A stretch of 64,000 bases of DNA, taken from the NCBI RefSeq assembly GCF_024734075.1, contig NZ_CP102850.1, forward strand, positions 2,046,001-2,110,000, written 5' to 3'. The translations under genes and the position numbers were made by a program. The notes beneath the pieces were generated by a model that worked only from the letters and a program-made list of their open reading frames with translations, had not been told where the DNA came from and searched no databases. Source of the DNA: Gordonia mangrovi (GTDB lineage Bacteria; Actinomycetota; Actinomycetes; Mycobacteriales; Mycobacteriaceae). Positions 1-64,000 of the stretch are shown in pieces. How positions within the stretch are numbered: the first letter of the stretch is position 1; each line of letters starts with the position of its first letter.

Positions 1-1
1 C

Positions 2-1717
2 GCGCACCTCATGGTCAACTATGACTTGCCGTGGAACCCGAACCGCATCGAGCAGCGCTTCGGCCGCATCCACCGCATCGGCCAAGAAGAAGTATGTCGA
101 CTGTGGAACATCGTCGCCCACAACACCCGCGAAGGCGCGGTCTTCACGCGGCTTCTCGAGAAGATCGACGAGCAGCGAAAAGCTTATGGCGGCAAGGTAT
201 TCGATGTTCTCGGTGAAGCATTCACCGACAGACCGCTGCGGGATCTACTCAAGGAAGCCATCCAGTACGGCGAACGGCCTGACATCAAGGCCAGGATGCA
301 CGAGGTGATCGATCAGTCTGTTGGTGACGGTCTGCGCGAACTTCTCGAAGAACGGGCGCTGGCTTCGGACCATCTCGCGGACGCCGAGCTCGCCAAACTC
401 CGCGCCGCCATGGATGAGGCCCGCGCGCGCCGCCTGCAGCCGCACTACATCGAGCTCGCTTTCAAAGCCGCATTCACCCGGCTTGGCGGCCGCATCGCCC
501 GACGCGAACAAGGCCGCTACGAGATCGCCAACGTGCCTGCCCACATCCGCGCGAGCAAGCACGGGCCGATCGCCACACGCTACGACCGCGTCTGCTTCGA
601 CCTGAGCCGTGTCCAGCCCGACGATCTCGCCCGCGCGGATCTTCTCGCACCGGGCCACCCCCTGCACGACGCGGTGATGGACGAAGCCATCCGCCAGTTC
701 GGACGGGCACTGAACACCGGCACCGTGCTGGTCTCTGCCGAGCTCGACGAGCCCCACCTCCTCGTCGGGGTCATAGAAGAGGTAACCGACGCCACCAGCG
801 CGACAGTGGCCAGGCGTTTCAACTATGCCTACGTCGACAGCCACGGCACCGTGACACCGGCGGGGCCCGCCCCATACCTCGACTGCGTCGCCGCACCCGA
901 CAACCCCGCGGTCACCGCTGCCCGCACTCAGACCTGGCTCGGCGAAGCCGAAGACAAGGCCACCAGCTGGATCATCGCCCACCGACTACCTGACTACCTC
1001 AACGAGGTGCGACCGCGACGAGCAGCCGAACTCGCCAAGACTCGCGAACTTGTCACCAAGCGCCTCAATGGGGAGTCCGAACGCCTTCTCCTCGACGCCG
1101 CGGTCGCTTCCGACAAAGAACGCGCCGGCGACAAACCCAAGGAGTCCTCGGACAGCCTCAATCGCAAAGCCGTCGAGATCGACCATCGCCTCCGCTCCAG
1201 ACTTACCCTCCTCGACCAGCAGGAACTGATGTCGACCAAACCGCCGAACCTGCTCACCGCAGCCCTCGTACTACCGCTCGCAATGCTCGAAGAGGACGTA
1301 CCCGCAAACGCGCCCGTTCATGCGACCGAAACCAAAGCGGTGGAACGCCGTGGAGTCGATCTAGTCCTGGCTCGTGAACGCGAACTCGGGAGAAAGCCAG
1401 TCGAACAAGCCTTCAACAACAAGGGCTTCGACATCCTGTCGACTGACGCCGACGGCGACACCTACCGCATCGAAGTCAAGGCACGCATTGACGGCGCCGA
1501 CTACTTCTTCGTCACTCACAACGAAGTTATGGTCGGCAAGAACGCTGCACCGCTATATCGCCTTGCGCTGGTCCGCGTCGACCCACGCGGTGCGCAGTAC
1601 GACGAGGTCCGCTACATCGACGACCCCTTCGCCAGCACTGACCTCGGCGGGTTTGACAGCACCGGCATTCGAGGCGACTGGAACAAGACCTGGTCCAAAG
1701 GCAAACAGCCGTTCTAG
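2..1717 (+). CDS. SNF2-type helicase with C-terminal DUF3883 (5'-truncated by window edge)
   Basis: C-terminal part of a superfamily 2 helicase; the frame is open to the left edge, so the motor's N-terminal lobe lies outside. Helicase motif VI is seen at the start (QRFGRIHRIGQ), preceded by NYDLPWNPNRIEQ. A long helical region follows. The last ~110 residues look like DUF3883, with an IEVKAR strand resembling a nuclease-fold core. In such proteins the motor translocates on DNA and DUF3883 is thought to aid substrate recognition or cleavage. The DUF1156 methylase gene starts 59 bp downstream in the same direction, so this is read as the helicase of a helicase-methylase-ATPase defence operon. 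Family assignment is firm; the role in the system is inferred. Confidence 0.9.
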   Translation, partial: AHLMVNYDLPWNPNRIEQRFGRIHRIGQEEVCRLWNIVAHNTREGAVFTRLLEKIDEQRKAYGGKVFDVLGEAFTDRPLRDLLKEAIQYGERPDIKARMHEVIDQSVGDGLRELLEERALASDHLADAELAKLRAAMDEARARRLQPHYIELAFKAAFTRLGGRIARREQGRYEIANVPAHIRASKHGPIATRYDRVCFDLSRVQPDDLARADLLAPGHPLHDAVMDEAIRQFGRALNTGTVLVSAELDEPHLLVGVIEEVTDATSATVARRFNYAYVDSHGTVTPAGPAPYLDCVAAPDNPAVTAARTQTWLGEAEDKATSWIIAHRLPDYLNEVRPRRAAELAKTRELVTKRLNGESERLLLDAAVASDKERAGDKPKESSDSLNRKAVEIDHRLRSRLTLLDQQELMSTKPPNLLTAALVLPLAMLEEDVPANAPVHATETKAVERRGVDLVLARERELGRKPVEQAFNNKGFDILSTDADGDTYRIEVKARIDGADYFFVTHNEVMVGKNAAPLYRLALVRVDPRGAQYDEVRYIDDPFASTDLGGFDSTGIRGDWNKTWSKGKQPF

Positions 1718-1776
1718 CCCAAGGGGGAACGGGAGACCCGAGTACGCACGACAACGATACGGATAGGCACGCAGAC

Positions 1777-4542
1777 GTGACGACGAAGAAGAAGCTCATC
1801 GAGGTGGCCCTCCCGCTGGAGGCAATCAACCGCGAATCCGCTCGCGAGAAGTCCATCCGCCACGGCCACCCCTCCACACTGCACCTGTGGTGGGCGCGCC
1901 GTCCGCTCGCCGCCGCGCGCGCCGTCCTATTCGCTCAGCTCGTCGACGATCCGTCCGCACGACCCGACGAGTTCCCCACCGAGGAACTGCAACGCAAAGA
2001 ACGCGAACGACTCCACAAGCTGATCGAACGCCTCGTCGTCTGGGAGAACATCCGCGACGAGAACCTCCTCACCGAAGCCCACGCCGAGATTCTCAAGTCC
2101 ACCAACGGAAACCCGCCACCCATCCTCGACCCGTTCGCCGGCGGCGGCACCATCCCACTCGAAGCCCAACGCCTCGGACTCGAGGCCCACGCCTCCGACC
2201 TCAACCCTGTCGCGGTGCTTATCAACAAAGCGCTCATCGAGATCCCACCGAAGTTCCGCGACCAGCCGCCTATCTTCCCTGGGCTTGCCGACTCCGAAAT
2301 CCGACAATGGAAAGGTGCCGAAGGACTCGCCGCCGACGTCCGCGCCTACGGCCAATGGATGCGCGACGAAGCTGAAAAGCGCATTGGCCACCTCTATCCC
2401 AAAGCCGCCCTTGCCGACGGTACCAACGCCACTGTCATCGCCTGGATCTGGGCACGCACCGTCACCTGCCCCAACCCCGCATGCGGAATCGAAATGCCCC
2501 TCGTGCGCTCTTGGTGGCTCGGAAAGAAGAAGGGCAAAGAAGCCTACGTCGTCCCCACCGTCGTGCCCGACGCCAGTCATCCCTCCGGGCAGCACGTTGC
2601 TTTCGAAATTGCACACGACACGTCGACAGCACCCACTAAAGACACCGATGGGACGGTGGGACGCAACGGTGCTCACTGTGTTGCATGCGCGACGGCCGTA
2701 GACTTGAAGTACGTCCGCTCAGAAGGGCGAGCAGGTCGGCTGCGAAAGCAATTGATGGCGGTCGTCGCCGAGGGAAGCCGACAGCGACTGTACCAACGGC
2801 CGACCGAAGACCAGGCACTTGCCGGGAACCTCGCGAAGCCGGATGACATACCTAATGCTGAGATTCCACCTCAAGCACCAAGTTTTCGAGTGCAGGCGTA
2901 TGGCATGACTAAATGGACTGACCTATTCACCAACCGCCAACTCGTCGCACTAACCACCTTCAGCGACCTCGTCACCGAAGCCCGCGAACGAGTCCTCGCC
3001 GACAGCGGGTCCCCCACCTACGCCGACGCAGTGGCAACATACCTCGCGGTTGTGGTCAGTAAGATGACTGACAGAAACTCCACCCTGGTCAACTGGTACG
3101 TCTCGCGGGAATCGACTAGCTCAACCTTCGCGCGTCAAGCACTTCCGATGATGTGGGATTTTGCGGAGGTCGCACCCCTTGGCGTCAACACTGGATCATT
3201 CAGCAACTCGCTGCTCTGGACCGCCGAGACCGCTGAGTTGCTGCCAGGTTCCGCTCCAGCGACTGTTTCTCAAGCCGACGCAGCAAATCGGAGCTTCGAA
3301 AACGCCATTGTTCATACGGATCCGCCGTACTACGACAACATTGGATACTCCGACCTGTCAGACTACTTCTACGTCTGGATGAGGCGGAGTCTACGGTCGA
3401 TTTATCCGTCCCTATTCGGGACGATGCTAGTTCCAAAATCAGAGGAACTTGTGGCGAATCCCTACCGACACAGTGGTAGAGACGGCGCGCGCACGTTCTT
3501 CGAAGACGGCTTCAGGGCCGTATTTGCGAAGGCACGGAGATCAGCGTCATCCGACTTTCCAATGGCGGTATGGTATGCCTTCAAACAGTCAGAATCAGAC
3601 GTGGCAGGGACCGCGTCGACTGGTTGGGAAACCTTGCTGGAGGGCATGATTCGCTCAGGCTGGGAGATAACATCAACTTGGCCCAATCGCTCCGAACTCA
3701 GCAACCGCATGATCGCAAGCGGAACCAACGCGCTCGCTTCATCCATCGTGCTTTCACTCCGCCCGCGATCTCCTCAAGCCCCAACGACAGACCGTCGCGA
3801 TTTCATCTCCACACTTGAGGACGAACTGCCTGACGCGTTGCGCAAGTTGCAGCAAGGGCAGATAGCCCCGGTTGACCTTCCACAGGCAGCGATCGGCCCG
3901 GGAATGGCGGTATTCAGTCGTTACGCAGCTGTGCTGGAACCCGATGGCTCGAAGATGACGGTGCGATCTGCGCTGACCCGGATCAACGAGATTCTTGATC
4001 AGGTCCTCAATGAGCAGGAAGGCGACTTCGACTCGACAAGCCGTTTCGCGATCGCATGGTATCGCCACCATGGCTACGGTGTCGGGAAATTCGGTGATGC
4101 CGACAACCTCGCCCGGGCCCGCAACACTAGCGTCGACGTCATGGACCGAAGCGAGATCCTGACCAGCCGCGCAGGTAAAGTGCAGCTCCTCAAGCCAAGC
4201 GACTTGCCTTGGGAATACGACATTCTCACCGACGAGCACACCAGCAACTGGGAAGCGCTGCACCACCTCATCAAGACCCTGGAACGTGACGGCATCGCAC
4301 CGACCGGCGACTTCCTTCGTGATGCTCTGAATCGCCCTGACGGGGCTATCGAATCCGACTTGGTGAAGGAACTCGCTCATTTGCTGTTCCGCATCGCTGA
4401 ATCGAATGGCTGGACCAAAGACGCGCTGAGTTTCAACGCGCTGGTGACCAGTTGGCCGGAAATCCTGGAATCTGCGAGTACCCCCGCGGCTACAACCGGC
4501 GACCAGACCAGCCTCGACTTTGATGACGGAGCTGAGCTGTGA
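1777..4542 (+). CDS. DUF1156 DNA adenine/cytosine-N4 methylase
   Basis: 921-residue amino-methyltransferase. The N-terminus is the DUF1156 signature (KKLIEVALPLEAINRES, then STLHLWWARRPLAAARA). The SAM-binding motif DPFAGGGTIPLEA is near residue 118 and the catalytic DPPYYDN motif near residue 514. The long insert between them contains a CxxxxC pair that may bind zinc. It starts at GTG 1777 and its stop overlaps the next start by 4 bp (GTGA). It probably marks host DNA in the island's defence system. Methylase activity follows from the motifs; target sequence and role are inferred. Confidence 0.92.
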   Translation: MTTKKKLIEVALPLEAINRESAREKSIRHGHPSTLHLWWARRPLAAARAVLFAQLVDDPSARPDEFPTEELQRKERERLHKLIERLVVWENIRDENLLTEAHAEILKSTNGNPPPILDPFAGGGTIPLEAQRLGLEAHASDLNPVAVLINKALIEIPPKFRDQPPIFPGLADSEIRQWKGAEGLAADVRAYGQWMRDEAEKRIGHLYPKAALADGTNATVIAWIWARTVTCPNPACGIEMPLVRSWWLGKKKGKEAYVVPTVVPDASHPSGQHVAFEIAHDTSTAPTKDTDGTVGRNGAHCVACATAVDLKYVRSEGRAGRLRKQLMAVVAEGSRQRLYQRPTEDQALAGNLAKPDDIPNAEIPPQAPSFRVQAYGMTKWTDLFTNRQLVALTTFSDLVTEARERVLADSGSPTYADAVATYLAVVVSKMTDRNSTLVNWYVSRESTSSTFARQALPMMWDFAEVAPLGVNTGSFSNSLLWTAETAELLPGSAPATVSQADAANRSFENAIVHTDPPYYDNIGYSDLSDYFYVWMRRSLRSIYPSLFGTMLVPKSEELVANPYRHSGRDGARTFFEDGFRAVFAKARRSASSDFPMAVWYAFKQSESDVAGTASTGWETLLEGMIRSGWEITSTWPNRSELSNRMIASGTNALASSIVLSLRPRSPQAPTTDRRDFISTLEDELPDALRKLQQGQIAPVDLPQAAIGPGMAVFSRYAAVLEPDGSKMTVRSALTRINEILDQVLNEQEGDFDSTSRFAIAWYRHHGYGVGKFGDADNLARARNTSVDVMDRSEILTSRAGKVQLLKPSDLPWEYDILTDEHTSNWEALHHLIKTLERDGIAPTGDFLRDALNRPDGAIESDLVKELAHLLFRIAESNGWTKDALSFNALVTSWPEILESASTPAATTGDQTSLDFDDGAEL

Positions 4543-6323
4543 CGGCCGCGGCGATCGAAACCGATAGGTCGCGCGACTACGTGACCATCATGCGGTGTGC
4601 GGAAGGCGACGACCTTCTTGATGGCGCGATCCCGCAACTCGCGGCGTGGCTGCGCGAGAAGGACTTCGATGTCGATCTCAGCGAGTCCGGTGACTACGGA
4701 AATGCCCGCGCGAGCCTCACGGTACGGCGCATCGACAGTGACTCCACGACCATTCGCATTGAGCTGCAGGAGGACGGGGGCAACACCGGGAGGTGGTCTA
4801 CCGAAGTCATAGCCGATGGCAGCACCGATGAAGGCGGGTGGATCTCGCTTTCTGTGCGAAACAGCCAGGCGCGATTCGTGAAGGTGCCGCGCCTCGCGCG
4901 GTACCTGATGCAGGCCCTGCCGCTCCGCGATGGCCAGCTCGAGTTCGCCTCGGGCCACCAGTTGTTCGGTTCGGCATCCGTTGATCGGCTCGTCTCGATA
5001 CTCGAGGATGATCGCCGCCACGGGTTGGTCTTCGTCGCCGGCACAAACAATGTGGCGGATATCCCGGTCGACGCTTTCGCCCGGAAGGTCGATCAGTGGG
5101 CACGCGAGGTATATGGGCTGGCCCAGGTCATCGTCCTAGACCCACACAGTACGGAGGTCTTTCGGCAACGGGTCGGCGACCAGCTCGCGGCACCTGTCTG
5201 GGCGATCCGCAGTTACCAGCCAGGCGTGACCTGGGACGATGCGCTCGACGCTCGACGCCATAGAATATTGGGCACACGAAGTCTGGGCTCTAAGGGTGAC
5301 AGGGCGATCCAATATCTACTCGGGGAGATCGCGCGTCAGCAGGCGTCCACCCGTCCGCCGGACGCCACGGTTCAGAAAATGCGTCGACGGTATGACCGAT
5401 TAGAGAATCGTCGACTTGTCAAAAGCCTAGAGAATTCCCAGCCCGAAGATGCGACCGAACCATCGGTCCATGAGGCTTCGCCCCCTGAAGAGGCCGCGGC
5501 CACTGCGCCGCCACAGCACGATGAGGAAATCACTCTCGTACGGCGGGTCTTGGGTCTCAAGGAGATCACCGAACGGACGCTGACCGAATTCGTTAGCAGA
5601 ATCCGCAGGAGCGATCCTGAGCGCGCCGGAGTCCGGTCACTTGAGAACCGGGTCGATCTCCTGCAGACGCGTGTCGAACAGCTAGAGGACCAGAACCAAC
5701 AGCTGCTTAATGAACTTAAGGACTCGCAGCTCGAGACCGAGCTCGCACGGATCGACGTCGACGAGATACGCGATCGCGCCAGATGGCTGGAATCGAGGCT
5801 CAACGAGTCCGGCGACTACGAGTCGCAGTACCTCGACGTGCCTCCTGAGTTCCGAGTGTCGCGGCCACAGAGTTTCGACGAACTACTCGATCGCATCGAC
5901 CAGATCGACTCGGTCTGCTTCACCGGTGACACGTCAGAAGTAGCCCGACTCAATCAGCTCGACACGAACGACTCGGCGCTGCGCACCGCTTGGGACGCGG
6001 TGCTCGCAATGGCTGATTACGCACGAGCGCGCGCAGAATCCAAGTGGGACGGCAGCCTGGATCAGTACCTCCACAACACGCCATCTGGATTCCAGACCTT
6101 CCCGCCTGGCAAGTTCGGCGAGACGGAAACCGGCAGGACTATGAAGCAGTTCGGAGACGAACGAGTCTTTCCGGTTCCGACAGACGTTGACCCACGCGAG
6201 CAGGTCGAGATGAAGGCCCACTTCAAGCTGGCCCGGATCGGGATGGCAAGCCCTCGGATGCACATTTCGATGGGCACCCCGCAATTCCGACACTGTTCAT
6301 CGGGTACCTCGGATATCACCTGA
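4539..6323 (+). CDS. Coiled-coil protein of the methylase/ATPase operon (3' end probably frameshifted)
   Basis: 594-residue protein I cannot name. The N-terminal ~270 residues look like a mixed alpha/beta domain (motif GLVFVAGTNNVADIP). A charged linker follows, then a clear coiled coil at about residues 364-425 (heptads around LENRVDLLQTRVEQLEDQ), then a conserved-looking C-terminal domain. GTG start overlaps the methylase stop. The annotated end (stop at 6321) looks wrong: a -1 shift at 6264-6266 continues for 25 codons ending GYLGYHLTNTHTN and stops at 6341-6343, just before the next gene's ribosome site. It is likely a structural or adaptor subunit, since it sits between the methylase and the ATPase. 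Confidence 0.8.
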   Translation: MTAAAIETDRSRDYVTIMRCAEGDDLLDGAIPQLAAWLREKDFDVDLSESGDYGNARASLTVRRIDSDSTTIRIELQEDGGNTGRWSTEVIADGSTDEGGWISLSVRNSQARFVKVPRLARYLMQALPLRDGQLEFASGHQLFGSASVDRLVSILEDDRRHGLVFVAGTNNVADIPVDAFARKVDQWAREVYGLAQVIVLDPHSTEVFRQRVGDQLAAPVWAIRSYQPGVTWDDALDARRHRILGTRSLGSKGDRAIQYLLGEIARQQASTRPPDATVQKMRRRYDRLENRRLVKSLENSQPEDATEPSVHEASPPEEAAATAPPQHDEEITLVRRVLGLKEITERTLTEFVSRIRRSDPERAGVRSLENRVDLLQTRVEQLEDQNQQLLNELKDSQLETELARIDVDEIRDRARWLESRLNESGDYESQYLDVPPEFRVSRPQSFDELLDRIDQIDSVCFTGDTSEVARLNQLDTNDSALRTAWDAVLAMADYARARAESKWDGSLDQYLHNTPSGFQTFPPGKFGETETGRTMKQFGDERVFPVPTDVDPREQVEMKAHFKLARIGMASPRMHISMGTPQFRHCSSGTSDIT

Positions 6324-6361
6324 CCAACACGCACACCAACTGAACGAGAACGGGAGAGACG

Positions 6362-9300
6362 ATGGCGACGAGTAACCGTGAACGCATCGACCGCATGTTC
6401 CAGGCGATGGCACCAGCCCTGGACGACTTCATCTCCACGGTGATCGGGCGTGCCGACCGTGCCAAGGGCGCCGAATGGGTCAAGCTGGTGCAGGCAAAGG
6501 ACCAGCGCAACAACTCAGCTGGTGACCGGACCTACGATCCCCGCGACCCTCAGGTCCAGTTCCGGATGCTCACCGAGGGCAACATCACTGGTGGTATCAA
6601 ACAGGGTTGGTACCCGTTCAACAGTGAACTGGGCCGATCCGGTGAGACCTACGCGAGCGAGCTTCGTGAAGCCCGAAACTCCTGGGCACACAACGGCACC
6701 TTCAGCGACGACGACGCATACCGCGCACTCGACACCGGCGAGCGGCTGCTCCGACTGATCGGCGCCGCGAAGGAAGGCGACGAGGTCAAGGAGATCCGCC
6801 TCAACCTGCGCCGTGTTACCGCCGACAAAGCCGACAAGAAGGCCCTCAAAGCGGCGGTCGACAATCCTGAATCGACAGGCCTCAAGCCGTGGCGGGATGT
6901 CTTACCGCCCCACCAGGACGTCGCCACCGGCAACTTCCACGCCTCTGAGTTCGCCGCCGATCTCTATAAAGTCGCCAGTGGCGGTGAGGTCGACGCCGAC
7001 TACGCCGATCCGGTCGAGTTCTTCCGGCGAACCTATCTAACTGAGGGACTGCAGGATTTGATTGGCCGCGCTGTCCGGCGCCTGTCCGGCGACGACAACT
7101 CATCGCCGGTCATCAACTTGCAGACCAACTTCGGTGGCGGCAAAACGCACTCGATGCTGTCGCTATGGCACGTTGCCGCAGGTCTGCCGGCCGGTGATTT
7201 CCCGCAGGACGTGCAGGAACTGCTGGTGGCCAGCGGGTACACAGGCGACAAAGCGAACCGCGTCGCAATCGTGGGCAACCACCTCAGCCCTTCCGGTGTG
7301 CTGCATGGAGACACTCACGTCAACACGGTATGGGGCGAGCTTGCCTGGCAGCTCGGTGGCAAAGAGGCCTACGCCATCGTGGCGAAAGCCGACGCCGACC
7401 GCACGCCGCCCGGCCAGGCGCTTCACGACCTCCTCGCGGCGTACTCACCGGCAGTGATCTTGGTCGACGAGTGGGTGGCATATGCACGATCCCTCGTGGG
7501 CCGAGACGACCTGGCCGGCGGCACCTTCGATGACCAGTTCACGTTCGCTCAGTCGCTGACTGAAGCCGCCAAAGGTACGTCCGGGATACTGCTGGCCATT
7601 TCAATCCCAGCCTCAGAGAGTGGCGACGATTCCGAGCCAGTCATCGGGAATGCCGAGGAAGTCGGCGGCACCCACGGGTTGGAAGCCCTCAAGCGTCTGC
7701 AGAACGTCGTACGTCGTGTGGCAGATCAGTGGCGGCCCGCCTCCTCCACCGAGGCGTACCACATCGTCAAGCAACGACTGTTCACCCAGCCCGACGCAGC
7801 GGCGCTCGCCGCAATCAACGCAACCGCACGGTCGTACGTCGAAATGTACCGAAAGTACACCGACGACTTCCCACGCGAGTCGCGCGACACTGCCTACGAG
7901 GATCGCATCAAGCAGACCTACCCGATCCATCCCGAGCTCTTCGACACCCTGTACGAGGAATGGTCCTCCCTCGAGCGGTTCCAACGAACCCGTGGTGTGT
8001 TGCGGCTGATGTCGACGGTGATCCACGCCCTGTGGACGGGCGAGGATGCGTCACCGCTCATCATGCCCGGATCGATTCCACTCGCCACGTCAGAAGTGAA
8101 CTCCGAACTGACCCAGTACCTACAGGATTCGTGGAAAGCGATCATCGATGCCGATGTGGATGGTCCGCAGTCCGAACCTGCGCGGGTCGACAAGGACAAG
8201 CCGCTGTTCGGCCAGCGGTCGCTGACCAAGCGACTCGCCCGTACCGTGTTCTTCGGTGCGGCTCCGACTGTCGCCCCTGGTGCTTCGAGCAAGGGGATTG
8301 CGACACAGCGGGTGTTCCTCGGTACCGCAATCCCGGGCGATGTTCCCGGCAACTTCCACTCCGCACTCAACCAGTTGCAGGACCGCGCCACCTACTTCTA
8401 TTCCGGCTCCGGCAAGTATTGGTACGACCTGCAGGCAAACATCACCCGTACGGCCAAAGACCAAGCCGAGCGCCTGCACAAAGAAGACGTGTGGGCCGAG
8501 ATCGTGCAGCGCCTGCAGACGCAAGGGCGGTCGCGCGGCGACTTCGCCGGGATTCACGTGTGCCCCGAGGTCAACGCCGACATTCCCGATATCGACGAAG
8601 CACGCCTTGTCGTCCTGCACCCCAAGGTTGCGCACAAGCGGGGTACAGATTCGCCGGCAAAGGAGTTCGCACAGAAGGCAACCGAGCAGAGGGGCAGCGC
8701 CAGTCGAACGCACCGCAACATGGTCATCTTCCTCGCGGCTGACGAGGCACGACTTGAGGAGCTCGACAACGCGGTCCGTGACTACCTCGGCTGGCGGCAC
8801 GTCCTCGACAACGAGACCGATCTCGACCTCACTCAAAACCAGAAGAACCAAGCAGCGCAACGCAGAGACCAGGCCGGCCAGACCGCGAGTTCTCGCCTGC
8901 TGCAAACGTTCACGTGGGCACTTGTGCCGTCTGCGCAGAAGGACATTAGCGCACCATTCGTGATCCGCGAGGTCAAGGTCGAAGGCCAGTCCGAGTCGCT
9001 CGCCGAACGCGCCTGCCGTCGACTCGGAAACGACGGAGACCTGTCTACCCGCCAGGCGGCGGCCACGATCCGGTTGTCCATCAACAAGGTTCCACAGATC
9101 TGGAAAGACGGCCACGTGTCGTTGGGGACTTTGTGGGGCTTGTACAGCCAGTACACCTACATGCCGCGACTGCGCGATCGACGGGTGCTCGACGAAGGCG
9201 TCGTCGAGCTGCCGATGATCTGGGAGACCGATGCCTACGCGCTGGCAACCGACTATGACGCAAGCGCGGACCGCTACATAGGCTTGTGGATTCCGGGCGA

Positions 9301-9727
9301 CAAGGACCCCGCGCCCGCACCAACCGACTCGTTACTGCTTGTCAGACCGGATCGTGCGTCAGCCCAGCGTGACATTGAGTCCAAAGCAGACGAGCGTAAC
9401 GGAGGAGACTCCAACGACAAGGACGCCGATACGAACGTCCGTCGAACCGACAAGGATTCCGAGACACCGAAACCCCCACCCGCGCCACGTAATACTCGGT
9501 TCTTTGGCGTCAAGACGCTCGATGCCGATCGGATTGCACTGGACTTCAAGAATATCGCCGATGAGGTGCTCGCTCACCTGCGTGACGGCGACGCCGAAGT
9601 GAGCGTGACCATCGAGATCGAGGCAACGGACCCGCTTGGGTTTTCCGAAGGCACGGTGCGGACAGTGTCCGAGAACGCGCGCACTCTGAAGTTTGACGAC
9701 GCCCAGTCGGGTTTCGAGGATTCGTAA
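6362..9727 (+). CDS. Swt1-like HEPN / DUF499 AAA-type ATPase
   Basis: 1121-residue ATPase. Residues ~1-150 resemble a Swt1-family HEPN domain and include an RNSWAH (R-x4-H) motif, the usual catalytic signature of HEPN ribonucleases. The DUF499 NTPase follows: Walker A as NFGGGKTHS near residue 256 and Walker B as AVILVDEWVAYA near residue 363. The acidic linker near residue 1000 separates a small C-terminal domain. A GGGAGAG ribosome site precedes ATG 6362, and the last base overlaps the next start. DUF499 proteins recur with DUF1156 methylases and helicases in defence islands. ATP hydrolysis is well supported; RNase activity is inferred from one motif. Confidence 0.9.
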   Translation: MATSNRERIDRMFQAMAPALDDFISTVIGRADRAKGAEWVKLVQAKDQRNNSAGDRTYDPRDPQVQFRMLTEGNITGGIKQGWYPFNSELGRSGETYASELREARNSWAHNGTFSDDDAYRALDTGERLLRLIGAAKEGDEVKEIRLNLRRVTADKADKKALKAAVDNPESTGLKPWRDVLPPHQDVATGNFHASEFAADLYKVASGGEVDADYADPVEFFRRTYLTEGLQDLIGRAVRRLSGDDNSSPVINLQTNFGGGKTHSMLSLWHVAAGLPAGDFPQDVQELLVASGYTGDKANRVAIVGNHLSPSGVLHGDTHVNTVWGELAWQLGGKEAYAIVAKADADRTPPGQALHDLLAAYSPAVILVDEWVAYARSLVGRDDLAGGTFDDQFTFAQSLTEAAKGTSGILLAISIPASESGDDSEPVIGNAEEVGGTHGLEALKRLQNVVRRVADQWRPASSTEAYHIVKQRLFTQPDAAALAAINATARSYVEMYRKYTDDFPRESRDTAYEDRIKQTYPIHPELFDTLYEEWSSLERFQRTRGVLRLMSTVIHALWTGEDASPLIMPGSIPLATSEVNSELTQYLQDSWKAIIDADVDGPQSEPARVDKDKPLFGQRSLTKRLARTVFFGAAPTVAPGASSKGIATQRVFLGTAIPGDVPGNFHSALNQLQDRATYFYSGSGKYWYDLQANITRTAKDQAERLHKEDVWAEIVQRLQTQGRSRGDFAGIHVCPEVNADIPDIDEARLVVLHPKVAHKRGTDSPAKEFAQKATEQRGSASRTHRNMVIFLAADEARLEELDNAVRDYLGWRHVLDNETDLDLTQNQKNQAAQRRDQAGQTASSRLLQTFTWALVPSAQKDISAPFVIREVKVEGQSESLAERACRRLGNDGDLSTRQAAATIRLSINKVPQIWKDGHVSLGTLWGLYSQYTYMPRLRDRRVLDEGVVELPMIWETDAYALATDYDASADRYIGLWIPGDKDPAPAPTDSLLLVRPDRASAQRDIESKADERNGGDSNDKDADTNVRRTDKDSETPKPPPAPRNTRFFGVKTLDADRIALDFKNIADEVLAHLRDGDAEVSVTIEIEATDPLGFSEGTVRTVSENARTLKFDDAQSGFEDS

Positions 9728-10758
9728 TGGGCCTACTTGAGCGAGTTCACGATCGGGCAACCAGAGCCATACATAGCGCAAAGACCCGGGTCCGTGTATC
9801 GAGCCCCGGGACGAAGTCCTACGGAACTCCGTCCCGCGGACCTGCGCCTCATACTCAGGCGCAGTCTGAGCCAGATAGAAGCGCACCTGCATCGGTATCA
9901 GAGGCATCCACAGAGCTCGCAGGCGACTTCTACTATTGCCAGGCCGCTGGCTCCGACAGCCGAGGTCGAATAGCCCGCGTGAAGACTGTGCGCATCAACC
10001 CGGGTGGGCCGGACCGGGCCACCCGGATGTATCTAATCGCAGACGACGCCTCTCGGTATCACCTCTCACATCTGTTCAGGAACCAATTCGAATACGCACC
10101 GAGACTCGAGGTCACATCCGCTGGTGAAACGCTCGTTCTGGACTGGCCGTACGGAGTGCCTGAGGACGCTCATCGACTTGTGAAGGTTCTGCTCAATCAT
10201 CCGGCAATTCCTCTGGCTGGCCTTGGCAACCTCAATCTCGCCATCGCGCTCGACCGATACAAAACAATCAACACGCGACTCCCCGCTTCCAAATGGAGCA
10301 ATACGCGGAGCGGCCAAGCGATCAACGACCTCAAGTATCAACGGCATACTGCGACAGCGATGCTTAGGATCGATCCTGATTTCCACTACCTCGCCAATGG
10401 CCTATCTGACGTAGTCCAAAGCCACCCCGCCTATTCGCGAGCAAGCGTCGTTACCAGTGTTCCTGGGTCCAACGGAACCGGCGGCAGTCTGGGTGAGCTA
10501 CTCGGGAGAGCTGTGGCCCGCAAGACCGGCAAACCATTCGTGACTGCGCTCGGCCCACTACGTGGCCCCCGAAAGGGGGATAACCCCCCGGATGTCACCG
10601 GTGCGTTCTACTTTGAGGATCAAATCTGCGGGTCCTGCATCGTCGTGGATGACGTTCTCTGGACCGGCATGAGTCAAAACGAGACCGCGCGCGCCGCACG
10701 CGCCGTTGGTGCAACCGAAGTCTTTGGGCTGGCCGCAGCGAAAACGATGCGCAACTAA
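9727..10758 (+). CDS. Phosphoribosyltransferase-like protein (ComF-type C-terminal domain)
   Basis: 343-residue protein. The first ~60 residues are basic and low in complexity; the middle has no domain I recognise. Residues ~225-335 look like a type I phosphoribosyltransferase: the PRPP-loop equivalent is CIVVDDVLWTGMSQNET near residue 304, where ordinary enzymes have VDDxxTTG. The start codon shares one base with the ATPase stop, so it is co-translated with the defence operon. The DprA-like gene follows after 1 bp. The pair resembles ComF/DprA partners, but here they sit with a methylase/ATPase system. Catalysis on PRPP is inferred from the fold motif. Confidence 0.75.
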   Translation: MGLLERVHDRATRAIHSAKTRVRVSSPGTKSYGTPSRGPAPHTQAQSEPDRSAPASVSEASTELAGDFYYCQAAGSDSRGRIARVKTVRINPGGPDRATRMYLIADDASRYHLSHLFRNQFEYAPRLEVTSAGETLVLDWPYGVPEDAHRLVKVLLNHPAIPLAGLGNLNLAIALDRYKTINTRLPASKWSNTRSGQAINDLKYQRHTATAMLRIDPDFHYLANGLSDVVQSHPAYSRASVVTSVPGSNGTGGSLGELLGRAVARKTGKPFVTALGPLRGPRKGDNPPDVTGAFYFEDQICGSCIVVDDVLWTGMSQNETARAARAVGATEVFGLAAAKTMRN

Positions 10759-10759
10759 A

Positions 10760-11602
10760 ATGAGCGACAGTTCACAGCTCTTTCGCGTCTTGGCGGCCTT
10801 TCATCTGTTTCGCACCCCGGCGCGGGTTACCAAAGCTCTTCTCAATCGCGAAGTGCTCGAGGATGCGATCGAAAAGCACCTGTCTGAGATGTCGCGAGTC
10901 GAGGATCACGCTGCGCGCCTTTCCTCCGAGGACATAGGGGTCCTCGCCGTCGGCGATCCAGCTTTTCCGAACATGCTTGCAGTCCGTGGCAGGCCGATAG
11001 TCCCTGTGCTGTTCTACAAGGGCAACCCCAAACTAGTGACGCAGGATTGCGTAGCGGTCAGCGGCTCCCGGGACGTGAGCGATCGAGGCGCATCAGCCGC
11101 GGCAAGGGCGGGGAAAGTCATTGCTGCCGCGGATCTTTGCCTTGTAGCTGGGAACGCTCGTGGTGTCGATACGGTCTCAGCTTCTTCTGCGCTGGCGAAC
11201 AGAGGCAGGACTATATTCGTACTTCCCGAAGGAATCTCACGCTCTCATCCGCGAGACGCGTTGCATGATCTTCTCACTGAAGGCAACCATCTAGTCGTTT
11301 CACAGTTCCCACCCAACCAAGGTTGGGCTGCGCATAGTGCAATGGCCCGCAACCGCGTGATCTGCGGCCTGTCCCGGTCAGTGCTGGTCGTCGAAGCAAG
11401 AGAATCCGGGGGCTCGCTTGCTGCGGGCCGTGAAGCTCAGAAGCTGAGCCGACGACTGCTGACGCTCACCTACGGAGACAATACACCGCCCGGGAATCAA
11501 CTCCTCATTGACGAGGGAGCAACACCAGTGGACTCCCCCGACGCGTTACGCACACTACTTACGGACGTCTCCGAGGGTCCTGAACAGGGAACTCTGCTGT
11601 GA
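10760..11602 (+). CDS. DprA/Smf-like SLOG-domain protein
   Basis: 280-residue protein with the Rossmann-like SLOG fold of DprA. Landmarks are a GSRD turn near residue 100, GNARGVDTVSAS near residue 130 (GxARGID in DprA) and RNRVICGLSRSVLVVEA near residue 197. DprA loads RecA on incoming single-stranded DNA, while other SLOG proteins sense or process nucleotides. The ATG at 10760 is chosen because it lies 1 bp after the preceding stop; upstream in-frame starts overlap that gene. Its location at the end of a defence operon, paired with a phosphoribosyltransferase, favours a signalling or DNA-sensing role over transformation. The function is an inference. Confidence 0.82.
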   Translation: MSDSSQLFRVLAAFHLFRTPARVTKALLNREVLEDAIEKHLSEMSRVEDHAARLSSEDIGVLAVGDPAFPNMLAVRGRPIVPVLFYKGNPKLVTQDCVAVSGSRDVSDRGASAAARAGKVIAAADLCLVAGNARGVDTVSASSALANRGRTIFVLPEGISRSHPRDALHDLLTEGNHLVVSQFPPNQGWAAHSAMARNRVICGLSRSVLVVEARESGGSLAAGREAQKLSRRLLTLTYGDNTPPGNQLLIDEGATPVDSPDALRTLLTDVSEGPEQGTLL

Positions 11603-11636
11603 TACTAGTTCGGTGATCTGCCAAGCCGAATCCTCT

Positions 11637-11675
11637 GTCTGGTTTGGCCACGCGTAGCCAACCGTCGAACCAGAC
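11637..11675. terminator. Nested inverted repeat between convergent genes
   Basis: GTCTGGTT (11637-11644) pairs with AACCAGAC (11668-11675), and inside it TTGGC pairs with GCCAA. It sits 34 bp after the DprA-like stop and 28 bp before the end of the opposing gene. It suits a bidirectional terminator but lacks a T-tract. Confidence 0.5.
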
Positions 11676-11703
11676 TTAGTCGGGCCAAGTTGCGGTGACA
11701 CAC

Positions 11704-12807
11704 CTACGTTGTGAACTCCGCAAGGAAGGTGGACAGAAGTTGGTCATCCATCCCCATTTCTTTGGCGATTTGGGCTATTTCGCCTTTCGGAGACCATATT
11801 GGATATGTACGGCGCGCACCGGCAAGGCCATCAGATCCCGCGATAGTTGATGTCGGCCCGCCAATCACTTTGATCCTAAATAGTTTCCACAGTCTAGTCA
11901 CGCTGTCGCCGTACGCGATGTCGCTTCCTGCCCATAGAACGCAGCAAGCCCCATGGTCGCTAACCACCTTCACGCAGCACGGCGCTCCGGCTACCTCTGC
12001 AATCCTCGCAGCAGTAGCTCGTCGGCTCTTCTTCTCGCCGATGTCGGCTGTCCAGGCTCCGTCGCGCAGCTCTGCGTTCAATCCCTCAGCTGCGAGGAGT
12101 GCCCGAGTTTCGGCCCATGGATCATCGGCTGCTTCGCGCGCTCGTTGAATTAGTCGTTCCACGGCCGTGCCTGTGGCGATACGCCCGTATGCGCGTCCGG
12201 GGTGTAGGAGATGATGGCTGACATCCGGTTCCTGCGCCTTGGCGACCGCGCTCGCTGCCATTGCCCACATCTCTTGCGCAGCGAGATCGACTTCGTTTCC
12301 ACCGACTTGCTTCAGCTCATCGAAGAGCAAGGCGAAGCCGTTGGCGACTAGGGCAGCTCGCGTGCTTTCAACCTTTTCCAAATGCACCTCGTCCTCTTCA
12401 TCTGTCATCACCTCGCAGATGAGGTCGAGTAAATTGGTAGTCCACTCCTCGTCAGAGGGCCCCCAGAGGCCGGCGGCCAGAAGGTCGAGGTGCAAGCGAA
12501 GGGCAAGCAGCCGGATCTCCACTGGCAGTGGAGGCTCGGCCCCGGATATCTGGCTGCGCACTTTCTTGTCCCACTTCTTCCATGCAGCACGTGCTGCCGA
12601 AGCGATCGACGGTGCTATACGAGTCTTCGGGGACAGTGGTTCCGAGATCGGATCGACGGATTCCTCGTCCTCGTCTTCAGTAATGTCAACACCTTCGTCG
12701 GGATCGACCGCCCAGCCCGGTGAGTCAACTCGAAGGACTGTGTCACCGGCGTTCTGGAACAGAAGTCCTGCGAGGCTCGGTTTGAACGCATTCTCGACCT
12801 TAGCCAT
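11704..12807 (-). CDS. Unrecognised protein downstream of PLD-like gene
   Basis: About 367 residues, start taken at ATG 12807 (MAKVENAFKPSLAG). The N-terminal part is acidic around residues 40-55 (ITEDEDEES), followed by an alpha-helical middle and a C-terminal alpha/beta part with GAPCCVKVV and GACCVLWAG. I do not recognise the family. Its first 190 bp overlap the PLD-like frame, far more than normal operon overlap, and the PLD frame loses its character exactly where this one begins. The two may therefore be one gene split by a frameshift near 12810. It is transcribed with the PLD-like gene. Confidence 0.65.
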   Translation of the reverse strand: MAKVENAFKPSLAGLLFQNAGDTVLRVDSPGWAVDPDEGVDITEDEDEESVDPISEPLSPKTRIAPSIASAARAAWKKWDKKVRSQISGAEPPLPVEIRLLALRLHLDLLAAGLWGPSDEEWTTNLLDLICEVMTDEEDEVHLEKVESTRAALVANGFALLFDELKQVGGNEVDLAAQEMWAMAASAVAKAQEPDVSHHLLHPGRAYGRIATGTAVERLIQRAREAADDPWAETRALLAAEGLNAELRDGAWTADIGEKKSRRATAARIAEVAGAPCCVKVVSDHGACCVLWAGSDIAYGDSVTRLWKLFRIKVIGGPTSTIAGSDGLAGARRTYPIWSPKGEIAQIAKEMGMDDQLLSTFLAEFTT

Positions 12808-14318
12808 GCGCCCCAACGGTCATCCTCAGTTGGGGTTCCGTCGGGGTCCGCCTCAGCAGATGTACTCGCAATCTGTCCACCTCCTCGCTTGCCGGCAGCG
12901 GTGGCCAACCGCAGGTAGTCGTCTCGGAAACGCCATGCCAGGTCGGTGTTTTCGAAAAGATCATCGACACTGTAGTCGCGGGCGAGCCGGGGATCGCTTG
13001 CACTGTTCGTTCGTGGGCCACATCGGTGCAGGTCAGTCACGAAAGCAACTCGTGACAGATGAGTGGTCCCGTCAATGACAGCTCGAAGGCGTACCGCGCA
13101 GCCTGCCGGCGCCGTCTGCGCGCAGTAGTAGGTCACAAGTCCTGCATCAGTTCCTTCAATCCTGTGGAACTCGAGCCATTCACCTGGTCCCGCGTCGGAT
13201 GAGGTCTCGACGACGACCGCGACTTGAGCCGAGATCACGAACTCGATGTCGACACCTTCTCCTCGTCGACGCACACCTAGCAACGTCAACGCATGATCGC
13301 GGGGTTGGACATGATCGTCGTCTGTAATCGTGCGCCGGCTAACCAAGTCTGCGATTTCCGCCAGAGCACCCGGAGGGAGGAGAGATGAATCTATGGGAGA
13401 AGAGATCGCAAGTTCGCAGTTCCCACCGCCTGCTGTGGATCTGAGCAAGGCTGCAGCACTGAGATTGGGGCTTCCGACCAACGCGTGACGTCGACCCGAA
13501 ACCGTCCATTCGATCAGCTTTCCGTGTGACGTTCGACTCTCATCCAAGTAGCGAACTTCATGCGCTGGTACGGAATTCAGTGCATCCACCATCGATCGGC
13601 CGTCGTAGCTACCAAGCGTGGGTTGAATTCCGATCACGACCTTTTCCGGCCGAAGGCGGTTGATGAGGTAGGCGACGGCGTTCGACGTTGGGTCCAAGAA
13701 CGGGGCGCAGAGGTTGAGCTCGGATGCCCCCGTTGCTGGTAACTGACCGACAACCGACTGCGTAAGGTTGCTGAAAACCCTTAGTGAAGAATATGATTCG
13801 TCGATTACCTGCGGGCGTAACTTGTCCGCGATAGCTTCGACCGTTGCGCCGATCCAACTCGGTACTTGCACAAAGTCTGGTAGATCTGTCAACCACTCGG
13901 CGAGATCGTTGAATGCAGCTGGCCCTTTGCTGCGGAATGCTCGCATGACAAGCCAGAGCTCCGAGTTGTGTCCCCATCCAGAAGTCGTCGGGTTCCCTGA
14001 TCCTATTGCAACCCAAGTTTGTTCATCGTTCAGAAGCATAGCCAACTTGGGGTGGAACGCGCCCGAGCTGACGACATGACCATGCAGATAGCTCCTTCCT
14101 GCGTACCGCACGTCGACGTCGTCGTGGGTGGCCTGGTGCGCGTCGGACAGCACAGTGACGCGAGCACCCATTCCCCGCGCCTGACCGATGAAGTATTTCT
14201 CGAGGAATGGGAGGTCGATCGTGTAGCCGAGCACTAGCGCTTCCGTGAGGTTCTGACCGCTATCTCGCCATTCTCTCAGCAGGGTAAGCGGCGATGAGAA
14301 TTCGAAGGTCGCGCTCAT
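12615..14318 (-). CDS. Phospholipase D-like domain protein
   Basis: 567-residue frame with two PLD half-sites. The first is HPKLAMLLNDE...AIGSGNPTTSGW near residue 87; the second is SHGKLIEW...VGSPNLSAAALL near residue 261. The H-x-K and GSxN elements are intact, so a PLD-fold nuclease is the best reading. The final ~65 residues, after TEDDRWG, are basic and unlike the rest, and they run over the next gene in another frame. The ATG overlaps the upstream gene's stop (ATGA). PLD-fold nucleases often accompany helicase/methylase defence modules, and this operon converges on one. The C-terminal boundary is doubtful. Confidence 0.8.
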   Translation of the reverse strand: MSATFEFSSPLTLLREWRDSGQNLTEALVLGYTIDLPFLEKYFIGQARGMGARVTVLSDAHQATHDDVDVRYAGRSYLHGHVVSSGAFHPKLAMLLNDEQTWVAIGSGNPTTSGWGHNSELWLVMRAFRSKGPAAFNDLAEWLTDLPDFVQVPSWIGATVEAIADKLRPQVIDESYSSLRVFSNLTQSVVGQLPATGASELNLCAPFLDPTSNAVAYLINRLRPEKVVIGIQPTLGSYDGRSMVDALNSVPAHEVRYLDESRTSHGKLIEWTVSGRRHALVGSPNLSAAALLRSTAGGGNCELAISSPIDSSLLPPGALAEIADLVSRRTITDDDHVQPRDHALTLLGVRRRGEGVDIEFVISAQVAVVVETSSDAGPGEWLEFHRIEGTDAGLVTYYCAQTAPAGCAVRLRAVIDGTTHLSRVAFVTDLHRCGPRTNSASDPRLARDYSVDDLFENTDLAWRFRDDYLRLATAAGKRGGGQIASTSAEADPDGTPTEDDRWGAWLRSRMRSNRASQDFCSRTPVTQSFELTHRAGRSIPTKVLTLLKTRTRNPSIRSRNHCPRRLV

Positions 14319-15835
14319 GATCCGAGACCGAGGACGCTCAATCCGAGTGTTGTAACGCTGATTCCATTCTCATCTTGGATGCTGACTAAGCCGAGTTGTT
14401 CGGCGAGTGAACCGATCTGCTCGGTCCGAAGACCGACATTACCTCGCCCTTCTGAGCCCGACGTGAAGTACAGATTCTCGCGCTGATGCAGTTTTGAGAA
14501 CATTGTGATCTTCCCGTCAAGCCCTATGCGCATCTTCCGAAGCGCGACGCGATGGGATTGCGCGAGCATGTCATCGACGAGTACGCGAGCAAAGTCGCCC
14601 AGCGGTCGGTCCAGATAGGCGTCCCGCCGATAATCGACCCATCGAGGATCTAGAAATTGCTTGGTCTGACGCGCGCCACCTCGAAATGCCGAAAGGCACA
14701 CACCTTCCAACTCCGAGTCTCGCTGAGCCCCTGTCAACAACAACGCTATCTGCAGTTGCGGCGATGCCAGGCTGTTCGGCAGCTCCGACTCAGCGGGGAT
14801 CGGATGCCCATCTGCATCGCGCGTCTTTGGCAACTCCGCAACAAACTGTCGAACAGATACTTCGCGCAAACTCGAAGTGATCCAGTCGTGGAGGTCCGCA
14901 CGAGTCGCTCCGGAATCGTGGGAAGCCACATCCTCAACAAGGTCGGCCCACATCGCCCGCCACGCACCGACGAAATGATGCCTGAGTAAGGTTCCCCGCC
15001 ACGCCAGCGTTCGCGGTTCGTTCGCGAGGACCTCATCCGTCTCAATCTCGGCGCCGTAGGCAACCCCAGCCCGCAAGACCTCGGTCCAACTGGCTTCAGA
15101 ATCTGATGTTTTGAGTTGCGCACATCGCGCGAGAATTCTGAACGCTGCTCGCCGAGTCTCGTCGTTCCCGGACAGCTCCGATTCGCGCTGTTCGCTGCTC
15201 GTGAGCAGCCACCGCAGCGACTCAGCATCGAAAGAGTCGGCGCCGATAGTCGCCAGAGATTGGAGGGCGATAAGGTCATCGGCCTGTACAGGACGGGCGA
15301 CGCAGATCTCAAAAAGCGGCTCGAACATCGCGGCCACCACTTCTGGACAGGCGACAGTCCCTGGCCGCAATGCCCTCTTGTGCATCTGCACCGCACCAAG
15401 CGTCACGCATGGCCCGCCGTACTGCGACCAGAACCCCCACGGTCGCGGGGAATACGAACCTGGCCCCACCTCGGCCATATTCTTCCCATCGCCGTTAGCC
15501 ACCAGCGACCGGATCCTGTCTGCACCATGCATATCGCCCTGGCCAACGAATCCAGCCGCCGGGTTACCGAGGGAGAGCCAACCGAGCGCGACTTCTGAAC
15601 GTCGTACCAGCGCTCTGCAGGCATCCGCGTTGAGGTCGCGGCGGGCGGCGAAGCCCGCGAGAGCCCAATACAAGGAGTAGTACCTACCTATCCTCGTCAG
15701 GGTTGAGACGCCCGGAACCAATGTGTCCACCATTCGCAACACAGGCGATTCGACGGCAAGCGGGTACCGGCCGCCGCGGATATCTAAACCAGGTGAACAC
15801 CAGCCCGGTCCTTCGACCACCATCTGCTGAGGCAT
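14315..15835 (-). CDS. Unrecognised 506-aa protein upstream of PLD-like gene
   Basis: The first gene of the minus-strand operon, starting at ATG 15835. It is mostly alpha-helical, with no catalytic motif, signal peptide or membrane segment. The N-terminal third has aromatic-rich stretches (IGRYYSLYWALAGFAARRD); the C-terminus looks like a small winged-helix (LRTEQIGSLAEQLGLVSI). Its stop overlaps the PLD-like start by 4 bp, which indicates translational coupling and a shared role. It could be a specificity or regulatory subunit of the PLD-like nuclease, but nothing in the sequence proves this. Confidence 0.75.
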   Translation of the reverse strand: MPQQMVVEGPGWCSPGLDIRGGRYPLAVESPVLRMVDTLVPGVSTLTRIGRYYSLYWALAGFAARRDLNADACRALVRRSEVALGWLSLGNPAAGFVGQGDMHGADRIRSLVANGDGKNMAEVGPGSYSPRPWGFWSQYGGPCVTLGAVQMHKRALRPGTVACPEVVAAMFEPLFEICVARPVQADDLIALQSLATIGADSFDAESLRWLLTSSEQRESELSGNDETRRAAFRILARCAQLKTSDSEASWTEVLRAGVAYGAEIETDEVLANEPRTLAWRGTLLRHHFVGAWRAMWADLVEDVASHDSGATRADLHDWITSSLREVSVRQFVAELPKTRDADGHPIPAESELPNSLASPQLQIALLLTGAQRDSELEGVCLSAFRGGARQTKQFLDPRWVDYRRDAYLDRPLGDFARVLVDDMLAQSHRVALRKMRIGLDGKITMFSKLHQRENLYFTSGSEGRGNVGLRTEQIGSLAEQLGLVSIQDENGISVTTLGLSVLGLGS

Positions 15836-16019
15836 GGGTTGATTCTTGCAAAGCTCTTCCGGCAGCTGGCTGGATCTTGCTTGCCGTTCAAGATGATGAG
15901 ACTTGTGGCGATCTACGAAGTCGTGAGCAGCCGGGTAGACACGTCTGCCTTACCCTTTCTACCGGCTGTGTCGCATAACGGAGAGCGGGCGTGATTTCCG
16001 GGGTCACCACGCTTCGGAC

Positions 16020-16793
16020 CTAAGGCAACTCGACGCCCCGACTGCGCTCGATCGCACTCGCAATGGTCTGCTGTCCGGCCTGCGACACCTGCGTTTCGAT
16101 GAAGTCATTGAGCAGCTCGGGGGACGTCTCGCTCCGCTGGGCACCAACAATCTCCTCCCAGGTTTCGCAGTCCGCGGGGTCGTCGAACACGATCATGCCG
16201 ACGCCGTGTTCGATGGCAGTTCGCTTGATCGCGTCGAGCTGCTGTCGATGCGCCTCGACAAGGAGATTTCGCACTTCGATCAGCACGTACGCGTGCGTCG
16301 ACGCTCGACGATGAGCGAGAGCCTCGAACACCGGAATGACGTTGGGATACGCCATCGGCTTGACCTCAAAGGTGACGATCTCGAACTGCTCGTGCGGGAC
16401 ATGCTTGAAGGTCTACATGCCCACGCCGACCAGATCGGCCCGGGTCCACTGGCCGCCGGTGGGGCGCCGCCCTTGGTGCGCGGTCTCTTCGATCGCCAGG
16501 GCACGGAACCCGCGGTCCTCCGCCCATTCGTTCTGCAGGGTTGCGAGGATCGGATCATACAGTTCCGTCTCCGCAACGGGCGGTCGGATCGTCGCCGTGC
16601 CAGTCGCATCGTCGACGCTCACATCCGAGCCATCGGCGACGGGTGCGCGTCGCAACGCGCCGCCTCGGCCATGCGCCTTCACAACGAGCTGCTTGTCCAG
16701 CAACCCGAAGCACGCCGACATATACCGCGGCCTGGCCCAGCCCAGCGACCGCCCGGCAGCGGTGTTGCCAAGTGCTTCGCCGGTATCCGGCAA
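16020..16793 (-). pseudogene. PD-(D/E)XK nuclease-like gene with in-frame TAG
   Basis: Two open segments in one frame (16793-16416 and 16412-16020) are separated by a single TAG at 16413-16415. Read through, the protein is ~257 residues. Its core TGGQWTRADLVGVG, stop, then FEIVTFEVKP gives the D...ExK pattern of a PD-(D/E)XK nuclease fold, followed by VFEALAHRRASTHAYVL. The stop falls between the catalytic D and the ExK, so no active product is expected unless it is suppressed. The true start could lie slightly upstream. It sits among defence genes and is probably a decayed restriction-type component. Confidence 0.7.
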
Positions 16794-17065
16794 GAGGACA
16801 AGCAGATGGTATTCGTCGATGGTCAGTCAGTTGTAGCTCGTACATGGGGGGGTCAACTCCTGCAATTCCCTGACAGCCAGTCAGCAGCCCGGTTGCGGCC
16901 TCTTGTTCAAGTGTGGAACTCGCAACTGGTAGTTCGAGTGCGTTCCAACCCGAGTCTTCGCGCCAACCAGCTAGCGCCGAGCAGGTTCCTGACTAACGTA
17001 ATCGCCAGTGGGACTTTCGCATTTGTAGTCGTAAGGTTCCGAGTCAGAAACCGCCACGCCAACGG

Positions 17066-17464
17066 CTATGCCGTGTGTCCCTCGCCTCCGGTACTCCCAC
17101 TATGCAGATCTGGTGGGTTGGGGGCAGCCCAGATACGCGCGTACGTTTCAGATACTAAAGGCCACACCTTGTCCAGACCATCGTCGACGGAGTCGACGGC
17201 CGCGGCGAGGTCACCGAAGATGACGAATTCGTGGGGGATCACTCGGCCTGCTGAGTCCGGACGCGCGAGCGGATCTGAGATGCGCAGGGCGACGTGTCCG
17301 TCTTGGCGTCGCCAAGCGGTCGGCGCGTCGCGAAGGCTTGCGAACGCGCGTTCGTAGGCTGGAAGCGGATCGCTGAGTCCTGCATCGAGAAGAAACTGAA
17401 AACCCCAGGTCCGGCCCCGAGTGGCCCAGATGAGCGACTCGGGAAGTGCGAAACCGGTACTCAC
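17066..17464 (-). CDS. Small GTPase-partner protein
   Basis: 132-residue soluble protein starting at an ATG that overlaps the GTPase stop by 4 bp, so the two are translationally coupled. It begins with SLIWATRGRTWGFQFLLDAG and has a hydrophobic VIPHEFVIFGDLAAAV stretch. I do not recognise the family. Coupling to a TRAFAC-type GTPase resembles the GTPase-centred conflict modules described in actinobacteria, where small partners serve as effectors or adaptors. That role is inferred from position only. Confidence 0.7.
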   Translation of the reverse strand: MSTGFALPESLIWATRGRTWGFQFLLDAGLSDPLPAYERAFASLRDAPTAWRRQDGHVALRISDPLARPDSAGRVIPHEFVIFGDLAAAVDSVDDGLDKVWPLVSETYARIWAAPNPPDLHSGSTGGEGHTA

Positions 17465-18639
17465 TTCGGGTTCCTGATCACTTTGCTACTGATGCCTTGT
17501 TCGAGGTCGCGCTTGAACTGCGTCAGTGTTGCTCTCAGATAATCATGCTGCGCCCGGGCCTGCTCGTTCATTTCCTTGAGCTTCGGTCCCGTCAATTCGA
17601 CCGCTGCTGCCAGGATCGTCCGCGCTTTGGCCACTCTGCTGGAATTCGGCATCATGGCCAGGAGCTTTTCGATCGGTGCGAATTTTCCGCCGGCTATGCC
17701 GACTGCGAGCAGCTCGGCGCCGTCGGCGAGTGAGTCGAGCACCTTGAGGGGGATGTCGAACTTCCCCTGCCATTGCACACGGCGTTCTAGCGGCAGGATC
17801 GACGCCACAGGAAGGATGAGATCGAGGCCAATGCGCTGAGTGAGGTCGATGTCGAGCGCTTGCGGGCCGTCCGACTTGAGTTCGAATTTGGCAGACGAGA
17901 GCAGCATGAAGTCCTCGCCGATTGACAGAGCCTCAGGAGTGTCGATGAGTTCGGCGACGGTCGATCGAAGGTGTTCGAGATCTTCTGCTGCTGTGAGAAT
18001 CACTAGATCGCGGAACGTATCGACGTTCCAGTCTGGGAACAGGTCAGCCTTCGACAAGGCCAAGATCCACACTCGAGGGAACTCGATGATGGGGCCGTCT
18101 TTGAGTAGGTCGTCCTTCAGTCGCTGAAGGCCGTGACGGAAGTTAAACATAAGCGATTTGAGATACCGCTCTTCTTCGCCGTGATACTCGAGTAATTTCT
18201 GCCCGTCTACCAGCAGAATTGCGACATCGGACCGAAGCAGAGAACGGAAGCTGTCGGTACGCCTGTTGTATTCCTCTGAGCTACGGGGTTCCAATTCAAA
18301 CCAATCGCCTGGGTAGTCGTGCCAAGCGAGTCGGAGGACGTCGAACGGCCTCTTCTTGCCCGCGTCGTTATCTCCGCCTTTGAGTCTGACGGAGAAATAG
18401 TAGGTCGTGGACTCGAATCGGGTGGCGATCGGCGCTGCCGCTCGATCTCGCATGCGCAGGTAATTCTTGTAGAGCCGACTCCCCTGGCCGGTGTCGTCAG
18501 CTAACAGATCCCAAAGATCATTCTGGTAGGACCCCTCCTGGGTCGGGCCGAAGAACGACGAAACCAGAACAGTCTTGCCTGACCCGCTCTCGCCGAAGAC
18601 GGCGATGTGCTGTTCTCGAATCCTTGGGTACTTCGCCAT
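17461..18639 (-). CDS. TRAFAC-type GTPase
   Basis: 392-residue P-loop protein. The Walker A loop FGESGSGKTVLVS is near residue 14. A switch-II-like WHDYPGDWFE is near residue 105. The guanine-specificity element is LALSKADLFP (NKxD-like), and the C-terminal third is helical. The start is set at ATG 18639 because it puts the P-loop at the usual distance from the N-terminus; the upstream ATG at 18657 would overlap the divergent TetR gene. Such GTPases act as switches in actinobacterial conflict systems with small coupled partners, as here. GTP binding is well supported; the pathway is not known. Confidence 0.82.
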   Translation of the reverse strand: MAKYPRIREQHIAVFGESGSGKTVLVSSFFGPTQEGSYQNDLWDLLADDTGQGSRLYKNYLRMRDRAAAPIATRFESTTYYFSVRLKGGDNDAGKKRPFDVLRLAWHDYPGDWFELEPRSSEEYNRRTDSFRSLLRSDVAILLVDGQKLLEYHGEEERYLKSLMFNFRHGLQRLKDDLLKDGPIIEFPRVWILALSKADLFPDWNVDTFRDLVILTAAEDLEHLRSTVAELIDTPEALSIGEDFMLLSSAKFELKSDGPQALDIDLTQRIGLDLILPVASILPLERRVQWQGKFDIPLKVLDSLADGAELLAVGIAGGKFAPIEKLLAMMPNSSRVAKARTILAAAVELTGPKLKEMNEQARAQHDYLRATLTQFKRDLEQGISSKVIRNPK

Positions 18640-18655
18640 GGCAGCACGGTACAAC

Positions 18656-19252
18656 ATGTCTCTGTCAGCACAGCTGGCAAAGATTCATGACGACGCCACG
18701 GCCGAGCGCCTGCTCACCGTGGCCGCCGACCTCATGGACGCGCAGGGCCAGACGGCGCTGTCGGTGCGTCGGGTCGCCGATGCCGCGCAAACCAGTCATC
18801 GCGCGGTCTACGCCCTGTTTGGTTCCATGCACGGACTACTCGACGCCCTGGCCACCTTGGGTTACCGCGACCTCGCCACCCGCGTCGGCGAGCTGGTCCC
18901 CACCGACGACCCGGTCGCCGACCTCGTCCGCGCCGGAGTAGTGGGCTTCCGCGGGTTCGCCACCAGCCGGCCCGCGCCGTTCCGCCTCACCTTCGACGAG
19001 ATCTCTCCTGCTGCGCTGCAACAGAATCGGGTCGTCGAGGCCGCGATCGCCAGCTACGACGCGCTGGCCGATTGGGTCGCCCGGGTTCTCGACGCCGGAC
19101 TCATCGACCCGTCCCGCACAGATGCCGACTGCATTTTCGCCTTCCACGCCACCTGCCAGGGACTGGCCTGCTCCGAACTCGCCGCGCAACCACCACCCGC
19201 GGGACCGGGTTTCTGGCGGGGCGTCGCTCCCCGGGATTTCGACGCCGTCTGA
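18656..19252 (+). CDS. TetR-family transcriptional regulator
   Basis: 198-residue regulator. The N-terminal helix-turn-helix is TALSVRRVADAAQTSHRAVY, followed by the TetR turn ALFGSMHGLLDALA. The C-terminal part would form the ligand-binding dimer domain. It is divergent from the GTPase gene with only 16 bp between start codons, so promoters must overlap coding DNA. The frame ends FDAV-TGA, and the next codons read RDTLRSVVDGSLGR, a typical TetR tail after a tryptophan (FDAVW-RDTLR). The stop may therefore be a TGG-to-TGA change, costing up to ~39 residues. Ligand and targets are unknown. Confidence 0.85.
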   Translation: MSLSAQLAKIHDDATAERLLTVAADLMDAQGQTALSVRRVADAAQTSHRAVYALFGSMHGLLDALATLGYRDLATRVGELVPTDDPVADLVRAGVVGFRGFATSRPAPFRLTFDEISPAALQQNRVVEAAIASYDALADWVARVLDAGLIDPSRTDADCIFAFHATCQGLACSELAAQPPPAGPGFWRGVAPRDFDAV

Positions 19253-19350
19253 CGCGACACGCTCAGATCGGTGGTCGACGGTTCGCTGGGCCGCATTGAC
19301 TCAGATCAGCTATGGCTCGAGCTGTGCCAGCCTTTCGCCGATATCGTTGA

Positions 19351-19620
19351 TCACACCGCAAGCGTCTGAATGGCCGACACGTCCACGTGCGCTCGTGCCG
19401 CCCGCAGGTCGTACTCGGCTTGCAGCTTGGTCCAGTATGAATCTGTTTGTCCGAAAAGCTTCCCCAGTCGCAACGACATCGGCGCCGTGACACGACGGCA
19501 TCCGTGGACGATCTCGTTGATCGCGCGTGGCGAGACACCGAGCAGATCTGCGAGGCGGCGCTGCGACAGACCGTACTCATCCATCAAGTCCAGCAGGATC
19601 TCTCCCGGATGAATGTTCAT
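19351..19620 (-). CDS. higA: HigA-type antitoxin (XRE family), orphan
   Basis: 89-residue protein starting MNIHPGEILLDLMDEYGLSQ, the classic HigA opening, with an XRE helix-turn-helix (RRLADLLGVSPRAINEIV) and a C-terminal LGKLFGQTDSYWTKLQ segment. HigA neutralises the HigB mRNA-cleaving toxin and represses the operon. Here the expected upstream toxin gene is reduced to a short stub, so this antitoxin is orphaned. It may persist as a DNA-binding repressor. Confidence 0.88.
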   Translation of the reverse strand: MNIHPGEILLDLMDEYGLSQRRLADLLGVSPRAINEIVHGCRRVTAPMSLRLGKLFGQTDSYWTKLQAEYDLRAARAHVDVSAIQTLAV

Positions 19621-19647
19621 GTCGTCTCCGTTCACCGCCGGTCCCGC

Positions 19648-19704
19648 CACGCGATGACCAGAGCACAGCCGCTCCGTTTTCGCGTCGGCAAACGACCTGA
19701 TCAC
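19648..19704 (-). pseudogene. Stub of HigB toxin
   Basis: Directly upstream of, and in frame with, higA are the codons VIRSFADAKTERLCSGHRV, which match the usual HigB N-terminus (M-IRSFAD-x-TERLxxG). The remaining ~70 residues of a normal HigB are absent and the frame runs almost straight into the antitoxin start. This reads as an internal deletion that removed the toxin and kept the antitoxin. Confidence 0.6.
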
Positions 19705-19774
19705 GGCGTAGTCCCCGACGGGGATACCGTTGCGCAACGGGTGACAATTTGCTTCGGCCGCATCTGCTCGACCG

Positions 19775-19866
19775 ATCACTGACATCAGTGATGCCATCAC
19801 TTCTATCACTGATCCCGTCACTCATATGAGTGATGCCGTCAGTGATATACACTGATCGATCAGTGA
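19775..19866. promoter_or_regulatory. Array of TCASTGA half-sites
   Basis: About nine copies or near-copies of TCACTGA/TCAGTGA fall in 92 bp, at roughly 9-12 bp steps. They include the perfect palindromes TCACTCATATGAGTGA (19818-19833) and CACTGATCGATCAGTG (19850-19865). The array lies between the HigBA remnant and the Schlafen-type gene, ending 24 bp before the latter's start, and probably overlaps its promoter. It looks like a cooperative operator. The binding protein could be the downstream regulator itself or HigA. Confidence 0.6.
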
Positions 19867-19889
19867 CAGGCGTCAGAAGGAGTCGGCGT

Positions 19890-21593
19890 ATGCGACCAGC
19901 GGATCTGCAGGACATTGTCGACGCCGTACGGACCGCGGGGACCGATACCGCGACGGTCGAGGTCAAGTCCGGCGGTGGTGGCGTCGGAAAGAGTCTCTGG
20001 CCGACGATCAGCGCATTCAGCAACACACACGGTGGGGTTGTGATTCTGGGGCTCGACGAGGCGACCGGGTTCACACCCGCCCCCGGTTTCGATGCGCGAA
20101 GAGTTCTGAACCAGATGGCCGATGTGGCGCGACCCCGAAGTGGAAGCGAACCGGCGGGCCCGCTGACCCCCACCCCTGCGATGAGTGTCGATCAGATGGA
20201 GGTCGACGGAGCGTCGGTTGTGGTAGCCGAGGTCGAAGAGCTTCCCGCGGCCGAGAAGCCTTGCTTTGTCACCGCGCAGGGCAAAGAACGCGGCACCTAC
20301 ATGCGCGTCGGGGATGGCGATCACAGGCTCGACACTTACTCGGTCTTCCAATTGTCGGTGCTGACTGTCCCCAGCAACGCCGACCGTGAGCCCGTGATGC
20401 AGGCACGGATCGACGATCTGGACTCGAGCCTCATCGCCAGAACCGTCGCACGGTTGCGGGCCAGCCGACCCAGGGCACTGGACGGAACCTCCTCGGAACG
20501 AGATGTATTGGAGCGGGTGGGAGTTGTCGACCGGGACACGGGGGTACCGACCCTGGGAGGGCTCCTTGCACTCGGGCGTTTCCCCCAACAGTTCTTTCCT
20601 CAACTGATGATCAGCTTCGCCTCCTACCCGGGCGGCAGTAAGGACGTGATCGTCGGTGACGAACGAATGGACGACCGCGCGGTCCTCGAGGGATCGATAC
20701 CGGACATGATCGACGACGCGGTTTCCGTGGTCATGCGCAATCTGCGTGTTCGACGTGTGTCCAAAGGCGCTGGCGCCCAAGATGTCCCAGAGATTCCCAT
20801 CGATGCGATTCGAGAGGCGATTGCCAACGCAGTCACGCATCGCGACTACAGCGAGCTGGCGCGCGGCGATCAAGTCCGCGTGGAGTTGTATCCGGATCGT
20901 CTGGAGGTTCACAGTCCTGGCGGACTGTGGGGCGGTCGTGACGTCGAGTCGATCTTCGATGGCCAATCGCGCTCGCGGAATCAATTGCTGGCGAGGCTGC
21001 TGACCGAGGTCCCGTTTGCCGACCGGAATGAGACCGTCGGTGAGAACGCGGGCTCCGGCATTCCGAGAATGCTGGGAGAGATGACGCAAAATGGTTTGCC
21101 TGCACCGCGTTTCCAGAGCACACCGGCATCGTTTGTGACAGTGCTCGACAGGTTCGGACTCCTCAACCCGGAAACCCGTGAGTGGCTCGATTCGCTCGGC
21201 GGCCGCCAACGCACCACTATCGGCGACAACGCGCTTGCACTGATCCACCACCTGGGATCGGTGACGGTCGACGACCTCAGACGCCAGCTTGCAATAGACA
21301 CGACGGTGGCGCAGGCGGCATTGACCGATCTCGTCAGCGAAGGAATCGTCCGCAACGAGCGCGGCACGTTCGAATTGACTCCCGAAGCGGAATCGGGAAC
21401 CGAACTCACCCCGACCCAGCGCAAGATCGTCGATGCACTGTCGCACGGTGGCACCATGACCGTGCATGAGTTGGCCGAGTCCCTCCACACACCCGTGAGC
21501 ACTCTCAGACCCGCACTTCGAACACTCGTCAGCGCTGGCAAAGTCCACGCCACCGCGCCACCGACGAGCAAGAATCGCGCGTACCGAATCTGA
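19890..21593 (+). CDS. Schlafen AlbA_2-domain / ATP-binding helix-turn-helix regulator
   Basis: 567-residue protein. Residues ~15-140 form an AlbA_2 (Schlafen-like) domain: VEVKSGGGGVGKSLWPTISA, then NTHGGVVILGLDE. The middle is an HATPase_c_4-like domain: AIREAIANAVTHRDYS, RVELYPDRLEVHSPGGL, then ETVGENAGSGIPRML. The C-terminus has two winged-helix segments. The start ATG 19890 is preceded by AGAAGGAG at good spacing; earlier in-frame codons run through the operator array. Such proteins are predicted transcription or nucleic-acid-binding regulators. The operator array upstream suggests autoregulation. Confidence 0.88.
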   Translation: MRPADLQDIVDAVRTAGTDTATVEVKSGGGGVGKSLWPTISAFSNTHGGVVILGLDEATGFTPAPGFDARRVLNQMADVARPRSGSEPAGPLTPTPAMSVDQMEVDGASVVVAEVEELPAAEKPCFVTAQGKERGTYMRVGDGDHRLDTYSVFQLSVLTVPSNADREPVMQARIDDLDSSLIARTVARLRASRPRALDGTSSERDVLERVGVVDRDTGVPTLGGLLALGRFPQQFFPQLMISFASYPGGSKDVIVGDERMDDRAVLEGSIPDMIDDAVSVVMRNLRVRRVSKGAGAQDVPEIPIDAIREAIANAVTHRDYSELARGDQVRVELYPDRLEVHSPGGLWGGRDVESIFDGQSRSRNQLLARLLTEVPFADRNETVGENAGSGIPRMLGEMTQNGLPAPRFQSTPASFVTVLDRFGLLNPETREWLDSLGGRQRTTIGDNALALIHHLGSVTVDDLRRQLAIDTTVAQAALTDLVSEGIVRNERGTFELTPEAESGTELTPTQRKIVDALSHGGTMTVHELAESLHTPVSTLRPALRTLVSAGKVHATAPPTSKNRAYRI

Positions 21594-21660
21594 GGATTCA
21601 CGTTCCCCGCTCGACTCCCAGCGATGTCACTGCCCCGGCGTAGCGTGCCCTCCATCAGTG

Positions 21661-21688
21661 TTGCCCGGACCGCCTTCAGTCCGGGCAA
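21661..21688. other. Perfect 10-bp hairpin in leader
   Basis: TTGCCCGGAC (21661-21670) and GTCCGGGCAA (21679-21688) form a perfect stem with an 8-nt loop, 68 bp after the regulator stop and 19 bp before the GTG of the next gene. With no T-tract it may be a weak terminator, an RNA-stability element or a protein site. Confidence 0.5.
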
Positions 21689-21707
21689 GGAGCATCAGGG
21701 GGACACC

Positions 21708-22247
21708 GTGCCAGTCGACTATTTCGACGATGACGACGAGCCGGAGCCCTGGCTCGACTTCACCGAGGACCTCGCCGCCCGACTCGGCGACCTCAAGACC
21801 GGCGTGTTCGAGTTCATCGAGTTGGAGGTTCCCGAGCGGGGCTGGCACGGGCACCTGCTCACCTACACCGCCACCAGTTCCGGACGGGTGCGGTGCGTCG
21901 TCCCCAATAGCGCACTGTCACACCGCAGCCGGGAGGAGTGGACGCCATACCACCAGCAGTTCGTCGCCGCCGGGTGGCGCTATCAGCCCCGAAAACACCA
22001 GCACATCCGAGACGTCGGACGCCGCGCTCACCACGAGGTCGCACGGCAAAGCGTCGCTTTCCTTCGTGAGTGGTGGAGTGTGCCGTATCCGTGGTCGCTG
22101 ACGTTGCGGGACCCGAACGGGTCGGTCCATCCGCTGGAACCTCCAGCCAGAACTGCGCCGACCATTCCCCCGGCGAACCCCAGTCCCCTGCCGGTCCGAC
22201 CGCGGCGACACCTGACTATCGTGCCCGGTCTGCCCGACGCGGACTGA
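21708..22247 (+). CDS. TY-Chap/YbjN-like protein
   Basis: 179-residue soluble protein. The GTG at 21708 is preferred, with an AGGGGGA ribosome site 4 bp upstream; an upstream ATG would run through the leader hairpin. The acidic N-terminus (VDYFDDDDEPEPWLDF) leads into a single alpha/beta domain (FEFIELEVPERGWHGHLLTY; WTPYHQQFVAAGWRYQP) that resembles TY-Chap/YbjN peptide-binding chaperones of actinobacteria. The C-terminal ~45 residues are proline-rich and probably disordered. Family match is tentative and no partner is evident nearby. Confidence 0.7.
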   Translation: MPVDYFDDDDEPEPWLDFTEDLAARLGDLKTGVFEFIELEVPERGWHGHLLTYTATSSGRVRCVVPNSALSHRSREEWTPYHQQFVAAGWRYQPRKHQHIRDVGRRAHHEVARQSVAFLREWWSVPYPWSLTLRDPNGSVHPLEPPARTAPTIPPANPSPLPVRPRRHLTIVPGLPDAD

Positions 22248-22281
22248 TGGCCACCGGGTCGGGTCCCCTTATCCTCGACCC

Positions 22282-23688
22282 ATGACCGACATCCCGTCCG
22301 ACGGTGCACGCCCCCGGTTCGACGTGATCCTCGGCGGCCTCCACCCGTCCCAGGCCGGCGTGGAGGCGGTTCCGGAACCACCGCAGCGAGGACATTTCCG
22401 GAAGCCACAGCTGCCTGACCCTGCGGTGTTCCGGGTCCGCATCGACCTCGACGACTCGGAGCCGCCGATCTGGCGCACCATCGAGTTGCGATCGGAGATG
22501 ACGCTGGACCTCGTGCACCGCGCGATCCAGGGTGCGTTCGGCTGGTTGGACTATCACCTCTACCGCTTCGCTCTGGGTGGCGACCCATTCGCTGCGACAA
22601 GCGAGCTGTTTCTGTGCGACCACGACTACGTCGAAGGGGACGACGGCGAGCCGGCGGTGTCGGTGTATCTCGACGAGACGATGCACGAGCCCGGCGACAT
22701 CCTGACCTACGTCTATGACTACGGCGATCACTGGGCCCTGACTCTGCGCCTGGAAGCCGTCTTGCCGCCGCGGCCCGACGCGCCGCTGGCGATCTGCGTC
22801 GACGGGGACCGCGCGGCACCGCCCGAGGATTGCGGTCACCTCCTCAGCGCCGAGGAATTGGCGACGGTGCTGCCCGATCCGGCTCATTTCGACATCGAGG
22901 CCGCCAACACGACGATGACCGGTCCGGTCACCCAGCTACCGTTGGTCGGCGTACCCAAACGAGTCGTCGATATGCTTCTCCGGCTCCAGCACGATGTCAC
23001 GTCCGGCGACATCTCGACGCGGGCGGCTCGGCTCTTTGTACCTGCTACATCGATTGCACCAGAACAACTCTCGGTCGACCTCGCACCCCACATCTGGTTC
23101 CTGCGGCGTGCCGAGGGCGAGGGCTTCCCGTTGACGGCGGCGGGCTATCTGAAGCCGGTCGACGTCGCCGCCGCGAGCGAGGTCCTCCCGGAGATGCGGG
23201 ACTGGATTCATCCAAAGGGTCGCGAGATTGACGCGTGGCCCGTGCTGCAGTTTCGAGAGTCGTTGCAGCGGTTGGGCCTACTGCGCAAACTCAAGGGCCG
23301 CTTGCTGCTCACCAAAGCCGGAGCCAAGGTGATCGACGACCCAGTCGGCCTGGCCAACCACATCGCCGGCAAGCTTCTCCCCAAGGGCCACGACGATCCG
23401 TTCCGCGCCGATGCGGCACTGCTGATCCTGTTCTACGCGGGTACCGCCAATGACAGTGTGCTCCCGACGCAACTCCTCGCGACACTGCTGAACGCACTCG
23501 ACTACCGTCTCAGCACCGGTGAACCCGTCGACAAGTACGACGTGCAACGCATGAGCGGCAACGCCTACGACGCACTCGAAGCGATGTCGCCGCCGTACCA
23601 CTGGCCGGACCCGTTGCGCCTCAGTCCGACCGCGGTTGCGGTGGCGCGGGCGGGGTTGACCGGATATCCGATCGAGCGACGCGCCTGA
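22282..23688 (+). CDS. Plasmid pRiA4b ORF-3-like protein
   Basis: 468-residue protein. Residues ~50-190 match the pRiA4b ORF-3 domain: FRVRIDLDDSEPPIWRTIEL, RAIQGAFGWLDYHLYRF, and YVYDYGDHWALTLRLE. The C-terminal half is helical, with winged-helix-like stretches and no known catalytic motif. The family is common on mobile elements and in actinobacterial chromosomes, and its biochemical function is not established. It stands alone, 34 bp after the preceding gene. Confidence 0.88.
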   Translation: MTDIPSDGARPRFDVILGGLHPSQAGVEAVPEPPQRGHFRKPQLPDPAVFRVRIDLDDSEPPIWRTIELRSEMTLDLVHRAIQGAFGWLDYHLYRFALGGDPFAATSELFLCDHDYVEGDDGEPAVSVYLDETMHEPGDILTYVYDYGDHWALTLRLEAVLPPRPDAPLAICVDGDRAAPPEDCGHLLSAEELATVLPDPAHFDIEAANTTMTGPVTQLPLVGVPKRVVDMLLRLQHDVTSGDISTRAARLFVPATSIAPEQLSVDLAPHIWFLRRAEGEGFPLTAAGYLKPVDVAAASEVLPEMRDWIHPKGREIDAWPVLQFRESLQRLGLLRKLKGRLLLTKAGAKVIDDPVGLANHIAGKLLPKGHDDPFRADAALLILFYAGTANDSVLPTQLLATLLNALDYRLSTGEPVDKYDVQRMSGNAYDALEAMSPPYHWPDPLRLSPTAVAVARAGLTGYPIERRA

Positions 23689-24322
23689 TCTCATGACGGC
23701 CTGGGTTTCGATCATTGAGTTCCGGGTCCATCAGAGCAGCACAGCCTCACGGCGGATGTCGTCGTCGAGCCGGGCCTGAGGCCGCCGTTCTCGGCGCCCC
23801 AGGGACCACCCGAAATGCCAGTCGCGGGACCACCCACCCCATGGGTCCGCAGCCTGCCAGGGATGGCTCCGCGAGCCCCGACTTGGCACGATGGTTTACA
23901 GATCCGCACGACGGACATGTGCCGCGATCCGAGAGGTCGGCGCTCGGTGTCGGCGTGCACTCCTACGCGTCGAACTCCTGCCTTGTCGAAGAACCGAATC
24001 GTGTGCCCGGAATAGATCCGCAGCAGACCGCGGCCATCTCGGTGCTCATCGTGGCCCCTCGCGGAGAGTGCGAACAAACTGGCGGCGAAAAGTTGTCAGA
24101 CCTCGGTTCTACTCTCTGAGTCAGTTCGTCAGAGATCGAAATGCACGCCCAGAACCACAGTCCTACGACGCTCGCATCGGCGAGTGAGTCCACGGATACG
24201 TGAGCGATGCTGCCCTCGTGCACAGCGGGATTCAGATCATCCGACGACCCGGTCGCCACGACCCACCGCTGACGCATCCACCGATAGTCGATCAGCGCAC
24301 CACAAGATAGGAGAGGTTCACG
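23689..24322. other. Gene-free stretch with degraded minus-strand frames
   Basis: 634 bp with no convincing gene. Minus-strand pieces such as GHTIRFFDKAGVRRVGVHAD (around 23940-24010) and ALIDYRWMRQRWVVATGSSD (around 24230-24300) have coding-like composition but lie in different frames. It probably contains a decayed gene that I cannot identify. Confidence 0.4.
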
Positions 24323-24984
24323 ATGACTCAGCACAACAACGACATGTCCACCGCGCAGTGGGGCCAGCCGACGCCTCCTCAGGGCAAGAAGGGGTGGAGT
24401 CGGCGCAGGACGATCGTCGTCGGCGGTGTGGCCGCCTTCGTCATCCTCGCGGTGTCGGTGCCGCCCTGGGCGGCACCTCGGACACCGAGACCCAGGAGGT
24501 GAATGCGTCGCCGACCAGCGTTTCCGCGCCCGCGCCCGTCGGGCAGGCCGTTGCCGAGCAGACCGCCGCCGCGGAGGCACCGGCCGCCGCGACCCAGGCT
24601 GCCGACACCACGACCACCGAGGCACCGGCCCCGGTCACCGAGCAGGCGCCGGCGACTCCGAGCCTGACTAGCAGCCAGCGCAATGCCGTGCGCGCGGGCG
24701 AGGCCTATCTCGACATGATGGGTATGTCCAAGCAGGGGCTGATCCGTCAGCTCAGTTCCGATGCCGGAGATGGGTTCTCGGTGAAGGACGCCACTGTCGC
24801 GGTCAACCACATCGAGCAGCAGGGTGATGTGGATTGGAATGCGGAAGCTGTCGAGGCCGGTCAGGCGTACCTGGACATGATGGGGATGTCGCGCTCCGGG
24901 CTGATCCAGCAGCTGACGTCGGATGCCGGCGACCAGTTCACGCTCGAGCAGGCGACGTACGCTGCCGACCAGCTGGGTGTGTGA
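24323..24984 (+). pseudogene. Ltp-family surface lipoprotein-like gene, frameshifted
   Basis: ATG 24323 follows a GGAGAGG site and encodes MTQHNNDMSTAQWGQPTPPQ, a basic segment and one membrane span (TIVVGGVAAFVILAV). A one-base loss near 24454 then moves the frame: the expected continuation GAALGGTSDTETQEV is read in the other frame. Downstream are a Thr/Ala-rich spacer and two Ltp repeats (RAGEAYLDMMGMSKQGLIRQ and QAYLDMMGMSRSGLIQQL), each ending in a DA-x-F...A-V/A-D pattern. Ltp repeats occur in actinobacterial and phage surface proteins. If the base is restored the product is a ~220-residue membrane-anchored protein. Confidence 0.7.
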
Positions 24985-25099
24985 ACAATCTGACCGAGTG
25001 TCGCCCGAAACTGGCTCTGTAGCAGTCACTTAGCGACGAACGCTGACCCAACACCCCGGTGTGCGATGAACACCAGAGGGCAAACGAAGGAGAACCCGC

Positions 25100-25495
25100 A
25101 TGGCCAAGGACGGCTGGGAGTTCTGGCGCCTCACCCGAGTTGGGGGCACCACCGTGGACTGGCTCGCGGCGACCAGGCCGGAGGCTCGGGCGTTGGCCGA
25201 TCAACGCAAGGTGTGGACGCTCATCCCGAATCGTTCGACCTTCCTGGCGAACTGGTTCGTGACCGAAGATCACCATCGCGCATCCGATTTCGTGTGGACA
25301 CACGAGAACATCGACATCGTCGAGGCACGGCAGGTCGCCGTGGAGGTGCCGAATGTGTCGGCCGACGATCTGAAACGCATGATGAGCCCGACAGCGGAGC
25401 TCACGCTCGAGCAGATCGACCGCTACCCCGTCGAGAAGCTGCTCGGCAAGCGTGTGGCGACCATCTTGAGTGATCGGCGGGTGCAGTCGGACTGA
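25100..25495 (+). CDS. Hypothetical 131-aa protein
   Basis: Small soluble protein starting MAKDGWEFWRLTRVGGTTVD. It has no signal peptide, membrane segment or recognisable motif. The C-terminal half alternates short helices and strands (SADDLKRMM...LEQIDRYPVEKLL). AGGAGAA precedes the ATG. It stands alone and the family is unknown to me. Confidence 0.65.
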   Translation: MAKDGWEFWRLTRVGGTTVDWLAATRPEARALADQRKVWTLIPNRSTFLANWFVTEDHHRASDFVWTHENIDIVEARQVAVEVPNVSADDLKRMMSPTAELTLEQIDRYPVEKLLGKRVATILSDRRVQSD

Positions 25496-26039
25496 GACAC
25501 ATCGCGCCGACGTTCCAATCGCATCTACGCGATCGCTTTCTGATGTGCGGATGGATCCCTAGACAAGTCTCATATTTGTCACTTAGACAGAGTATTTCGT
25601 CTATCCCATCCCGGCCGGCCACAGACAACATCGGCGGATCGAGGCTGAGCAAAACCGGGGTCAGAGGTCTGTGCTCGTCGAACTGCTAACCCGCGCCGGC
25701 AACTCCGCCACAAACGACTCCAGGGCCTGACATGACCACCACACCGCAACCTCTCGGCACGTTGATGATTGACGCGTCCATGACGGGGGATCGTGATGAG
25801 GCGATCACCGTCATTGCCACCACTCCGGGTGGGATGAGGCCGTGGAGGTGGCCAACGTCGCCGACCTTATCTCGATCGGGTCGCCGAACGCCCCTCGCCC
25901 ACCGAGAGAGCCCGTTTTGGCCCGACGTGGACTTTGTTACCGCACACCGTCACATGCAGTTGTCGAATAGTGTGTTAGATTCGCGTCATCGGAGCGACCG
26001 CCGACATGGTGGTCGTCGAAGTTGGGGGGATCATTGAAT
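25496..26039. other. Gene-poor stretch with a possible remnant
   Basis: 544 bp. A frame from 25732 begins MTTTPQPLGTLMIDASMTGD and after ~34 codons continues more naturally in a different frame (DEAVEVANVADLISIG), so it may be a frameshifted relic. It is too short to identify. Confidence 0.35.
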
Positions 26040-26384
26040 ATGAGCAAGAAGAGAGTTGTCGCCGTTGGTGCGGGGGTCGTGCTGTCCGCGGCAGCAACCA
26101 GTGCGTTCGCGCCTGTCGCCGAGGCACTCTCGGTGACTCCCGCCCCCGGTGGCGGGTATGTGCACGTGACCTCAGACGAAGCTGCGGTGCTGCACCACGC
26201 CCGTGTCGGGGAGGCTGTCGACGCGGTGACCCGATGGCAGCGGGGTACCAACGGCCTTACGTTCGGGGACACGATAAATCGCGCCTCGCATGTCGCGGTC
26301 GTGCATCAGGGTTCGACTCTTATCGTCGGTGCCGAACGTCTCGGCACCCCGGACGCAGCGTGGCGGGTCGTCGTACATCGCTGA
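26040..26384 (+). CDS. Small secreted protein
   Basis: 114-residue protein with a Sec signal peptide (MSKKRVVAVGAGVVLSAAAT...AEA). The mature part is ~85 residues, rich in H, T and V, with no cysteines. ATG 26040 is preceded by GGGGGGA. It lies upstream of the MspA porin gene on the same strand, 302 bp away; I see nothing definite in that gap. Function unknown. Confidence 0.7.
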   Translation: MSKKRVVAVGAGVVLSAAATSAFAPVAEALSVTPAPGGGYVHVTSDEAAVLHHARVGEAVDAVTRWQRGTNGLTFGDTINRASHVAVVHQGSTLIVGAERLGTPDAAWRVVVHR

Positions 26385-26686
26385 CCTCAGCACCCCTTTC
26401 TCGAAACACTCTGGCACTCTTACCAGTTCGGTCACCCGGTGTCGTGGTCGACGGCAAGTTTTCTCCCAATGCGAATGGAACCACTCATGAACATGTGCCT
26501 CATCGAACTACTGGGGACCTGGCTGTGGAATACGTAGCCTGACCCTTCGAAATGCAGCGATCCTGCCCGCTCCGCAACTGGAGGAGTCGGCAGGGAGACC
26601 AGACGCGATGGCAAGAATCGCGAGCAGTTGCATCATTGGATCGCGAAACCGATAAACATAACGCTTCTTGGGTTGGGGGACAGTAA

Positions 26687-27469
26687 GTGAAAGCACTACA
26701 ACAGAACTCGCCGTCGCGGACCGCGACGGCGACTGGACGTGAGCCGGGTGCACCGACCGCGGGGGGCCGCACGGGGCGGCGGCGACGGTCACCGGCCTTG
26801 GTGGCCGTCGTCACGGCGGTATGTGTGATGGCATGCGCGGTGACCGGATTGTTCGCAGGGGGCGGTGTCGCAACCGCGACGGCTCACCCGACCCGCGACG
26901 GACACACCATCTATCTCGACGCCTACTCCATTCGGGCCACCCCGATCGGTTCGGTCGACGCGCTTTCGCGGGAAGCGATGCTGTCGGCTGATGTACACGC
27001 CGCCATCCGCGGTATCACCGTCGGCGAGTCGGTCCGGGCCACCCTCGAGGTCGGCTATCAGATCGGCTACCCGGTCTCGGTCGCCCCGACCGGGGTGCAG
27101 GTCACCGCCCACACACCCGAGTTGACACTCAACGCCGGGGTCAACGCCAAGATCAACCCGAACGTGCAGATCTCTGGGTCCGGCGGCGGCGGGTCCGTCG
27201 GGGAGCTAGGCGCTCAGGCGGGTGCCGAGGCCACCGTCATCCCGGCCGCCGACCTGGTCTTCCAGGTCGGCGCAGGGAGGGTCCAGACCGTCACCCTGGC
27301 CGAGATCTCCATGACCGCACCGACCTCTGACATCGTGCTCTCCGGCATCCAGCTGTCGATGTCCAACGCATTCGGCCCGGTTCAGGTACGCCCGTACGCG
27401 AAGATCTCCGTGGCCACCGACACCGGCATCTACGTCTACACCGAATACGGCGTGCAGAGGAACATCTGA
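26687..27469 (+). CDS. MspA-family porin
   Basis: 260-residue exported protein. A long basic N-terminal stretch precedes a signal segment (LVAVVTAVCVMACAVTGLFA). The mature region has MspA landmarks: GHTIYLDAYSIRATPIGSVD, LEVGYQIGYPVSV, GVNAKINPNVQISGS, and the C-terminal VRPYAKISVATDTGIYVYTE strands. MspA porins form octameric channels in the mycolate outer membrane. The start is GTG 26687 with TGGGGGAC upstream. A YiiX/NlpC-like secreted enzyme gene follows. Confidence 0.85.
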   Translation: MKALQQNSPSRTATATGREPGAPTAGGRTGRRRRSPALVAVVTAVCVMACAVTGLFAGGGVATATAHPTRDGHTIYLDAYSIRATPIGSVDALSREAMLSADVHAAIRGITVGESVRATLEVGYQIGYPVSVAPTGVQVTAHTPELTLNAGVNAKINPNVQISGSGGGGSVGELGAQAGAEATVIPAADLVFQVGAGRVQTVTLAEISMTAPTSDIVLSGIQLSMSNAFGPVQVRPYAKISVATDTGIYVYTEYGVQRNI

Positions 27470-27563
27470 CCGCAGCCTCGGTCTTTGCCCGGGTGGTGTC
27501 TGCAAACCGCAGACACCACCCGTCCCGAGCACTCCCGCCACGATCGAAGGCTGACCTCCTCCT

Positions 27564-28760
27564 ATGGGACATCACACTGCTACGCCCGCCACCTTCTCCC
27601 GTGCCACCAAAGCCGGACTCCTGGCTCTCGCATGCCTCGTTGCAGTAACCGCGATGGCACTCACTGCCATCGCCGTGCCCGCAGTCCACGCCGAAACCCC
27701 AGCCGAACGGTGCACACGCGAAACCAACGCCTACAACCAGACGTGGAAACAGGCATGGGTTCTCGCTCATCCGGGAACCACCATCGACGACGCGCCGGCA
27801 CCCAATCCGCCCTACATCTGCCACAGCGGCGATGACGGGGGTAGTGCTCCGACGATCACCGCGCCCAGCACCACCGAGACGCCGACGAACAGCGCCACCG
27901 CCACCAGTGAGGCTCCCCCCACCGGCGTCGAAACAACCTCTAACGGGCCAGATCTCGAACCGCCAGCCTCCACCAGTAGCCCCGCCGACAACGTGGACGC
28001 CGGGCAACCCACGATCGGCAGTGCGGAGACCAGTGACGAGATCCGCAAACTCACCGACATTTCGGTGCGGAACTTCAACATCGCGATCGACACGCTGCGC
28101 CGACAGCTGATCCGCCTCGCGACACAGAACGGCGAGACCTACCAGCAGACACTGGACGGGTCATGGTCGAATGCGGTGCGAGCCGTCCGCTACGTCAGCG
28201 GTCCGACGATCGGATCGGGATCTGGCGACGTCGATTCCAACGAATGCGGCCAGCCGGCAAACGCGGAGGTCGGCCAGGCTCGCCAGCCCGGTGACTTCTT
28301 CTACTCCGACTCGTGTACCGGCGGCGGGACCGCGACCCGAGGCCACACGCTCAACCACGGTCACAATGGTCTGTTCACAACAAACAGGGCGACAGTCGAG
28401 GCGAGTAACGACAAAGGTGTCCACGCCGTTCCAGAGGCATACCAGTCGCTGCGGTTGAATCCTCGGAAGTACGCGGTGAACGACGCGAGCAGCGGAGAGC
28501 GGTCGAACGCGGTGGCCTATGGCCTCAGCAAGGTCGGTTTGGGCTACAGCTACAACTACGTCGGAAACCGACAGGGCGGTCCGGGGGTGGGGTCGTTCAA
28601 TTGCTCGCAGCTCGTCTGGGCGGCCTACTATGAGCCGACCCACGAGACCGATCACGTCATTGACGTCGACGCCGACGAGGACACATGGCACGGCCGCGTC
28701 GGAAACAACGCGGTCTATCCGAAGGACCTGATCCAGTCCAAACATGTCACGTCCTACTGA
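27564..28760 (+). CDS. Secreted YiiX/NlpC-P60-like protein
   Basis: 398-residue exported protein. Signal peptide at residues ~14-43 (ACLVAVTAMALTAIAVPAVHA), then a Thr/Pro-rich linker (residues ~90-150), then a C-terminal domain with the permuted papain-like layout: QPGDFFYSDSC, histidine in LNHGHNGLF, and the probable nucleophile in FNCSQLVWAAYY. This order (His before Cys) fits YiiX/YaeF-type amidases acting on lipid or peptide amide bonds. The product probably works in the envelope, near the MspA porin encoded just upstream. Substrate unknown. Confidence 0.8.
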   Translation: MGHHTATPATFSRATKAGLLALACLVAVTAMALTAIAVPAVHAETPAERCTRETNAYNQTWKQAWVLAHPGTTIDDAPAPNPPYICHSGDDGGSAPTITAPSTTETPTNSATATSEAPPTGVETTSNGPDLEPPASTSSPADNVDAGQPTIGSAETSDEIRKLTDISVRNFNIAIDTLRRQLIRLATQNGETYQQTLDGSWSNAVRAVRYVSGPTIGSGSGDVDSNECGQPANAEVGQARQPGDFFYSDSCTGGGTATRGHTLNHGHNGLFTTNRATVEASNDKGVHAVPEAYQSLRLNPRKYAVNDASSGERSNAVAYGLSKVGLGYSYNYVGNRQGGPGVGSFNCSQLVWAAYYEPTHETDHVIDVDADEDTWHGRVGNNAVYPKDLIQSKHVTSY

Positions 28761-28779
28761 CCAACACACGGAGGTGCGT

Positions 28780-29985
28780 GTGCCCGCCAAGAACGGGTTG
28801 GGTGGCAGCAGAAGGGTATTCACAGTTCTGCTGCTGCTCGCGGTATTGCTGTCGGGGGCATGCTCGGCGCTTGAGGAGCCAGCTCCTGTGCTCTCCGGGG
28901 TCGGCGACGAACTGGATCGACTGCCCGCCGATGCGTTCGCAGCGATCCTCGTCGCGCAACCGAATCCGGAGTACCGCAATGGCAGTGCCGCGGACAACTC
29001 ATGGCTGGTCGTCGTCGACTCCGAGTTCGAACCCCTGGGATACATTCATCGGGCCGGCCTCTTTCGTGCAGCAATCGAAAAGACCGCATTGGGACTGGTA
29101 TTCGCCGATCGGCAGGGTGTTTACGCGGTGGATTCTGAGTCGGTCGATACGACTTCGCTCGACGGGAAGGCGCACGGAGGGCCGACGGCGCGTTCGGTGG
29201 ACGGCTCCGCTGTGCTGTGGACGGATTCCGGCGTCCAGGGTGATGGCGACGATAGACACTTCGGCTCGGTCGGCGTCTTCCAGGATTCGCAGGGGACGCT
29301 TTCCCGGATCGAGATTCCCGGTCGTGTGCTGTCCACGGGATTCTGTGGTGGCACGGCCTATACCGCGGCCGGCGAGTTCACGACAGACATCGCCGACGGC
29401 AACTTCACTCTCTACTCCAACAGCGCAGGGACGCCGCAACCGCAGGCAGTGGCCCACTGGACCGGACCGACCTTCGGAGACTCCAACTTTTGGCCGGTCA
29501 GCTGCGGAACCGATGGTGCCGCAGCGATTCTCTTCGACTACCCGACGGGCGCGGCGGAGGGTTCGGTCCGAGAGATGTACTTCTGGCAGGAGCAACGGGG
29601 GGAACTGACCCATACCGATCTCGATCCGAACATCAACTTACCGTCACCTGCGACGTCGTCAGGCTCGAGTTGGAGCGAGCCCGGAGGGAACGTCGGCTTC
29701 GTGACGAGGGAGGGCAGTGTGGTGAGTGCCGATGTCCGTCAACTGGACTCGGGCGTCACCTCCGAGCCGTTACTCGTGCTGCCCGCCGGGGAGAGCGTGC
29801 TGGCGGCGGATACTTCGGTGCCGAGCCGAGCGCTGCTTGCCGTGGGAGGCTCCGGGACCACGTCTCTTGTGCAGCTGGACATTGCGTCCCGTCGTGAGGT
29901 ATCTCGGTCCACTCCCGGGTGGCTCACCGACCTCCTGGACGGGCCCTACTCCGTCACGGACGTTCAGCTCCTGTCTACTGGCTAG
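28780..29985 (+). CDS. Lipoprotein, beta-propeller-like
   Basis: 401-residue protein. GTG 28780 is chosen for the GGAGG site 5 bp upstream; ATG 28744 would overlap the preceding gene by 17 bp. The signal ends in LLSGACSALEEP, a plausible lipobox. The remainder is Ser/Thr/Gly-rich with repeating strand-turn units (VVVDSEFEPLGYIH, GVYAVDSESVD), which suggests a propeller fold. No catalytic motif. It is coupled to the YiiX-like enzyme gene and could be its envelope partner. Confidence 0.75.
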   Translation: MPAKNGLGGSRRVFTVLLLLAVLLSGACSALEEPAPVLSGVGDELDRLPADAFAAILVAQPNPEYRNGSAADNSWLVVVDSEFEPLGYIHRAGLFRAAIEKTALGLVFADRQGVYAVDSESVDTTSLDGKAHGGPTARSVDGSAVLWTDSGVQGDGDDRHFGSVGVFQDSQGTLSRIEIPGRVLSTGFCGGTAYTAAGEFTTDIADGNFTLYSNSAGTPQPQAVAHWTGPTFGDSNFWPVSCGTDGAAAILFDYPTGAAEGSVREMYFWQEQRGELTHTDLDPNINLPSPATSSGSSWSEPGGNVGFVTREGSVVSADVRQLDSGVTSEPLLVLPAGESVLAADTSVPSRALLAVGGSGTTSLVQLDIASRREVSRSTPGWLTDLLDGPYSVTDVQLLSTG

Positions 29986-30516
29986 CGGGACGCGGGGCGT
30001 CGCAAGGTCGCGACATGGTCGGGATCCGGATCGGCGAGGGCGACGAGCTCTAGGGGGCGCGCTCAGCCATCGCCGCGCCCCAGGCGTGAGCGCGCAAACC
30101 TCGCCAACCTGACCCTCATCGCGCGCTCGCCCCGCGGCCGCAACAGATCCGTACCTCCACCGGCGCTGAGCGAGCCGCAGCCGAGGCGTATGCGCGTGAG
30201 GCCACCGAACGCACCTGGGACTGGTGGCTACGGGTCGTGGGCATCCCTGTGCTGGTAGCCCAACCCGGCGGGAGTCGGTTCGACTTCCACCTGCCCGCCA
30301 ACCAGGCCGACCAGGCCAGCCTCCGGAGGTGCACTACCAGGTCTACGTGGCCGGTGATGTGTCGACCTCCGCTGACGTCGGTGGACAGACGCGCAGTCCG
30401 GCTTCGGGGTCGGTCAGGTTCTACGCTTGCGGCAGCTGGCAGAAGGCTGAGCGCGCGAGCCCAACCACCCTGCGCGCCTTGCATTCTGACATGCTAATCA
30501 CGTCTTCCGTGGCCGC
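29986..30516. other. Decayed coding stretch
   Basis: 531 bp. Around 30164-30310 one frame reads RTWDWWLRVVGIPVLVAQPG and FDFHLPANQADQA, and a second frame carries on with PEVHYQVYVAGDVSTSADVG. This looks like one gene broken by a frameshift near 30320. I cannot name it. No intact gene is present. Confidence 0.45.
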
Positions 30517-31071
30517 ATGGCGCCGCGCGTCCCCGCCTACGGTGCGCTCGCCGGCGCGTTGACACTCCTGCGTCCCGAAGCCGAACTGCTCGGCGTCGCA
30601 GTGCTGCTGGTGGAGACCATCCAGGCCTCGCCCGTGGTGCGCAGCGACCTCATCTACACCGGCACCCTGCTCGAGCAAATCAGTTCGTCGCTCTACACGA
30701 TCAGCCATCAGTGCCACCGCATCTGGTGGATTCGGTCCTCGCTGGAGAAGCCCGAATCGACCTCCGATGTCGGGCGCGCGTTGCAGGCGGCGATCGATCA
30801 GCGCGTGCAGCGGGTGGAGCAGAACTGGCGTGAATTGCTGGGCAACGTCGCCCAGCTCGCCGAACTGGCCGTCGACTTCGATCAGTACGCAAAGGTGTTG
30901 CGCGATCACGCCCGGCACCACCGCTTGATGGCCGACGGCTACGACATGCCGATCCCGTCGGCGCCCGACCCGCAGTGGCAGTACTTGCAGGAGGTGCACG
31001 CCAACTTGTCGGCGCAGGTGGGCTTCCTCAACGACACGGCGGTTCGGGTGAGTGCGATGGATCTGGGCTGA
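30517..31071 (+). CDS. Hypothetical helical protein
   Basis: 184 residues, almost entirely helical, with a hydrophobic start (GALAGALTLLRPEAELLGVAVLLVET), then amphipathic helices (QRVQRVEQNWRELLGNVAQL). No clear signal peptide or motif. It follows a decayed stretch, so it may be the C-terminal piece of a broken gene. Family unknown. Confidence 0.55.
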   Translation: MAPRVPAYGALAGALTLLRPEAELLGVAVLLVETIQASPVVRSDLIYTGTLLEQISSSLYTISHQCHRIWWIRSSLEKPESTSDVGRALQAAIDQRVQRVEQNWRELLGNVAQLAELAVDFDQYAKVLRDHARHHRLMADGYDMPIPSAPDPQWQYLQEVHANLSAQVGFLNDTAVRVSAMDLG

Positions 31072-31186
31072 GTGCTGCTCGCGGTATGCCCATTTCACCT
31101 TCGCCCCCACCAGAGCGACGGCGATGCGCTACCCAGATGCCGGCGCGTCCGTCGTGTCCGCGGCGCCGAGGGCGACATGTACACCG

Positions 31187-31918
31187 TCAGTCCTGCACGG
31201 CTGCCCGCAGATACGCCTCTCGAAAGAGGTTCCAGAACTGCTCACCATCGATCGCACTGTCGTAGCCGTAAACCTCCGAGTAGAACTGCACGACGGAGTC
31301 CGAACCTGGCAACTCCGCGTAACCGATCAGGCTCTGCTGCTTGGTCGCCACCTGCTCGGGATCGGTAGGTACCGTCTCCACTGTGCTGTGGACCGCGAAT
31401 GTTGCAGAAGCTGGGAAATCCGTAGGCGGTTCCACGGTCTCCGAAACCATCGTGATGCGGCCCTCGCCGGGCACCGTTGCGGTGTGGTCCCCACAGCGCG
31501 AGAACAAGTCTTCGACATCCATCAACGACTGACCACCACGAATGATGAAGTCGCCGAATGAGGGTGCCGATGGTGCACGCTTCTCCGCATAGATTCCTAC
31601 GCGCTGTGAAGCGGCAGTTGCATCAGCCTGTTGTCGGTAGAGGTCTGCGCACTCGGCCGGATCGTATTCACGGCTGGTGACCATCTGCATCTGGGTGTCA
31701 CTCAGCTCCTGAGACGAGTTTCCCGGGTAGATGTCATATCCGTCGGGCAGATCGGAACTCTGGAGCAACCGCTGGTCGGTAGCCGCAGTGGACGCACTCG
31801 TGCCGGAGGGAGCGACCGTCGTATCCCCGGAACTGCACGCGGCCACAAGAACCAGCACGGCGGCAATACACATGGCCAGAGTCACGTGTTTGTGGCGAGC
31901 TTGTTCTTTCGATGTCAT
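31187..31918 (-). CDS. Lipoprotein
   Basis: 243-residue lipoprotein starting at ATG 31918 (GGGAGCAGGCA upstream). Signal VTLAMCIAAVLVLVAACSSG carries a good lipobox (VAAC). The mature part is a single domain with paired cysteines (AECADLY; FSRCGDH), similar in style to mycobacterial sensor or LpqN-type lipoproteins, but I cannot assign a family. Its start overlaps the upstream small gene's stop by 4 bp. Confidence 0.75.
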   Translation of the reverse strand: MTSKEQARHKHVTLAMCIAAVLVLVAACSSGDTTVAPSGTSASTAATDQRLLQSSDLPDGYDIYPGNSSQELSDTQMQMVTSREYDPAECADLYRQQADATAASQRVGIYAEKRAPSAPSFGDFIIRGGQSLMDVEDLFSRCGDHTATVPGEGRITMVSETVEPPTDFPASATFAVHSTVETVPTDPEQVATKQQSLIGYAELPGSDSVVQFYSEVYGYDSAIDGEQFWNLFREAYLRAAVQD

Positions 31919-32184
31919 TGCCTGCTCCCTGGGTCCGGAACCGGCACACCGCGTTGAGCAAGCCATGCAACCTCGTCGTGGTCGACAGGAGCCCAGGTCG
32001 GCGCGTTGTCGAATGGCAGTTGGACGCTGTCGACGCCGGCGACACGGACGTCAGATTTCTCCAACTGGTAGTCGTACTCGACGGTCATGTAGGTGATGCC
32101 GTTCTGCTCGATCGAACCGACGCTGGCAGGTTGGGCGCCGACGACTCTCAGCTGAGTCTGTTCCCTTCGTCGGCGCCGAAACAC
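31915..32184 (-). CDS. Small protein coupled to lipoprotein gene
   Basis: 89-residue protein starting at GTG 32184 after GGAAGGGGTGAG. It is basic at the N-terminus (FRRRRREQTQ) and then shows a strand pattern (GITYMTVEYDYQLEKSDVRV). The 4-bp overlap with the lipoprotein start implies joint translation. Function unknown. Confidence 0.6.
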   Translation of the reverse strand: MFRRRRREQTQLRVVGAQPASVGSIEQNGITYMTVEYDYQLEKSDVRVAGVDSVQLPFDNAPTWAPVDHDEVAWLAQRGVPVPDPGSRQ

Positions 32185-32434
32185 ACCTCACCCCTTCCGG
32201 TTGGATACCTGATTGACCCCAGAATGTTCCCCAGCAGCTGCAACTTTCGCCCTGTGTCGTTCAGACACTGCCACCTTTCCGCTCCGCACTTCCGGCCGCG
32301 ACTCGGCCGACCTACATTTGCCGCATCTCTACTGATCGAACCAGAAATGCGCCATGCCGATGAATTCGCGCTCCGCGAGATCGTGCCGTTGTCCCATCGC
32401 CAAGGGCAGATCCATCTCAACAAGAGGAGTTTCA

Positions 32435-33265
32435 ATGGCCCGCGAGACGTTGGGTTCCGCAGTTGCGGTGCGCAGAGCAGTCGCTGTACTCGTAGGGATA
32501 TGCCTCGCCACCGGCGGCGGTGTATCCGTGGAAGCGGGTGCCGGTCAGGTCCCGCATTCCGGTCGGACCAGTTCCACCGATGGCGCCACCGCCAAGAAGA
32601 TGCAGCCGCGCAACGATGCGCCGAAGTCCCGGTCAGGTTCGCCAGGTCCAGGCGCGTCATCGCCGCATGCCGGCTCCGGCGCCCCACCCGGGCCAAAGAC
32701 GAGCAGGCCACGCGCACGAGCAGCCGAGCCCGATCGCAGTCCCCACAAGGCCACTCCTGGGACCGCGGATCGCGACACCACCTCGTCAGGGGACTCGCGT
32801 GATCGCGGCAGAACGAAGAAGAAGCGCCGCGAGGACAAGGCAGCCAACGGGCACCAACAGCGGCGCTCCCAACTCTTCGGAAGATCCGCCCCGCGAGGGG
32901 AGACTGACAAGGCAGATCACAATCGGATGCGGGGTTCTGCCAGGGACGATGCCGATGGCGCGCCCAACACCGGTTACCGTCACGTGCGGCCGCCGCACCC
33001 AGTTCCCGGGCCCCGGCCCGGAGGCGGAGTCGACGGGCCTGGTCGCGGTGACAATCTCGGTCCGCATCCGGGACCGCCGCCCGAAGACCCTGAGTACACC
33101 GCCGAGTGCGAGAGCGAGCCGGGCAAGTGCGTGATCACCAGCGATGATCCCCGCCACCCTACCGAGATTCACATTCCGGCCGAGGACTGCGGCCCGCACT
33201 ATTGTGACGGCGAGACCTGGCTCACACCGGACCGAATTCCCCGCAAAGATGCCCCGCGGTCGTAG
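32435..33265 (+). CDS. Secreted disordered Pro/Arg/Ser-rich protein
   Basis: 276 residues. ATG 32435 follows AAGAGGAG. Signal-like segment (RRAVAVLVGICLATGGGVSVEAG cut to its core VAVLVGICLATGG), then ~170 residues of low-complexity R/S/P/G/K sequence, then a small C-terminal part with four cysteines (ECESEPGKCVI; EDCGPHYCDG). It could be a cell-wall-associated protein. No family recognised. Confidence 0.65.
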   Translation: MARETLGSAVAVRRAVAVLVGICLATGGGVSVEAGAGQVPHSGRTSSTDGATAKKMQPRNDAPKSRSGSPGPGASSPHAGSGAPPGPKTSRPRARAAEPDRSPHKATPGTADRDTTSSGDSRDRGRTKKKRREDKAANGHQQRRSQLFGRSAPRGETDKADHNRMRGSARDDADGAPNTGYRHVRPPHPVPGPRPGGGVDGPGRGDNLGPHPGPPPEDPEYTAECESEPGKCVITSDDPRHPTEIHIPAEDCGPHYCDGETWLTPDRIPRKDAPRS

Positions 33266-33776
33266 GCGGGGCCGGTCCGGCCTGCGCCGATGAGCCGGAG
33301 CGCTGGCGCCAGGTTGGTGGCCAGGATCGGTGTCGCGCAGCAACCTGCCCATCGAGCATCTGGCGGACGCCCGTATGATGTTGGTATAGAGCTATTTTCG
33401 ACACCAGAGGCGGGAGACGGCTGCCTGCTGCCCCGCGCTACCGGCACCTGTTCGGATCGCCAGAAGTTGGTGCGCAACGACCACCGCAACCCCACCGCCG
33501 CTGCGACGAGGGCGATCACGAGGAATCTGACCGCTTCTCCAGGACCGCGCAGTCGGCGATCTGGGCTTCGGCACCGGCGAGGCGTTCGTCGAGCGCGTCG
33601 GAATCGTCGCCGGTGCGCATCGCTTGGAGCGAGAACTACCTGCTACCCAGCAGGGGAACAAACCGCGGGGCCCGCGCATCAGATCCCCTGTAGGGGCCAG
33701 GATCGCTCGCCGTGTTCGCGCATGAGAACGGTTGCGGCCACGCGAACCAGTGCAGGATGCCCACCCGAGGAGAACG
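33266..33776. other. Decayed stretch with membrane-protein relic on minus strand
   Basis: 511 bp without an intact gene. On the minus strand, MRTGDDSDALDERLAGAEAQ (near 33620-33560) and, in another frame, VRFLVIALVAAAVGLRWSLR (near 33530-33470) look like parts of one broken membrane protein. The second piece resembles the N-terminus of the gene at 35553-36419. Confidence 0.4.
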
Positions 33777-34064
33777 ATGACCCGCAAGTCACCCCCGGTG
33801 TTCACACCTCATCACGACCCCGATCGCATACTGAAGCGGATCGTCGTGGGGTTCGCCGTCGGGGTGACCTGCTGGTTCGGCACGATCATCGTCAGTCCCC
33901 TACTGGCCGTTGTCACGGCCAGTCTGATTGTGGGCGGACTGGTGGGCCTGCTGGCTGCGCGGGCCGGAGCAGGTGCCGCATTGGCCATCTTCATCGGCGC
34001 CTCCGCAGCGGCCGGCGCTCTACGGCTACTGCTGTTCCTGCTCGCGTGGTTGATGCTCGCCTGA
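33777..34064 (+). CDS. Small membrane protein
   Basis: 95 residues from ATG 33777, with CGAGGAGA upstream. Two to three membrane spans: IVVGFAVGVTCWFGTIIVS, TASLIVGGLVGLLAARAG and AGALRLLLFLLAWLMLA. No motif; function unknown. Confidence 0.65.
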   Translation: MTRKSPPVFTPHHDPDRILKRIVVGFAVGVTCWFGTIIVSPLLAVVTASLIVGGLVGLLAARAGAGAALAIFIGASAAAGALRLLLFLLAWLMLA

Positions 34065-34129
34065 TTCCGAAACAGGTTGCGGCGATGGTAACTACGCGAC
34101 GTGCGTGTGCGGTCGGCGGTGTTCCGGGG

Positions 34130-34786
34130 TCAGGTCAGCTCCTGCAGGCCCGCACCACGGAGATCCGCAGTCCCGGCCGCCCGGCCGGAGAGGACCAGCA
34201 TCAACGACTCGGCCGGCCCTTCGACCACAGGGCCGTCGCCGCCGGTCCAGTCGAGGTCGGTGGCCACCCAGCGCACCGTCGTCGGCGTGGTGCCGAAGAT
34301 GTTCTTGCCCGCGTTGTCGACCAGGAAGTCGAGTACCTCCCGGACACGATCGGGATCGAAGTCAGCGGCGATGCCGAGCGGCCGGCGGATGTCGAGGCCG
34401 TGCACGAGGGTGTCGGTGAGCGGTGCGAGCGGTCCCCGCCCGGGCGGGGTGAAGCGTTTGTCAGCCTTGTCGCGCAGCGTCTTCGGCAGATCGGAGTAGC
34501 TCCCCGCAACCTTCGCGGTCATCGCGATGTTGGCGCGATCGAAGTTGCCGCGGGCGCGCAGCATCGCCAGCCCGAACGCGGGGATCGACACCACCAGCGG
34601 CACCACCAGATGGGCCACCACGTCGCGGCAGGTCCAGCCGTCACACAGCGAGGGGGTGGCCCACTGGTCGTCGGTGAAGGTGCTCGCCAGGTCGGCCAGG
34701 CGACGGCGCTCATCGGTGATGGCGGTGAAGATCTCGTCGTCGTTCACGGGGGCACCGTCGCTTTCGTGTCGATGTCGGTGACTCAA
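34130..34786 (-). CDS. MDMPI/DinB-like maleylpyruvate isomerase-family protein
   Basis: 218-residue protein of the mycothiol-dependent maleylpyruvate isomerase N-terminal/DinB-like superfamily (TIGR03083 type). Landmarks are ERRRLADLASTFTDDQWATP, CDGWTCRDVVAHLVVP (metal-ligand His) and DTLVHGLDIRRPLG (second His). In this family a metal site with mycothiol supports thiol transfer or isomerisation; the actual substrate cannot be read. Start ATG 34786; GTG 34747 (VNDDEIF) is a plausible alternative. Mycothiol use fits an actinobacterium. Confidence 0.8.
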   Translation of the reverse strand: MSHRHRHESDGAPVNDDEIFTAITDERRRLADLASTFTDDQWATPSLCDGWTCRDVVAHLVVPLVVSIPAFGLAMLRARGNFDRANIAMTAKVAGSYSDLPKTLRDKADKRFTPPGRGPLAPLTDTLVHGLDIRRPLGIAADFDPDRVREVLDFLVDNAGKNIFGTTPTTVRWVATDLDWTGGDGPVVEGPAESLMLVLSGRAAGTADLRGAGLQELT

Positions 34787-34853
34787 TGGTCACACGGTGG
34801 TGAATCCTGACACGTGGTCACGACAACTCCGCCTTTGCTCCGCGGCGTGCGTG

Positions 34854-35513
34854 TCATAGCGTCTCGGGGGATTGCCGTTCGTGCGGTAGAAACTCTGGCG
34901 CCACCTCCGCAATTTCCGCCATCGCACGTTGAACCTCGGCGTGCAGTTCCACGCCCTCGGCGAGCCAACTGTCGGGATCGGCAAGCGGCTCGTCGGGGTG
35001 TCGAGAACCCCAATGCTCGTTCCACGCCTCCAGTTTGGCAGCCAAGCCGCGACTCAGGCCGAGGCGACGAGGATCGGCTGGATAGTTGTCGGTGAACGAC
35101 TCCCACAGTGGGCCCGCTCCTCCCCATTCGGGAAACATGCGGATGACCCGCAAACCATCCGGCAAGACAACCGGTTTCGAGCTTCGCGACCTGGCCGCCA
35201 GAAACCGCAACTGCATATCGCGACGAGCTTGCCGCTCGGCGAACGTTCTTGGCGCGATGCGGTAGTCGTAGCCGGAGAGCCACGTCATGTCGGTACCTCG
35301 TGATCCCTCGTGGATCAAGGCCAGCGACCACAGCTTGTCACTGTCGGTGTAGTAGTAGCCAGCGTCCGCGATCAGTCGGGTGACGTCACGACACCAATGA
35401 TCGAACGCCTCCACGTGGTAGATGCCGGCTTCGTAGGAGAACACGAACAAACGGAACAGCGGCTCAGCACCAATCCACTCCTCGCGTTCCACATCAACCG
35501 GCCCACCATCCAT
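34854..35513 (-). CDS. Hypothetical protein
   Basis: 219-residue soluble protein rich in W and Y (YYYTDSDKLWSLALIHEGSR; MTWLSGYDYRIAPRTFAERQ). No signal, membrane segment or motif I recognise. It stands alone between an MDMPI-like gene and a membrane-anchored coiled-coil gene. Confidence 0.65.
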   Translation of the reverse strand: MDGGPVDVEREEWIGAEPLFRLFVFSYEAGIYHVEAFDHWCRDVTRLIADAGYYYTDSDKLWSLALIHEGSRGTDMTWLSGYDYRIAPRTFAERQARRDMQLRFLAARSRSSKPVVLPDGLRVIRMFPEWGGAGPLWESFTDNYPADPRRLGLSRGLAAKLEAWNEHWGSRHPDEPLADPDSWLAEGVELHAEVQRAMAEIAEVAPEFLPHERQSPETL

Positions 35514-35552
35514 TCGGCCATCCTATGCGGTGGCACGAGATGGACCGGGCCG

Positions 35553-36419
35553 TCACTCCCGCCCGAGCGTCTTCGCCAGCGGCGCAAGCGCATCCAGGTA
35601 GATCGACGCCAGCATCTCCGATTCGTCGGCGGTATTGCGCATCCGGCCGGCCTCGGTGGCGTCCCATTGGGCGTCGACCTCGTTCTCGAAGTCGTCGATG
35701 GCGCTGACCCGGTCCAGCCAGTCCCGCTTGTCCTGGCGCTGCTGGATGGCGGCCACGATCTGCTGGTACTCGCCCAGCGCGCCGAGCCGTTCGACGAGTC
35801 CGTCGAGCCGCCGCGACAGCAGCTGCGCCTTGGCGGCGTAGGTGGTGACGACGTCGTGGTCGGCAGCCAGGTTGGTGGGCGGATCGCCCAGGAGCGAGAT
35901 CTGGTCGCGGACGTTGGCGGCCGAGGTCGCCAGCGCGGTCACCTCGGCGGCGAGGTCGACGCGGACGCCGTGCCTGTCGAAGAAGTCGAGCTTCCAGGCG
36001 GGGTAGTCGCTCACGCGGTCGGCGACCAGGCCGGCGGTGGCGGCGATCTGTCCGATCGATTCGTTGCGGAGGCGGTCGGGTTCGACGATGTCGGGGTCCC
36101 ACCGGTGTGCCGCGAGTTGCCGGTACTGCTCGGACTCGGCCGGTTCTGCCTGTTCCTGGATGGCGCGGCATCGCGCCCAGCGGCGGGCGCTGGCGGCGCG
36201 GAGGTCGTCGGCCAGTTGCGCGAGCGGCTGGTTTGGGGTGTCGAGCTGCGGGTCGGAGTCGGCGGGGAGCGACTGCTGGGTGGACGATCCGACCCGTCGG
36301 ACCCGGTCAGCGATCCCTGTGCCCAGCGACCGGGCACCGTCGACCAGCCAAGACCCGACCACCACCAGGGCAACCGCGATCGCCGCCACCACGACGACAA
36401 TCACGAGGAGCCTGATCAC
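35553..36419 (-). CDS. Membrane-anchored helical protein
   Basis: 288 residues with one N-terminal membrane span (LLVIVVVVAAIAVALVVVGS) and a long helical body (SARRWARCRAIQEQAEPAES; AQLLSRRLDGLVERLGALGE) suited to coiled-coil assembly. No enzymatic motif. Family unknown. The N-terminus resembles the relic near 33500. Confidence 0.7.
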   Translation of the reverse strand: MIRLLVIVVVVAAIAVALVVVGSWLVDGARSLGTGIADRVRRVGSSTQQSLPADSDPQLDTPNQPLAQLADDLRAASARRWARCRAIQEQAEPAESEQYRQLAAHRWDPDIVEPDRLRNESIGQIAATAGLVADRVSDYPAWKLDFFDRHGVRVDLAAEVTALATSAANVRDQISLLGDPPTNLAADHDVVTTYAAKAQLLSRRLDGLVERLGALGEYQQIVAAIQQRQDKRDWLDRVSAIDDFENEVDAQWDATEAGRMRNTADESEMLASIYLDALAPLAKTLGRE

Positions 36420-36671
36420 CCCTCCAGTACAGCACGATCAGCGGGGTCGCCGGTGGGCTCGGGGCGCTGACCTCGGCAGATGAGGTCAGCCGGACCCGAT
36501 CAAGTCTGTGAAGGATGGCCCCGTGATCACCGCAGGAGGATTCCAGCCATCGCGGCTGGTCGGCGGCCCGCTACGCTGACCTCGCGGGCGACAATCGTCA
36601 CTTCGCTCGCAGGCGTTGACGCGGGAACCGCAACGGGGGTCTGTGCGTCCAATCAACGTGGGAGGACATCA

Positions 36672-37094
36672 GTGACTGACGACAAGAAGCTGGGTAGCAA
36701 CGCCCTCGAACCGTGCGTGGCGATGCCGGAGATCAAACCGGCCCCCAATCCGCTGGACTGGGGTCAGCCGGCTGACGGGGTGGGTGTGCTGTCTGAGCAG
36801 GGGATGTGGGCGGCGCGGGCGGCGAGTGCTCGGGAGGCGGCTGAGTTGCTTGAAACGGCCCACAGAGCTGTCGAGCCCGTGCTGAGAAGCAACTACTTCG
36901 GCCAGGACTGCGCTGAGGGGGAATCACTGCGAGATTCGCTGCTTGCGATTGTGGGGGCGAATGGTTCTTGGCGGAGCGAGCTCGTCGACCAGATTAATCG
37001 CCTAAACGACTTGGCAGACCAGTGCGATCGCGCGGCAAAGGAACTCGCCGCGACTGATCGCGAAGCCGGTGAGGGATTCCGCAGTGACCGGTAA
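36672..37094 (+). CDS. WXG/EspC-like helical protein
   Basis: 140 residues from GTG 36672 (GGGAGGA upstream). After a proline-rich N-terminus the protein is two or three amphipathic helices (AARAASAREAAELLETAHRA; LVDQINRLNDLADQCDRAAK), the general look of small ESX/type VII-associated proteins, though it has no WxG. It overlaps the DUF3558 lipoprotein gene. Type VII export is a guess. Confidence 0.6.
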   Translation: MTDDKKLGSNALEPCVAMPEIKPAPNPLDWGQPADGVGVLSEQGMWAARAASAREAAELLETAHRAVEPVLRSNYFGQDCAEGESLRDSLLAIVGANGSWRSELVDQINRLNDLADQCDRAAKELAATDREAGEGFRSDR

Positions 37095-37731
37095 TCCAAC
37101 AAGAAGGGCAGCGCACAGGATGCTGCTGTTCTGCATCCTTGCCTCGATCTCGTCAACAGCCCTTGCTTGTAGCGCGGGTTCTGATGAAGAAACCACGACG
37201 TCAAGTGTTCCAAGTTCCGCGGGCATTCGGCAGACCGACGCTTCCGGCAAACCTCTACCTTTTGAGACAACGTTGGCTAAACGGTGGAATAGCTCGAATG
37301 ACGGTACCCCCTACGAGCCTTGTACGGCTGTCGACCAGACCGTTGCGGGCGAGGTAGGGATAGACCTATCCAGCACTATCGATGCTGCAGTCGTATCCGG
37401 TCAGACACTTCGAGGCTGTTCGTGGAAGTATGCAGGCGAAGAAATCGGCGGCTGGGGTGCGGATCAGGTCGTCGCCGATTTCGAAAGCCTCGAGTCCTAC
37501 AAGAAGGACAACAAGCTCTTCAATTGGCGCCCAGACATCACCCTGAACGGCAGAACCGTCGGAGTCACGTCGATGAACGATACAAACTGTTTCACGTACG
37601 TCCAGTCGTACCAGTCAGGAGTCACCACAGCGGCCTCGTACCGGACTCTTCCCGCTCCGACTTTGGACGAGGTCTGCGAGCGGGCTATCGAATTGACGAA
37701 AGCAACTATCGACAAGATCCCCAACGGCTGA
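37084..37731 (+). CDS. DUF3558-family lipoprotein
   Basis: 215-residue lipoprotein. GTG 37084 lies 8 bp after GAGGGA; GTG 37069 is an alternative. Signal LLFCILASISSTALACSAG with lipobox ALAC. The mature part has the DUF3558 pattern: an early CTAVDQTVAGEVGID, a central RGCSWKYAG, then GVTSMNDTNCFTYV and LDEVCERAIELTKATIDKIP. DUF3558 lipoproteins are mycobacterial envelope proteins of unknown function. It overlaps and is coupled to the upstream helical gene. Confidence 0.75.
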   Translation: MTGNPTRRAAHRMLLFCILASISSTALACSAGSDEETTTSSVPSSAGIRQTDASGKPLPFETTLAKRWNSSNDGTPYEPCTAVDQTVAGEVGIDLSSTIDAAVVSGQTLRGCSWKYAGEEIGGWGADQVVADFESLESYKKDNKLFNWRPDITLNGRTVGVTSMNDTNCFTYVQSYQSGVTTAASYRTLPAPTLDEVCERAIELTKATIDKIPNG

Positions 37732-37841
37732 CTCAAACCAATCGAACCGACACTCCACGATCTCGCTCGACAAGACGAGATCCGATGTGGTGGGCCACTG
37801 ACTTCACGCTGCCACGCACGCAAGCGAGGGTCAGCCACCTT

Positions 37842-37874
37842 CATGCCCTCACTTACCGAATAACTGAAGGCATG
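37842..37874. promoter_or_regulatory. Inverted repeat ahead of fic
   Basis: CATGCCCTCA and TGAAGGCATG are inverted repeats with one mismatch, ending 8 bp before the Fic start. The left arm with its next bases (ATGCCCTCACTT) is repeated at the Fic start codon itself. It is a candidate operator. Confidence 0.45.
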
Positions 37875-37882
37875 ATCGCCCC

Positions 37883-39100
37883 ATGCCCTCACTTTCCGCC
37901 GACAACCGCAGCCAGAACCCCTGGCCAGCGGTGTCCAGTGAGGTCGTCGAGTGGTCTCCGACCACTCCTGCCGACCTGCTGACCCGGGCGCAGCGCGAGC
38001 GGTACCGCGGTCCGTACCGTGCAGCTCTGGTCCCGCACATCGCCGACCTGACCCCACATGTTTCTCCGGAGACGTCTGCCCTGGTCGCCGAGGCCAGTTC
38101 GGTGATCACCCGATTCGATGCCGAACTCCGCAACGAGCTCGCACCCTTCTCCGCGATCCTTCTCCGTTCCGAATCTGCGTCGTCGTCGCAGATCGAGAAT
38201 CTGTCGTCGGGGGCCAAGCAGGTCGCGCTCGCCGAGTTGGGCAGTCGAGCGGAACGCAACGCCACCGAGATCGTCGGCAATGTCGCGGCGACGACGGCGG
38301 CCATCGAACTGGCCGACCGATTGGACACCAACGCGATCCTCGCTATGCACCGCGCCTTGATGGAGGACACGAGTCCCCAGATGGCTGGGCGGTGGCGCGA
38401 GGATCAGGTATGGATCGGCGGGACCAGCATCGGCCCCCATGATGCCGACTTCGTCGCGCCCACCCCCGCGCATGTGCCTGGTCTCATGGACGACCTCATT
38501 GCGTTTTCGCGCCGCGCCGACGTCTCACCGCTGATCCACGTCGCGGTTGCGCACGCCCAGTTCGAGACCATCCATCCGTTCCCCGATGGCAACGGGCGGA
38601 CCGGCCGCGCGCTCGTGCAGGCGATGCTGCGCGCAAGCCGGCTGACGCAGAACGTCACCGTGCCAGTGTCGGCGGGGCTGCTCGCCGACACGAACAGCTA
38701 CTTTGCCGCGTTGGATGCCTACCGGACTGGCGATCCGTCGCCAGTCGTCGAAACATTCTCGTATGCAGCGCTTTCCGCGGTGGACAACGGCCGCCGACTG
38801 GTGTCTGATCTGCGTCGCATTCGCGAGTTGTGGGGCGAACGAGTTCGTGCCCGTCGGGGATCGGGCGCCCAGAAGCTGATGGATCTCCTACTCCGGCAGC
38901 CGGTGGTGGATCGACGGGCCACCGCGGCCGCGTTGGGCATCTCCCCCGACAACGCCGGTAGGGCCATCGACCCTCTGGTCGAGGCCGGAATTCTGCGCGA
39001 GTTCACCGGATTCGCTCGCAACCGGATGTGGCAGGCAACGGAAGTCGCCGACGCGCTCGATGAGTTCGCGGCGAGGTCGGTGCGTCGTGGCCACGGATAG
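37883..39100 (+). CDS. Fic-family AMP-transferase
   Basis: 405-residue Fic protein. The catalytic Fic loop HPFPDGNGRTGRAL is intact near residue 230. The inhibitory helix motif SSSQIEN (S-x-x-x-E-N type) is near residue 97, so activity is held in check within the same chain. A winged-helix domain occupies the C-terminus (RRATAAALGISPDNAGRAID). Fic enzymes transfer AMP (sometimes other groups) to Ser/Thr/Tyr of targets; here a DNA-binding tail suggests autoregulation. The inverted repeat just upstream is a plausible operator. Confidence 0.92.
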   Translation: MPSLSADNRSQNPWPAVSSEVVEWSPTTPADLLTRAQRERYRGPYRAALVPHIADLTPHVSPETSALVAEASSVITRFDAELRNELAPFSAILLRSESASSSQIENLSSGAKQVALAELGSRAERNATEIVGNVAATTAAIELADRLDTNAILAMHRALMEDTSPQMAGRWREDQVWIGGTSIGPHDADFVAPTPAHVPGLMDDLIAFSRRADVSPLIHVAVAHAQFETIHPFPDGNGRTGRALVQAMLRASRLTQNVTVPVSAGLLADTNSYFAALDAYRTGDPSPVVETFSYAALSAVDNGRRLVSDLRRIRELWGERVRARRGSGAQKLMDLLLRQPVVDRRATAAALGISPDNAGRAIDPLVEAGILREFTGFARNRMWQATEVADALDEFAARSVRRGHG

Positions 39101-39150
39101 ATTCGCCCAACCACGCTACACCGGGTTGGCCACAGGGCCTGGACCAGAGA

Positions 39151-39213
39151 CTACACAACCAGCCGCTCGACCTGCACCAAGGCCGACTTGCCGACCAGCC
39201 ACGACCTCGTCAT
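39151..39213 (-). pseudogene. Stub of VapC (PIN) toxin
   Basis: Starting at an ATG that overlaps the antitoxin stop (ATGA), the codons MTRSWLVGKSALVQVERLVV end in TAG. They match the VapC opening (MTRYLIDKSALVRL), but the first catalytic Asp is Gly (VGKSAL) and the remaining ~110 residues are missing. A dead toxin remnant. Confidence 0.6.
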
Positions 39214-39431
39214 CGCCACGCATCTGACATCAACTCGTCATCGGCCAGATTCGCGAATCGGGAACCGAACGATCGCAGGTCGTCAACGGTCACCTCACCG
39301 GCTTCCACCTGTGCATCCTGGGCGAGCTTGCGTCGCAGATATTGCGTACGGGAGAGTCCCAACTGCGCCGCGCGCGCGTCGATCGCCGCCAGCACGTCGT
39401 CGGGCACATCCCGGATGAGAATGTCGCTCAT
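39210..39431 (-). CDS. vapB: VapB/FitA-like antitoxin, orphan
   Basis: 73 residues starting at ATG 39431: MSDILIRDVPDDVLAAIDAR, then AQLGLSRTQYLRRKLAQDA, a ribbon-helix-helix DNA-binding antitoxin. The C-terminal tail (SFGSRFANLADDELMSDAW) would wrap a PIN toxin. The overlapping toxin gene is reduced to a stub, so the antitoxin is orphaned. Confidence 0.85.
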   Translation of the reverse strand: MSDILIRDVPDDVLAAIDARAAQLGLSRTQYLRRKLAQDAQVEAGEVTVDDLRSFGSRFANLADDELMSDAWR

Positions 39432-39492
39432 GATCGCCTCCTCCACCTGATGATATCGCGCGCTATCGGAACGCCGCGCACACAATGGTGCG

Positions 39493-40149
39493 ATGAGCTC
39501 CCTCGCCGACGACGTGCTCCCACTCATCCGAACCCGCGCCGATCTGCACACCTGGCGGGCTTCCAACGCGCACGGAGCGCGCATGCAGGAAGCGGTGGCC
39601 ATGCTCCAGCAGGCCGCCGCCCACGGCGACCCCGTCGAGGTGTTCGCGGTGACCCAGAAGGCCATCGCGTCGGCGGTCACGGTGATCATGCGCGCCGACG
39701 ACTCCAGCGGCATCATGGGCGACGCCATCCGCAGCCTCCTGGAACTGCACGCGGACATGGCCGCGCCGGCGCAGGTCGCACCGGCGAAGCTGGTCGACTG
39801 GATGATCACCTTTCAGTTCCACAGTGACTGTGACTTCTTCACGATCGACCCGGTGCGCTACGCCGCAGCATTGGGCGATGTCGGGATGGCGCGCTATCGC
39901 AGGCGCATCGACGAGATCCGCGATGATCTCGGACCCGCAACCGACGATCTGCGCGACCGCTACAGTCATGCGCGAGTCATGTTGCACTACAACGACCAAC
40001 GGCTGGCCGTGCTCGACCGTGACGTCGACGCGATCATCCGGACGCATGCGCGCGACGAGCGTGCCGCGGCCTGGCTACACGACGCTGCGAAAGCCCTCGC
40101 CGAGATCGAGCAGTACGACCTCGCGATCGAGACATCCCTGAAGGTTTGA
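39493..40149 (+). pseudogene. DUF6880-like gene, 5' part (split by IS110)
   Basis: Encodes ~213 native residues from MSSLADDVLPLIRTRADLHT to AEIEQYDLAIE, all helical repeats. At 40131 the IS110-family element begins and adds only TSLKV before a stop. The sequence resumes in register at 41663 (WAQRAATRDPWHQALAAAE). The DUF6880/SWIM-associated assignment rests on the helical repeat style and on the convergent SWIM helicase gene next door. Family assignment is tentative; the split is well supported. Confidence 0.75.
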
Positions 40150-40151
40150 TG

Positions 40152-41381
40152 TCAAGCCGCGGCGGTGGTTTGGTCCTTCCATGCGGTGGCGGGGTCGTAG
40201 GGGATACCGCGGGCCAGGCAGCCATGGAGTATGCCGACGAGGCGGTTGGCGAGTTGGCGTAGCGCGGCGTTGTGGTCGACGTCTCGGGCTCGTTGTTTGC
40301 GGTAGTAGGCGCGGGCGCCGTCGTCGTGCATGAAGGCTCCGTGGGCCTGGGCCATCAGGGCGTCGACGAGTCGGTCGTTGTGGACGTAGCGGGCGGAGAC
40401 GATCCGCGATTTGCCCGACTGTTTCGTGATGGGGCTGGTGCCCGCCGCGTTGCGGCGGGCTTTGCTGTTGCGGAAACGTAACGGGTCGTCCCCGAACTCG
40501 GCGAGCACCCGGGGTCCCACGGTCGGCCCCATGCCGGGCTGGCTGAGGTAGATCTCATGGTCCGGGTGCTGGGAAAAATGGGCATCGACCTCGCCGGCGA
40601 GCTCGTCGATCTGCTCGATCACCACACCCAGCACCGCCACCGAGGCGCGCACCGAGGCCGCGTAGGCGTCGGTGACCCGATCAGGTTGGCCGAGGTGCTG
40701 TCCGCGTAGGATCTGTTGTATCTCAACAGCTTTGGTGTCTTTGTTGCGGCGACCCTTGAGGAGGGGCAGGATCTGGCTTTTGGTCAGCTTCGCCGCCCGC
40801 GCCGGGGTCGGCGCCTTGGTCAGCAAGCCCAGGATCGGCCGGCTCGTCAATTCCAGATCCAACGCCGAACACACCAGCAGGATCGCCGGGAAGTACTCGC
40901 GCAGCGCCGCACGCACCCGCAGCATGTGGCGCGTGCGTTCCCAGATCATCGTCTGATGCGCGCGGGCCACCACCTTGACCGCGTCCGCGATCTCGGAGTC
41001 CCCACCACTTTCCCGCAACTGGTGGCGACGACTCCGCAGCATCTCGGCCAGCGCATGCGCATCACCCTTGTCGCTCTTGGCGCCCGAACTGACCACGATC
41101 TCGCGGTAGCGATGGGCCTGTTTGGGATCGACTCCAAATACCCGATACCCCGCAGCGATCAACGCGTTGACCCACGGACCGCGATCGATCTCGATACACA
41201 CCAGCACCTGGTCAGGCTGATCGCCCTCGTCGAGGAAGGTCGCCGCGATCTCCCCGAACCTCTCGATCCCGGCGATCCCCTCAGGCAACCGCGCCCGCCG
41301 CAACACCTGCCCACGCTCGTCTTGAAACTCGACATCGTGGTGGTCTTCGGCCCAATCATCCCCGACGAACAACACTGCCAC
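40152..41381 (-). CDS. IS110-family transposase (DEDD recombinase)
   Basis: 409-residue recombinase. The N-terminal RuvC-like DEDD domain shows VGDDWAEDHHDVEF, CIEIDRGPWVNALI and KSDKGDAHALAEML. A coiled helical middle is followed by the Tnp20 domain (LSQPGMGPTVGPRVLAEFGD; ARRNAAGTSPITKQSGKSRI, with the conserved Ser). GTG 41381 is chosen for GGAGG at 41394-41390. It works with a bridge RNA that selects donor and target DNA. The gene appears intact. Confidence 0.93.
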   Translation of the reverse strand: MAVLFVGDDWAEDHHDVEFQDERGQVLRRARLPEGIAGIERFGEIAATFLDEGDQPDQVLVCIEIDRGPWVNALIAAGYRVFGVDPKQAHRYREIVVSSGAKSDKGDAHALAEMLRSRRHQLRESGGDSEIADAVKVVARAHQTMIWERTRHMLRVRAALREYFPAILLVCSALDLELTSRPILGLLTKAPTPARAAKLTKSQILPLLKGRRNKDTKAVEIQQILRGQHLGQPDRVTDAYAASVRASVAVLGVVIEQIDELAGEVDAHFSQHPDHEIYLSQPGMGPTVGPRVLAEFGDDPLRFRNSKARRNAAGTSPITKQSGKSRIVSARYVHNDRLVDALMAQAHGAFMHDDGARAYYRKQRARDVDHNAALRQLANRLVGILHGCLARGIPYDPATAWKDQTTAAA

Positions 41382-41429
41382 TGCCGGTGCCTCCTCACAG
41401 CTACCAAGCCGTCGATTGTTCAACACGGC

Positions 41430-41645
41430 AGCTGGCCGGAGGACCCTCGCGAACTAATGGTTCAGTGCTCACACCCCGAAACCACATCGGAGCCGGCACG
41501 ACATCCCAGCAGCAATCACACCCTCTTGGCCGACCACCAGGGGCACGGTCTCGATCCAGAACTCGCCATCAACGGTTCCGTAGGCACGAGTGCTCACCCA
41601 GCAGCAGCCACCAACACCAAGTCTGACCCAAACTCACGACCAGAC
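41430..41645 (-). ncRNA. Predicted IS110 bridge RNA
   Basis: Read on the minus strand. A 5' hairpin (GTCTG/CAGAC, 41645-41621) comes first. The target loop follows: guide GTGCCTA (41587-41581), hairpin GGAAC/GTTCT, guide GATCGAG (41556-41550), closed by GCAC/GTGC and GGG/CCC pairs. The donor loop follows: GGGATGTC (41507-41500), hairpin with GTGC/GCAC and CCGA/TCGG, then CCATTAG (41460-41454). GGGATGTC equals the IS end at 40138-40131; CCATTAG is antisense to the other end (41656-41662). Target guides fit the reconstructed site GTGCCCA-CT-CGATC with one G.U wobble. RNA ends are approximate. Confidence 0.75.
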
Positions 41646-41662
41646 CCAGTAGCTCCCATTAG

Positions 41663-42244
41663 TGGGCACAACGCGCCGCGACCCGTGATCCGTGGCATCA
41701 GGCACTCGCGGCGGCCGAGACCTGGTGCGATCTGGTCGCCACCCACCGACCCGACGACGTGCTCGCCGTCCGACTGGAGGTGTTTCGTCGGTGGCCGTCA
41801 TCGACCACCGCGGCCCGACTCCATGCGACCGCCGGCGACGAGTGGGCCGCCATGCACGACGAGGTCACCGAGACACTCGACGCACGCCCGCGGGATGCCG
41901 TCGTGTTCAGCCTCCACACACTTCACGACCCTCAGCGCGCCTGGGCGCAGGCGAACTCACTGGGCCTGACCGACAGTTCCCTGTGGTTGGACCTGATCAA
42001 GAGGTACGAGAAGATCGACCGATTAGCAGTCCTCGAGCCACTGACCGCGTTGACGCTGTCCGAACTCGAGAACGCCGGCGCCGCGCACTATCGCACAGCG
42101 GCGCGCCACCTGAAACGCATGCGGCGGTTGGCTGCGAAGACCGACCGCGCCGGCGGGGTCGACGCTTTGATCGCAGAGTTACGGCACACCCACCGCAATC
42201 GCCCCCGCATGCAGACCGAGTTCGACAAGGCCGGCCTGCCCTGA
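41663..42244 (+). pseudogene. DUF6880-like gene, 3' part
   Basis: Continuation of the gene broken at 40131: WAQRAATRDPWHQALAAAET through LIAELRHTHRNRPRMQTEFD and a stop at 42242-42244. Helical repeats throughout, such as LWLDLIKRYEKIDRLAVLEP. Together the halves give ~406 residues. It converges with the SWIM/SNF2 helicase gene, 24 bp apart. Confidence 0.75.
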
Positions 42245-42268
42245 GTGGATCGCCGCCGACCAACCGTG

Positions 42269-45200
42269 TCACTGCCCACCCAGCAACTCCCGGATGTCCT
42301 CGGCGCTGATGGCCGACCCGAACAGATCGCCGTCGTCGATCACGGCACTGAACAGTTCGCGTTTGCGATCCTGTAGCGCAACCACTTTCTCCTCGATCGT
42401 GCCCGCCGACACGAGTCGGTAGACGGTGACCGGCCGGGTCTGCCCGATCCGGTGGGCTCGGTCGACGGCTTGGGCTTCGGTCGCCGGATTCCACCAGGGA
42501 TCGCACACGAAGCAGTAGTCGGCCTCGGTCAGGTTGAGCCCGAATCCGCCGGCCTTGAGGCTGATCAGGAAGACCTTCGTCTTGCCGCTGGTGAACTTCT
42601 TGACCGCGGTTGCCCGCTGCGCCGACCGCATCGACCCGTCGAGATAGCTGTAGCCGATGCCGATCTCGTCCAGGCGTTGTGCGATGAGGGTGAGGAAGCT
42701 GGTGAACTGGCTGAACACCAGCGCCGAATGTCCTTCGTCGATCAGCTCGGGAATCTGCTCGGCGAGGAAATCGATCTTGGCCGAGTCCACCTTCGCGTGC
42801 TTGTCGTCGACCAGACCAGCGTGCAAACTCAGTTGCCGCAACATGGTCAGGGACCGGAAGATCTCGAACCGGTTCTCGTCGTAGTCGCGTAACAGCCCCA
42901 ACACCTTCTGGCGTTCCCGGGTCAGGCGCGTCTGATAGATCTTGTCGTGCTTGGCGGTCAGGTCCACCGACAGCACCTGCTCTTGTTTCGCCGGCAGATC
43001 GCTGGCCACTTGATCCTTGGTGCGGCGCAACATGACCGGGCGGATACGTCGACGCAGCACCGCCAGTCGGTCGGGTTCGGTGCCGCTCTCGATCGGTTTG
43101 CGGAAATACTCGGTGAACACCTTGGGCGACGGGAACAGCCCGGGTGCCGTCAATGACAGCAGGCTCCACAGCTCCATCAGGTTGTTCTCCATCGGCGTGC
43201 CGGTGATCGCGAGTTTGATCTCCGCGGTCAGCCTCCGCGCGCACTGATGGCCTTTGGCGTTGTGGTTCTTCACGAACTGCGCCTCATCGAAGATCACGCC
43301 GGTCCACTCGATGGCGCCGATCTCATCGAAGTCCAACCGCATCAACGCATACGAGGTGATCACGATCTGACTGTCGCCGATCTGCTCGGCCAGTGGGGCG
43401 CCCGCCCGGGCGCTGGTCGCCGTCACCGTCGCCACCGCGAGTCCCGGGACAAAGCGTTCTGCCTCAGCCGCCCAGTTGGAGATCACGCTCGTCGGTGCCA
43501 CCACCAGGAAGCGTCCGTCGGGTTTCTCCTCGATCGCCGTCGCGATGACGGCCAGCGTCTGGACGGTCTTGCCCAGACCCATGTCGTCGGCGAGGATGCC
43601 GCCGATCCGGTTGTGCCACAGGAAGTACAGCCAGTCGAGGCCGGCGGTCTGATAGTCGCGCAACTGCGCTTTGAGGCCGGCCGGCGGCGGACAGGGTTGT
43701 GGTGGTTGCGCCGACGCCAACTGTTTCAGCCGCTCATGCCACTGCGTCAACTCCCGGTCGACCACACCGAGCGCGAGGAGTTCCTCCCACAGTGTGGCGT
43801 TGTAGGTGTCGCCCCGGACGCGGCCGTTCTCGATCTCGCCCAACGCCTTCGCCTCGGCGACGAGTTCGGCGATCCGCGCGAGTTCCGGTGAGTCCAGCGG
43901 AAAGTAGACGCCACTCGGCAGCAGCATGTGCGTGGCTCCGTGGGACAACTCGCGCAGCACGTCGGTCAGCGGCACCTCGGTGCCGTCGATGTTCACCGTG
44001 ATGGCCAGGCCGAACCAGTCGTTGTCCCGACTGCCGTCGGCGGCGATGTCGATGCGCGGAAACTCCTGTGCGGGACGATAGTCCGGCGCGTCGCCGACGA
44101 TCTCCACCTGCACACCATGGTCGCGCAGGTCCGGCACCACCTCGACGCACAGTCGCGCCGTCTCCACCGCGGTGTACCGGTAGGGGCGGGCCAGCAGCGT
44201 CGACTCGGATCGAGCGATGGCCGCGTCCCTGGTGGAATCGAGCGCGTCCGCCGTCAGGCCGACGTCCTCACCCAGCCGATGCGCTTGCCGAATATGCGGG
44301 AGGGCCTGGGTGCGCCAACTCCCGCAGAGTCGGGCCGCCGATTCGAGTTGGGGCCGGATCTGCTTCCAGGCCTCCGCTTCAGCCTGCCTGTCACGCACCC
44401 CGGCAGACTTGTCGACCTCGAAGCTGCGCTGTCGGCCGTTCACCTCGTACCCGACCGTCCAGGTGGTCACCGCGCGGCGGGAGTCGTCGACCCGGACGGT
44501 CAACGTCAGCGCGGGTCCCGAAACCTCCGGCGCGATCAACGCGTCATCGTCCACGTCGACCGCCATCGACGCACTCAGACCGGGCAAGAGGTCGGTGGAG
44601 AAGTCCTCGGCGTCGTCGTCGGGAACCGTGATGCTCCCGAGCGAAAGGAGTTCCCGGAACGCATCCATCGAGGCCGGCGCCTGGAACGGTCCGAGATACA
44701 GGGTGTCGCCCTCGCGGTTGTAGAAGCCGTGCGGGTTCGGTTCACCGAAGAGTCCGACGGGCGAGCCGTCCCACTCGTAGCCGTCCATCTGCAGCCAGGG
44801 CCCGACGGTCAGGCCGTCGTCGCCGCGGGTGATCCGCAACGACGCGCGACAGCCGGCGGCGAGCGCGACGCTCGATGCACCGGTCGACTTGTGTGCGAGC
44901 AGCACCACCCCGGCGTCGACTGCGGCGACCAGCAGGTCCCAGATCTCCGGGGGCGTCTCGTCGAGGTCCAGCACCTGACCCCTGGGGTAGGGATTGACGG
45001 TGTGGGCCGCGTCGGCGATCGCTCGGACCCGCGCCAGATGCGTGGGATGAAAGTGCTCCGGCGGGTGATCTTTGGTGACCCGGTAGTAGTCCTCCCGGTA
45101 GTTGGGGCGGATGGACTGCCAGGTCAAGCCGGTCCGCACCCACGACCCGGTCTTGCTGGGCGACACCAGCCGCAGCGTCGGTGAGGTCAGTTCGTCGCGA

Positions 45201-45643
45201 CGACTGCCCTGCGCCTCGACGAGAATCCCGATCGGAGCCGTACCGCGGCGGGTGGGTGCCGCGTCCCCGGCGGCGACGAGTTCGCCGAGCAGCGCTCGCC
45301 ACTGCGGGGTCGATGGCGTGGTACCAGCTGCGGGAACGCCCTGACGGCTCGCCAGCAGCAGCACGGCCACCGCGTGCTTGCAGTCGATCTCGACAGGACA
45401 CGTGCAGAAGGCCTCCACAAGTATTCGCTCCGCGTCGCCGACGTCGTCGAACTCGATCTCGACGTCGTAGACATTGGCGTCCGACCCTGCGCAGCACGCC
45501 AGCAGGCGCAAGCCGCCACCCGACCAGCGGACGTCGGCCACGCGGCCTTGTTTCGCGTATGCGGCCCCGCGGCTGACGGTACCCGCGTCGAACTCGTCTC
45601 TGAGCTCGGCCTCGGTGTAGGCGAGCGGTAGGAATCTGGCCAC
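42269..45643 (-). CDS. SWIM zinc-finger SNF2-type helicase
   Basis: 1124-residue protein. The N-terminal SWIM zinc finger is CTCPVEIDCKH near residue 85. The C-terminal SNF2 motor contains GGILADDMGLGKTVQTLAVI (Walker A), VIFDEAQFVKN (DEAQ box), ITGTPMENNLMELWS, VFSQFTSFLTLIAQRLDEIG and VDRAHRIGQTRPVTVYRLVS. Complete motor, GTG start at 45643. Such proteins remodel or translocate on DNA; their role in actinobacteria is not settled. The convergent DUF6880-like gene may be a partner, now disrupted. Confidence 0.93.
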   Translation of the reverse strand: MARFLPLAYTEAELRDEFDAGTVSRGAAYAKQGRVADVRWSGGGLRLLACCAGSDANVYDVEIEFDDVGDAERILVEAFCTCPVEIDCKHAVAVLLLASRQGVPAAGTTPSTPQWRALLGELVAAGDAAPTRRGTAPIGILVEAQGSRRDELTSPTLRLVSPSKTGSWVRTGLTWQSIRPNYREDYYRVTKDHPPEHFHPTHLARVRAIADAAHTVNPYPRGQVLDLDETPPEIWDLLVAAVDAGVVLLAHKSTGASSVALAAGCRASLRITRGDDGLTVGPWLQMDGYEWDGSPVGLFGEPNPHGFYNREGDTLYLGPFQAPASMDAFRELLSLGSITVPDDDAEDFSTDLLPGLSASMAVDVDDDALIAPEVSGPALTLTVRVDDSRRAVTTWTVGYEVNGRQRSFEVDKSAGVRDRQAEAEAWKQIRPQLESAARLCGSWRTQALPHIRQAHRLGEDVGLTADALDSTRDAAIARSESTLLARPYRYTAVETARLCVEVVPDLRDHGVQVEIVGDAPDYRPAQEFPRIDIAADGSRDNDWFGLAITVNIDGTEVPLTDVLRELSHGATHMLLPSGVYFPLDSPELARIAELVAEAKALGEIENGRVRGDTYNATLWEELLALGVVDRELTQWHERLKQLASAQPPQPCPPPAGLKAQLRDYQTAGLDWLYFLWHNRIGGILADDMGLGKTVQTLAVIATAIEEKPDGRFLVVAPTSVISNWAAEAERFVPGLAVATVTATSARAGAPLAEQIGDSQIVITSYALMRLDFDEIGAIEWTGVIFDEAQFVKNHNAKGHQCARRLTAEIKLAITGTPMENNLMELWSLLSLTAPGLFPSPKVFTEYFRKPIESGTEPDRLAVLRRRIRPVMLRRTKDQVASDLPAKQEQVLSVDLTAKHDKIYQTRLTRERQKVLGLLRDYDENRFEIFRSLTMLRQLSLHAGLVDDKHAKVDSAKIDFLAEQIPELIDEGHSALVFSQFTSFLTLIAQRLDEIGIGYSYLDGSMRSAQRATAVKKFTSGKTKVFLISLKAGGFGLNLTEADYCFVCDPWWNPATEAQAVDRAHRIGQTRPVTVYRLVSAGTIEEKVVALQDRKRELFSAVIDDGDLFGSAISAEDIRELLGGQ

Positions 45644-45670
45644 CCGTCGAGGCTAGACCGAGGTGACGGA

Positions 45671-46660
45671 TCACTCAGGTGACGGGGCGCTGACGCCCTT
45701 GCCGCCCCGCTTCGGGATGACATGCATGATCGCCACGATGATCGCGCCGATCACCAACCCGACGAGCGCGGAGACCACGGTCCCCGCCGTCCACGACAGG
45801 ACACCGCCGAACGAGTGGGACAACTCGTGGAACCAGTGCTCGATGTCGTGCAGACGGTCGGCGGGCCAATGGAAGCCGGCCTCGCCGACGTTGACGATCA
45901 GGATGTGGCCACCCACCCACAGCATCGCCGCGATACCCACCACGGTGAGGGTGGACATGATCTTCGGCATCGCCTTGACCAGACCGCGGCCGATGCGTTG
46001 GCTCGCCGTCGAGGTGCGCTGCGCCAGTGACAGTCCGACGTCGTCCATCTTGACGATCACCGCGACCACGCCGTAGACGAGGGCGGTGATGAGGAAGGCC
46101 ACCACGATCAGCACCAGCAGCCGGGTGAAGAACGGTTCGGATTCCACCGACGACAGCGAGATCACCATGATCTCCGCCGACAGGATGAGGTCGGTGCGGA
46201 TGGCGCCGGTGACCATCGACTTCTCGAGTTCCGGGCCCTTCAAGACCACGGGCACGTCATCGTCTTGGTGGCCGTGGCCCCCGCCGAGGGCTTCGTACAC
46301 CTTCTCGGCGCCCTCGTAGCACAGGAACAGGCCGCCGGCGATCAGCAGATACGGCAGCGCCTGCGGCAGGAACTGACTGAGGATCATCGCCACCGGCAGG
46401 ATGATCAGCAGCTTGTTGCGGATCGACCCGACGGCGATCTTGCGGACGATCGGCAGCTCGCGGTCGGGGGTGAAGCCGTGGACATACCGCGGTGTCACGG
46501 CCGTGTCGTCGACGACCACACCCGCCGCTTTGATGCTGGCCTTGCCGGCCGCCGCGCCGATGTCGTCGAGCGACGCCGCGGCCGCCCGCGTCAGGGTCGC
46601 GATGTCGTCCAACAGCGCAACGAGGCCACCGGCCACCAGAACCTCCAGGGTCAGACGCAC
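45671..46660 (-). CDS. DUF808-family membrane protein
   Basis: 329-residue membrane protein starting at GTG 46660. The opening GGLVALLDDIATLTRAAAAS and KAAGVVVDDTAVTPRYVHGF are typical of DUF808 (YedI). About six membrane spans (LIILPVAMILSQFLPQALPY; LLVLIVVAFLITALVYGVVA; VVSALVGLVIGAIIVAIMHV). Function of the family is unknown. Confidence 0.88.
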   Translation of the reverse strand: MRLTLEVLVAGGLVALLDDIATLTRAAAASLDDIGAAAGKASIKAAGVVVDDTAVTPRYVHGFTPDRELPIVRKIAVGSIRNKLLIILPVAMILSQFLPQALPYLLIAGGLFLCYEGAEKVYEALGGGHGHQDDDVPVVLKGPELEKSMVTGAIRTDLILSAEIMVISLSSVESEPFFTRLLVLIVVAFLITALVYGVVAVIVKMDDVGLSLAQRTSTASQRIGRGLVKAMPKIMSTLTVVGIAAMLWVGGHILIVNVGEAGFHWPADRLHDIEHWFHELSHSFGGVLSWTAGTVVSALVGLVIGAIIVAIMHVIPKRGGKGVSAPSPE

Positions 46661-46963
46661 GAGTCACCGATCAGTATGCCCGCACATGCCTCCCGCGGCG
46701 CTCGTCGAAGTGGCACCCCGCTGCCCGTCGACCCGAGGTGTCCTCCAAAGTCAATTCTGTGTCCCGTGATGTCAATACGGGGTTGGGCGAATTGGACAAT
46801 GATGTGGATCACACTGTGTGTCGAGTGAAAGGGGGTCCACAAGATGCGCTGCCGGACCGTGCCCTTCGCGAAACCGATCGCCTATGCCGCGGTGGAGTGC
46901 CACGCTCGAATGTGATGCGTCCACCCGCCGTCCCGACCCCGAACACCTGAAGGAGAAGTCTCG
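46661..46963. other. Divergent intergenic region
   Basis: 303 bp between the divergent DUF808 and FadD genes. It should hold both promoters, but I see no motif I can defend other than the FadD ribosome site AAGGAGAA. Confidence 0.5.
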
Positions 46964-48586
46964 ATGCTGAGCACCATGCAAGAAGCCCCGCTGTCGATCG
47001 CGCAGCTGCTGCGCCACGGCAGCACCGTTCACGGCGCCGCCGAGGTCGTCACCTGGACCGACGACGGCCCGCGTCGTCGCAGCTATGCCGACGTCGGCAA
47101 GCGATGCGCACAACTCGCGCACGCACTGCGCGGGCTGGGGGTGACCGGTGATCAGCGGGTCGGCACGTTCATGTGGAACAACGCCGAACACCTCGAGGCC
47201 TACCTGGCCATCCCATCCATGGGCGCGGTGCTACACACCCTGAACATCCGGTTGTTCCCCGAGCAACTGGTGTTCGTGGCCAATCACGGCGAAGACCACG
47301 TCATCATCGTCGACCCCACCCTGGTGCCGCTGCTCAACCCGCAGCTGGCGCAGTTGGAGACGGTCAAGCACATCATCGTGACCGGCAACTCCACCGCGGG
47401 AGTCGAAGCGCCCGAAGGGGTGCAGGTGCACTCCTACGAGGCGTTGATCGCCGACCAGCCGACCGAGTTCGACTGGCCCGAGGTGGACGAACGCTCAGCC
47501 GCCGCCATGTGCTATACCTCGGGCACCACCGGCGACCCGAAAGGTGTTGCCTACTCCCATCGTTCGATCTACATGCACTCGATGCAGGTGTGCATGACCG
47601 ACGGCCCCGCACTCAAACAGGGCGATCGGGCGCTCGCCGTGGTGCCGCAGTTCCACGCCATGTCGTGGGGACTTCCCTACGCGGCGTTCATGATCGGTGC
47701 GTCGTTGATCATGCCCGACCGGTTCCTGCAGCCCGAACCCCTCGCCGCGCTGATCGCCGCCGAGAAGCCCAACTTCTCCGCCGCGGTGCCCACCATCTGG
47801 CAGGGCCTGCACCAGTACCTCGAAGCGCATCCGCAGGACATCTCCTTCATGAAGGATGTGCTGATCGGCGGATCGGCGGTGCCGCCGTCGCTGATGCACA
47901 CCTTCGAGGAGGACCACGGGGTGCAGGTGCTGCACGCGTGGGGTATGACCGAGACGTCGCCGCTCGGTTCGGTGGCGCGGCCGCCTGCCGACACCGAGGG
48001 CGAGGAGCGTTGGCGCTACCGCTACACCCAGGGTCGGTTCCCGGCGTCGGTGCAGGCCCGCCTGGTCGACGACCTCGGCGAACCCGTTGCGCACGACGGC
48101 AAGAGCGTCGGCGAACTCGAGGTCCGCGGCCCGTGGATCACCGGCTCCTACTACGGCGTCGACGCGCCGGAGAAGTTCCAGGACGGCTGGCTGCGCACCG
48201 GCGACGTCGGCACCATCACCCCCGACGGGTACCTCACCCTGACCGACCGCACCAAGGACATCATCAAGTCCGGCGGCGAATGGATCTCCTCGGTGGACCT
48301 GGAGAACGCCGTGATGGGCCACCCCGACGTCATCGAGGCAGCCGTCATCGGCATCCCCGACGCCAAGTGGGATGAGCGGCCACTGGTCGCGGTGGTGTTG
48401 CGCGAGGGCTCCGACGCCACCGCCGACACCCTGCGCGAGTTCCTGTCCGACAAGGTCGCCAAGTGGCAGCTGCCGGAGAACTGGACCGTCATCCAGGAAG
48501 TGCCCAAGACCAGCGTCGGCAAGTTCGACAAGAAGCGCCTTCGCTCGCAGTACCAGGACGGCGACCTCGACGTGACGCGGATCTGA
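46964..48586 (+). CDS. Fatty-acyl-CoA ligase (FadD type)
   Basis: 540-residue ANL-superfamily ligase that activates a carboxylic acid with ATP and CoA. The P-loop is CYTSGTTGDPKGVAYSHRS near residue 182. The aromatic/adenylate motif is HAWGMTETSP, the hinge motif is GWLRTGDVGTITPDGYLTLT, and the C-terminal lysine motif is VPKTSVGKFDKKRLR. Full length for a medium/long-chain enzyme. ATG 46964 follows AAGGAGAA. Single-gene unit with a palindromic repeat 33 bp after the stop. Confidence 0.92.
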   Translation: MLSTMQEAPLSIAQLLRHGSTVHGAAEVVTWTDDGPRRRSYADVGKRCAQLAHALRGLGVTGDQRVGTFMWNNAEHLEAYLAIPSMGAVLHTLNIRLFPEQLVFVANHGEDHVIIVDPTLVPLLNPQLAQLETVKHIIVTGNSTAGVEAPEGVQVHSYEALIADQPTEFDWPEVDERSAAAMCYTSGTTGDPKGVAYSHRSIYMHSMQVCMTDGPALKQGDRALAVVPQFHAMSWGLPYAAFMIGASLIMPDRFLQPEPLAALIAAEKPNFSAAVPTIWQGLHQYLEAHPQDISFMKDVLIGGSAVPPSLMHTFEEDHGVQVLHAWGMTETSPLGSVARPPADTEGEERWRYRYTQGRFPASVQARLVDDLGEPVAHDGKSVGELEVRGPWITGSYYGVDAPEKFQDGWLRTGDVGTITPDGYLTLTDRTKDIIKSGGEWISSVDLENAVMGHPDVIEAAVIGIPDAKWDERPLVAVVLREGSDATADTLREFLSDKVAKWQLPENWTVIQEVPKTSVGKFDKKRLRSQYQDGDLDVTRI

Positions 48587-48619
48587 GGCGCGGGTCTCTG
48601 CCGGCCGCGGGCCGGAGTG

Positions 48620-48699
48620 TTCGTCCCCCGGGTGTTGTTTCATCCGCCGACTGCGGTCGGCGGGTGAGGCGATACCCGGGGGACGAATTGTGTTGGGGC
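48620..48699. repeat. 80-bp palindromic repeat, copy 1
   Basis: Outer arms TTCGTCCCCCGGGT (48620-48633) and ACCCGGGGGACGAA (48674-48687) are perfect inverses. An inner stem CCGCCGAC/GTCGGCGG is also perfect. The tail TTGTGTTGGGGC completes the unit. A second copy of equal length lies at 53761-53840. It may work as a terminator after fadD. Confidence 0.85.
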
Positions 48700-48740
48700 G
48701 GAGGCTCTGAGCAAGACCCCGAGGCGTTGTCGCGCGCGAG

Positions 48741-49451
48741 TCACCGGAATCGGTTGACTCGCTGAATTGCCCCACCCGCGGCGGCAACGTACTCCTCGAG
48801 CTCCACCAGTACTGATTCGAGATTGGGACCGTAGTATGCCAGCTGGATCTGCATCAACCGCGGATATGGTTCGACTGCCGTGGCCGCCGGTTGAATGTGC
48901 AACTTGCCGCTTCGGAATACTACGCAGTCGGCGGCCACAAGCTCCTCCATCGATAAGCTGTGCGCCTTGCCGTCGGTGGCGATCCAGCGCATACCATCGG
49001 GCGTCAACCGCAAGTGCGCATTCGACCGAGCCGACCGCCACGACGAGATCGGCATCGCGATTGTGGTGGCGACAGCGAGCACCACCACCACGGCGGTCTG
49101 GATATCGTCACGCAGGGTGGCTGAGTCACCGAGAGCCAAGTACAGAAGGACTGTTCCGATAGCGCTGAGGACACAGATGGCAGCGATGACGAGAGGTTCG
49201 ATCACCGGCAACACATTGCGGGGTATGTGGTGCGAATCCAGCTGATAGACGGTCGCGTCCGGGTCAGTATGCACGAGCCGATCAAGACTGAGGATCACAA
49301 AGGTGCCGAACAGACACGCCATGACACCTGCGCCCACCGTTCCGGTCAGGCTGCGCGCCGGGTCAAATGCGGCTACAAAGGCCACCGCGGCTGCTGCCGC
49401 AGCCGCGACCGCGAGAACACCCACAAGAACGTACACGACGCCGGGACGCAT
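48741..49451 (-). CDS. Multi-pass membrane protein with PH-like domain, paralogue A
   Basis: 236 residues from ATG 49451 (GGAGG upstream). Four membrane spans in two hairpins (VYVLVGVLAVAAAAAAAVAF; VIAAICVLSAIGTVLLYLAL), then a cytoplasmic PH-like domain (HLRLTPDGMRWIATDGKAHS; YGPNLESVLVELEEYVAAAG) ending IQRVNRFR. It is paralogous to the next gene upstream: same layout and same C-terminus. Downstream of a large secreted protein gene; I infer an immunity role. Confidence 0.7.
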   Translation of the reverse strand: MRPGVVYVLVGVLAVAAAAAAAVAFVAAFDPARSLTGTVGAGVMACLFGTFVILSLDRLVHTDPDATVYQLDSHHIPRNVLPVIEPLVIAAICVLSAIGTVLLYLALGDSATLRDDIQTAVVVVLAVATTIAMPISSWRSARSNAHLRLTPDGMRWIATDGKAHSLSMEELVAADCVVFRSGKLHIQPAATAVEPYPRLMQIQLAYYGPNLESVLVELEEYVAAAGGAIQRVNRFR

Positions 49452-49515
49452 CGGGGTTCCTCCAATTTCCGGAAACTGCACCCCAATTGCCGGGCACGGG
49501 TAGCGGAGTTCTGGA

Positions 49516-50217
49516 TCAGCGGAATCGATTGACTCGTTGTATCGATCCCCCTGCGGCGGTCAAATAGTCGTCGAGGGCTTGTAGCACGGATTCGAGATTC
49601 GGACCGTAGTTGACCAGTCGGATTAGCACGCGATCAGAATGTGCCGGCGATGGGACCACAGCGATTCGCAGGTTGCCATTCCGGTACGCGCGGCATTCTG
49701 CTTGAACGAGTTCGTCGATCGACAGAAAGTGCGCCCGACCGCCAGTAGTGACCCAATGCAGCCCATCAGGTCCGAACCGCAGATGCGCCCCCGAACCCGC
49801 GGCGCGCCATGACCAGATCGGCATCGCGATGACGGCGACCACCATGACCACGGTGATCACGACAACTTGGATATGATCACGCACAGTCGCCGCATCGCCG
49901 AACGCAATGTTGACGAGAACCAAACCAGCTCCGCCTGATGAATACACAAGAGCAAGAAGAAGAGGCTCGACGACCGGCAACGAGTTGCGCCCAATACAGC
50001 CGGTGTCGAGCCAGTAGACAGTCGCACTCGGATCGGCACGCCAGAGTCGTGATGCCAGGATCCATACGAGTACGCCGACACTACTTGCACACGCCACCAT
50101 TCCGACCGCACCCGAGACGCTTCCGCGCATAAAAAGGAAGAGGAATGCTCCGACAAGCAGACCGCTGACGATAAGGACCAGCATCCCGAGGAACGCGAAC
50201 ATCACACCTGGACGCAA
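49516..50217 (-). CDS. Multi-pass membrane protein with PH-like domain, paralogue B
   Basis: 233 residues if started at TTG 50217, which aligns with paralogue A (LRPGVMFAFLG vs MRPGVVYVLVG) and has GGAG at proper spacing; GTG 50244 is the alternative. Four spans, then HLRFGPDGLHWVTTGGRAHF and YGPNLESVLQALDDYLTAAG, ending IQRVNRFR as in paralogue A. A tandem duplication, as often seen for immunity genes. Confidence 0.7.
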   Translation of the reverse strand: MRPGVMFAFLGMLVLIVSGLLVGAFLFLFMRGSVSGAVGMVACASSVGVLVWILASRLWRADPSATVYWLDTGCIGRNSLPVVEPLLLALVYSSGGAGLVLVNIAFGDAATVRDHIQVVVITVVMVVAVIAMPIWSWRAAGSGAHLRFGPDGLHWVTTGGRAHFLSIDELVQAECRAYRNGNLRIAVVPSPAHSDRVLIRLVNYGPNLESVLQALDDYLTAAGGSIQRVNRFR

Positions 50218-50247
50218 AGCAAATCTCCATGAGTTCCATAGCACGGA

Positions 50248-52494
50248 CTAGCTGAGAAGCCAGTACGCGCCTTTGACTACACCGTAGACAATCGCCCCCA
50301 CAATGAGTCCGGCGGCGGCCGCAGGCGCGAAGGCCACGCCAGCCATCGTGGCAGCAAACCCCACCCCCGCACCCGCACCCCACGCGGCACCATTTTGAAC
50401 ATAGGCTTGCGTCCGCGGTGTTCCGGTACCGGTGTCCATCTCGGCGCCCAATATCGCACCAGCCGGACCGAACGCACGACCTCCCCAACGGACCGCTCCT
50501 GCGCCCAGTGTTCTCGGCACCTGCCAGCCTTTCACCGCTCCGGGTGTGGCCAAGGCTTCGATGAAGCTGCCGTGGGCGGCAATGGTACTCGTCGCAAGCA
50601 CGCCCAGAACCGACGGCAGATCCAGGACCGCGCCACTCGCGGGGTCGACGAGGGCGGGTTTCCCGTCGGGGTCTTTGCCTGTGCGGAACTCGACTCGCGT
50701 ACCGTCTGCAAGAACGCGGACGCCACTGCCGTCCGGGCGGAGTTCGAGTTGCTCACCGTTCGCGAACTGCGTTGTCGCAACACCGCTGTCGTCATACTTC
50801 GTCAGTGACCAGATACCCTCGTTCACATCAGGATTGAGGACGGATCCGTCGGAGAAGACGTACAGCAGATCGCCGTTCTCCGTTACTCGAGCGCTCGACG
50901 CAGTGATCTCAGTCTCTGTGCCGTCTGGAGCCGTCTCCACCCGGTAGTACTCGAGACTCCCATCCGAGCTTGTGCGCTGATTGATGACCCCGACGTCCTC
51001 GCCGAGGTAGTTGTTGCGTACCCAGTCGTCGTATCCGAGAGACTGCCCAGGCGCCGGCTCTGCGCCGGCAGTGCTCTGATCGCCATCGGTGGTGATCCCA
51101 CGGGGCGCATTGTCTGGTTCCGCTTGCCACGGTGCGACCAGATCACCGAGTGCTTCGGTGTCGCTCTGGTCGGTCTGCTGCTGGGCGCCACCCACCAGGG
51201 GGTTGGCCTGCGCCACTTCATCGGAGACGCCGTCGGCCTCGGCCGTCGCATTGGGTGGTGCATCCGCAGAGAGCATGCTGCCAAGAGCATCATCACCAGC
51301 GTCGAGCGGCGCCTGGCTCGACCGCGTCTCGGTGAGCGGGTCACCGTGTTCTGCCTCGTACTGACTGATCGTGTCGCGCTGCTGTTCTTGCTCGGGAGTG
51401 TAGGGCCCCGTGGGAGGCGCGGAGAGTCTTGCATCCCAGTATTCGGTCTCCGTGGGATCAGCCAGGATCGGGTACACGGCATCGTCGTCTGGCCTGACGT
51501 GCTGGACAAGGTTGCCCTCGGCATCGGTGGAGTACCAGGTGTGTTGAGGGCGGCCGGTCGAGTCGAAGGCCCACGGGCTCGCGACTTCCTGTACTGCGTT
51601 TCCGTCCTGGTCGACAACGGTTGCTGACCCGTCGGCGTTGATGACTGTCTGGCCACCGCTGGGCACGTCCATTTCGAAGTGGTAGGCGCGCGGACTGGCG
51701 CTGTCGTGAATCAGTACCAGACGACTCGGACCGACTGTGCCCCTTGTGGAACCGCCCGGTTTGAGGAATCTCATCCCGTCGAGCCGGGTACGTGGACTGG
51801 CTACCGCGAGCGCCGCGGCCCCGGCGAGGAGCCACAGTGGCAACGGGATATCGGAGCCGCGGCCGCCGGCCGGCAGCAACGCTCCCGTGCCTTCGACAGT
51901 CTCCGACATCGGCGCGCGCGGGCCGACGTCCTTGTCGTCGCCGCGCACCACGACATCTGGGACAGCCGAGGTAGTCGCACCACTGTTCTCCGGCGACGTG
52001 TCGACAGAGGTAGCTGCAGGTCCCTGATCTCGTTGCGGTGCTGATGAATTCGGACTGGGCTCGCGAGTTGCGCGGCTTTCGCGAGAGGGCGAGCCGGGAA
52101 CGTCCACGATTGGAACCCCGTTGCCTTCACCGGGTCCGGGGCCGGGACTGCCTGCAATGCCGGGCCCCCCGCCCGCGTCGCCATGTGCATATCCGGCGGA
52201 GGGCGGTGGGGTGTTCTGCGTAGGGGGTGGCGAATAGGTGGGCACACTGATGCACGGCCACGCCGGACCGTACTGTTCTCGCATCTGATCACACAGCGCG
52301 TCCGCACGCGCCTCTGGGGGAGCGAGTGCACCAGCCACCAGGGAAACAACCCCAGCGACGAGGAGGCTCGTCGTCAGCACTACGGCGCGTAACCAACCGC
52401 GGCACCGTCCACAGGTCGTGATGACATTCGCGGTCGTTGAGACGCTCGCCGCCAACTCGGCGCACCGCCCTGCCGCTCCGCGTCGCAGAGTCAT
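50248..52494 (-). CDS. Large secreted protein with C-terminal glycine-zipper domain
   Basis: 748 residues. N-terminal signal (VVLTTSLLVAGVVSLVAGAL), Pro/Gly-rich segment, a membrane span (PLWLLAGAAALAVAS), then a long region with bacterial-toxin-style strand repeats (TVVDQDGNAVQEVASPWAFD; HTWYSTDAEGNLVQHVRPDD). The C-terminal ~90 residues are a Gly/Ala-rich hydrophobic zipper (AAWGAGAGVGFAATMAGVAF; AAAAGLIVGAIVYGVVKGAY). It overlaps the upstream small membrane gene by 4 bp, and two PH-like membrane genes follow. The layout suggests an exported membrane-active effector. No enzymatic motif seen. Confidence 0.75.
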   Translation of the reverse strand: MTLRRGAAGRCAELAASVSTTANVITTCGRCRGWLRAVVLTTSLLVAGVVSLVAGALAPPEARADALCDQMREQYGPAWPCISVPTYSPPPTQNTPPPSAGYAHGDAGGGPGIAGSPGPGPGEGNGVPIVDVPGSPSRESRATREPSPNSSAPQRDQGPAATSVDTSPENSGATTSAVPDVVVRGDDKDVGPRAPMSETVEGTGALLPAGGRGSDIPLPLWLLAGAAALAVASPRTRLDGMRFLKPGGSTRGTVGPSRLVLIHDSASPRAYHFEMDVPSGGQTVINADGSATVVDQDGNAVQEVASPWAFDSTGRPQHTWYSTDAEGNLVQHVRPDDDAVYPILADPTETEYWDARLSAPPTGPYTPEQEQQRDTISQYEAEHGDPLTETRSSQAPLDAGDDALGSMLSADAPPNATAEADGVSDEVAQANPLVGGAQQQTDQSDTEALGDLVAPWQAEPDNAPRGITTDGDQSTAGAEPAPGQSLGYDDWVRNNYLGEDVGVINQRTSSDGSLEYYRVETAPDGTETEITASSARVTENGDLLYVFSDGSVLNPDVNEGIWSLTKYDDSGVATTQFANGEQLELRPDGSGVRVLADGTRVEFRTGKDPDGKPALVDPASGAVLDLPSVLGVLATSTIAAHGSFIEALATPGAVKGWQVPRTLGAGAVRWGGRAFGPAGAILGAEMDTGTGTPRTQAYVQNGAAWGAGAGVGFAATMAGVAFAPAAAAGLIVGAIVYGVVKGAYWLLS

Positions 52495-52784
52495 CGATTG
52501 CGGATTCTCGCGAGCACCAAGTCAACACCAGCCCAGAACCAGCGTCCCGCGATCGACATGACCAAGAAGAAGATGAGGAACACCGCTACCTGCCCCCATC
52601 GGTCCGCCCACTCGGCCATATTCGACAGGTTGGCCGCCACGATGACCAGTAGTACGCAGCCGACAACGAAGAGAGACCCCGACACCATCGTGGCCCGCTG
52701 ACCGCTCGACGCGGCTGGTTCGTCATGGTCGGGCTCATTGCCGGACTCCGCACCACGGGTCACGGATGTCTGCGCTCTCGTCAC
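52491..52784 (-). CDS. Small two-span membrane protein
   Basis: 97 residues from GTG 52784. A polar N-terminus is followed by spans GSLFVVGCVLLVIVAANL and VAVFLIFFLVMSIAGRWFWA. Coupled (ATGA) to the large secreted protein gene, so perhaps an export or anchoring partner. Family unknown. Confidence 0.65.
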   Translation of the reverse strand: MTRAQTSVTRGAESGNEPDHDEPAASSGQRATMVSGSLFVVGCVLLVIVAANLSNMAEWADRWGQVAVFLIFFLVMSIAGRWFWAGVDLVLARIRNR

Positions 52785-52883
52785 GATTGTTTGCCTTTCG
52801 AAGCAGAACTGGTCAGTCCGGCGAGTCGCCACCAAGGCGGACGGGCTGCGCCGCCGCGCGTCAGCGCGTCACACTTCGGCTGA

Positions 52884-53546
52884 CTACAGGTAGTGAGGCT
52901 TGCCGTAGACGTTGACCGTGGTGTCGTTTGCCGGTGTGGAAATGGCGACGGTCACGTACGCCCGCACGGCGACGGGACCGAGACACCCATCGACCTTGAC
53001 ATGCACCCCATCGACAGTGAGTCCACCCGTAGCACCTGTAAGGGTCTTGGTGCCGAACGGGACGTCGGCAATCGTGCCCGGCTTGAGAGTGGTCGCGACG
53101 TTCGGCATGGCCTGCGCGCCAACGATCAGCGCGGGCGGCCACGATATCGCCATCTGAGCGGTCGGTCCTGCCGTCACGCCCAAGGCCAGACCGGAAGTGA
53201 CATCGATGTTGCAGCCGACTTGAAAGCCCGCAGTAACAGTGCCCGCCGTCACAGGCTCGCCACCGGAGCCCGCGATGTGTCCCGCTCCGCGCAGCGACAG
53301 AAACCCTTCGCGTGTCCACGGCGACTGATTCAGGGGCGCGACACTGTGGACCTTCTCCTGGGACTTCACCGCGGTGACACGCCAGCCATCCGCCGTCAAC
53401 TTCGACACCCGCTGGTCAGCAAAAGCATTCGGCGCCCCAGACGCGATGCCAGCTGGCACAGCCGTTGATGCCAACATGCCAGTCACCACCGTCAGAGCCG
53501 CCGCCACGCATCGCAGCACGCAGCGTCGGCCATCCCCCATGATCAT
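52884..53546 (-). CDS. MspA-family porin, second copy
   Basis: 220 residues from ATG 53546 (strong GGGGGGCGG upstream). Signal VLRCVAAALTVVTGMLASTA. The mature part matches MspA with WRVTAVKSQEKVHSVAPLNQ, REGFLSLRGAGHIAGSG, FQVGCNIDVTSGLALGVTAG and AVRAYVTVAISTPANDTTVN. It keeps two cysteines (GCNID; DGCLGP) typical of the Gordonia/Nocardia-type MspA homologues. Forms outer-membrane channels. Paralogue of the porin at 26687. Confidence 0.85.
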   Translation of the reverse strand: MIMGDGRRCVLRCVAAALTVVTGMLASTAVPAGIASGAPNAFADQRVSKLTADGWRVTAVKSQEKVHSVAPLNQSPWTREGFLSLRGAGHIAGSGGEPVTAGTVTAGFQVGCNIDVTSGLALGVTAGPTAQMAISWPPALIVGAQAMPNVATTLKPGTIADVPFGTKTLTGATGGLTVDGVHVKVDGCLGPVAVRAYVTVAISTPANDTTVNVYGKPHYL

Positions 53547-53760
53547 CCGCCCCCCAAATGAGTATTCGCCAATGAATACTAGAACTTCATCATGGCACAT
53601 ATTGTCGTGGCACCGACCTGCCCACCTTTGTGACTGAGACAACAACTCCTCGAGAAGGTTCAGCGAACTGCAGGTACTCCTCGCTGAGTTTCCGCACACG
53701 AGTCCAGACCCCCCCGACCGACAGAACCCGGACGCGCGCAAGCGACACCGCACGCGACGG

Positions 53761-53840
53761 TTCGTCCCCCGGGTGTTGTTTCGTCCACCAACTGCAGGCG
53801 GAGGGTGAGGCGATACCCGGGGGACGAATTGTGTTGGGGC
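53761..53840. repeat. 80-bp palindromic repeat, copy 2
   Basis: Same unit as at 48620: arms TTCGTCCCCCGGGT (53761-53774) and ACCCGGGGGACGAA (53815-53828), same tail. The inner stem is degraded (CCACCAAC vs GGCGGAGG). It abuts the stop of the epimerase gene, so may terminate it. Confidence 0.85.
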
Positions 53841-55220
53841 TCAGTTCCCAAGCAGGTCGGCGAGCGCGTCGTCGAGGTGCGGGAAGCGGAACTCGAACCC
53901 GACGTCGTCGAGCACCTGCGACCGGGCGCGTCGGCCGGTGAGCCCGAGCGCGGGGTCGGTGCGCAGCGCGATGGCGCCGAGCCGCAGCAGCGGGGCGGGG
54001 GTCGGTGGGGCCGGTGGACGGTGCAGTGTCCGCCGCAACGCCGCCATCAGCTCGGCGTTGCGCACCGGGTGCGGGCTGGCGCCGACGACGACCCCGTCCG
54101 GGATGACGAGCTCGGGGTCGAGACCCAGTGCGGCGCGGGCGATCGCCAGCCAGTCGTCGACGTGGATCCAGCTGAACCACTGACGGCCCGATCCGACTCG
54201 ACCACCGAGCCCGACGCGGGTCAGGTCGGCGAGACGTTTCATCGCGGGTGCCTGATTGTCGAGGACGATGGAGGTGCGCAGGGTGACCAGATGATCGGCG
54301 TTCGCACCCGCGACCGCGTCCTCCCACGGTCGCGCGACGCCGGTCATCTGCGGCAGGCCCTCGGGGACGGGGGTGGTCTCGGTGCACCACTGCTCGCCCG
54401 CGTCGCTCCAGATGGCGGTGGTGCTGGCCTGCAGCCAGTGCGCGATCGGGGTGTCGCGGAGTCTCGAGGCAGCCACCAGCGCGCGGGTCGCGTCGACGCG
54501 GCTGTCCCGCAGCAGTGCGATGTTGCGTTGCGTCGGACGACAATCCACCAACTTGCCGGCGAGGTTCACCACCGCGACCGGACGGTCGGTCACGAGGATG
54601 TCGGCCCACGCGCCGACGGTACGGCCGTCCCATTCGATCTGCTCGAACGGCGACGTCGAATCGACGCTGCGGGTGAGGATCACCGGTCGATGCCCGCGAC
54701 ACGCAAGGTCGGCGGCCAGATGCTGTCCGAGGGCGCCGCTGCCACCGGCCAGTACGACGGTCAGTGCGTCGTTGGCCGGTGCGAGGCCGGCGAGCCGAGC
54801 GAGGCGGGCGAGGTCGACACGGTCGGTCAGGTGTGGGACGGCAGATCGGAGGGCGCGGCTCACCGGTCCGGATGTGGCTGTCACGGTGACCTTTTCGGAG
54901 ACAACACACCCGCCATCGGCCGGTGCGAGGTGGAAGTCGATGACCGTCGCCCCTACCGGTTCCTTCTGCGTCAGCTGCAGACGACGGCCAGGGTCGTAGC
55001 CGGTGATGGTGAACGGTGGCGCGAGGCGTCGATGCAGTGGTCCGGCAACGCGATGCGTCTGGACGTAGGAGCCTTCGGTGCCGACGGCAATCGCGTCGTC
55101 GACGGTCACCGATCGATACCCGCTGTGCCACTCGGGCAGTCGTGACGGATCACCGAGAATCCGCCAGAGCGAGTCGGCGTCGAGGGCAATGAATTGGGAG
55201 TACGACGTTGTACTGGCCAT
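53841..55220 (-). CDS. TIGR01777-family NAD(P)-dependent epimerase with SRPBCC domain
   Basis: 459 residues. Residues ~1-140 are an SRPBCC-type domain (TTSYSQFIALDADSLWRILG). An SDR/epimerase Rossmann fold follows (VVLAGGSGALGQHLAADLAC). Family signatures are AVVNLAGKLVDCRPTQRNIA, LRDSRVDATRALVAA and WFSWIHVDDWLAIARAAL. The C-terminal part ends HLDDALADLLGN. Substrate unknown for the family. Complete. Confidence 0.9.
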   Translation of the reverse strand: MASTTSYSQFIALDADSLWRILGDPSRLPEWHSGYRSVTVDDAIAVGTEGSYVQTHRVAGPLHRRLAPPFTITGYDPGRRLQLTQKEPVGATVIDFHLAPADGGCVVSEKVTVTATSGPVSRALRSAVPHLTDRVDLARLARLAGLAPANDALTVVLAGGSGALGQHLAADLACRGHRPVILTRSVDSTSPFEQIEWDGRTVGAWADILVTDRPVAVVNLAGKLVDCRPTQRNIALLRDSRVDATRALVAASRLRDTPIAHWLQASTTAIWSDAGEQWCTETTPVPEGLPQMTGVARPWEDAVAGANADHLVTLRTSIVLDNQAPAMKRLADLTRVGLGGRVGSGRQWFSWIHVDDWLAIARAALGLDPELVIPDGVVVGASPHPVRNAELMAALRRTLHRPPAPPTPAPLLRLGAIALRTDPALGLTGRRARSQVLDDVGFEFRFPHLDDALADLLGN

Positions 55221-55427
55221 GTCTCACGGTAGGCCTGCATGGCCCCGATGGGCGCTGTCGCGTTTGTCACGTTGACGCGGGAGGTGTACGCCAGTTTCGA
55301 GACGTACTCCGCCGACCGCCGTAGCCTCGGCCGAACAAATGACGCCCTGATCACCCCTCAAGTCCGCCATGTCCGAATTGGTATGCTCCCTCCGACAACG
55401 GGCGGGACTGACTTTTCGGGGGTATCA

Positions 55428-55715
55428 GTGCTGGTTGATCCAGACGTCCTACATGCTCTGGCAACGCAGACAGTTGGCGCTGCCGACAGTATTGACGGTG
55501 CCGACCTGCCGGCCGTGGCCGCGCGTGCAGCCGACGGGCTGGACGGATCGACCAGCCAATGGGCCGCCCGCCTGGTAGCTACGTATTTAGACCAGCAGTG
55601 CCAGAGGATGCAAGAAGGTCTCACGACGATGGGTCTGGCCGTGCGCGGTGCAGGTGAAAACTACAGTGTCACCGATGAGGATCTCGCAGCGGACCTCACC
55701 CGCCTCTGGAGGTAG
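55428..55715 (+). CDS. EspC/WXG100-like small helical protein
   Basis: 95 residues from GTG 55428 (GGGGGT upstream). It opens VLVDPDVLHALATQTVGAAD, as in EspC (DUF2580)-type proteins, followed by amphipathic helices around a QWAARLVATYLDQQCQRM core and RGAGENYSVTDEDLAADL. Such proteins travel through, or pair with, type VII secretion systems. It is 5 bp ahead of the large WxG-containing protein, so the two are probably a secretion pair. Confidence 0.75.
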   Translation: MLVDPDVLHALATQTVGAADSIDGADLPAVAARAADGLDGSTSQWAARLVATYLDQQCQRMQEGLTTMGLAVRGAGENYSVTDEDLAADLTRLWR

Positions 55716-55720
55716 AGACA

Positions 55721-57091
55721 ATGCTGCCGTCACGACCTCGGCTCGAGAGTTGGGACCCCGCGTCACTCGGACCAGGTGGCGCAGCCGTCACGACCGCCGG
55801 TCAATACGTTCACGATGCGGTGCGAACGTTGGACGCCGCCTGCCGCACGCTCCCCGAGCTAAACGCTTGGTCTGGGGACGCGCACGACGCCGCAGCCGCG
55901 GTGTTCGGCCGAGCGAACGCTGCCGCCGCTCATCTATCCGACAATGCAGCCGCCGTGGGCACGGCGACCAGCGCCGGCGCCGGTCCGCTCGGTGACGCAC
56001 GGGCTTCGCTCCTCGCCAAGGCCAACGATATCGACGCCGGGGATCTCTGGGTGACGGACGACTGGGTCGTCCTGATCAAGGCCGCCCCGATGTCAGCGGA
56101 CGAAGCGGAAACCCTCGCGGACCGAGCAGTGGCCGAGCAGGCCGGAGTGAATCGCTTCTTGCTCGCCGTCGGTGACGCAGACGAGGAAACAGCCAACAGC
56201 ATTGTGGCCGCGGCGAGCGCCCATGGGTTCGAGATCCCGAAATCGATCATCCCACTGCCGGGTACCAGCAAGCCCGCCGATGAAGTCCCCAACCCTCGGA
56301 ACCCCATGGGCCTGTACCAGCAGGTGCTGGTGCGCTCCGAGGACATGGGAGTGACGGTGCGCGAAATCACCAAATATGAGGACGCAGAGGGTAACCGAGT
56401 CACCACCATGCACATGCAGGACGGGAGTCGGCAGGAACACATCCTCATGAATCCCTATCGCGGGCCGGTGGCAGCGTCAGTGTTCAACGACGTCCGGGTA
56501 TTGCACTATGACAGGAACGGGAACGTGATTTCCAAGAGCAGGTCGTGGGAGAACTTTGAAAGCACGAAGTTCATGACGACCACGTGGGCTGACGGGACCA
56601 CGGTGCACGCCGAAGAGCGGGAGGACGGCTACAAGGTCGCCCGCGTCAGCACCGCCGACGGACGGACCGTGGAGATCCCCGCAGACAGTCCGTTCTTCAC
56701 GCATCCAGGCCTGACGACAGTGGGTGGCGCGATGAGCGGACTCGACGAGTATGCGACGCGCGGGGGAGGTATTCCGACGCTCAGCGCCGACGACGTCAAG
56801 AAGGTCGGGGTTGGCGCAAAGTTCGCTGGGCCGGCACTGGGTATTGCGACGGCCATTTACGATGTCGCCACCGCAGACGCCGGACAGAGATGTGAAGCCG
56901 CGATATCAGGGACGTTCGGTGTGGTCGGCGGCGCAGTGGCCGGCACAGCCGGGGGTGCGCTCGGGGCGGCAGCAGGCATGGGGGCGGCATCGGCACCGGC
57001 GGCCTTAGGCGGCGCCGCGGTGGGCGGCACACTCGGCAGTTGGGCGGGCGGTTGGGTCGGTCAGAAAGTTGCCGGGGTGGTCTGCCGATGA
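55721..57091 (+). CDS. Type VII-like effector with C-terminal glycine-zipper domain
   Basis: 456 residues. The N-terminal ~110 residues are helical with a WSG motif (LNAWSGDAHDAAAAVFGRAN), typical of type VII targets. A middle alpha/beta region follows (TTMHMQDGSRQEHILMNPYR; TTTWADGTTVHAEEREDGYK). The last ~110 residues form a Gly/Ala zipper (GVVGGAVAGTAGGALGAAAG; GGAAVGGTLGSWAGGWVGQK), similar in style to the end of the protein at 50248. No catalytic motif; a membrane-active toxin is inferred. It is overlapped by a membrane-protein gene expected to be its immunity. Confidence 0.75.
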   Translation: MLPSRPRLESWDPASLGPGGAAVTTAGQYVHDAVRTLDAACRTLPELNAWSGDAHDAAAAVFGRANAAAAHLSDNAAAVGTATSAGAGPLGDARASLLAKANDIDAGDLWVTDDWVVLIKAAPMSADEAETLADRAVAEQAGVNRFLLAVGDADEETANSIVAAASAHGFEIPKSIIPLPGTSKPADEVPNPRNPMGLYQQVLVRSEDMGVTVREITKYEDAEGNRVTTMHMQDGSRQEHILMNPYRGPVAASVFNDVRVLHYDRNGNVISKSRSWENFESTKFMTTTWADGTTVHAEEREDGYKVARVSTADGRTVEIPADSPFFTHPGLTTVGGAMSGLDEYATRGGGIPTLSADDVKKVGVGAKFAGPALGIATAIYDVATADAGQRCEAAISGTFGVVGGAVAGTAGGALGAAAGMGAASAPAALGGAAVGGTLGSWAGGWVGQKVAGVVCR

Positions 57092-57858
57092 CCACCCTCA
57101 CCACTCCCAGTCGCTGGCGAGGTCCTTCGAAATGGATGATCGCCGGCATGGTGTTTTTCGTTGCGGCCGTGCCCTTCTGCCTCAACTGGGCTATGCGAGC
57201 TCTGCTCAACGGCAACGCCCTGACGTCCCTGATCGCTGTGGGCTTGAGCATTTCGTTGTGCGGCTATGTGACGACCGGATACCGCCTCTACCGGAGGCGG
57301 GTAACCCCTCGGGCGACATCGACTTCCGACCGCACGATCGTCGAGCCCGACTCCGTCTCGAGACGAATCATGAGCGCGACTTTCTGCGGGCTCATCCTCA
57401 GCGGATTCCTATTTGCTGTTCTTGCCCCCCAAGACAGAGTTGACCTCGAACTCAGCGACGGCCAGCGACTGTTCTTTTCGATTGGGGCATTACTCGTTGC
57501 CATTCTGTGCGTCCCCGCCTTGATCGGTTCCGCATTCCGTGATGGGCCTCGCATCGCGCTTGGCAGTCAAGGCGTCGACTTCTACAACGGAAGGCGGTGG
57601 ACGACGTTTCAGTGGGACGAAATCCAGGCCATCCTCGACTACATCCCGGACGGAAAGTCCAACACAGGCCATCCGATCACCGTCATCTCGACCGACGACC
57701 GGCAGTTCACGCTGGACACACCCGACTCTTACACGCCGGGAGGCACTGCGCTCTTCTGGATGCTTCGGTACTACTGGCTCACCTCTGATGCGCGTGACGA
57801 GTTGACTGACGGGCGAGCAGTCACGCGATATCTGGAGAGCCGCTTCGCGATGATCTAA
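57088..57858 (+). CDS. Multi-pass membrane protein with PH-like domain (putative immunity)
   Basis: 256 residues from ATG 57088, overlapping the effector stop (ATGA). Four membrane spans (MIAGMVFFVAAVPFCLNWAM; LTSLIAVGLSISLCGYVTTG; SATFCGLILSGFLFAVLA; LFFSIGALLVAILCVPALIG), then a PH-like cytoplasmic domain (IALGSQGVDFYNGRRWTTFQ; TVISTDDRQFTLDTPDSYTP). Same plan as the pair at 48741-50217. Coupling to the effector supports an immunity role. Confidence 0.75.
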   Translation: MTTLTTPSRWRGPSKWMIAGMVFFVAAVPFCLNWAMRALLNGNALTSLIAVGLSISLCGYVTTGYRLYRRRVTPRATSTSDRTIVEPDSVSRRIMSATFCGLILSGFLFAVLAPQDRVDLELSDGQRLFFSIGALLVAILCVPALIGSAFRDGPRIALGSQGVDFYNGRRWTTFQWDEIQAILDYIPDGKSNTGHPITVISTDDRQFTLDTPDSYTPGGTALFWMLRYYWLTSDARDELTDGRAVTRYLESRFAMI

Positions 57859-57979
57859 GAACCGAGCAAGAGCACAGCTGGACCGCACAGATTCCCTGGC
57901 GCCGCCTACCACCGCACGTCGGCGTCGAGAGCGATGAACTGGGTGTGCGACGTCATCTCGGCAACCACCCACCCCAACT

Positions 57980-57995
57980 GCCTGTGACTACAGAT
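57980..57995. promoter_or_regulatory. MarR operator upstream of its own gene
   Basis: CTGTGACTACAGAT (57982-57995) matches 13 of 16 positions of the perfect palindrome found ahead of the next gene (58547-58562). It lies 32 bp before the MarR start and implies autoregulation. Confidence 0.7.
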
Positions 57996-58026
57996 AGAGT
58001 GGTTGGTCCCCACTCAGGAGACCGAC

Positions 58027-58494
58027 ATGCACGAGCCGCTCACTGCGCGCCAGGAGATCTGGCGCGGCCTGCTTCTCGGCCAGAAGGCGATGCTCACCGA
58101 TCTCGCCGTGGAGCTCAAGCGCGATTACGGCCTCACCGTTCCCGCCTACGAGGCCTTGCTGTCCCTCTGGGAGTCGCCCGACAACTCGTTGCATGCGACG
58201 GAACTCGCGAAGGCTCTGGTCTACAGTTCCGGGTCCGCATCCAACCTGATCAAACGGTTGGCCGAGGCCGGGCTGGTCACCCGGTCATCCGGTGACGAGG
58301 ACGGCCGCACGGTACGGGTCTCGCTGACGCCCACCGGGGTCGACGTCATCGAACGCGCCACCGCGGCGCACCGCCAGAGTCTCGCCGAGACATTTGAGCC
58401 GCTCATCGACGACGACGAGGTGGGCCCTCTCCTCGAATTCGCCCGCAAGCTGGCCGCCCATACCGGCGTGTTGTCCGCGCCGGTCGACGAGTAG
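58027..58494 (+). CDS. MarR-family transcriptional regulator
   Basis: 155 residues from ATG 58027 (CAGGAG upstream). Winged helix: LTVPAYEALLSLWESPDNSL, HATELAKALVYSSGSASNLI, KRLAEAGLVTRSSGDEDGRT and VRVSLTPTGVDVIERATAAH. Dimeric repressor responding to small aromatic or oxidative ligands. Matching operators lie in front of it and in front of the oxidoreductase gene, so it likely controls the cluster to 62505. Confidence 0.9.
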   Translation: MHEPLTARQEIWRGLLLGQKAMLTDLAVELKRDYGLTVPAYEALLSLWESPDNSLHATELAKALVYSSGSASNLIKRLAEAGLVTRSSGDEDGRTVRVSLTPTGVDVIERATAAHRQSLAETFEPLIDDDEVGPLLEFARKLAAHTGVLSAPVDE

Positions 58495-58546
58495 CCCCGC
58501 GCGACCGCGCCGCCGGATTCCACCCGATGGGGAATACTCGACGATT

Positions 58547-58562
58547 ATCTGTAGTTACAGAT
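58547..58562. promoter_or_regulatory. MarR operator before oxidoreductase cluster
   Basis: Near-perfect palindrome ATCTGTAGTTACAGAT, arms ATCTGTA/TACAGAT around a 2-bp centre. It lies 52 bp after the marR stop and 44 bp before the next start, with its partner site at 57980. Confidence 0.8.
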
Positions 58563-58605
58563 ATCGGTGCCGATGGGCGGCGCCGCCCGTCGAGAGGAAG
58601 CCAGC

Positions 58606-59541
58606 ATGTCCCAGCCCGGTCGGGTCGCCGTCGTACGCCGGTTCGGACCCCCAGACGTCATCAGCATCGAGAACCACGCCAGTCCTGCACTTCGACCGGA
58701 TCAGGTGCGGGTGGCGGTGCGGACCGGTGGGCTCAACCCGGTGGACGCCCGACGCCGATCCGGCTCCTTCGGCGGTCAGGTTCCGATGCTCCTGGGCACC
58801 GAGTTCGCCGGCATCGTCGTCGAGTCCCAATCCCAGGCCTGGACGCCGGGCGACGAGGTCATCGGGTGGGGCGCCAACGGCGCCGACGCCGACCTGATGG
58901 TCACCACCGCGCATCAGCTGCATGCCAAGCCCGCCGACCTCGGCTGGGCGCTCGCGGGTGGACTGAGCGGCGTCGGCCAGAGTGCGCTGACCGCCCTGAA
59001 CTCGCTGGACCTCGCACCCGGCGACACGATCCTGCTGCACGGCGCGGCCGGCGGCGTGGGCACCGTGCTCACCCAGCTCGCGGTGCGGCGCGGCCTCTCG
59101 GTGCTCGGCACGGCGTCGGCGGCCAATCAGGCGCATCTGCGTGACTTGGGCGCGACGCCGGTCGTCTACGGGGACGGCCTGGCCGGCCGCGTCACGGCCG
59201 CTGCCGGCGGCGCACAGATCGCCGCATCGATCGACCTGGCCGGCTCGGCCGACGCCGGCGATCTCGCGACCCAGATCGTCGCGGCGGGCGGTGCAGCGAT
59301 CACCCTCGTTCCCGAGACGATGATGTCCCACGACATCCCGTTGGTCCGGGTGCAGCACTCCAGCGCCCAACTCGCCGAACTGCTCGGGGCGATCGCCGAC
59401 GGCACCCTCATCCTGCCGGTCGAGACGATGCCGTTCACCGAGATCGTCGAAGCCCATCGTCGGCTCGACGCCAAACATGCCACCGGCAAGCTCGTCCTCG
59501 ACCTCGCCGACAACCCCCACCTTCCGCTCGCCACTCAGTAG
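58606..59541 (+). CDS. NADP-dependent quinone oxidoreductase (MDR, zinc-free)
   Basis: 311 residues from ATG 58606 (GAGAGGAAG upstream). Medium-chain dehydrogenase fold: RVAVRTGGLNPVDARRRSG, a nucleotide-binding loop AAGGVGTVLTQLAVRRG, and C-terminal PFTEIVEAHRRLDAKHATGK. No zinc cysteines. It reduces quinones or enones with NADPH. First gene after the MarR operator. Confidence 0.9.
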   Translation: MSQPGRVAVVRRFGPPDVISIENHASPALRPDQVRVAVRTGGLNPVDARRRSGSFGGQVPMLLGTEFAGIVVESQSQAWTPGDEVIGWGANGADADLMVTTAHQLHAKPADLGWALAGGLSGVGQSALTALNSLDLAPGDTILLHGAAGGVGTVLTQLAVRRGLSVLGTASAANQAHLRDLGATPVVYGDGLAGRVTAAAGGAQIAASIDLAGSADAGDLATQIVAAGGAAITLVPETMMSHDIPLVRVQHSSAQLAELLGAIADGTLILPVETMPFTEIVEAHRRLDAKHATGKLVLDLADNPHLPLATQ

Positions 59542-59548
59542 GCCTGAC

Positions 59549-60250
59549 ATGACATCCCTCGCACTCATCGGACCCGGTCGGCACGGCACCGCGATCGCCA
59601 CGCTGTTCGCCTCGCACGGCGCCGACGTCGTCCTGTATCACCATCGTCTCCAGAAGGCCGAGATCGCTGCCCGTACCGTGCGGGCGCGGGCCAACGGTGC
59701 CGAGGTCACCGTGGCCCCGAGCCTCGCCGACGCGGTTGCTGGACAAGAACTGGTGGTTCTCGCGACCCTCTGGGATTCGGCTCAGCGCGCCGTCATCGCC
59801 GAACTGGGTGAGCTGCTCGCCGGCAAGATCCTGCTCGACGTCTCGAATCCGCTCGACGTCACCGCCGCCGGCATCGTCCCCCGCACACCCGTTGAAGGGT
59901 CGGCCGGTCAGTTCGTGGCGACCCTGCTGCCGGCGAATACCGCTCAGGCCAAGGCGTTCTCGAATCTGGCCACCGCCTTCATCGGCGAGAGCGCGGATCT
60001 CACGCCGCCCGCCGTCCTGCCGTTCGCCGCCGACTCCGCCGAGACGGCCGAGCGGATACGTCCCTACCTCGAGCGCACCGGATGGCTGCCCTGGCTGGTC
60101 GGCGACATCTCGGTCTCCCGCGAACTGGAGATCGGCGGCCGCTACAACAGGGTGCACGGCCGGTGGGGACGCTCGCGGCTCGACGAGACGGAGATGCACA
60201 CGCGTTTCGGCCCGCAGGTATTGCTCCCCGAGACGACCAGCACGCGATAA
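59549..60250 (+). CDS. NADPH-F420 reductase-like NAD(P)-binding protein
   Basis: 233 residues from ATG 59549, 7 bp after the preceding stop. Rossmann start SLALIGPGRHGTAIATLFAS, then VVLATLWDSAQRAVIAELGE and LLDVSNPLDVTAAGIVPRTP, the layout of F420:NADP oxidoreductase-like and NAD-binding (F420_oxidored) proteins. It could supply reduced F420 to the luciferase-like enzyme encoded next. F420 use is an inference. Confidence 0.8.
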   Translation: MTSLALIGPGRHGTAIATLFASHGADVVLYHHRLQKAEIAARTVRARANGAEVTVAPSLADAVAGQELVVLATLWDSAQRAVIAELGELLAGKILLDVSNPLDVTAAGIVPRTPVEGSAGQFVATLLPANTAQAKAFSNLATAFIGESADLTPPAVLPFAADSAETAERIRPYLERTGWLPWLVGDISVSRELEIGGRYNRVHGRWGRSRLDETEMHTRFGPQVLLPETTSTR

Positions 60251-60276
60251 CGCATACTCACCACGAGGAGGTCACC

Positions 60277-62505
60277 ATGGCCGACTACGGACATGAACTA
60301 CGGTTCGGCACCTTTGTGACGCCGTCATCGGACGCACCGCAACGGGCCGTCGAGATGGCGATCGCATCGGAAGCCAGCGGACTGGACCTGGTGACCTTCC
60401 AGGATCACCCTTACCAGCCGGCGCTGCTGGACGCGTGGACACTGCTGTCCTGGGTGGCGGCGCAGACCTCGACCATCCAGGTCGCGGGCAATGTGCTCAA
60501 CGTGCCCCTACACCAACCCGCTGTACTTGCGCGACAGGCAATCTCGCTGGACCTGTTGTCCCACGGCCGGGTTGCGCTCGGGCTGGGTGCGGGCGGCTTC
60601 TGGGATGCGATCGAGGCGATGGGTGAACCGCGTCTGTCCCCCGGCCAGAGTGTCGAGGCCCTCGACGAAGCGATCCGCATCATCCGCGGGATCTGGGACA
60701 CCGACACCCGGACGCCGCTGCGCGTCGACGGCACGTATCACCGGGTCGCCGGTGCGAAACGGGGACCCGCCCCCGCACATGACATCCCGATCTGGGTGGG
60801 AGCTCTCAAACCCCGCCTGTTACGGCTGGTGGGGCGCGCCGCCGACGGCTGGCTACCGTCCTTGGCCTACCTGAAGCCGGGTGATCTCGCACGCGGCAAC
60901 CGAACGATCGACGACGCGGCGACCGCGGCCGGCCGCGATCCGCGGGAGATCACCCGCCTGCTGAACATCGGCCCCGATCTCGGCGTCGACGATCTCGTCG
61001 ACCTGGCCGTCGACCACGGCGTCAGCACCTTCATCCTGGCCGCCGACGACGCGCGGGCCATCGAGCACTTCGGCCGGGAGCTCGCACCCGAGGTCAGGGA
61101 GACGGTGGCCGGCCTGCGTGCACAGCGCGGGATCGTCGGCGGTCGTATCCGGCCGGCCGAGTCAAAGGCCAAGCGAGTCACGGGCATCGACTATGACGAC
61201 GTGCCGCAGTCGCTGGCCGTGACCGCGGTGGAGCCCGGGGACCGCGGGTACGCCCGCTATCGCTCGGCGTACCTGCGCGGCGGCGCGCCCGGCCTGGTGT
61301 TGCGTCCGCAAACCGTCGACGAAGTCGCCGACGCCGTCCGCTTCGCCGACCGACATCGGGATGTGCCGTTGGGCATTCTCAGTGCCGGACACGGGTTGTC
61401 GGGGCGGTCGATCAATCGTGGCGGCCTGGTGATCGATGTCGGCGCGCTCAACACGATCGAGGTGACCGACCCGGATGCGGGCCTGGTGCGGGTCGGGCCG
61501 GGCGCCCGCTGGGTCGACGTGGCCAACACACTGGCGCCATACGGTTTGGCGATCAGCAGCGGCGACTACGGCGGCGTCGGGGTGGGCGGCCTCGCCACCG
61601 CCGGCGGCGTCGGGTGGTTTGCCCGCGAACACGGACTGACCATCGACCACCTGCGCGGCGTCGACGTCGTCCTCGCCGACGGGTCACTCGTGCACGCCGA
61701 TGACGACGAGAACAGCGACCTGTTCTGGGCCGTGCGTGGCGCCGGCGCCAATTTCGGTGTCGCGGTGTCCTTCGAGTTCGAGGCGTCCCGCGTCGGCCGG
61801 GTGGGATTCGCACAGCTCATGTTCGATGCGAGCGACATCGCGACGTTTCTGCAGAAGTGGGGCGCGGCGATCGAGGCCGCCGACCGGTCGGTCACCGGTG
61901 AACTCATCATGGGCGCACCACAACCCGGACATCCGACGGTCGCCCGGGCACTGCTGGTCGTCGACTCCGACGACCCGGACGTGATCGTCGAACGACTCAC
62001 CCCCATCGGCGACATCGCCCCGATCCTCGACCAGGCGATCTCGTTGGTCACCTACGACCAGATCATGAACGCCGCCAACGACCCCGGCCCACAACAGGCG
62101 CAGGGAGAACCACTGTCGCACTCCGGTCTGCTCCGGCACATCACCCCGGAATTCGCGGCGCAGGCCGCCGAGCTGATCGAGGCGGGCGCCAGCTACTTCT
62201 TCCAGATCCGGTCGGTCGGCGGCGCGGTCGCCGACGTCCCCGACGACGCCACCGCGTACGGGTGGCGCGACGCCAACTTCTCGGTCGCCGCCTTCGGCAC
62301 CCGGGCGACGAAGCTGGACTCCTGGTGGCCGCGGCTGGTGCCGCATTTCGACGGTCTCTACCTGAGTTTCGAGACCGACCTGGGTGATGCGGTGCTGGCA
62401 CAAGCATTTCCGCCGGCACATCTCGACCGCCTGCGGACGTTGAAGGGTCGCTACGACCCCACCGGGTTGTTCCGGGACAACTTCTTCATCGCGCCACCGT
62501 CGTGA
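60277..62505 (+). CDS. Fusion of LLM/F420-type oxidoreductase and BBE-type FAD oxidase
   Basis: 743 residues from ATG 60277 (CGAGGAGG upstream). Residues ~1-285 form a luciferase-like barrel: FGTFVTPSSDAPQRAVEMAI, VALGLGAGGFWDAIEAMGEP and HDIPIWVGALKPRLLRLVGR. Residues ~330-743 form a berberine-bridge-type FAD enzyme: LSAGHGLSGRSINRGGLVID (histidine for FAD linkage), GVGVGGLATAGGVGWFAREH, and a C-terminal RYDPTGLFRDNFF substrate segment. The second covalent-linkage cysteine is replaced by DYGG. One chain thus carries two flavin/deazaflavin centres. Likely controlled by the nearby MarR. Confidence 0.88.
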   Translation: MADYGHELRFGTFVTPSSDAPQRAVEMAIASEASGLDLVTFQDHPYQPALLDAWTLLSWVAAQTSTIQVAGNVLNVPLHQPAVLARQAISLDLLSHGRVALGLGAGGFWDAIEAMGEPRLSPGQSVEALDEAIRIIRGIWDTDTRTPLRVDGTYHRVAGAKRGPAPAHDIPIWVGALKPRLLRLVGRAADGWLPSLAYLKPGDLARGNRTIDDAATAAGRDPREITRLLNIGPDLGVDDLVDLAVDHGVSTFILAADDARAIEHFGRELAPEVRETVAGLRAQRGIVGGRIRPAESKAKRVTGIDYDDVPQSLAVTAVEPGDRGYARYRSAYLRGGAPGLVLRPQTVDEVADAVRFADRHRDVPLGILSAGHGLSGRSINRGGLVIDVGALNTIEVTDPDAGLVRVGPGARWVDVANTLAPYGLAISSGDYGGVGVGGLATAGGVGWFAREHGLTIDHLRGVDVVLADGSLVHADDDENSDLFWAVRGAGANFGVAVSFEFEASRVGRVGFAQLMFDASDIATFLQKWGAAIEAADRSVTGELIMGAPQPGHPTVARALLVVDSDDPDVIVERLTPIGDIAPILDQAISLVTYDQIMNAANDPGPQQAQGEPLSHSGLLRHITPEFAAQAAELIEAGASYFFQIRSVGGAVADVPDDATAYGWRDANFSVAAFGTRATKLDSWWPRLVPHFDGLYLSFETDLGDAVLAQAFPPAHLDRLRTLKGRYDPTGLFRDNFFIAPPS

Positions 62506-62614
62506 TGACCGCGCGCTCGGTGCCGGCGCCGGGCGCGACTGTCCTCGCAGCGCCCGACGGCGTGCTACTGCGGACCGTCCCGCACGAAGGGTCAACACCT
62601 GATTAACTCAATCC

Positions 62615-63898
62615 ATGGCCCGCGCCTCCCAGCTGTTGTTGCTTCGTGTCCTCGTCGTCCTCGGACTGGCTCTCGGATCGGTGGTGTTGGCGGCGGCTCC
62701 GGCGGCGATCGCTGCGCCCGGCCCGGGCTCGCCACTCCCCTCAGCCGACCCGTTCTACAGCTATTCCGGCCCCCTCGAAAACATCGCACCCGGCACGGTT
62801 CTGCGGTCGCGGCCGATGACGTTCCGCACCCCGACGCTCGACTCTCCAATCACCGGGACGCAGGTGCTGTACCGGACGACCGATCAAGCCGGTGATGGGG
62901 CCGTCACCGTGGCGACGGTGCTGCGGCCGCTGACGCCGGGCCCCACCCGGCTGGTGTCCTACCACATGGCCTACGACGCGCTCGGCTCCAAGTGCGATCC
63001 GTCATACACCCTCAGCGGCGGGTACGCGAACTCGCTGAACACCGCCGAACAGGGCGTGATCGCGGGCTATCTCGCTGCCGGCTACACCGTCGTGGCGCCC
63101 GACTACGAGGGCGAGGACCTGGAATGGACCATCGGCCGGCAGTCGGGGTACGCCGCGCTCGATGGTGTCCGCGCTGCGCAGAGTTTCCTGCGCGTGCCGG
63201 ACTCCACCCCGGTCGGGCTGGTGGGCTACTCGGGTGGTTCGGTGCCGACCCAGTGGGGCGCGGAGGTCGCGCCGCGCTACGCCCCCGAGCTCAACATCGT
63301 CGGCACCGCGGCGGGCGGCCTGCCCGTGGACCTCGCCCACAACCTGCCCTACATCGACGGCAGCGACGAGTGGGCCGGGGTGATCCCCGCGCTCGTGGTC
63401 GCTTACCAACGCACCTACGACCTCGACGTCGACTCCTTCCTCTCCACTCGCGGCAAGCAGACCGCCCAGCAGGTCAGCGATGAGTGCATCACCGAGTTCG
63501 CCGGCAACTATCCCGGTCTGACGAGTGCCGACATGGTGAAGCCGCCCTACTCCGGGCTGCTCGACGTGCCCGAGGTGGTCCGCGCGGTCAACGACAACAT
63601 CATGGGCACTGCAGGTACCCCGCGCTCGCCGCTGTTCCTGGCCGTCGGACACAGCGACGCCATCGGCGACACCATCATGGTCACCGGCGACGTGGTGGGC
63701 CTGGCCAACGAATACTGCACCCGCGGCGTCGATGTCACCTACGCCCAGTACGACGGACGCACGCACGGTCAAGCGTTCCCCGTGTTCGAGGCACAAGCCC
63801 TGCCGTATCTGACCGAACGCTTCAACGGGGTTCCCACACGCAGCAACTGCGCGACGATCCCGCGGGGGAACAGTCTGGCGCCGATGGCGGTGCCGTGA
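62615..63898 (+). CDS. Secretory lipase
   Basis: 427 residues with a signal peptide (LLLLRVLVVLGLALGSVVLA, cleavage near AIAAPG). Alpha/beta hydrolase of the secretory lipase (LIP) family: VVAPDYEGEDLEWTIGRQSG, nucleophile elbow GYSGGSVPTQWGAEVAPRYA, and late acid/His region VGHSDAIGDTIMVTG...YDGRTHGQAF. Hydrolyses extracellular esters. Stands alone; stop at 63896-63898. The last ~100 bp of the window hold no gene I can see. Confidence 0.9.
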   Translation: MARASQLLLLRVLVVLGLALGSVVLAAAPAAIAAPGPGSPLPSADPFYSYSGPLENIAPGTVLRSRPMTFRTPTLDSPITGTQVLYRTTDQAGDGAVTVATVLRPLTPGPTRLVSYHMAYDALGSKCDPSYTLSGGYANSLNTAEQGVIAGYLAAGYTVVAPDYEGEDLEWTIGRQSGYAALDGVRAAQSFLRVPDSTPVGLVGYSGGSVPTQWGAEVAPRYAPELNIVGTAAGGLPVDLAHNLPYIDGSDEWAGVIPALVVAYQRTYDLDVDSFLSTRGKQTAQQVSDECITEFAGNYPGLTSADMVKPPYSGLLDVPEVVRAVNDNIMGTAGTPRSPLFLAVGHSDAIGDTIMVTGDVVGLANEYCTRGVDVTYAQYDGRTHGQAFPVFEAQALPYLTERFNGVPTRSNCATIPRGNSLAPMAVP

Positions 63899-64000
63899 GG
63901 ATGCACCACCATCGGCGGAGGACTTCGCGCGCTGATCTTTCATGTGCGCGTGAAGCTTCGCGCGCGAGTGCGCGATGGCCGCGCGAAAGTCTTCTTGGGG

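What the first reader, a model, noticed from the sequence alone, without database searches (positions are those of the whole stretch)
41430..41645. Readable bridge RNA: donor and target guides match IS ends and the reconstructed insertion site
On the minus strand the noncoding end has two internal loops in order. Loop 1: GTGCCTA, hairpin, GATCGAG; these pair with opposite strands of the restored host site (GTGCCCA-CT-CGATC) with one wobble. Loop 2: GGGATGTC, hairpin, CCATTAG; the first equals one IS end, the second is antisense to the other. This is the arrangement described for IS621-type bridge RNAs (established), derived here from sequence alone.
Basis: partly seen in the sequence, partly recalled or inferred. 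Interest (0 to 1): 0.8.

Follow-up and report, generated by a model that had tools for sequence, protein, structure and literature searches.

The report
RNA guide of a jumping gene
A jumping DNA element in an actinobacterium carries a small RNA whose two loops spell out where the element lands and what its own ends look like; this is a clear new example of a recently discovered kind of programmable recombination system, not a new kind.

Summary
The window carries an IS110-group element on the minus strand (40132-41660, 1529 bp plus one CT core) inserted in a DUF6880-like gene. Its upstream non-coding end has two guide loops. Loop 1 matches the restored target with one wobble; loop 2 matches both element ends. 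None of 20,000 shuffles gave the four guides in order. Six further copies in the genome have identical guides at related CT sites. In relatives, 59 distinct target loops match their own sites at 8.86 of 12 positions against 4.27 for foreign guides; 0 of 20,000 permutations reach that. Donor guides track the element ends, a handshake base complements the target in 59 of 62 elements, helices covary, and a sigma70-like promoter forms across the circle junction in 62 of 62 elements. With 411 aa the recombinase fits the long IS110 subgroup, not the IS621 branch. Verdict: new member of a known kind. Possible extras: a stem closing both loops, use of Gordonia REP-like repeats, and one relative that seems to have inserted into its own guide DNA.

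The parts
40130..40131 (-). Core dinucleotide CT at the RE/host junction
   Evidence: AG on the + strand at both junctions; one copy remains in the restored ORF.
41661..41662 (-). Core dinucleotide CT at the host/LE junction
40132..41660 (-). IS110-group insertion sequence, 1529 bp excluding core
   Evidence: same ends in 7 of 7 genomic copies; six are 1529 bp and differ at one position at most, the seventh is interrupted.
40152..41387 (-). IS110 recombinase (DEDD RuvC domain + Transposase_20 domain), 411 aa; start GTG at 41387 after GGAGG is inferred
   Evidence: PF01548 and PF02371 above cutoff; NF033542 'IS110 family RNA-guided transposase' above cutoff.
41427..41651 (-). Predicted bridge RNA (5' end about 7 nt after the junction -10 box; 3' end at the closing stem; both ends inferred)
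   Evidence: no transcript data.
41580..41587 (-). Left target guide (LTG), GTGCCTAC
   Evidence: matches left target GTGCCCA+C with one U.G wobble.
41550..41557 (-). Right target guide (RTG), GGATCGAG; the last 7 nt pair with CT+CGATC
41549..41549 (-). Target-loop handshake base A, complementary to donor base T before the core
   Evidence: A with donor T in 56 of 58 elements, with C in 2.
41500..41507 (-). Left donor guide (LDG), GGGATGTC, identical to the RE end
41454..41460 (-). Right donor guide (RDG), CCATTAG, antisense to core + LE end
41453..41453 (-). Donor-loop handshake base U, complementary to target base A before the core
   Evidence: Watson-Crick in 59 of 62 elements.
41427..41433 (-). 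3' arm of the 7-bp stem that closes both loops (5' arm 41606-41612)
   Evidence: 94.8% of cells paired.
41606..41612 (-). 5' arm of the 7-bp closing stem
39493..42244 (+). Host gene (first half matches DUF6880) split by the insertion; 406 aa when the flanks are joined at one core

Best explanation
This is an autonomous IS110-group element, by recombinase length of the long (IS110 proper) subgroup. Its upstream non-coding end encodes a bridge RNA. The element leaves as a circle; the RE-LE junction then forms a promoter (TTGACA-17-TCTAAT) that drives the bridge RNA. The recombinase binds the RNA, whose first loop pairs with the two strands of a target (roughly GCCTA-CT-CGATC) and whose second loop pairs with the circle junction (GGGATGT-CT-AATGG). 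Strands are exchanged at CT, leaving no duplication beyond the core. Shown by sequence: element ends, restored target, guide pairing and its covariation, junction promoter match, RNA fold by covariation. Inferred from published IS621 work: transcription, RNP formation, circle formation, strand exchange.
For: Seven genomic copies with the same ends, core and guides at seven different related sites. Own guides match sites at 8.86 of 12 positions versus 4.27 foreign; 0 of 20,000 permutations (maximum 5.34) reach it; no foreign guide scores higher in 46 of 59. RDG is the exact complement of core plus LE end in 95 of 101 rows and changes with it (CTAATGG, CTAATGA, CTAATCA, CTAATAA); LDG equals the RE end over eight bases in 73 of 96 rows and follows its GGGA/GGGG change in 94 of 96. 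Handshake base complements target base -1 in 59 of 62 elements, permutation maximum 51. Junction promoter in 62 of 62 elements, 10-11 of 12 consensus bases, -10 box across the core. 96.9% of helix cells paired, 24 of 40 pairs with double changes, slid controls 38-49%. A covariance model finds the seven copies in the genome at E 5e-35 and one chance-level hit at E 0.7. In two genomes of the same genus that were not in the model (G311, G326), LTG CAGCTCG met left targets AAGCTCG and CCGCTCG, and the RTG matched CAAGG at the 2 of 3 copies whose right flank was held (the left match of the third copy, L159, lies in a copy of its own left end and is not counted). IS621-equivalent D, E, D, D and S residues are invariant in 17 aligned relatives.
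Against: No transcript, binding or recombination data. Single-sequence folding is not more stable than shuffles, and the MFE pairs parts of the guides. In the window copy the wobble lies at target position -2, where wobble is otherwise nearly absent among relatives (own 0.3 against 7.5 expected). Several copies match LTG weakly: L002 has 4 Watson-Crick and 1 wobble of 7. In 13 of 59 elements at least one foreign guide scores higher. 3 of 62 elements miss the handshake pairing, and so do the three out-of-sample copies L149, L151, L159, which have U opposite G. The integrated right end still scores 7-10 of 12 as a promoter because it keeps the -35 box.
Confidence: 0.96

Rival explanations
1. The guide matches are chance or an artefact of ends chosen to fit; the element finds its site by protein recognition alone.
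For: The single-copy match is short, and one target guide alone appears in 2-3% of shuffles.
Against: Ends were set by seven copies and conserved termini, not by the guides; guides change together with sites across 59 loops; donor and handshake bases also covary.
Confidence: 0.02
2. IS1111-type seekRNA system (guide RNA in the downstream end, sub-terminal inverted repeats).
For: Same recombinase superfamily and same idea of a guide RNA.
Against: The non-coding region is upstream (273 nt) and the downstream end is 20 bp. The guide that pairs with the bottom target strand comes first, which fits the order that the seekRNA paper gives for the IS110 family (passage).
Confidence: 0.02
3. The non-coding end is mainly a cis-acting regulatory leader or attenuator of the recombinase mRNA; the pairing to target and ends is secondary.
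For: The RNA would run straight into the recombinase gene and is structured.
Against: A leader would have no reason to covary with the genomic target or with the element termini.
Confidence: 0.03

Closest known systems
IS621 bridge RNA system (Durrant et al. 2024, PMC11208160; Hiraizumi et al. 2024, PMC11208158)
   Same: Upstream end encodes an RNA with target loop then donor loop; order and strands of LTG/RTG and LDG/RDG; CT core; handshake bases; junction sigma70-like promoter; insertion into REP sequences (seen: sections 6, 7, 12 and passages of the first, section 7 and passages of the second).
   Different: Recombinase 411 aa against 315-330 aa for the IS621/IS492 branch; only profile-level similarity (E 7.7e-17). 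The IS621 donor loop is nucleotides 110-177 of a 177-nt RNA, so no stem after it can close both loops; here a 7-bp stem appears to. RTG here matches about five bases beyond the core; in the IS621 structure RTG pairs with positions 11-8, that is the core plus two, though that group reports longer RTGs in other IS110 orthologues.
IS110 proper of Streptomyces coelicolor and its 395-455 aa subgroup
   Same: Recombinase length class (passage of PMC11187229) and actinobacterial hosts; relatives found in Streptomyces, Nonomuraea, Nocardia and others.
   Different: The IS110 type sequence itself was not fetched or compared; subgroup placement rests on length and hosts, not on a tree.
seekRNA of ISEc11 (IS1111) and ISEc21 (IS110) (PMC11187229)
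   Same: RNA from the non-coding region with complements to both target strands; natural reprogramming reported there (passages only).
   Different: seekRNAs are 70-100 nt in that paper; the RNA predicted here is about 225 nt with both target and donor loops. The cluster with ISEc21 has recombinases of 345-385 aa.
ISCro4 recombinase (PDB 9t56)
   Same: Profile match E 1.2e-14.
   Different: 341 aa; no single-sequence match; its paper was not read.

Membership tests
IS110 family | DEDD RuvC-like domain PF01548 plus PF02371 | tested here: met
   (E 1.2e-28 and 3.3e-10, both above cutoff); NF033542 above cutoff.
IS110 family | Catalytic D, E, D, D and a serine-glycine in the C-terminal domain | tested here: met
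   D9, E64, D104, D107, S322, G323 (numbered from 41381; add 2 from 41387) invariant in 17 relatives and aligned with an IS621 D, E, D, D, S-G (roles from passages of PMC11208158).
IS110 family | Scarless insertion at a short core, no longer target duplication | tested here: met
   Core CT only; restored 406-aa ORF; same ends in 7 of 7 copies. Absence of terminal inverted repeats was not computed.
IS110 group (versus IS1111) | Long left end carrying the RNA, short right end | tested here: met
   273 nt upstream, 20 bp downstream.
IS110-group bridge RNA | 5' stem-loop, then two stem-loops with internal loops | tested here: met
   (helices 2-7); 5' segment has z below -1 against mononucleotide shuffles in 46 of 50.
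IS110-group bridge RNA | Loop 1 pairs with both target strands; loop 2 with both donor ends | tested here: met
IS110-group bridge RNA | Handshake guide bases | tested here: met
   59 of 62 and 56 of 58; second donor-loop handshake base shows no signal, 19 of 62.
IS110-group bridge RNA | Promoter formed across the circle junction | tested here: met
   62 of 62 elements, consensus match only; activity not testable here.
IS110-group bridge RNA | RNA expressed, bound by recombinase and needed for recombination | not testable with these tools
   No RNA-seq or assay available.
IS621/IS492 subgroup | Recombinase of 315-330 aa closely related to IS621 | tested here: not met
   411 aa; phmmer finds no PDB chain at 1e-3, profile only; length classes.
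IS1111 group | RNA in the right end | tested here: not met
   Right end is 20 bp.
IS1111 group | Sub-terminal inverted repeats | not tested
   Not computed.

The most novel reading that the evidence does not exclude
In the long-recombinase IS110 subgroup the bridge RNA has a different fold from IS621's: one 7-bp stem closes target loop and donor loop into a single multibranch unit. And because LTG-coding DNA is by construction a copy of the left target (with the core where the LTG ends in CT), elements can insert into their own target loop, as one relative (L159) appears to have done; this would be a built-in route to loss or swapping of guides.
Probability: 0.25. Interest if true: 0.5.

Novelty: new member of a known kind. 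Interest (0 to 1): 0.3.

Why it matters
It is a fully readable bridge RNA in an actinobacterial element with seven copies at seven sites in one genome, so guide rules can be read from natural insertions. It is a candidate programmable recombinase of the long subgroup; the only IS110-family recombinases that the profile found in the PDB copy are IS621 and ISCro4. It also offers a small natural test of single-base specificity: among REP-like repeats of one pattern in this genome, those reading CGATC carry 3 insertions of 13 and those reading CGACC carry 0 of 44. It does not change what is known about the mechanism.

Tried and rejected
Rfam scan of the whole window: no family at gathering score. 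Single-sequence folding as evidence: rejected, z 0.02. Direct PDB search with the recombinase: no hit at 1e-3; a profile was needed. Wobble as a designed feature of LTG: only weak support. Over 64 elements wobble-compatible changes occur at 0.76 of expectation against 0.48 for other transitions and 0.45 for transversions; bootstrap P 0.029 and 0.003; at positions -4 to -1 P 0.06 and 0.026. The elements are related, so I do not claim it. Target-loop swap between the window element and the G. rhizosphera element: identity inside the loop is 32 of 43 columns, outside 60 of 75 and 103 of 128, so no clear swap. Second handshake base against target -2: 19 of 62, no signal. Insertion into a copy's own target loop: of 14 pattern hits in the loci held, only L159 is one; the other 13 I judged by eye to be chance or antisense matches.

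Rows dropped and choices. One search kept 80 of 329 encoding stretches. Of 114 loci oriented, 4 duplicates of the same places (L049, L050, L068, L086) were skipped and 5 were not parsed for lack of CTAAT at the expected distance (L026, L028, L036, L058, L106); 105 parsed, plus L016 added by hand (also in the donor counts); 90 rows had both flanks, in 59 distinct loops. The register of the guides was fixed from the window element and two relatives (groups L100 and L106), so these three are not independent of the rule. The loop-flank pattern was widened after one search failed on some loci, before the statistics were computed. Of 31 loci L140-L170, the script parsed 13: 7 are the window genome's own copies, and L148, L150 and L158 are the same elements as L048 and L025 of the earlier set. 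L147 (the chance-level hit), L152-L157 and L160-L170 were not parsed or scored; most of these were not looked at further. Alignment A2 holds 50 of the 67 distinct loops: 14 relatives under 54.5% recombinase identity were left out, and of five with reversed stored strand two are represented (the window; a Tsukamurella copy) and three are not (L021, L024, L027). The structure counted is the one predicted on the same alignment, less one helix. In the covariance-model searches the tool scored 150 of 3192 first-look candidates and 39 per genome, so weak or odd copies may be missed. An earlier count said 85 bp for the partial copy in L159; the right length is 82 bp with the core.

Full report
What is there. 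The minus strand of the window carries an IS110-group insertion sequence. Its body is 40132-41660; the core CT stands once on each side at 40130-40131 and 41661-41662. The recombinase gene is 40152-41387 (or from 41426, the first possible start), with both Pfam domains of the family and NCBI's 'IS110 family RNA-guided transposase' model above cutoff. The upstream non-coding end is 273 nt and the downstream end 20 bp. Joining the flanks at one core gives a 406-aa reading frame whose first half matches DUF6880. The host is very probably a Gordonia: the nearest named relative of the recombinase, 90% identical, is in Gordonia rhizosphera (L048), and that same sequence is held in G316, which the tool lists as the same genus as the window's genome.

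LTG, RTG, LDG and RDG lie where stated. LTG matches the left target at six of seven bases plus one wobble, RTG matches core plus five, LDG is the right end, RDG is antisense to the left end. In 20,000 dinucleotide shuffles of the non-coding end none had the four guides in order; nine had the two target guides in order.

Other copies. The genome holds seven copies: six of 1529 bp that differ at one position at most, and one interrupted by foreign DNA, which the protein search reports as two pieces. All seven have identical guides. The seven sites, left target | core | right target, are TCGGCTA|CT|CGATCAG, CGACCTA|CT|CGATCAC, AGGCCTA|CT|CGATGAC, TCGCCCA|CT|CGATCGG, GCGCCTA|CT|CGATCAG, CGGCCTA|CT|CGATCAG and, in the window, GTGCCCA|CT|CGATCGC. 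The right target CGATC is kept in six of seven, and the base before the core is A in seven of seven.

Relatives. I took 80 loci from named genomes (of 329 stretches found) and further loci from 301 genomes of the same family, the window's own among them (22 with a match at 1e-100). The left end begins CTAAT, and the right end reads GGG[A/G]TGTCT shortly after the stop codon, in most. The target loop sits between two conserved flanks, so guides can be read in a fixed register. For 59 distinct loops with both flanks known, own guides match 8.86 of 12 site positions, foreign guides 4.27; 20,000 permutations never exceed 5.34; in 46 of 59 no foreign guide does better. Match rates rise towards the core: 0.36, 0.54, 0.56, 0.62, 0.75, 0.77, 0.90 from -7 to -1 and 0.98, 0.97, 0.96, 0.96, 0.49, 0.35 from +1 to +6; with foreign guides they are 0.26-0.38 except at -1 (0.65) and +3 (0.67). 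The elements are related by descent, so the permutation figure is not a strict probability.

Donor side and handshake. RDG is the exact complement of core plus left end in 95 of 101 rows and follows four different left ends; the other six rows differ at one base, and in four of them the change leaves a G.U pair. LDG equals the right end over all eight bases in 73 of 96 rows, and its GGGA/GGGG difference is followed in 94 of 96. The base after RDG complements target base -1 in 59 of 62 elements (permutation maximum 51), with four kinds of pair of which G-C makes 49; the base after RTG is A, opposite donor T, in 56 of 58. These are the handshake positions of PMC11208158 (passages). The out-of-sample copies L149, L151 and L159 have U opposite target G and so miss the Watson-Crick rule.

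Promoter. Joining right end and left end as in a circle gives TTGACA (or TTGACG/TTGACC), 17 or 18 bases, and TCTAAT (or CCTAAT) in 62 of 62 distinct elements, 10-11 of 12 consensus bases, with the -10 box across the core. The integrated right end scores 7-10; the integrated left end 5-8 in 58, 10 in one, and was not computed in three. The -35 box overlaps the recombinase stop codon. PMC11208160 describes such a junction promoter (passages).

Fold. The consensus of 50 relatives has a target stem with LTG and RTG unpaired around an apical hairpin, and a donor stem with LDG and RDG in loops, save for one short helix over part of LDG. With that helix left out, 96.9% of cells pair, 24 of 40 pairs have double changes, and sliding the partners by 1-3 columns drops pairing to 38-49%. 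The 5' segment folds better than mononucleotide shuffles (z below -1) in 46 of 50. A further 7-bp stem joins the segment before the target loop to the segment after the donor loop: 94.8% of its cells pair and 12 cells have double changes (shuffles 2.4, slid versions 0-7), but only three of seven pairs show them, a number that 93 of 500 shuffles reach. In IS621 the donor loop is nucleotides 110-177 of a 177-nt RNA, so this stem has no place there. Figure 6d of PMC11208160, which draws six bridge RNAs, could not be seen, so I do not claim the stem is unpublished.

Model search. A covariance model from the 50 relatives finds the seven copies at E 5e-35 and one further, chance-level hit (E 0.7) in the 5.39-Mb genome; 150 of 3192 first-look candidates were scored, so no orphan bridge RNA of this type was seen there within that limit. 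It finds matches in 11 of 59 genomes of the genus, the window's own included. In two of these that were not in the alignment (G311, G326) the guides again match the sites.

Targets. The genome has 54 REP-like palindromes CTCGATACG-(8-36)-YACTCGAYCA against 0 for the reversed pattern; exact GCTACTCGACCAGCGG occurs in 9 of 59 genomes of the genus. Emptied, three of the seven insertion sites match the same pattern, all three in the CGATC form. Counting occupied and free sites, 3 of 13 CGATC repeats are occupied and 0 of 44 CGACC repeats (Fisher one-sided 0.0098). The G. rhizosphera element has an RTG for CGACC and sits in CTCGCTACTCGACCAGCGG. IS621 also targets REP sequences (passages). Outside repeats, GCYYACTCGATC occurs at 8 free places in the genome, and four of the seven emptied sites contain it.

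Placement. By recombinase length this fits the 395-455 aa IS110 subgroup of PMC11187229 (passage), not the IS621 branch. It works like IS621 in the sequence features that could be tested. It is a new member of a known kind. Four literature searches were made; no title or abstract start in the listings was about this element or IS110 in Gordonia, but the library lacks most subscription journals.

Noticed in passing
L159 1419-1500 (G326:C3:296084-296165): A full element is preceded by an 82-bp exact copy of its own left end that stops after LTG+CT, while the right flank is an ordinary target. It reads as insertion of a second circle into the LTG-coding DNA of a resident copy followed by loss of the rest. 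The only such case among 14 pattern hits.
   Followed up: partly
L016 (G000:C1:3171700-3175000): Seventh copy of the element is interrupted by 941 bp of foreign DNA that looks like transposase debris (not searched); its guides and ends are intact.
   Followed up: partly
G000 genome-wide, e.g. 1871972-1872015: A family of REP-like palindromes CTCGATACG...CTACTCGACCAGCGG, 54 copies by one pattern against 0 in the reversed control; its end occurs exactly in 9 of 59 genomes of the genus.
   Followed up: partly
L100-L103 and L105 (Phytohabitans flavus), 5 copies: All five copies sit in the same dispersed repeat, whose bases equal the guides apart from one wobble.
   Followed up: no
G000:C1:3682514-3683413 and 3660308-3660694: Two other, distant IS110-family genes (30% and 38% identity; the second a short match) in the same genome; their bridge RNAs were not examined.
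   Followed up: no
L106 (Ca. Mycobacterium methanotrophicum): One of ten copies compared has lost its left end up to the RDG, replaced by what looks by eye like another transposase gene end.
   Followed up: no
L155, L156 (two genomes of the same genus): A sister group with GACCAC before the target loop; by eye its LTG matches the flanking site only with three and two wobble pairs.
   Followed up: no
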